Shown here: positions 1 through 20,904 of the stretch, in pieces
How the letters are laid out: the number at the start of each line of letters is the position of its first letter
Numbering within the stretch: position 1 is the first letter of the stretch
Origin: a virus
Direction: 5' to 3' (one strand)
Length of the DNA: 20,904 nt
IMG/VR virus record: IMGVR_UViG_3300003894_000038
Coordinates: 1-20,904 of that record
The notes under the pieces: model-generated
Databases searched by the model: none
Told to the model about the DNA's origin: nothing
What the model saw: only the letters and a program-made list of their open reading frames with translations
Translations under genes and position numbers: made by a program

Positions 1-432
1 CCCGGCTTTTTCCTCGTTGTCGTTGGCGATGTAGTTAGTTGGTACGTCTTGCCGGGTCGAACCAGTCGATGAATACGTCCACACATTCACCGTAGTGTTG
101 TATGTGAACGGTTCTGTACTTCCGGTTGACCAGAGGTGCGACACCGAGAACGCGTTGGTGGACGTGTCGTCGGTGATCTCATAGGTGGACGCCTGGCCGG
201 TGGGCCGCCCCGACATCGTTATCACTTCGATGGCGAGCCGGTCATGCCCCGTAACATCTTTCGAGTCACGACCGTAGATGTCTCTCGGAGCCAGCGAGAA
301 GTAAGTCACCTCAGACGCGGTGTCACTGTTCACACACAACTCGCCGTTACGTGACCCCACATCAATCCCGTCAACGCTCTTGAAACGGTACATGAGGGCG
401 TTACCACGATCCGGCGGCTGCGCCGCAATCAC
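1..432 (-). CDS. Tail fibre / minor tail protein, downstream reading frame (partial)
   Basis: This minus-strand frame is open from a stop near 510 to the left edge of the window, so its C-terminus is missing. The only classical start near its beginning is a GTG at 432, which overlaps the stop of the preceding fibre gene as GTGA but has no visible Shine-Dalgarno sequence. An ATG at 393 also lacks a good one. The product is rich in Thr, Ser, Gly and Asn with short beta-strand-like stretches, as in phage tail fibres. Codons before the GTG encode EGIQIASGPSQ, which is the natural continuation of the FSGVQ segment of the preceding gene one frame away. It may therefore be the C-terminal part of one fibre gene split by a one-base frameshift rather than a separate gene. 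Seen: the open frame and the overlap. Inferred: fibre role and split-gene origin. Confidence 0.6.
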   Translation of the reverse strand, partial: MIAAQPPDRGNALMYRFKSVDGIDVGSRNGELCVNSDTASEVTYFSLAPRDIYGRDSKDVTGHDRLAIEVITMSGRPTGQASTYEITDDTSTNAFSVSHLWSTGSTEPFTYNTTVNVWTYSSTGSTRQDVPTNYIANDNEEKAG

Positions 433-1460
433 GATTTGGCTGGGACCGGACGCGATCTGAATGCCCTCTGAACGCCGGAAAACATATCTTCGTTGTCCAC
501 CAACTGAATCTCAGGGGTGCCGTCCGGGTTGGCGTCGGTTTCTAGCCGGTATTCTTTACCGCCGCTGCCAGCGTTCTCATCCGTGTACGCCTTCGCCGCC
601 GCCAACGTCGCCTCGTCTGCGTCGTCCACATACGTTTTGCCGTTGGCACGGTCATCCGCCGATACGCCGTCCGCGTATGCCTTAGCCGCCGCCAACGTCG
701 CCTCATCGCCGTTGTCCACATACGTTTTGCCGTTGGCCCGGTCATCGGCGGACACTTCATCCGTGTACGCCTTCGCCGCATCTAGCCCCGCAGCATCGCC
801 GTTATCGACATACTCTTGCGATACGCCGCCGCTGCCAGCGTTCTCATCCGTGTAAGCCTTAGCCGCATCCAATGTCGCAGCATCTTGAGCGTCCACGTAG
901 GTTTTCGCTTCTGACAGGTCCGCCACGTTTGCGACCGCCTCAGCGATGGCGTTGTCAACATAGCCTTTGTTGGTTACGTGCTCGTCAGCATCGATCCGGC
1001 CACGGTAGTAGCAGGCCGACCGCATTTCTCCGTCTTTACTGGGACGGGTTTGCACCTCGAACACGTCAACGTATTCGGTGCCGTCGCCTACAGCACGGAA
1101 CACTGCAACCGCAGCGAACGCATCCGGGTTAGCCGGGTCCACCTTCTGCAACCCAACGAACTCGTTCCCGCCGTCCAACAACGCGTACCCTGACAAGTCC
1201 GCAGCGCCGTCGCCGCCACCCAACGCCGCAATGTTCTGCACGTCCTTATCGATAGCGTCAAGCGCTTCCGCTATCGCGAGTGGAATGTCGTGTTTAGCGA
1301 GCAGCCGGGTAGAGCCACGATCCTCGTCATCCCAAAACGGTTTCGGATACGGATATTTACGGTTCTCCGTTTCTTTACGCGCCGGGTCCCAGTTCGGTGG
1401 GCGCACGGCACCGTCACCGGGGTCAATCTTTGGCATACCTTTTTCATCGTCGGCTCTCAT
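429..1460 (-). CDS. Tail fibre / minor tail protein with alanine-rich repeats
   Basis: A 343-residue protein, probably part of the host-recognition fibre or tail tip. I chose the ATG at 1460 because AAGGAG lies six bases upstream. An upstream in-frame start at 1505 would overlap the previous gene. The N-terminal ~110 residues are charged and proline-rich (a probable attachment region). Residues ~180-300 hold four to five copies of a unit reading roughly KTYVDNGDEATLAAAKAYxD, with linkers such as VSADDRANG or ENAGSGG. Such YVD...AAKAY repeats are typical of trimeric, coiled-coil phage fibres. The gene follows the tail-tip gene by ten bases and is in the same operon. The last residues (RAFRSRPVPAKS) do not resemble a fibre, and the adjacent frame continues a better one, so the end is probably a frameshift artefact or a mutation. 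Family by pattern recognition; receptor unknown. Confidence 0.75.
   Translation of the reverse strand: MRADDEKGMPKIDPGDGAVRPPNWDPARKETENRKYPYPKPFWDDEDRGSTRLLAKHDIPLAIAEALDAIDKDVQNIAALGGGDGAADLSGYALLDGGNEFVGLQKVDPANPDAFAAVAVFRAVGDGTEYVDVFEVQTRPSKDGEMRSACYYRGRIDADEHVTNKGYVDNAIAEAVANVADLSEAKTYVDAQDAATLDAAKAYTDENAGSGGVSQEYVDNGDAAGLDAAKAYTDEVSADDRANGKTYVDNGDEATLAAAKAYADGVSADDRANGKTYVDDADEATLAAAKAYTDENAGSGGKEYRLETDANPDGTPEIQLVDNEDMFSGVQRAFRSRPVPAKS
559..915 (-). repeat. Tandem repeats inside the tail fibre gene
   Basis: Near-identical blocks recur with an exact 90-base period: GCCAACGTCGCCTC begins at 601 and 691, and TCCACATACGTTTTGCCGTT begins at 625 and 715. More diverged copies lie near 770 and 850. 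A separate 29-base stretch is identical at 559-587 and 826-854. The blocks encode the 27-30 residue YVD...AAKAY units. Such in-frame repeats allow copy-number change by recombination or slippage without loss of frame. Confidence 0.85.
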
Positions 1461-1470
1461 CGCCCACTCC

Positions 1471-2781
1471 TTACAGCGTTTCCGTTTTGCCTTCAAGACG
1501 TTCAATGCGCCGGTTAAAACCCTTCAACAGCCGCCCCAGATCACGTGACGGAGCCGCCGCAATCGGCGAGGCAGCCCGACCACCAGGCGCAGTGATGGCC
1601 GTCAGCTCAACCAAATCCAAAGTTGTGGATTGAGAACCATCCGACGCTCGATGCGACACCCCTGCGACGCGATACACAAGCGGCGGAGGCTCCGAACCCC
1701 CTGAAACAAAGTTCCAGGCTTCAAAACGATCCAGCCGAATCAGATCGCCCGGCCTGTACTCCCCCCGAATGCCTACAAACTCCACCCGCTCAACCAGCAG
1801 CGGCGGAATGTATAGACGGTCCAGCAGCGCGGTCCCTTGAGCGTCAAGCGCGTCATCCAAACCTTGAGCAGTCGAAGGTTCCGTCGCGCGCAACTCATAC
1901 GAGAACGGTTTCCACGCCCGCAAACGCCCCACTGGATCAGGGCCTTCCGGTGGCTGCGGCAAACGGTCAACCACCCGCGACTCACCCCACGCCGTCACTA
2001 CCACTTTTGATGCTGACGGGTCAAAGTCCAACGACTCTTCATACGAAACGGTGTCATCCAACACGACAGGTATCGGTGTCTGCGTTCGTGCCGTCTCATC
2101 AGACATCACAGTGACAATCAGCCGGCTGCCACTACCCGCATAATCCGCGACCCAATGGCTGCGCCACGACCAGCCACTTTCAACGGTTGAACGTAACTCC
2201 TCGTCAAAAAACTGCACCCCCGACTCAATCGTTCGACCCGTCTCGTCATACGAGGACCCGTTCCACTGGTAGTCGATGCTTTCCCAGGGAAGAAACTCGA
2301 AACCCTCAGCAGTCTCGATGGCGCGGTCAGCGGCACTCGCATCAAAGCCCAAGTCGGGAATCTTATCCGGCGGCTGGTTCGCCCACGCACCCGCAAACCG
2401 TGACTCCACAGCGTCAACGACGCCAAGTATTTCCGGCGGCTGCGGCGGCGGCGGGCCACCCGACAGGATCTTCTCCACCGACCAAGTAAGACGAAGCAAC
2501 TCCGGCCACTCGCGTGCCGTGAACGAAACCGTGCCACCAGCCGTAGAACGGTACTTAACAACAGCGCCCTCCCACAGCGACCTGCCGTTGTCTTCCTCAA
2601 ACGCAACCGTGCAAGCGAACGGCTGCGACAACCACCGCCGCCACAACGCCGCCACATCAGGAGACAACTCGAACGTCATCTCACCGACATCAGACAGAGG
2701 ACGGTTCGTAGACACCGAAATAAACTGCGAGATCAACCCGAGCGGGGCGCCAGTGTTCGAGTTATACAAGCGAATGTTCAC
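1471..2781 (-). CDS. Tail-tip protein, Tal / gp37-like (minor tail protein)
   Basis: A 436-residue protein in the position of the tail-associated (Tal, baseplate hub) protein, directly after the distal tail protein. The N-terminus (MNIRLYNSNTGAPLGLI, then NRPLSDVGEMTFEL) matches the style of siphovirus gp37-like (ReqiPepy6) tail proteins, which form the hub through which the tape measure is threaded. A proline run lies at residues ~108-116. The last ~20 residues (GRLLKGFNRRIERLEGK) look like a short helix that could dock the fibre encoded next. The start is a GTG six bases from the stop of the upstream gene, with only a weak GGTG upstream. No lysozyme or peptidase motif was seen. Function rests on position and sequence style; it could be any minor tail protein of the hub family. 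Confidence 0.7.
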   Translation of the reverse strand: MNIRLYNSNTGAPLGLISQFISVSTNRPLSDVGEMTFELSPDVAALWRRWLSQPFACTVAFEEDNGRSLWEGAVVKYRSTAGGTVSFTAREWPELLRLTWSVEKILSGGPPPPQPPEILGVVDAVESRFAGAWANQPPDKIPDLGFDASAADRAIETAEGFEFLPWESIDYQWNGSSYDETGRTIESGVQFFDEELRSTVESGWSWRSHWVADYAGSGSRLIVTVMSDETARTQTPIPVVLDDTVSYEESLDFDPSASKVVVTAWGESRVVDRLPQPPEGPDPVGRLRAWKPFSYELRATEPSTAQGLDDALDAQGTALLDRLYIPPLLVERVEFVGIRGEYRPGDLIRLDRFEAWNFVSGGSEPPPLVYRVAGVSHRASDGSQSTTLDLVELTAITAPGGRAASPIAAAPSRDLGRLLKGFNRRIERLEGKTETL

Positions 2782-2787
2782 GGCCGG

Positions 2788-3807
2788 TCACCACAAACCG
2801 GAAGCGCGGACAGTGACCGACCCCGTACCTGCGTCCGGGAATACACCCTTGGCTTGAATGTTCACATCCGTAGACCCGGAAGAAATTGTGGGCCATTTGC
2901 CGAGCGGGAAACTTACAATGTCAGGCCCTCCGGTCAACTCGTATGCGATGGAAGCGCCTCGCAACTTCGTGCCCGTGTTCGCGTCGGAGTAGACAGCGTT
3001 ACCGCCAGCGATAATCAACCGCTCACCGGCAGGAACAGCCCCAGGAGAACCGCCAGTGTCCATATGAACAGACAACTCCCCATTGAGGGATATATCCAAA
3101 CTCTGTACCGGCCCTACCGCGTCAACCTCGATAGGTACCGGCATGGACGTGTCCACACTCAACGTGCCATCAAAGTCCACCAGCGAATCCGGGGGCACCA
3201 GCACACTGACCTCCTGCGGCAGCGTTTCCAACCAAACACCTCTGCCCGCCGAACCAACATCAATGCCTTGCAGTGACAACTCAACCTCGACCGCGCGCTC
3301 GCCAACCCATTTCGTTTTCGTTGGTGCCATGAACACCACAGGGATACGCCGCAGCTCTTGATCGGTGTCCCAGTTAAGCCAACCCCACCTGGGCTGGTTC
3401 ACAAACACCGACGACAACTGCGACAGCACAGGAGCCAGCAGCGTCCGCGAGCCGGTAGATCGTAGTGTGGCCCGTAACTGAATCTCACGGCCCGCGATAC
3501 GCGACGACAGCCGCTGCGAACCGTCAGCCAACGCAGGCTGCACCACCGTAGAACCCCAATTAGGTTGCTCCAGCCCCTCAGCCAAAGTCACCCAACGTTC
3601 AACACCCGCGTCATCAACAACACCGAACAGAAACCCAGCGCCGTCCTCAGACGGGGCACCCAACAACGCTTCATAATCGTCAAACAAAAAAGGCACTTGG
3701 ATGTAATCAAAGGTGAAATCTTCCAGCCACTCATACGAGCGGCGGGCATCTTCGGACCCATCATCCCCAAGAAAGATGAACTCACACCCCGACAACCGAG
3801 TAGCCAA
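2788..3807 (-). CDS. Distal tail protein (Dit-like)
   Basis: A ~339-residue protein that probably forms the ring joining the tail tube to the tip. It begins with a motif like RLSGCEFIFLGDDG, common at the start of actinophage Dit-like proteins. A first beta-rich domain (to ~residue 190) is followed by a second beta-sandwich-like half rich in Ser, Gly and Val (~190-340), which could be a carbohydrate-binding or galectin-like insertion as in other Dit proteins. Start: two TTG codons compete. The one at 3813 overlaps the amidase stop as TTGA but sits almost on the AAGGTGG ribosome site. The one at 3807 has a spacing of seven, so I prefer it. The usual order tape measure then Dit is interrupted here by three genes. 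Function inferred from order and style; no database check. Confidence 0.65.
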   Translation of the reverse strand: MATRLSGCEFIFLGDDGSEDARRSYEWLEDFTFDYIQVPFLFDDYEALLGAPSEDGAGFLFGVVDDAGVERWVTLAEGLEQPNWGSTVVQPALADGSQRLSSRIAGREIQLRATLRSTGSRTLLAPVLSQLSSVFVNQPRWGWLNWDTDQELRRIPVVFMAPTKTKWVGERAVEVELSLQGIDVGSAGRGVWLETLPQEVSVLVPPDSLVDFDGTLSVDTSMPVPIEVDAVGPVQSLDISLNGELSVHMDTGGSPGAVPAGERLIIAGGNAVYSDANTGTKLRGASIAYELTGGPDIVSFPLGKWPTISSGSTDVNIQAKGVFPDAGTGSVTVRASGLW

Positions 3808-3809
3808 CG

Positions 3810-4409
3810 TCAATCCACCTTCAACACGTGCTTCTTGAATTTTTTCCAGTCGAACTCGTTACCGACACAATCTGTGTGATCATCATTTGGCCCGCAGGCG
3901 TGTGTGTGCCAGCCGATGCTCGGGTCGTTCCACTTGTCGCGGCTACGGTTCACCTTGTTCATATTCCGCGCCTTCGCCGGTACACCCCAGCCCTCGGCGA
4001 TCTTCTTGAACTTTTTGGCGTTCTTCCAATTCTTCGGGTTAGGTAGTTTCTTATCCGGCCCGTAGCCAGCAAAACAAATCTGCACGTTAATAACACCGCA
4101 ACGGTTAGCGCTGTTGCCGCAACTATTGACACTGCCCCCGACCTGCGACCGGGCAGCGCAGTCGATAGGAATGATCCACGCCCACTGCCCGCAGTCAGGG
4201 CAGTAGCATCCGTGATAGTAGATTCCTTTATCGCGGACGTACTTCGCCAAATTGATGACATGCTGGCCACCGTCGCACTGTCGGGAAACGCCCTCATTGT
4301 GGAGCGTAATTTTCTTGTTGGGATGGCACCCAGGCATCTTGCTTGGGTTGCTGGCCTTGACCTTGGTGCTCTGATCGCCGCCGCTGTACCAGTTCTTTTT
4401 CTTAGCCAT
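3810..4409 (-). CDS. N-acetylmuramoyl-L-alanine amidase (Amidase_2 / PGRP-like), cysteine-rich
   Basis: A 199-residue probable zinc amidase that cuts the bond between N-acetylmuramic acid and L-alanine in peptidoglycan. Family landmarks are in order: His37 in TLHNEG (zinc ligand); Tyr65-His66 in IYYHG (the usual GYH); IIPIDCAARS at 79-88 (the usual LIPLDRAARS); VINVQICFAGYG at 106-117; GWGVPA at 140-145; and GWHTH...PNDDHTDC, residues 166-181, giving His168 or His170 plus Cys181 or Asp180 as the remaining ligands. EFDW at 185-188 matches the usual ending. Start: the ATG at 4409, six bases after AGGAG, rather than the GTG at 4412. The Shine-Dalgarno overlaps the previous stop. Odd: 11 cysteines in 199 residues, including CYCPDC at 68-73. 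Its place in the tail operon fits either a virion-bound wall hydrolase or the endolysin. Confidence 0.75.
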   Translation of the reverse strand: MAKKKNWYSGGDQSTKVKASNPSKMPGCHPNKKITLHNEGVSRQCDGGQHVINLAKYVRDKGIYYHGCYCPDCGQWAWIIPIDCAARSQVGGSVNSCGNSANRCGVINVQICFAGYGPDKKLPNPKNWKNAKKFKKIAEGWGVPAKARNMNKVNRSRDKWNDPSIGWHTHACGPNDDHTDCVGNEFDWKKFKKHVLKVD

Positions 4410-4418
4410 CACGCACTC

Positions 4419-5138
4419 CTAATAGCCCGAAATTGAGCAATGCCAGTCTTCGGACGAAACGAGTGCCTTGAGCTTGTTTTTCGACATAGCCGACGAGCCA
4501 GACATGGACTGCGAGCCGCCCTTCCACGCACGGATCGAGGTCGAGCTTCCGTCGCGCCCAGAATGGAAAACTGAAACATCCGCAGCGGTGCCGGTCCCTG
4601 CCCCCTTCTGCCCGCAGTGGTTGCTTTTACAAGGCCCGTTCCCGCATTTTTTCTTGTCGTGGATAGAGCAGGTCTGGTCGCAGCAGGCAGCTAAATTAAA
4701 GCCGCTATACCCCATGCGGTATCCGTAGTACAAATCGTGCTGCTGAGCCTGGTCCCTCTCCCAGCCAGTTTTCAAATACCGCTGAATATCTTTACCGGTC
4801 CTATTCAACCGCTTCCCAAACTCTGGGTCACCCAACGAATTGTAGATACAGAGGAAGGGATATTTATCGGCGGTTCTCCACACAGCCCAGCCCTTATCCT
4901 CCCCAAACTTCTGGGCCTTCTTCGCGTTCTTCTCGGTAAGACGCGCCTTCCAGCGAGGGCTAGCATCCGGGTTGGGGTTGTTCTTACTACGCTTGAACTT
5001 CCACACCTTCTCCCCCGTTTCCTTATCGACAACTTTCCGCGCCCAAATCCTGCGGACCGAGTTAGTCTTTTTATCCCGAGCCAAGTTCACGAACTTCTTT
5101 TGACCCTTATCGTTCTTCACCTGCGGCTGTTTCGTCAT
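4419..5138 (-). CDS. Unknown Lys- and Cys-rich protein next to the amidase
   Basis: I do not recognise this 239-residue protein. Residues 1-95 are strongly basic, with about twenty lysines. Residues 83-145 look folded, with aromatic motifs (WAVWRTADKYPFLCIYNSL, then YYGYRMGYSGF). Residues 151-176 are a cysteine cluster, ACCDQTCSIH followed by KKCGNGPCKSNHCGQK, with seven cysteines and two histidines. The tail is Ser/Gly-rich and ends WHCSISGY. The ATG overlaps the stop of the membrane-protein gene as TAATG, and the amidase starts ten bases after its end, so the three are probably co-translated. It could be a second lysin component, a disulphide-stabilised tail-tip protein or a metal-binding adaptor. 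A phospholipase A2-like CC...HD pattern was considered, but the spacing does not fit. G+C in 4981-5100 is 48% by hand count, lower than in the terminase genes. Confidence 0.7.
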   Translation of the reverse strand: MTKQPQVKNDKGQKKFVNLARDKKTNSVRRIWARKVVDKETGEKVWKFKRSKNNPNPDASPRWKARLTEKNAKKAQKFGEDKGWAVWRTADKYPFLCIYNSLGDPEFGKRLNRTGKDIQRYLKTGWERDQAQQHDLYYGYRMGYSGFNLAACCDQTCSIHDKKKCGNGPCKSNHCGQKGAGTGTAADVSVFHSGRDGSSTSIRAWKGGSQSMSGSSAMSKNKLKALVSSEDWHCSISGY

Positions 5139-5440
5139 TATTCGTCACACCCCTTGCAATCCTCATCGGCATCCGTGCCGAGTTTGTGCTCCTTGTACAT
5201 GGCCTCACGTTCCGCTTCTAAGGCTTCCATCCAGCCCGGCGGATCAAACTGCTCCCGCTCAGTCATCACGCCAAGCCGCGCCAAAACACGACGGCCCTCA
5301 GCCTCGTCACGGGCACGGTCAATAAACGCCTGCCGCAACCTGCGGCGCAACGTCCAATCCGACGCCCACCCCACCGCAGCCAGTAGCAGCACAACACCTA
5401 CACCAATCAACGCCCAAGCCCACGGCTCTAACGACTCCAT
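5138..5440 (-). CDS. Small single-pass membrane protein (holin-like or tail-associated)
   Basis: A 100-residue protein with one clear transmembrane segment at residues ~8-27 (WAWALIGVGVVLLLAAVGWA), then a basic stop-transfer region (TLRRRLRQ) and a charged, helical cytoplasmic part. It ends acidic with CKGC. The ATG at 5440 was chosen because AAGGAG lies seven bases upstream; an earlier in-frame start at 5470 would overlap the tape measure gene. It begins eleven bases after the tape measure stop, and its own stop overlaps the next start (TAATG). One membrane span plus a charged tail next to an amidase gene suggests a holin or spanin-like lysis protein, but a single-pass protein that assists tail-mediated wall passage is equally possible. 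No lipobox or signal-peptidase site seen. Confidence 0.7.
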   Translation of the reverse strand: MESLEPWAWALIGVGVVLLLAAVGWASDWTLRRRLRQAFIDRARDEAEGRRVLARLGVMTEREQFDPPGWMEALEAEREAMYKEHKLGTDADEDCKGCDE

Positions 5441-5451
5441 CACCTGACTCC

Positions 5452-8400
5452 TTACCAACCGGCAATCCACGACAACTCACGGCCAACAGCCCGCGCCACA
5501 GAAACTTCATCTTGCGACTCACGCGGGTTCACGGTGATATTCACTTCACCTGCAACACCCTGCGACGGCACGCTTGGCGCACCAATACGAGCAAAACTTT
5601 GAGTGGACGGTGTAGCCCACAACGAAGACATCGCCGCTTCCGCTGACGACCTTCCACTGTCCACGCCGGCAACAATTCCCGCCGGTATTTCGGCAGCCGC
5701 AGCGGCGAACACCTTAGACGGCGACGCTATACCTAGGACACGTTTCCACGTCGCCAACATGCCCTCCGCGATGCCCTCCATCGCGGCGCGTATCGCCGAC
5801 TCTTGCGACTCCAGCCCCTCAATGAAACCGGCACCAGCAGCAACCCCCGTGTCACTAAACGCAACACCCGCCGCCGTACCACCCAACACGTCAGCAGCGC
5901 CCGTGTAACCCGACACAGCCTCGTTGAACTCGCGGATAGCGTCCTGGCCACCGCTCAACAAACGAGCCGCGAACTTCGCAGCCACGTCGGGGGACATTTC
6001 TGCGAGGTACTTAGACGCATCTTGCGACAATCCCTGCAGCTCAAGGCCCTTCAAATCCGCCGCATACTTTTGCATTGCTTCTGTTTGACGTTGCAGGCGG
6101 CGCGTCAACGAACGCGGGCTGCGTGTGTTCGCATCCACCGAACCGAGCCACGCGTCCTCGACAGACTTCTTGAAATCTCGGGCTTCCGCGATGCGCGTGA
6201 TCTTCGCGACATGCGACTCAAGCAGCGACCGTTGTGCGTTCAACTGCGCCGACATTTGCGCCGTCTGCTGCGGTGTAATCAACTCCGGGTTTTCCTTGGC
6301 AAGGTCATCGAACGAATCTTCAACACCTTGAATGAAATCTGCCAGCCCCGCCGAGTCAGTGACACTTCGAATGCTGCGAGGGTCAAATACACCTTCAAGC
6401 AAATCCAGTTTCGCTTGCTTTTTCGCCTGCTCTACCGATGCCGTCAGGCCAGCAACAACCGCGTCATACTGGTTCGGGTTGATCGTCAGCTCGCCCAACT
6501 GTTGGGCACGGCTGAGGTCCTCCAATTGTGACAGGATTGACTCAAAATCGCCAGACTCTACCGCGTCCGAAGCTGAAGAGAGAATGTCTTCCTTAGCAAA
6601 ACCCTGCCGCAGTTTGTCTAACTCTTTCGCGGCTTTAATAGCCTCACGAATCTGCTTGCGAACCGGCCCCAAATCAACGCCGACATATTCACCGATCTGT
6701 TGGCCGCGTTTCAAGTCGGTCAACTGGCTGCGTAGCGTTTCCACGTCTTGCCCGAGCGCATCGTTCCCCAGGTCTTCCAACTGCCACGCCTGCTGCTGCT
6801 TCCGTATCCTTTCCTGAGCCTTCGCTTGTTTGCGCGCTAGCTTTTCCTGAGCGAGGCGCTGCTTCTCTGCAGCCTTAGCCAACTTCCGGTCACGGGCCTG
6901 GATACGCGCCAACTGTTTCTTCAGCGCCGCGCGTTCTTCCTGCTCGTTACCTTCAAACAGGTACTCGCCCTTGAACTTTTTCTTTTCGGCAGCACGTTCG
7001 CTGGCGGCGTCTTCAATTTTCGCTATCTTAGCGAGTATCTTCTGCTCCGCGCGTCCTACCGCGTTCTGCGCCGACGTCAACGCAAACGACGCTTTCTGCA
7101 GCGCTGCCGCGTCGGCGTCTAAACCGGCTACATACTGCCCGAAGCCGTTGCCGATCTGTGGCGCGCGCCGTTTCATCGATGCCGCTTCCACCACATCGTC
7201 AATAGCGACGTTCAACTCTTTGGCGAACTTCTTCACCCGTTCAATAACAACTTTCCCGTACAAGGTGTTTTTATTGAGGCCACGCACCACAAGGTCAAGC
7301 GGGTTTGCTGCCGCACCAGAAACCGTGCCGCCGCCTTCACCACCAGAACGCGCCATGCCGCCGCCAGCAGCACCGCCACCCACGGGGCCGGCACCCGTAC
7401 GGGAACGGAGCCCCTGAATCCCGCTCTCCGGTACCAGCGACGGGCGTACGTCACCCAGATCGGTAGGCGCGAACCCCTTACGGATCACATCGACCGTATG
7501 CGTGGAAGTTGTCTTCAACGCCCCCCACACGTTCTGCAGAGTCATACCTATCCCGATTTGCGGCGTAGCCTCATCGTTCAACGTCGCAGTTGGCTCCGGG
7601 TCGTTCTCCGACAACTCGTTTAATTTGAAATTAACGTCATCAATGACGTTCTGGGCTTCCTCATCGTCTACGGTTATGTCGATGAGTTGCGGGATTTCGC
7701 CCGTACCCGCGCCACCCGCAAGCAGCCCTTCCAACTCGTTCTTTGCGTCCTGCGCGCTCTTTTTATCTGGCGCAAGCCCGATCTTTATGAGGTCTTTCAG
7801 GCTGGCATCTTCAACAAGCGCCCGGATCGCTTCCGGGCTGAACTCCTGCAAGCCTTTACGGTCGATACCCAACCCAACGAGAATCCGGTTTGTTTTCCGG
7901 CCGCGTTTCAAGTTCTGCTGAACCGACTCTTGGAACTCGGCAGTTGCCCGCCGCACCGCGTCCTTGTCCACCACGCCGTCGATGGTGATAAACATGCGCC
8001 GGTTAATCAGCGACTGAATCTGCTTGCGCGCCGCTTTAACCTCGGTAATATCAACGCCGAGAACGGCGCTCAGTTTCTTGTTCGACAGCCCCAGAATCTT
8101 CTCAAACTCTGCAACGCTGCCCTGCTGTAAACCAACCCAGTCAAGTTTGAACGGCAGTTTTACTTGCGACTGCGCGATGGCTTGGGAGATTGTGCGGATT
8201 GACTCTTCCGCTTCCCCGCGTAACGCTTCCGCGTTCGTGTCAATCGTAACTCTGCCGGTCAGGTCAGCAACCTGCCCGATTTTCAAACCCTTGAGAGCAT
8301 CTTCAATGTCCGACTTGAACTCTGCAATGTCTTCCGTGGACCATCCCAGCTTGTCGGCCAGGCTGTTCTCGTTGTTGTTAATGGCAACAAGCGCGCCCTG

Positions 8401-10032
8401 CAGCGCGGTCAGGTTCCCGGCCTCCACCCCCGACCAGTCGATTTCCGGGGCAACTTTCTCAAGGTCGCCAACAATGGCTTCCCACTCTGAAACGATTTTC
8501 GTGCCGGTAGACGTTAGCGACGCTTGAGCGCCGTCAAGCCGATTCCCAAAAAACTCTTCGTCGCCCTGCAGGAAACGCAACGCTTTGTCATACACGGAGA
8601 GTTCTTTAGGTATTTCGGGGATCAGGTCTAGAACGCTAGAGATTTTTGCGCCGAGTTCAGTAATGAGTTCCAGCCAGGTAAGAAATTCGTCGGCAACCTG
8701 CGACGCGACCGGGGCAACGTTCGCGATAGTGTCTGCGAGATTCGCGGCAACGCGCCCCAACTTCGGGCCAGCGTCCGCTAGAAAATCTTGAACAAGCCCA
8801 CCAATCTCGGACAGAGAATCGGCGCCACGTTTCAAGCCGTCGATAAATCCGGGCAGCCCGGCGGCGAACCCTGAACCTAACGATTGGGACAGGTCTTGAA
8901 CAAACGGGAGAATTTCGCGGACAGCATCAGCCACCGCAGGAAGAACCGGAAGCAGAGATTTCTGCAGGTCAACGGTTAGAGAGTCCTTAACGGCTTCAAG
9001 GGTGCCGAGGAACGACGACGACTGTTTCGCAAGAGAACCGCCGTAAAGTTCTTGCATACCGTCGCGGAGCGCGTCAACCGCCCAGCCCGCTTCCAGCGCG
9101 CCTTCCTCACCGAGTTTCATAGCCTCAGCGACAGTTACCAGACGGCCTTCGTTCTCGGAGAGTTTGTCAGCGAGAATCTGCCAGGCGGGCACACCGGCTT
9201 CCGCCAACTGCAGCATCTCCTGAGCGGCGACCTTCCCTTTAGTTTGTATCTGACCTAGCGCGCGGCTGATTTGGCCGATACCAGCGGAACCCAACGACAA
9301 CGCAGCCGACGCGTCGCCCACATCCTGCAGAATCGGCAGCAGGTCTTCAGTGGCGAACCCGTACGCTTTCAACTGTTGCACGCCGCTGATAACCGCGTCC
9401 GTGTCGAACGGTGTCTTGATCGCGAAATCTAGGCTGTCGTTCAACAGTTCCGTTGCAGCCGCGCTCGAACCCGTAAGTGTTTCTAACGCGAACAGTTTCT
9501 GCTCAAGTTTTCCTGACGACGACAACGCCGCACCAGCAGCCGCACCATACGCGGCGACAGAACCCGCCGCAGCAGCAAAAGCAGCCGCAGCGGCACCGGC
9601 CCCAGCACCCACCGGGCCTATCGTTTTCAACAGCCCCTTAGAGGAGCCAGCAGCAGCGCCTAGAGCCGCGCTGAACGAGTTAGCGCCACCGCCACCGCGA
9701 CCCCCACGACCGCCCAGCAAGCCACTACGGTCAACATCAACATCTATATCAATATCGCCAACGGCGGCTTTGAACGCTGACGCATACGCGGCACCGTGCT
9801 TCGCCCCCATCGCCACAATCTTCGTGGACCCAATGTTCGGCTTCCAGCCCTTAAAAAGAGAGTTGGCTGCACGTTGAAATGAAAGGGCATACTTAGCGCC
9901 ATCCTTGCCGGCCTTACTTGCGTCCCCTACTTGGAACGCGACCCGCTGGGTAGCTAACTGCCGTTTCAAGGCTCGCTGGAATCCGTCTGCGTCTGGAACA
10001 ACTTTGACGGATACTGCGCCGACCTCAGCCAT
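5452..10032 (-). CDS. Tape measure protein
   Basis: A 1526-residue protein, the largest in the window, that sets tail length and leaves the tail with the DNA. The ATG at 10032 overlaps the end of the GT chaperone by eight bases. Domains in order: a conserved N-terminus (VSVKVVPDADGFQRALKRQL); a Gly-rich patch at 106-118; a hydrophobic Ala/Gly segment at ~137-172; a typical tape-measure domain at ~175-300 (AVISGVQQLKAYGF, SRALGQIQTKGKVAAQEMLQ); three diverged repeats at ~530-810; a Gly/Ala-rich linker at ~855-895; a Lys/Gln-rich coiled coil at ~985-1085 followed by two further repeats; and an Ala-rich C-terminus (SPSKVFAAAAAEIPAGIVAG) common to tape measures. At about 1.5 angstrom per residue (established rule) the tail would be near 230 nm. 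No peptidase, transglycosylase or lysozyme motif was seen, so wall-degrading activity must come from elsewhere. Confidence 0.95.
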   Translation of the reverse strand: MAEVGAVSVKVVPDADGFQRALKRQLATQRVAFQVGDASKAGKDGAKYALSFQRAANSLFKGWKPNIGSTKIVAMGAKHGAAYASAFKAAVGDIDIDVDVDRSGLLGGRGGRGGGGANSFSAALGAAAGSSKGLLKTIGPVGAGAGAAAAAFAAAAGSVAAYGAAAGAALSSSGKLEQKLFALETLTGSSAAATELLNDSLDFAIKTPFDTDAVISGVQQLKAYGFATEDLLPILQDVGDASAALSLGSAGIGQISRALGQIQTKGKVAAQEMLQLAEAGVPAWQILADKLSENEGRLVTVAEAMKLGEEGALEAGWAVDALRDGMQELYGGSLAKQSSSFLGTLEAVKDSLTVDLQKSLLPVLPAVADAVREILPFVQDLSQSLGSGFAAGLPGFIDGLKRGADSLSEIGGLVQDFLADAGPKLGRVAANLADTIANVAPVASQVADEFLTWLELITELGAKISSVLDLIPEIPKELSVYDKALRFLQGDEEFFGNRLDGAQASLTSTGTKIVSEWEAIVGDLEKVAPEIDWSGVEAGNLTALQGALVAINNNENSLADKLGWSTEDIAEFKSDIEDALKGLKIGQVADLTGRVTIDTNAEALRGEAEESIRTISQAIAQSQVKLPFKLDWVGLQQGSVAEFEKILGLSNKKLSAVLGVDITEVKAARKQIQSLINRRMFITIDGVVDKDAVRRATAEFQESVQQNLKRGRKTNRILVGLGIDRKGLQEFSPEAIRALVEDASLKDLIKIGLAPDKKSAQDAKNELEGLLAGGAGTGEIPQLIDITVDDEEAQNVIDDVNFKLNELSENDPEPTATLNDEATPQIGIGMTLQNVWGALKTTSTHTVDVIRKGFAPTDLGDVRPSLVPESGIQGLRSRTGAGPVGGGAAGGGMARSGGEGGGTVSGAAANPLDLVVRGLNKNTLYGKVVIERVKKFAKELNVAIDDVVEAASMKRRAPQIGNGFGQYVAGLDADAAALQKASFALTSAQNAVGRAEQKILAKIAKIEDAASERAAEKKKFKGEYLFEGNEQEERAALKKQLARIQARDRKLAKAAEKQRLAQEKLARKQAKAQERIRKQQQAWQLEDLGNDALGQDVETLRSQLTDLKRGQQIGEYVGVDLGPVRKQIREAIKAAKELDKLRQGFAKEDILSSASDAVESGDFESILSQLEDLSRAQQLGELTINPNQYDAVVAGLTASVEQAKKQAKLDLLEGVFDPRSIRSVTDSAGLADFIQGVEDSFDDLAKENPELITPQQTAQMSAQLNAQRSLLESHVAKITRIAEARDFKKSVEDAWLGSVDANTRSPRSLTRRLQRQTEAMQKYAADLKGLELQGLSQDASKYLAEMSPDVAAKFAARLLSGGQDAIREFNEAVSGYTGAADVLGGTAAGVAFSDTGVAAGAGFIEGLESQESAIRAAMEGIAEGMLATWKRVLGIASPSKVFAAAAAEIPAGIVAGVDSGRSSAEAAMSSLWATPSTQSFARIGAPSVPSQGVAGEVNITVNPRESQDEVSVARAVGRELSWIAGW

Positions 10033-10812
10033 TTAAGCCACCGCCTCCCGGACGGAGCGCGCGAAGAATCGACATCTTTTCCTCCGGGGTGAGACGGGAC
10101 TTTTTCTTAATGACACGCTCAGGGCCAACGCCAGGACGCGGTGTAGGTTTCGGGCGTTTCCCTTTACCGCCGCCGCGTTGCCAGTTAGCGGCAGCAAGCG
10201 AATCCAAAATTGCGGCGAGTAGATAATGCTCCAACCGCCACATGCGCTTCTCTTCATCCGCTGACAGCGGATCAGCGGACACGTCACCTTGGGTCATGCC
10301 GCGAGAAATTTCGGCAACCCCTGAATCGGTAGACAGCCCGCACAGTAACGCAACGAGCCGCCGGTAGGTGAAACGGCCGGCACCGAAATCGAGAACGTCA
10401 ACCTGATACTCGCGCAGCAGGTCTATTTCAACGGTGGAGAAATCGTAAGCGAGCAGGCGCGCCGCCCACGCTATTTTCCCAACGTGTCCTCGTCCTCATC
10501 AACCACTTCACCGGACGCTTCCGCCCAGGCAGTGAGGAACACCGACAACTCAGTGCGGCCGTCGTCCAAAGCAACAGCGCGAGGCATCGGGAACGTGTCA
10601 CGATCCGCGTCGGATAACAAAGCGTCATCCAAGGCAGCCAAGACACCCGACACGGTGTCAATCGAACCGATCAAACGAGGATCAACCGCCGACAGGCGTT
10701 TCATCTTCCATACCTTCCCCCGCCATCGAATATCAACGGGTTCCGGTTCCTTGAACGCTGCTTCCTTCAACAAGGCGTCAACGTCAACGTCTGCTTTTTT
10801 ACGTGCGGGCAT
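10025..10812 (-). CDS. Tail assembly chaperone GT fusion made by -1 frameshift
   Basis: Most siphophages make two tail chaperones, a short one (G) and a fusion (GT) produced by a -1 ribosomal slip just before the end of G. Here the G frame ends TTG GGA AAA TAG, so G GGA AAA is a canonical X XXY YYZ site. Slipping back one base continues with ATA GCG TGG and stays open without a stop to 10025, passing through the internal ATG at 10297. The fusion would have 113 + 149 = 262 residues. The T part contains FTYRRLVALLCGL and, nearer the C-terminus, WRLEHYLLAAILDSLAAANWQ, then a basic Gly/Pro/Lys-rich tail (to KKKSRLTPEEKMSILRALRPGG). It precedes the tape measure gene, as expected. Seen: the slippery site and the open frame. 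Known: the G/GT arrangement. Frameshift efficiency cannot be judged. Confidence 0.88.
10471..10812 (-). CDS. Tail assembly chaperone G (non-frameshifted product)
   Basis: A 113-residue acidic protein, the product made when the ribosome does not slip. Its core (EPVDIRWRGKVWKMKRLSAV) has the look of the beta-hairpin found in many phage tail chaperones. The C-terminus is very acidic (EASGEVVDEDEDTLGK) and ends at the slippery site. The ATG at 10812 has AGGAAG nine bases upstream. The start codon is embedded in a 12-base sequence (GTTCGCACCATG) that is repeated 49 bases upstream. Together with the GT fusion, it keeps the tape measure extended while major tail protein polymerises around it. Confidence 0.85.
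   Translation of the reverse strand: MPARKKADVDVDALLKEAAFKEPEPVDIRWRGKVWKMKRLSAVDPRLIGSIDTVSGVLAALDDALLSDADRDTFPMPRAVALDDGRTELSVFLTAWAEASGEVVDEDEDTLGK
10474..10480 (-). promoter_or_regulatory. -1 ribosomal frameshift site GGGAAAA
   Basis: On the minus strand the sequence reads TTG GGA AAA TAG, giving the heptamer G GGA AAA in the correct phase directly before the G stop codon. GGGAAAx is a well-established slippery sequence for phage tail chaperones. The stop one codon downstream could itself act as a stimulator by pausing the ribosome. GC-rich sequence follows (GCGTGGGCGGCGCGCC), which may form structure, but I could not fold it. Confidence 0.88.
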
Positions 10813-10870
10813 GGTGCGAACTTCCTAATAGATTGAACAAAAAACTGGCGCGAGAAAACATGGTGCGAAC
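10810..10870 (-). repeat. Direct repeat of GTTCGCACCATG spanning the chaperone start
   Basis: The 12-base sequence GTTCGCACCATG (plus strand CATGGTGCGAAC) occurs at 10810-10821, where its ATG is the chaperone start, and at 10859-10870, immediately after the hairpin that follows the major tail gene. A shorter copy (TTCGCACCA) lies at 11584-11592 in the leader of the major tail gene. The ATG of the upstream copy opens only a 20-codon frame (10799-10861) that ends just inside the chaperone gene. Confidence 0.7.
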
Positions 10871-10901
10871 CCCCGTCCGCCTCGCACCAGACGGACGGGG
10901 G
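10870..10901 (-). terminator. Strong hairpin after the major tail protein gene
   Basis: A perfect ten-base-pair stem (CCCCCGTCCG at 10870-10879 and CGGACGGGGG at 10892-10901) with a 12-base loop lies 13 bases after the major tail stop. No U-run follows on the transcribed strand, so it may be a weak or factor-dependent terminator, a barrier to RNA decay or an RNA switch. The loop holds UGGUGCGA in the transcript, complementary to UCGCACCA at 10861-10868 and again at 10812-10819. Confidence 0.6.
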
Positions 10902-10914
10902 AACAATAAAACGG

Positions 10915-11532
10915 TTACTTGAGTTCCTTCGGCTTCGCCGAGAGCGCTTCGCGGATAGGAGGCGGGGGAGGAGCAACAGGTGGAGTAGCGACAGGAAGCG
11001 CAGCCGACCAGTAGTGATACACCTTCACCTGGCTTGCGTCCGGGTAGATCGTAAACGTCATGTCGTAGTTAACTGAATCGTCGGTGACATACACCAAATC
11101 TCCGCGCTCAGTGAGTTCCGCCGACGGAATAACCATGCGATGCACGCTGTCGCCGTCAATGACAGTCAGCGCCAGAATCACCTGGGTTGGTTGGAATGCG
11201 CGTTCCGCCAAGACGGGACCGCTTGCGGTGACTTCGAGATAACTGCCGAAATATGTCTCAACGGTCTTGTCGTTTGTTTCCATCACGCTCGCTTGAAGAG
11301 TGAGTTTCTGCTCAGTCATCAACGTGCGAACAATGTCCCCGCGCTGCCAAGCGATGAGGTCCGTTGACTGGTCATCGTGAGACAGAGTTACACCGTCGCT
11401 AGTGACATAGCCGAGCTCGACAAAACCCGAGGCCAGGGGTTCGACCGCAGAAACGGGTAAGGTAGTGCCCACAGGCGCTACACACAGGTCGCCCTCGTAC
11501 CCTACGCGAACATTAGATGCTACTTGAGCCAT
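10915..11532 (-). CDS. Major tail (tube) protein
   Basis: A 205-residue protein that would form the stacked hexamer rings of the tail tube. The sequence fits the family: an N-terminal region (VASNVRVGYEGDLCVAPVG), a beta-rich core with VTLSHDDQSTDL and TEQKLTLQASVMETND, and a C-terminal segment of small beta-strands. A proline-rich tail (TPPVAPPPPPIREALSAKPK) follows the core and may be a flexible surface extension. Start: of two consecutive ATG codons I took the second, at 11532, because GGAG then lies five bases upstream. The longer reading to 11628 would run through the leader and has no ribosome site. Its place before the chaperones and tape measure is the normal order. A strong hairpin follows the gene, fitting a highly expressed product. 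Confidence 0.88.
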   Translation of the reverse strand: MAQVASNVRVGYEGDLCVAPVGTTLPVSAVEPLASGFVELGYVTSDGVTLSHDDQSTDLIAWQRGDIVRTLMTEQKLTLQASVMETNDKTVETYFGSYLEVTASGPVLAERAFQPTQVILALTVIDGDSVHRMVIPSAELTERGDLVYVTDDSVNYDMTFTIYPDASQVKVYHYWSAALPVATPPVAPPPPPIREALSAKPKELK

Positions 11533-11624
11533 CATTGCTCCATTCAAAAAGTAAACGGGCACAGACTCTCTGACCCAGAACTTTGGTGCGAAAACTCTCA
11601 ACCACATCAAGGCCGAGAAAACTA
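11533..11624 (-). other. Leader of the major tail protein gene
   Basis: A 92-base gap without a gene. Read on the minus strand it contains two copies of AGTTTTC, one copy of TTCGCACCA at 11584-11592 and a GGAG ribosome site. Overlapping the previous stop is TTGATAGTTTTCT (11616-11628), which differs at one base from TTGACAGTTTTCT of the portal promoter. I see no good -10 sequence at the right distance, so a promoter is possible but not supported. Confidence 0.35.
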
Positions 11625-12032
11625 TCAACTAGCGCGTGCCGTTACCTGCCACGCGCACCCCCACACACTGAGATGATTCACCGCGTCTTCCCGACGCGCA
11701 GGACCATACAACTCGCGGCTGCCCACAATTTCAGAGATATGGTGCTTTACAACCGCCAACTTCCAGCGAACGGTTTGCATAATCGTGAACGCCACATCTT
11801 CCAACGGTGCCCGGACCTCCACATCAAACGTGGCCTTGTCGAAAACACCTTCAGAGATACCGCCGGACCTGACCAGCGAAACCCACGACATATCCGACTC
11901 ATAGCCGTACAACGCCTCAGCAACCACCCCGCCCGTCAGCAGCGACGACACATCCAAATCACCCTGCAGCCAGTTCACAACCAGCGCCGTTTGATCGCCG
12001 TGCAGCGTGTCAGGGGCTTGCCAAGTTCTCAC
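11625..12032 (-). CDS. Tail terminator / tail completion protein
   Basis: A 135-residue protein in the slot of the tail terminator (gp17/gpU-like) that caps the tail tube before head joining. The start is the GTG at 12032, which overlaps the previous stop as GTGA; a longer frame to 12086 would overlap the neighbouring gene. Recognisable style: ALVVNWLQGDLDV near the N-terminus, a central beta-rich part (TFDVEVRAPLEDVAF), and HLSVWGCAWQVTARAS at the end, as expected for a small alpha/beta tail completion fold. Assignment rests mainly on position, last of four short genes between capsid and major tail protein. Confidence 0.65.
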   Translation of the reverse strand: MRTWQAPDTLHGDQTALVVNWLQGDLDVSSLLTGGVVAEALYGYESDMSWVSLVRSGGISEGVFDKATFDVEVRAPLEDVAFTIMQTVRWKLAVVKHHISEIVGSRELYGPARREDAVNHLSVWGCAWQVTARAS

Positions 12033-12370
12033 GATTGCGCCGCCAAAAGAGCCCGCCACATAATTCGATGCTTCATCTCCATCCACGGAGACAGCAAAAA
12101 ACCCGTTTCGTCCGCCGGTACCGCGTTCGTTACACGCACCACCACACGAGGCGTTCGCCCGGCCTCGATCTCAAGGTCCGTAGAAAACGACGACAAATAT
12201 TCACCAGTGTCACGATGCACTGCGGCGAACCCCCTAGCAGCCGCTTCCACAACCGCTGCCTTACCTAAAAGCACAGCACTCAACTCAGGTCCCGTCATCA
12301 CATCCGTCAGAAACGGTTCAGGTTTCGCACGGCGCAAGTCATACGACTTCAACTTCATGTCCAACGCCAT
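12029..12370 (-). CDS. Neck / HK97 gp10-like minor tail protein
   Basis: A 113-residue protein in the neck region. It has the features of HK97 gp10-like proteins: a helical N-terminal half (GPELSAVLLGKAAVVEAAARGFAA), then a GEYLSSFSTDLEIEAGRTPRVVVRV segment with beta strands, and a C-terminal helix (EMKHRIMWRALLAAQ). The ATG at 12370 has GGTGGG about six bases upstream. Its stop overlaps the next start (GTGA), so the two are translationally coupled. It probably bridges head connector and tail terminator. Exact subfamily uncertain. Confidence 0.65.
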   Translation of the reverse strand: MALDMKLKSYDLRRAKPEPFLTDVMTGPELSAVLLGKAAVVEAAARGFAAVHRDTGEYLSSFSTDLEIEAGRTPRVVVRVTNAVPADETGFLLSPWMEMKHRIMWRALLAAQS

Positions 12371-12384
12371 ACCGAACCCACCGC

Positions 12385-12744
12385 CTAACCGTGACGCAAC
12401 TCTGCTTCAATTTCTAAATGGTGGGCGGTTCCTCGCAGGTGATCGAACACGATGCGGGGAATACCTACCAGCTCTAACGTTTTCGTTCCCCATTTAATAC
12501 GTTGCCCGCGCCGAGCGGGCGTATCCACATCGAAATACACCCGGAACTTCGACACGCCACCGCGCCGCCCTTCCAAACTTTCAACTTCACCGCTTCGATG
12601 CTGAACAGCGCAACGAAACTCGCCAAGGTTAGTCGGCTCTTGTGACCAGTCAGGAACCTGCAGGCCCGTCGCGGTTGTATGTAGTTGCGGTTCCAACAAT
12701 GTTGCCCGAGACGTCAACAAAATCCGCAAATCCCCGACAGTCAT
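12385..12744 (-). CDS. Head closure (stopper) protein
   Basis: A 119-residue protein resembling head-closure proteins (SPP1 gp16-like or HK97 gp9-like), which plug the connector to retain DNA. It is beta-rich (KFRVYFDVDTPARRGQRIKW, ELVGIPRIVFDHLRGTAHHLEIEAEL), which matches the small barrel of this family; a hydrophilic pattern GEVESLEGRRGG precedes it. The ATG at 12744 shares one base with the previous stop (TGATG). Assigned from fold pattern and order. Confidence 0.65.
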   Translation of the reverse strand: MTVGDLRILLTSRATLLEPQLHTTATGLQVPDWSQEPTNLGEFRCAVQHRSGEVESLEGRRGGVSKFRVYFDVDTPARRGQRIKWGTKTLELVGIPRIVFDHLRGTAHHLEIEAELRHG

Positions 12745-13223
12745 CAGGATTCATCCCTCACAGGCGGTTGAGTAGCGTCAAAATCTGCGTACTCACTCCA
12801 TCCGGGGGTAGGCGGGTCAACAAAAGCACGAACACTCGTCAAGCCGCCGCGACGGCCACAACCAGCGATCTGACCGATCAAGTCAATCTCACTGCCCGTC
12901 AACTGTGAACCGGAATCTTGCCACGTCTGCGAAAACTCACCCAACTGAATCGTACGGATACCGCCTACGGGGGTGACAGCAGTGCGAACAATCAAAGCGA
13001 AAATCACCGGCTGCAGCACCGGGGGTATCTGGCAGAACGTTTGCCATTCTTCAACTTTGCATGGCGCCGCAACCCAAATAATCGGCATCGCCAACTCTAG
13101 CGCCGCCTCAACCCATTCAGGGCTCACCGGAGTGCCGGAATGTTCACTGATCAAATCGGCCAAAGGTTGATAGTCAGCGGGGTCAGCGCAAGCCGCCTCA
13201 AACGCATCGCTTACGACAGACAC
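12744..13223 (-). CDS. Head-tail connector (adaptor) protein
   Basis: A 159-residue, mostly helical protein in the adaptor position directly after the major capsid gene. Head-tail adaptors (gp6/gp15-like) form a ring under the portal. The start is a GTG at 13223 behind GGTGGTGGGG; the longer frame to 13295 would run into the hairpin region and has no ribosome site. It shows the adaptor layout: short N-terminal helices (DAFEAACADPADYQPLADLI), a central hydrophobic helix pair (PPVLQPVIFALIVRTAV), then GEFSQTW (the YSE/FSQTW-like signature common in actinophage adaptors) and LIGQIAGCGRR near the end. Confidence 0.7.
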   Translation of the reverse strand: MSVVSDAFEAACADPADYQPLADLISEHSGTPVSPEWVEAALELAMPIIWVAAPCKVEEWQTFCQIPPVLQPVIFALIVRTAVTPVGGIRTIQLGEFSQTWQDSGSQLTGSEIDLIGQIAGCGRRGGLTSVRAFVDPPTPGWSEYADFDATQPPVRDES

Positions 13224-13254
13224 GCAACCCCACCACCTTTCACACTTCAGGGAG

Positions 13255-13324
13255 TGTGTGGGCCGCACGACGGGGAGAACGCACGGCCCACACAAGGCAA
13301 GCGGGGGGAAGAGTTCCGCTTGCC
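13255..13324 (-). terminator. Two tandem hairpins after the major capsid gene
   Basis: The gap between capsid and connector holds two strong inverted repeats. The first in transcription order has perfect 9-base arms, GGCAAGCGG at 13296-13304 and CCGCTTGCC at 13316-13324. The second has perfect 11-base arms, TGTGTGGGCCG at 13255-13265 and CGGCCCACACA at 13284-13294. Neither is followed by a U-run on the transcribed strand; the first is followed by TCTTTTG on the plus strand. Likely roles are partial termination or capsid mRNA protection, lowering connector expression relative to capsid. Confidence 0.6.
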
Positions 13325-13336
13325 GGTCTTTTGTTA

Positions 13337-14242
13337 CTACGGGGTCGGGGTAGTGGTGCCCTGCAGGATCACGTACCGCTTCGAATCCAGAATCGCCTGA
13401 CCAGTGAACGTGTCATAGGACGCGATACTGGTCTTGCTCTGAATGTCGTAGTCAATAGCGGCGCGAACCGACACAGACTCGAACGTGGAAGCGCTAGTGT
13501 TGCCGCCCATCGAATCCATCGCGCGGGTCACCACAACAGCAGCGTCCTCACCGAGCAGCACACCCTGATCGGCGTCAAAGTACGGAGACTCATAGACATC
13601 ACAGTTAGCCAGGCGCCCAATGTAGGCGCGGCGGAGCACGTCATCGCTGTCAGCATGATCGGCGAACAGCAGGCCACGTGACTGCTTCAACGCAGCAGCC
13701 AGGCCAGTGCCGATAACCATGCTACGACCGCCGCCGGGGACCATGTTCTGATTCAGCGCAGCAACCGCGTCATAAATAGCACCAAGCGCATCATCGGGCA
13801 CGTCGGTGGGGATGTTCACCGTTGCTGGCGCGTCACCCGAAACCGGGTCAACGCCGTCGATTAGCAAACTAACCGCACGAGCCTCAACGGCTTCGGCAAT
13901 ACCAACCATGCACGGCTGAGTCACCTGGACGTTGAAGGAGGTGAGGTCAGTGGTCTGCTCTTCTGCAGTCAAAGCAACAGACGTGTCCAGAATCGTGTCC
14001 AACACGACGGGCACCGACTCTTCCGCAATGTCCTTAATGTCAAGGACGCGAGTGGTCCGGTTGTATTCGGTTGCCGCGATTTTCTGGCGGCGACGAACGT
14101 TAACCGTATCGCCGACAGCCACATTGCTAGTAGTTGCGGTTGAAAAGTTCAGCAACCGAGGTAGCAAAATTGAGTAGTGCAGAAGAGACACCGAGGCGTT
14201 TGCCACCGGTCCAATCTGTGCAGTGATGAGGTTGTTAGCCAT
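13337..14242 (-). CDS. Major capsid protein (P22 coat-like, HK97 fold)
   Basis: A 301-residue protein that forms the icosahedral shell. Family landmarks: an N-terminal arm (NLITAQIGPVANASVSLLHYSILLPRLL); then VGDTVNVRRRQKIAATEY; VPVVLDTILDTSVALTAEEQTTDL; a long helix containing IAEAVEARAVSLLIDG; and a C-terminal beta-rich region ending in ASYDTFTGQAILDSKRYVIL. The VNVRRR / VPVVLD / E-loop order is that of P22 coat protein family members in actinophages. The ATG has AGGAGG seven bases upstream, the best ribosome site in the window, fitting very high expression. It follows the scaffold gene and is followed by tandem hairpins. No maturation protease gene or prodomain was seen, consistent with a separate scaffold. 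Confidence 0.92.
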   Translation of the reverse strand: MANNLITAQIGPVANASVSLLHYSILLPRLLNFSTATTSNVAVGDTVNVRRRQKIAATEYNRTTRVLDIKDIAEESVPVVLDTILDTSVALTAEEQTTDLTSFNVQVTQPCMVGIAEAVEARAVSLLIDGVDPVSGDAPATVNIPTDVPDDALGAIYDAVAALNQNMVPGGGRSMVIGTGLAAALKQSRGLLFADHADSDDVLRRAYIGRLANCDVYESPYFDADQGVLLGEDAAVVVTRAMDSMGGNTSASTFESVSVRAAIDYDIQSKTSIASYDTFTGQAILDSKRYVILQGTTTPTP

Positions 14243-14260
14243 TGAGGGCCTCCTAAATAA

Positions 14261-14276
14261 AGCCCACCTTCGGGCT
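14261..14276 (-). promoter_or_regulatory. Small hairpin before the capsid ribosome site
   Basis: On the transcribed strand AGCCC GAAGGT GGGCT is followed by TTTATTT and then AGGAGG. A five-pair stem with a U-rich tract resembles a weak intrinsic terminator between scaffold and capsid, or a 5' stabiliser of capsid mRNA. The stem is short, so function is uncertain. Confidence 0.35.
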
Positions 14277-14296
14277 AATGGATTGATAGAGAGTTG

Positions 14297-14833
14297 CTAC
14301 CGGCGACGAGTGCGATCAAACACGGCCTTCGCAAGTGATTCAGCATCAAGCGGTTCCGCTTGACCTTTCACACCCGCGCCCGTCTCCTGAGAAGACAAAG
14401 CCGCCTTCGGCGCATACTTCCGCGAAATAGCAGCAAGAATGTTGTCCGCCGACTCGGCAAGTTCCTCCGCAGTGTCGCCTTGCAGAACCTCCGCCAACGC
14501 TGGCTCAAGGCCCTTCTCAGCCGCCACAGACGAACGCAACACGGTCAACTCCGACGCACGCAACTCCGACTCCAAAGCCTCAACCTTGGCAGCCAGCCGC
14601 TCCGACTCGGACATTTCCGCCTGCTCGATCTCCGCCAACTTTTCAGCCGCAGCGGAGTTCTTTTTCGCGAGGGACTCATTCTTGCGTGAGAACGTTTTCC
14701 ACTTTTCCACCTCAGCCTTGAGGTCATCAATGGACACGTTCTCGTTGTTAGTGTCATCCGCAACGTCTTCCGATTTAACCGGCGACTGTTCAGTTGCCTG
14801 CTCTTCGGCTGGTGCGGCGTTGTCTTCCGACAT
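14297..14833 (-). CDS. Scaffold protein
   Basis: A 178-residue protein just upstream of the major capsid gene. It has the usual scaffold profile: an acidic disordered N-terminus (residues 1-34), a long coiled coil (~36-98, e.g. LKAEVEKWKTFSRKN and ESERLAAKVEALESELRASE), a second helical part (~106-140) and a basic C-terminal helix (AKAVFDRTRRR), which in other scaffolds binds the coat protein. The ATG at 14833 has AAGGGG eight bases upstream. Scaffold would guide capsid assembly and leave before DNA packaging. No protease motif is visible, so it is likely released intact or cut by another enzyme. Confidence 0.88.
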   Translation of the reverse strand: MSEDNAAPAEEQATEQSPVKSEDVADDTNNENVSIDDLKAEVEKWKTFSRKNESLAKKNSAAAEKLAEIEQAEMSESERLAAKVEALESELRASELTVLRSSVAAEKGLEPALAEVLQGDTAEELAESADNILAAISRKYAPKAALSSQETGAGVKGQAEPLDAESLAKAVFDRTRRR

Positions 14834-14860
14834 TCTTCAAACCCCTTCCGGGTTATTGGT

Positions 14861-14892
14861 GAACCGTTACGGTTCTCGTTCGAGGCGAACGA
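14861..14892. repeat. Two abutting perfect palindromes between MuF and scaffold genes
   Basis: GAACCGT T ACGGTTC (14861-14875) is followed without a gap by TCGTTCG AGG CGAACGA (14876-14892). Both have perfect seven-base arms. They fill much of the 70-base gap ahead of the scaffold gene. They could be twin RNA hairpins, for example a processing or stabilising element, or protein binding sites on DNA. No promoter elements are evident beside them. Confidence 0.65.
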
Positions 14893-14903
14893 AACTTTTG
14901 AGG

Positions 14904-15959
14904 CTAAGCGGCAACGCCAGTGAATAGGCGATACAGCTCCAAATCTTCACGCGTAACGAGGGGCTTCGATAACTCATCTACCCGGTACCTTCCGATAGGG
15001 CTGTTCGGGTCGCGCAGATCAGCCGTCCACTGCCCTCCACGCAGGCGTATTTCCCGCAAATCTTCTTCCGCGACCGTGAACTCCCGCCAACGGGAACGGT
15101 TCGTTTCCAGATGCGCGGTACACCTGCAGGACGTGTGATACGCGCCGCCGCGACGGCTCGTAACCGCCGCCGCTTCGCTCCGGTAAATCGCGCCCCTGCT
15201 ACTAAGTGCAATGCACCAGTCACATGCCCCGGCGTTAGCCACTCGCCGCCAAGCTTCAAAAACCGGCCGATCTATGTCATCCACCGGACGCTCAACCGGC
15301 GGCGGTTCAATGTCACCCAACACGTCCGCGTCTTGAAAAAACTCATCAAGTTCTTCAAACGAAAACTGCGGCCGTTGCGGGCGGTCAGGACGATCAACCC
15401 AATCCGGCACCTGCGGAGCGTCATCCGACGTCAACTCATCCCATAACACCTGCCGGCCCATACGCGCCACCTCAGTTGAGGCGGTGTTAGCCGCACGGTT
15501 CGCCGACAACGCCACCGCGTCCGCTGCAGGCATTCCCGACTTAATCGCCGACAACGTGCCAGGAATCGCCGCGTTATTCAACACCGACAACGCCACACCC
15601 GTTTGCGCTACCGGCAGCGCCGCCAACCACGGAGCAACATTAAAACCAGGCGTAGCCCGGTCAAAAGTTGAACGAACCGGCACACCAGCCCGAGCCCGCT
15701 GAGTGTCAAGATCAAAATAAATACCAAGGCCCGCCGCGAGAACCGCGCCATACACCCACGCCGCATGAACCGCCCGCGACTTACCAGCAATCACCGTGTC
15801 AGTCACCGCCGCCAACACTGGCGGATACGTCAACGCTAACTCGTTAACATCGACTTGCGCCCACAAGCGGCGAATCTCAGCGAGAACCCAATTGACGCTG
15901 ATCTCGATATTTTCATCGAACCGTTCAGCGAAATGCTTCTCAAACTGGCGGCGATTCAT
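14904..15959 (-). CDS. MuF-like minor head protein
   Basis: A 351-residue protein of the Mu gpF / SPP1 gp7 class, a few copies of which sit in the capsid near the portal. The C-terminal MuF signature is clear: GACDWCIALSSRGAIY (Cys246, Cys249) followed by GGAYHTSCRCTAHLE (His275, Cys278, Cys280), a metal-binding-like arrangement. The N-terminal ~180 residues are helical, with Ala-rich segments (VYGAVLAAGLGIYF, 69-82) that may contact membrane or capsid. A Pro/Asp-rich linker spans ~180-235. The ATG at 15959 lies 20 bases inside the portal gene, so the two are coupled, as is common for portal-MuF pairs. No toxin or ADP-ribosyltransferase domain is appended, unlike in some polymorphic MuF proteins. 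Confidence 0.88.
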   Translation of the reverse strand: MNRRQFEKHFAERFDENIEISVNWVLAEIRRLWAQVDVNELALTYPPVLAAVTDTVIAGKSRAVHAAWVYGAVLAAGLGIYFDLDTQRARAGVPVRSTFDRATPGFNVAPWLAALPVAQTGVALSVLNNAAIPGTLSAIKSGMPAADAVALSANRAANTASTEVARMGRQVLWDELTSDDAPQVPDWVDRPDRPQRPQFSFEELDEFFQDADVLGDIEPPPVERPVDDIDRPVFEAWRRVANAGACDWCIALSSRGAIYRSEAAAVTSRRGGAYHTSCRCTAHLETNRSRWREFTVAEEDLREIRLRGGQWTADLRDPNSPIGRYRVDELSKPLVTREDLELYRLFTGVAA

Positions 15960-17286
15960 CGCCCGTCAACGCCTCACGAATGCCGAAACTCGTAGCCTGC
16001 GCTCTTGCAGCAAAATCTGTCTGCCGTTCCATCTCAGCCACCACTTTGCTCACCTCTTGCGGTGACAAGCCCATGCGTTCCAGCACGAACTTCATCGGGA
16101 AACCCGCGCCGGACAGTTTGATTGCTGCGTCTACCCGCTGCGACTCCGAACGAATTTCCGACAAACCCCACAGCACCTCAGCGTCATCGCCAACAGTCTC
16201 CGCTCCAACGACACGCGCGCCTACACGGAACGTCGCCTCCCACGACTCTCCAAACGCTTGCTGCCGTTCCGTAACCTTCGACTCAAGGCCGGACTCCAAC
16301 GCCGCAATCGTTTCCGACGACACATTCGAGATAGACGTGTCCGGCAGTAGATGAGGCGGCGTGCGGGTAATCAACGCCATCGCACGAATGTCCTCACTCA
16401 CCGCTTCCAGCAGCCGACCAATGTCCGCCTGCTGGAACTCGCCGAACTTCGTTTCAGGATTTTCGGACAGCAGCAGCCTGTCCGCGCCGAGACTGAACGG
16501 CGGGATCGCATTCCCGTCCTGATCGCGTTCCACCACAACACCCGAAACGTAGCGTTGCCGCCACGACTGCGACCGTTGCACAAGCATCCGGTCAAAAATC
16601 GTCTGATTCAAACGATCCTGAATCGACAGACAATCCGCCAACTCGCTACGGCTACGACCCAACGAATCCAACCCGTTACCGAATCGAATCACCGGGCATT
16701 GACCTGCAGCATGCTCAAACCGTCCAACAACACGCCAGCCAGTCGGACCTGACGGCTCACGCTTAAACTTCACCACCTCGCTAGGGGTGTAAAGCCAGCC
16801 GCTGTCGCCGATCTGTTTCGCCGCTACAGATACCTGCGACGAATCCACCTGATCGAGTTCCACCGCCAAACGCAGCGGCGACTCCACCGTGAATTGTGGT
16901 TCACCGTCCGCGCCAGGCAAAACAAGCACAAACCCGTCGCCGAAAATTGCGGCATCCCGATACACCTGCTGCTGACGCGTGTCAAAAGCCGACGACTGCC
17001 ACCAACTCCACAAACGCTGCGAGTCGGCACCGTTCTCACGGAAGCCAATGACACTCAAACGGTCAGTCAACGCCGCCACCACCAACGGCAGCACATTCAA
17101 CTGCGCGCGGGTAATCAACTGGTTGTATTCCCGCGCTAACGCTGCACCGTCGTCGCTTGGGAGGTACGGAGCAGCGAAATGCCCTCGCACCGCCTGGTCG
17201 AACACGTCCAAATCGTGGAAACGCGTCTGCGAATGAGACAACAGCTCTGTGAACTCTTCCTCAAGCGCCCGCTCAACGGTAGACAT
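15940..17286 (-). CDS. Portal protein (SPP1 gp6-like)
   Basis: A 448-residue protein that would form the dodecameric portal ring for DNA passage. The pattern fits SPP1 gp6-like portals: an N-terminal helix region with YNQLITRAQLNVLPLVVAALTDRLSVIGF; AAIFGDGFVLVLPG; the wing/clip segment FEHAAGQCPVIRFGN; the stem helix region SIQDRLNQTIFDRMLVQRSQSWRQ; RTPPHLLPD; and a C-terminal crown helix (ERMGLSPQEVSKVVAEMERQ). Length is typical. The ATG at 17286 has GGAG seven bases upstream. It is the first gene after the promoter-bearing leader, so it probably heads a transcript covering head and tail genes. Confidence 0.92.
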   Translation of the reverse strand: MSTVERALEEEFTELLSHSQTRFHDLDVFDQAVRGHFAAPYLPSDDGAALAREYNQLITRAQLNVLPLVVAALTDRLSVIGFRENGADSQRLWSWWQSSAFDTRQQQVYRDAAIFGDGFVLVLPGADGEPQFTVESPLRLAVELDQVDSSQVSVAAKQIGDSGWLYTPSEVVKFKREPSGPTGWRVVGRFEHAAGQCPVIRFGNGLDSLGRSRSELADCLSIQDRLNQTIFDRMLVQRSQSWRQRYVSGVVVERDQDGNAIPPFSLGADRLLLSENPETKFGEFQQADIGRLLEAVSEDIRAMALITRTPPHLLPDTSISNVSSETIAALESGLESKVTERQQAFGESWEATFRVGARVVGAETVGDDAEVLWGLSEIRSESQRVDAAIKLSGAGFPMKFVLERMGLSPQEVSKVVAEMERQTDFAARAQATSFGIREALTGDESPPV

Positions 17287-17323
17287 GCGCGCGCTCCAGT
17301 CAAAAGATCAGCAAAAGGGAACC

Positions 17324-17359
17324 GCTAGCCGCCCCGCACAAGCGTGGGGGGCGGCCAGC
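17324..17359 (-). terminator. GC-rich hairpin in the portal leader
   Basis: Arms of 16 bases (17324-17339 and 17344-17359) pair at 14 positions around a four-base loop (GCTT on the transcribed strand). Two bases after the stem comes GTTCCCTTTTGC, a weak U-tract. It lies between the promoter at 17414-17441 and the portal ATG, so it could end read-through from the terminase genes, attenuate the portal transcript or protect the mRNA 5' end. Confidence 0.6.
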
Positions 17360-17413
17360 GACATACCAGAAAGAAAGGACAGAGATCGAAATTTGAGACA
17401 CTCCGCCACCCCC

Positions 17414-17441
17414 AAAGTAGCAGTTTTAAGAAAACTGTCAA
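17414..17441 (-). promoter_or_regulatory. Sigma70-like promoter ahead of the portal gene
   Basis: On the minus strand a consensus -35 TTGACA (17436-17441) is followed after 16 bases by TACTTT (17414-17419) as -10. It sits 13 bases past the terminase stop in the only sizeable gene gap of the head region (17287-17453), which otherwise holds the hairpin described separately and a doubtful 48-codon frame (17308-17454). It would drive portal and later structural genes. Confidence 0.55.
17421..17437. repeat. Inverted repeat in the promoter spacer (operator-like)
   Basis: CAGTTTT AAG AAAACTG is a perfect palindrome with seven-base arms. It occupies the spacer between -35 and -10 and touches two bases of the -35. 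A dimeric DNA-binding protein bound here would occlude RNA polymerase or, if it twists the spacer, activate transcription. No regulator gene is visible in the window. Confidence 0.55.
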
Positions 17442-17453
17442 CACCTAGCGCCA

Positions 17454-19133
17454 TCAGAACGCGAAAACGGGGCTAGATGCTGTAGAACGGCGCCCCAAAC
17501 CGCCCGTTGCTTCCAAATCCTGCTTAGCCAAATGGGCCAAAACAGCAGCCACAGCCAGATCGATCTTGCGGGGAGACTCGCGAGATTCCTTCCGCAGCGA
17601 AAACCCGTAACGGTTCGGCCGGCGCTTCGCGTTGGCTACATGTAGCGCCAGCTCAGCGTTCCCGTCGTGTCTAACCGACTGGCTCAACACCAACGCAGTG
17701 AAACGTTCCACCGCCTTCGTAAACTCCGGGCCGCGCGCCCGCATATCCCACCGGATCGCGTGATTCGTTTTCCCCTGACCCGTCACAGCCTTCACAAGCA
17801 ACTCGTCGGAAAACTCACGATTCCACCCGTCAACTTCCGACTCAAAGAACGCCGGGTCCGCATAAAACGCAACCACGTCACGCGTCCGCAACACTTCCTC
17901 TACCCGATCTCGCACAGCCTCACGATCAATCCGGCCATCGGCCTGGTCAGCCGGAGCCCAATGCCCCAAAACAAACAACGCCGAATCCTCAACACGGCAA
18001 GCCACCAACGCCGTATGGTCACCCGACACCGAACCATCAAACGCCAACGTGATCGGCTCATCAAAGCCCAACACCAACGACTTATCCTCACACTTCTGCC
18101 ACTCAGTTGGCGACAGCCACGAATCATCCGCCGCAACTAACTGATTCAAGTAGAACCTCGCTGACAGTTGACGCGGCTGCGCCGGGTCCATCACCTCTTC
18201 CGCCAGGCGATCAACGTCCACCCAATGAGAATCACCCCGCGCGGCTAACAACCCCTCACGCAAACTCTCAGGGTCATCAATCTGAGTACCAACCGGCGCT
18301 TCCAACGAGTCATACAGAAAACCTGACGCTCGAGATTTTCCGGACGCAATCTTCACGTAGGCTTCCCAATCCTGCTCCGCAACAGAACCCTCACCAGGCT
18401 CATGCGCGTTCGTGATAGCCAACGACCGACCCGAACCATCACGCGACTTCGCCAAATTACGATTAATCGCTTGCTCCATCGCTATGCCCTGGTTCTGGTC
18501 CGCCAACCAGTGTTGAGTTTCGTTCTTCACAACAAACGACGGACGCGCGCCCTCCAACGAACGCGGTGACGACGACACCGACTCCAAACGACCCGACCTG
18601 TCCCCAGTCAAATGAATCAACTGCTTACCAAGATCGACCCCGAACGACTTAGCCCGGTTCTTACCACCAAGCAGCCCAGCGAACAGCGACATCGTATTCT
18701 TCGTCTGCTCAAAATTTACGGCGCATACCTGAATCCACGGCGCAGGATGCGGAACCGCAACCGGCTCCCCACCCTCATCCCAACCATCAAAACGGCAAGG
18801 GCCTAGTAATTCCACCAGGCAAACCGCCGCGCTAAACGGGTCCTTCCCCCAACCCTTCAACCGGCGCAACACGCCACGACGGAACGTAAACTTGCCGCCC
18901 TCATCCAACGCATACCACCACAATAAGAACCTTGCTTGCTCATCAGTGAACCGGAACGGCTCACCCGCGTTAGGCCCATCCGGCTGCAGTAACACCTCAC
19001 TCGCCCACGCAATCGCATCCCACCCCAACGTGCGCTCCGGCAACACCCACGCCTTACCGTCATCAGTTCGCTGCCAAGACGGGCCAACCGTCACAGCACC
19101 CAACTCCAACGGCAACAACGCAGAACCAGACAT
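17454..19133 (-). CDS. terL: Terminase large subunit
   Basis: A 559-residue DNA packaging motor with ATPase and nuclease domains. ATPase: a Walker A-like loop RRLKGWGKDPF (91-100 region), with Asp where Ser/Thr is usual; a Walker B-like strand PSFVVKNETQHW (Glu205 as the catalytic candidate); and a coupling motif SLAITNAHEPGEGS at 237-250. Nuclease, RNase H-like: Asp366 in LAFDGSVSGDHTA, Asp426 in FYADPAFFE and Asp525 in KIDLAVAAVLAH, the three expected metal-binding acids. The ATG at 19133 directly abuts the small-terminase stop. A short HNH endonuclease gene lies upstream, a partnership known to be needed for some phage terminases to cut at packaging. The motor threads DNA through the portal encoded next. 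Cos or headful packaging cannot be told from the sequence. Confidence 0.93.
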   Translation of the reverse strand: MSGSALLPLELGAVTVGPSWQRTDDGKAWVLPERTLGWDAIAWASEVLLQPDGPNAGEPFRFTDEQARFLLWWYALDEGGKFTFRRGVLRRLKGWGKDPFSAAVCLVELLGPCRFDGWDEGGEPVAVPHPAPWIQVCAVNFEQTKNTMSLFAGLLGGKNRAKSFGVDLGKQLIHLTGDRSGRLESVSSSPRSLEGARPSFVVKNETQHWLADQNQGIAMEQAINRNLAKSRDGSGRSLAITNAHEPGEGSVAEQDWEAYVKIASGKSRASGFLYDSLEAPVGTQIDDPESLREGLLAARGDSHWVDVDRLAEEVMDPAQPRQLSARFYLNQLVAADDSWLSPTEWQKCEDKSLVLGFDEPITLAFDGSVSGDHTALVACRVEDSALFVLGHWAPADQADGRIDREAVRDRVEEVLRTRDVVAFYADPAFFESEVDGWNREFSDELLVKAVTGQGKTNHAIRWDMRARGPEFTKAVERFTALVLSQSVRHDGNAELALHVANAKRRPNRYGFSLRKESRESPRKIDLAVAAVLAHLAKQDLEATGGLGRRSTASSPVFAF

Positions 19134-19568
19134 TTACGACACCGCACCCAACCGAGCCTTATATTCAGCAACCGTCACAGCGCCCGCCATCTCCGCTTGC
19201 GCCGCCTCCCTGCCTCGGTGAATTTCAATACCCAGCCGCCTGCGGTCGCCTTCCAACAGCAGCAGCGCGTTACACAACGCCCGCCACTCCGTTAACAACG
19301 CCGCCGAGCCGTTAGCGCGCCCAAACCAACGATCCAAAATCTCAGCCGCAACTACCGCCGTATCCCAATCGCTCTGCTCATAAAACCGCGTCACCGCAGA
19401 CTTCTTGATGCTGTTGAACCATTTCTTTGTGCGCGGGTCCCAGTTGCCGTTAGCTCGCGGCACCTTCACCGGAAACTCCGCAGCCGTCGCCCCGTCAATA
19501 ACCAAATGCTCCGCGTTCTTCGTCGTATGATTCCGACGATCCGCGTCGCGCTTCCGTGCGATAGGCAT
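19134..19568 (-). CDS. terS: Terminase small subunit
   Basis: A 144-residue protein that recognises phage DNA and loads it into the large subunit. The ATG at 19568 was chosen because AAGGAGG lies six bases upstream; the in-frame extension to 19868 overlaps the HNH gene and is a shadow. The N-terminus is basic and hydrophilic (MPIARKRDADRRNHTTKN). The core has helices with SDWDTAVVAAEILDRWFG and LLTEWRALCNALLLLEGDRRR, a pattern seen in actinophage small terminases, where W...N.LL..EGDRRRL.IE recurs. The end (AGAVTVAEYKARLGAVS) is the probable portal- or TerL-contact tail. No clear helix-turn-helix could be assigned by eye. Confidence 0.8.
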   Translation of the reverse strand: MPIARKRDADRRNHTTKNAEHLVIDGATAAEFPVKVPRANGNWDPRTKKWFNSIKKSAVTRFYEQSDWDTAVVAAEILDRWFGRANGSAALLTEWRALCNALLLLEGDRRRLGIEIHRGREAAQAEMAGAVTVAEYKARLGAVS

Positions 19569-19578
19569 AACAGCCTCC

Positions 19579-19878
19579 TTACTCAATATCCCCAGGGTGT
19601 TTCTCCTGCGGTCTTTTACCCCGAGCCCAATAACGGCGCAACCCCTCACGCCGCTCATTCTCCGTCTTCCGCTGATGACACGGCAGACACACCGCCTGCA
19701 GATTGTCCAAACCATGACCGCCACGACCGTCAACGTGATCCACCTCAGTGGCCGCGCCACGACACCCCGCGAAACGCAACTGGCACACAAACCCGTCCCG
19801 CTCAAAAACCTGCGCCCGCCGGCGCTCCCAATCCGCCGGCAACCCCTCCACATTGCGCCGAGTTTCACGCCACGTCAC
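19579..19878 (-). CDS. HNH endonuclease (terminase-associated)
   Basis: A 99-residue HNH nuclease. Motif in order: Cys32 and Cys39 in FVCQLRFAGC; EVDHVDG with Asp47-His48; Asn59 in GLDNLQAVC; and Cys64, Cys67 and His68 in CLPCHQRKT. The cysteines form the expected zinc site and His48/Asn59/His68 the beta-beta-alpha metal active site. Start: the GTG at 19878, preceded by GGGGGGCGG at a workable distance; the longer frame to 19923 lacks a ribosome site. Small HNH proteins beside terminase genes stimulate site-specific DNA cutting during packaging in several phages (established), so this is probably a packaging cofactor rather than a homing endonuclease. It ends ten bases before the small terminase start. 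Confidence 0.9.
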   Translation of the reverse strand: MTWRETRRNVEGLPADWERRRAQVFERDGFVCQLRFAGCRGAATEVDHVDGRGGHGLDNLQAVCLPCHQRKTENERREGLRRYWARGKRPQEKHPGDIE

Positions 19879-20008
19879 AACAGCCGCCCCCCATTCACAA
19901 ACGCACAAAGTCCAAAGTCGCAAATGTCGCCAAGATTTTTCGCACTGCCAGGTTGGTCTCCGAGGGTAGCCGTTGCCGGGTACCCCCCACCCCTTTCAAG
20001 GGCCCACA
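19879..20008. other. Short non-coding gap before the HNH gene
   Basis: 130 bases with no supported gene. Contains CCCTT TC AAGGG (19991-20002), a C-rich run, and on the minus strand a tandem GACTTTG GACTTTG just before the HNH leader. A promoter or a cos-type site could lie here next to the packaging genes, but I find no consensus elements strong enough to call one. Confidence 0.3.
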
Positions 20009-20683
20009 TCATCGCGCCCCTAACACTGCGCCCAAACGGGCCAACTCGTCAGCGTTCCAACGGTCGCCGCACTTCACACACGACACCGACAAAGAAACAG
20101 ACAGCCGATCCGTCCGCAAATCACCGCCGCATTCTTCAACGCCATCGTCACCGTCAACCAGCACAGAACACACGCCAACCGTCCGCGCGCGCGGTTCACC
20201 CGCAACACGCCGCAGCCACGATGCGAGCCGCCGCAACCGTGAATCAAACTCTGCAGGGTCAACCCGTCCAGCAAGCCACCGCAAGTTCAACCGGAGCCGG
20301 CGTACAACTTCGCCAGGTTGATTCACCTTCGTGAAACGTTTCTCGGCAGTGAGCAAATCCGCGAACTTTCTCAACGAACCGAAACCGTCGCGGCCGCCAA
20401 CGTGAAACAAATCAACCACGTCCAACGACATCGGCGGCTTCGATTCCAACGGCACGCCCGTTATCCGACCCACGCCAACATCACCGTCGCCCGACGCACC
20501 CGGCAACAACATCGGCACAACATCACGCAACTGGTCATCAATCTCAGCCAACAGGTCAGCCCAAGCAGTGACATGCGCCCAACATGCCGCCAGCCCGTCC
20601 TCCACCATCACCGGGGTGCGATGCCGCAGCGGGCACAACAACCCAGACTCAACAGCCTCCACGTCAACCGCGTCCACCGTCAC
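20009..20683 (-). CDS. Probable zinc-binding phage protein of unknown function
   Basis: A 224-residue protein. Near the N-terminus LLCPLRHRT (Cys17, His21) and LAACWAHVTAW (Cys34, His37) could hold one metal ion. Near the C-terminus Cys172, Cys185 (EECGGDL) and Cys202-Cys205 (SCVKCGDRWNADELARLG) form a probable second zinc ribbon. The middle is helical and Arg-rich (VVRRLRLNLRWLAGR). Actinophage genomes often carry a protein of this type between replication and terminase genes, presumed to bind DNA, but its role is not established as far as I know. The ATG overlaps the RusA stop as ATGA, so the two are coupled. I do not name it further. Confidence 0.8.
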   Translation of the reverse strand: MTVDAVDVEAVESGLLCPLRHRTPVMVEDGLAACWAHVTAWADLLAEIDDQLRDVVPMLLPGASGDGDVGVGRITGVPLESKPPMSLDVVDLFHVGGRDGFGSLRKFADLLTAEKRFTKVNQPGEVVRRLRLNLRWLAGRVDPAEFDSRLRRLASWLRRVAGEPRARTVGVCSVLVDGDDGVEECGGDLRTDRLSVSLSVSCVKCGDRWNADELARLGAVLGAR

Positions 20684-20904
20684 AGCCCCGCCCCCCTTTC
20701 ACGGGGAGTAGGGACCGTCACCCGACCCCCCTCATGCGCCCACACCTGGAGGTAGGTGGACGGGTGATCGTTACGGTGAATCCAGCGTTTCTCCCCCCGC
20801 ACCGCGAACACCTGGGAGTCATCCTTCACAACCCCGGCAATCGTCAACGCATCCAACATCAACCGAACCAACTTATCCACGTCCGGCATTTTGTCGTGCA
20901 ACTC
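20680..20904 (-). CDS. RusA-like Holliday junction resolvase (5' end outside window)
   Basis: The last 74 residues of a gene that enters from the right edge. PDVDKLVRLMLDAL followed by VVKDDSQVFAVRGEKRW is the RusA active-site signature: two aspartates in PDVDKL and the Asp-Asp of KDDSQV bind Mg2+. RusA proteins are about 120 residues, so roughly 45 are missing. A TTG at 20901 could serve as a start but would remove half the fold, so I treat the gene as partial. RusA resolves branched DNA before or during packaging, which fits its place upstream of HNH and terminase. Confidence 0.85.
   Translation of the reverse strand, partial: ELHDKMPDVDKLVRLMLDALTIAGVVKDDSQVFAVRGEKRWIHRNDHPSTYLQVWAHEGGRVTVPTPRERGAGL

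Follow-up and report, generated by a model that had tools for sequence, protein, structure and literature searches.

A probable compact lysis cassette with divergent peptidase-like and amidase-like lysins separates tape measure and candidate tail-tip genes in a siphophage

Three small genes that separate the tape measure protein (TMP) gene of a siphophage from its candidate tail-tip genes probably form a compact lysis cassette, composed of a holin-like protein (P0003) and a split lysin A (P0002 and P0001). It is the content of the block that points to lysis, because a holin-like protein and a peptidase/amidase pair of the split lysin A kind stand together. The location between tail genes is unusual for lysis genes and counts against this reading, as does the fact that the sole holin candidate seen is a protein with a single transmembrane segment (TM). 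The Cys-rich enzymes are odd as well; all parts are nonetheless variations on known types.

Genomic context and anatomy of the block

The window analyzed here spans 20,904 bases, the full length of its IMG/VR record, and represents a fragment of a siphophage genome. Its genes lie on the minus strand and begin with a partial RusA-like gene, followed by the small and large terminase, portal, a head protease/MuF-type protein, a scaffold-like protein, a P22-type coat protein, connector genes, the tail tube, tail assembly genes, the TMP, the three-gene block, and the tail-tip candidates. Two small genes 5' of the TMP gene (10025-10812, minus strand) occupy the place expected for the frameshifted tail assembly chaperone pair. 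The named phages nearest in the large terminase are Gordonia phage GMA4 (50%) and Streptomyces phages (about 45%), and the nearest viral contig reaches 58%. Because of these terminase affinities, and because the relatives of the genome are nearly all actinobacterial, the host is probably actinobacterial.

Gene structure, the membrane segment, the peptidase and amidase homologies, and motif conservation were computed for the block, whose features and flanks are listed in Table 1. An earlier note, made from the letters of this DNA, had placed the block between the TMP and Dit genes. The first flank stands, whereas the second was not confirmed: HMMER and hhalign gave no link between P0005 and the Dit-position proteins of relatives, and the match of P0005 to the minor tail family PHROG 106 has an E-value of only 0.14. 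For P0006, profile comparison gave no confirmation of a role as hub.

Table 1. Positions of the block, its flanking genes, and predicted elements of P0002 in the window
Feature	Position	Strand	Description
Tape measure protein (TMP)	5452..10032	-	Upstream flank; TMP by Pfam and PHROGs
P0003	5138..5440	-	100-aa single-pass membrane protein, holin-like, LysF1b type
P0002	4419..5138	-	239-aa basic protein with predicted C-terminal VanY/M15-like zinc peptidase domain
P0002 Cys-rich insert (residues 152-170)	4629..4685	-	Homologues have only a PPG loop there
P0002 motif SNH (172-174)	4617..4625	-	Predicted first zinc ligand H174, from alignment
P0002 D187 of AAD motif	4578..4580	-	Predicted second zinc ligand, aligned by eye
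P0002 motif WH (232-233)	4440..4445	-	Predicted third zinc ligand H233, from alignment
P0001	3810..4412	-	200-aa Cys-rich putative amidase-type endolysin
P0005	2788..3813	-	Downstream flank; Dit candidate by position and size only
P0006	1471..2781	-	Hub/Tal candidate by position only

The three ORFs follow the TMP gene directly. Their coordinates and all of their junctions bear out the tight coupling that had been claimed for them. At the TMP/P0003 junction the TMP stop codon overlaps the Shine-Dalgarno sequence (gTAAGGAGtcaggtgATG), P0003 and P0002 meet at TAATG, the TAG stop of P0002 lies inside the Shine-Dalgarno motif TAGGAG ahead of P0001, and the 3' end of P0001 has its TGA at a candidate TTG start of P0005. 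Coupling alone, however, is not enough to conclude that dosage is matched as in a complex, which was the further proposal, since the split lysin A genes of Gordonia phages (seen in Mayweather and PokyPuppy) likewise abut or overlap. No promoter-like site was found in 2600-5600, and terminator-like sites in the same interval are no more frequent than expected by chance. P0001 (11 Cys, 13% Lys, pI 9.5) and P0002 (8 Cys, 13% Lys, pI 9.9) are as rich in Cys and Lys as had been noticed; unlike these basic proteins, most of the other head and tail proteins in the window are acidic and have 0-2 Cys.

The holin-like membrane protein P0003

The first gene had been taken to encode a single-pass membrane protein, and P0003 does contain one strong hydrophobic segment with a 19-residue Kyte-Doolittle maximum of 2.24. 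A short acidic N-terminus is followed by the TM (approximately residues 7-28), the motif WTLRRRLR, and a charged cytoplasmic tail of 72 residues (44% KRDE) that ends in DCKGCDE. The arginines right after the TM predict an N-out/C-in topology by the positive-inside rule. Proteins resembling LysF1b, reported to occur in about 80% of the phages that infect M. smegmatis, have 92-150 aa, one N-terminal TM, N-out/C-in topology, basic residues after the TM, and a tail with 30-50% charged residues, although not all of them need share a function (PMC13056207). P0003 agrees with this description in length, number of TMs, topology, basic residues after the TM, and charged tail. Thus, its size, predicted topology, and tail fit a LysF1b-type holin-like protein. 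Matches of P0003 to CopD and TMEM252 were below the curated cut-offs and were dismissed as composition artefacts. A protein of similar layout, with one TM, basic residues after it, and a charged tail, is encoded right after a VanY-type lysin on a viral contig (L119, 3624-4205, plus strand).

P0002, a divergent VanY/M15-like peptidase

The middle gene had been described as a Lys/Cys-rich unknown. Its composition is as described, but profile comparison shows it to be VanY/M15-like and thus suggests a likely function for a protein left unclassified by Pfam, PHROGs, and NCBIfam. Searches of these three collections with P0002 gave no credible match, and Pfam VanY itself was not matched directly. 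A Disintegrin match (E 0.015) fell below the curated cut-off and was regarded as a composition artefact; matches to PapG and quinolinate synthase in the PDB were attributed to chance. The N-terminal ~95 aa form a basic region, which could be a wall-binding domain, ahead of the predicted peptidase domain at residues ~107-239. The C-terminal half of the protein reads RDQAQQHDLYYGYRMGYSGFNLAA, followed by a Cys-rich stretch, SNH, AAD, and EDWH, and resembles VanY/M15 peptidases. H174, D187, and H233 are predicted to form the zinc ligand motif H...D...H. MAFFT shifts the alignment by three columns at the AAD motif, where D187 was matched by eye, and the predicted H-to-D spacing is one residue longer than that of the homologues.

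P0002 was trimmed of its Cys-rich stretch and of some of the loop between H and D, and a tblastn search of 50,697 phage records (E<=10) with this version retrieved 55 records, all of them Microbacterium phages. Among those listed, the matched genes are annotated as endolysin, lysin A, or hypothetical protein, and both of the two matches tested are Pfam VanY proteins above the cut-off. The pattern LYYG...GFNLAA...SNH...AAD...E-WH is kept between P0002 and the Microbacterium phage endolysins. As the trimming was guided by motifs, the independent test is that of the full-length protein. In hhalign comparisons with the Microbacterium VanY family, full P0002 reached a probability of 84-90% (E 7e-6 to 2e-6) and a score of 43.6; the highest score among 150 shuffles was 19.0 (probability at most 1.6%), and ten other proteins of the window scored <=17.3. 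With hmmsearch, the full protein gave an E-value of 2.3e-4, whereas the best among 2,000 shuffles reached 0.61. AlphaFold2 models of P0002, alone or with seven homologues, had a mean pLDDT of 33-35. These profile comparisons identify P0002 as a divergent zinc peptidase of the VanY/M15 type, remotely homologous to phage endolysins.

P0001, a probable divergent amidase-type endolysin

The assignment of P0001 is the weaker of the two: by remote homology, the protein is a divergent amidase-type endolysin. It matches PHROG 2998 (endolysin) with an E-value of 3.6e-5, which improves to 4e-6 and covers the whole amidase region when the inserts are left out; eight shuffles of P0001 matched no family under 0.27. 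Members of PHROG 2998 include the Amidase_2 lysin of GMA4 and the lysin of a terminase-related viral contig. Zinc ligands are predicted at H38, H171, and D181 from spacing and from a remote alignment to a related lysin. This profile match, the predicted ligands, and the 11 Cys agree with the previous description of the third gene as a Cys-rich zinc amidase. P0001 has no match to Pfam Amidase_2, and in single-sequence phmmer with a related amidase it was not separable from its shuffles. The amidase call therefore rests on the PHROG profile, the motifs, and a pairwise BLAST comparison (E 0.003). A search with trimmed P0001 retrieved no phage record, and no viral contig was picked up by a degenerate DNA motif designed on the end of the amidase. 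One terminase-related contig (L009, 1489-3168, minus strand) encodes a 559-aa lysin that matches PHROG 2998 and whose N-terminal part, by eye only, resembles C39-type peptidases.

The tape measure junction in relatives and searches for the block

The earlier note had stated that Dit follows the tape measure directly in most siphophages, and this order was found in every relative with a readable junction: in about 25 related phages and contigs, a minor tail/Dit-type gene comes directly after the TMP gene, and the lysins, where annotated, are located elsewhere. Among named phages, comprising relatives as well as comparison phages, this arrangement occurs in KeAlii, Shady, GMA4, Slay, Caron, GardenState, SWEP2, P318, phiScoe44, Mayweather, and PokyPuppy. 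In those viral contigs whose junction could be read, automatic gene calls place a non-membrane protein of ~260 aa or more after the TMP. Thermobifida phage P318 has an annotated amidase between tail genes (L016, 17484-18296), which is a milder case of a lysin within a tail module.

With P0001 and P0002 in their unmodified form, neither tblastn nor exact-peptide scans detected a match in phage records or viral contigs, and 21 actinobacterial genomes with terminase relatives contained only stray matches (E ~0.01 or weaker). No homologue of the three-gene block, and no relative that carries it, was found among the phages and contigs searched. On these comparisons, in which sampling is thin, the insertion of the block looks specific to this lineage.

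Lysis, entry, or both

In a lysis cassette, P0003, a holin-like protein with one helix, N-out/C-in topology, and a charged cytoplasmic tail, would be inserted late and set the time of the membrane breach. P0002 (VanY/M15-like peptidase) and P0001 (N-acetylmuramoyl-L-alanine amidase type) would represent the halves of a split lysin A. Inspection of their sequences shows no signal peptide and no membrane segment in either, and both would build up in the cytoplasm until the breach, whereupon P0002 would cut peptide bonds of peptidoglycan and P0001 the sugar-peptide amide bond. We infer catalytic activity, holin function, timing, and the absence of the three proteins from the virion. As to a second lysis cassette elsewhere in the genome, no second lysis domain was found among the scanned genes of the 20.9-kb fragment; a regular lysis cassette may be present in the rest of the genome, outside the record. 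If the lysis reading is correct, genes for lysis inside a tail module would require control of lysis timing after transcription, and a Cys-rich branch would be added to the phage lysins acting on actinobacterial walls.

Two options had been put forward before, a lysis cassette relocated to the tail operon and a virion-borne module for wall penetration, of which the first is favored here. The second is unlikely. It holds that P0002 and P0001 act as lysins of the tail tip, cutting peptidoglycan locally during DNA entry, with P0003 docking at the membrane, and that together they replace the muralytic domain and membrane segments that the TMP lacks; if true, a separate module for entry would substitute for domains of the tape measure. 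The position of the block between TMP and tail-tip genes agrees with such a role, and the peptidase genes among the tail-tip genes of phage lambda (gpK) and RcGTA are precedents. In addition, the TMP is indeed free of a muralytic domain, as had been claimed, according to Pfam and PHROGs, and its most hydrophobic 19-residue segment has a Kyte-Doolittle value of 1.51 compared to ~1.8 to 2.9 in the TMPs of most relatives. No recognizable wall-binding domain was found in P0001 or P0002, and virion-associated lysins likewise tend to lack one (PMC6116005). Location, the missing wall-binding domain, and the muralytic-free TMP are, however, all that speaks for the virion, and none of them is direct evidence of packaging. 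The nearest relatives of the enzymes are dedicated endolysins whose genes adjoin those for holins or membrane proteins, and the topology and composition of P0003 are those of LysF1b holin-like proteins. Moreover, virion-associated lysins are mostly components or domains of tail proteins (PMC6116005). No muralytic domain lies within a recognized structural tail protein here, and P0001 and P0002 are stand-alone ORFs, though stand-alone virion lysins exist.

Alternatively, the enzymes might serve lysis while a fraction of them is packaged in the tail through co-expression with the tail genes. The block is co-directional with these genes and, as described above, lacks signs of separate transcription signals, but no sequence feature points to attachment to the tail, and we consider such dual use quite improbable. 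Least credible of all is that P0001 and P0002 are decayed or non-catalytic relatives, such as wall-binding or regulatory proteins: their strong divergence, their large Cys-rich inserts, and the longer H-to-D spacing of P0002 would suit this idea, but both proteins retain the zinc-ligand residues predicted for their folds, and both reading frames are intact.

Comparison with known lysis systems

With a lysis cassette as the preferred explanation, the closest known systems include the split lysin A cassettes of Gordonia phages, in which the two genes differ in activity (PMC9671378). These combine an M15/L-Ala-D-Glu peptidase with a glycosyl hydrolase in Mayweather and CaiB, and an amidase with an M23 peptidase in PokyPuppy. 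Like P0002 and P0001, they are two small adjoining single-domain genes, one of them for a peptidase, and they are often accompanied by small membrane proteins (PMC9671378). However, the pairs of Mayweather and PokyPuppy come after minor tail genes, whereas here the block follows the tape measure directly, with the membrane gene first. The combination of a VanY/M15-like protein with a putative amidase, both rich in Cys and Lys, also sets this pair apart from the Gordonia split lysins.

Each of the three proteins has a counterpart of its own. P0002 has the peptidase domain motifs in common with the VanY endolysins of Microbacterium phages (Slay gp22, Caron gp20, GardenState gp21), with ~28-30% identity over the trimmed domain. 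In these phages holin or membrane genes follow the endolysin, which, unlike P0002, lacks the Cys-rich insert, is located after minor tail genes, and carries different accessory domains. P0001 shares the amidase domain, by profile, with the PHROG 2998 endolysins (Gordonia phage GMA4 gp21), but pairwise identity to two amidases of this type is only ~13-25%, and P0001 has extra Cys and no LGFP repeats. P0003 differs from LysF1b in an extracellular part of ~6 aa instead of 22 aa, in its DCKGCDE terminus, in preceding the lysins, and in having no two-TM partner in the block. By description, it is nevertheless like the LysF1b proteins of mycobacteriophages Girr and NormanBulbieJr in its N-terminal TM, N-out/C-in topology, basic residues after the TM, and charged cytoplasmic tail, and holin-like proteins of this type have been tested in mycobacteriophages (PMC13056207).
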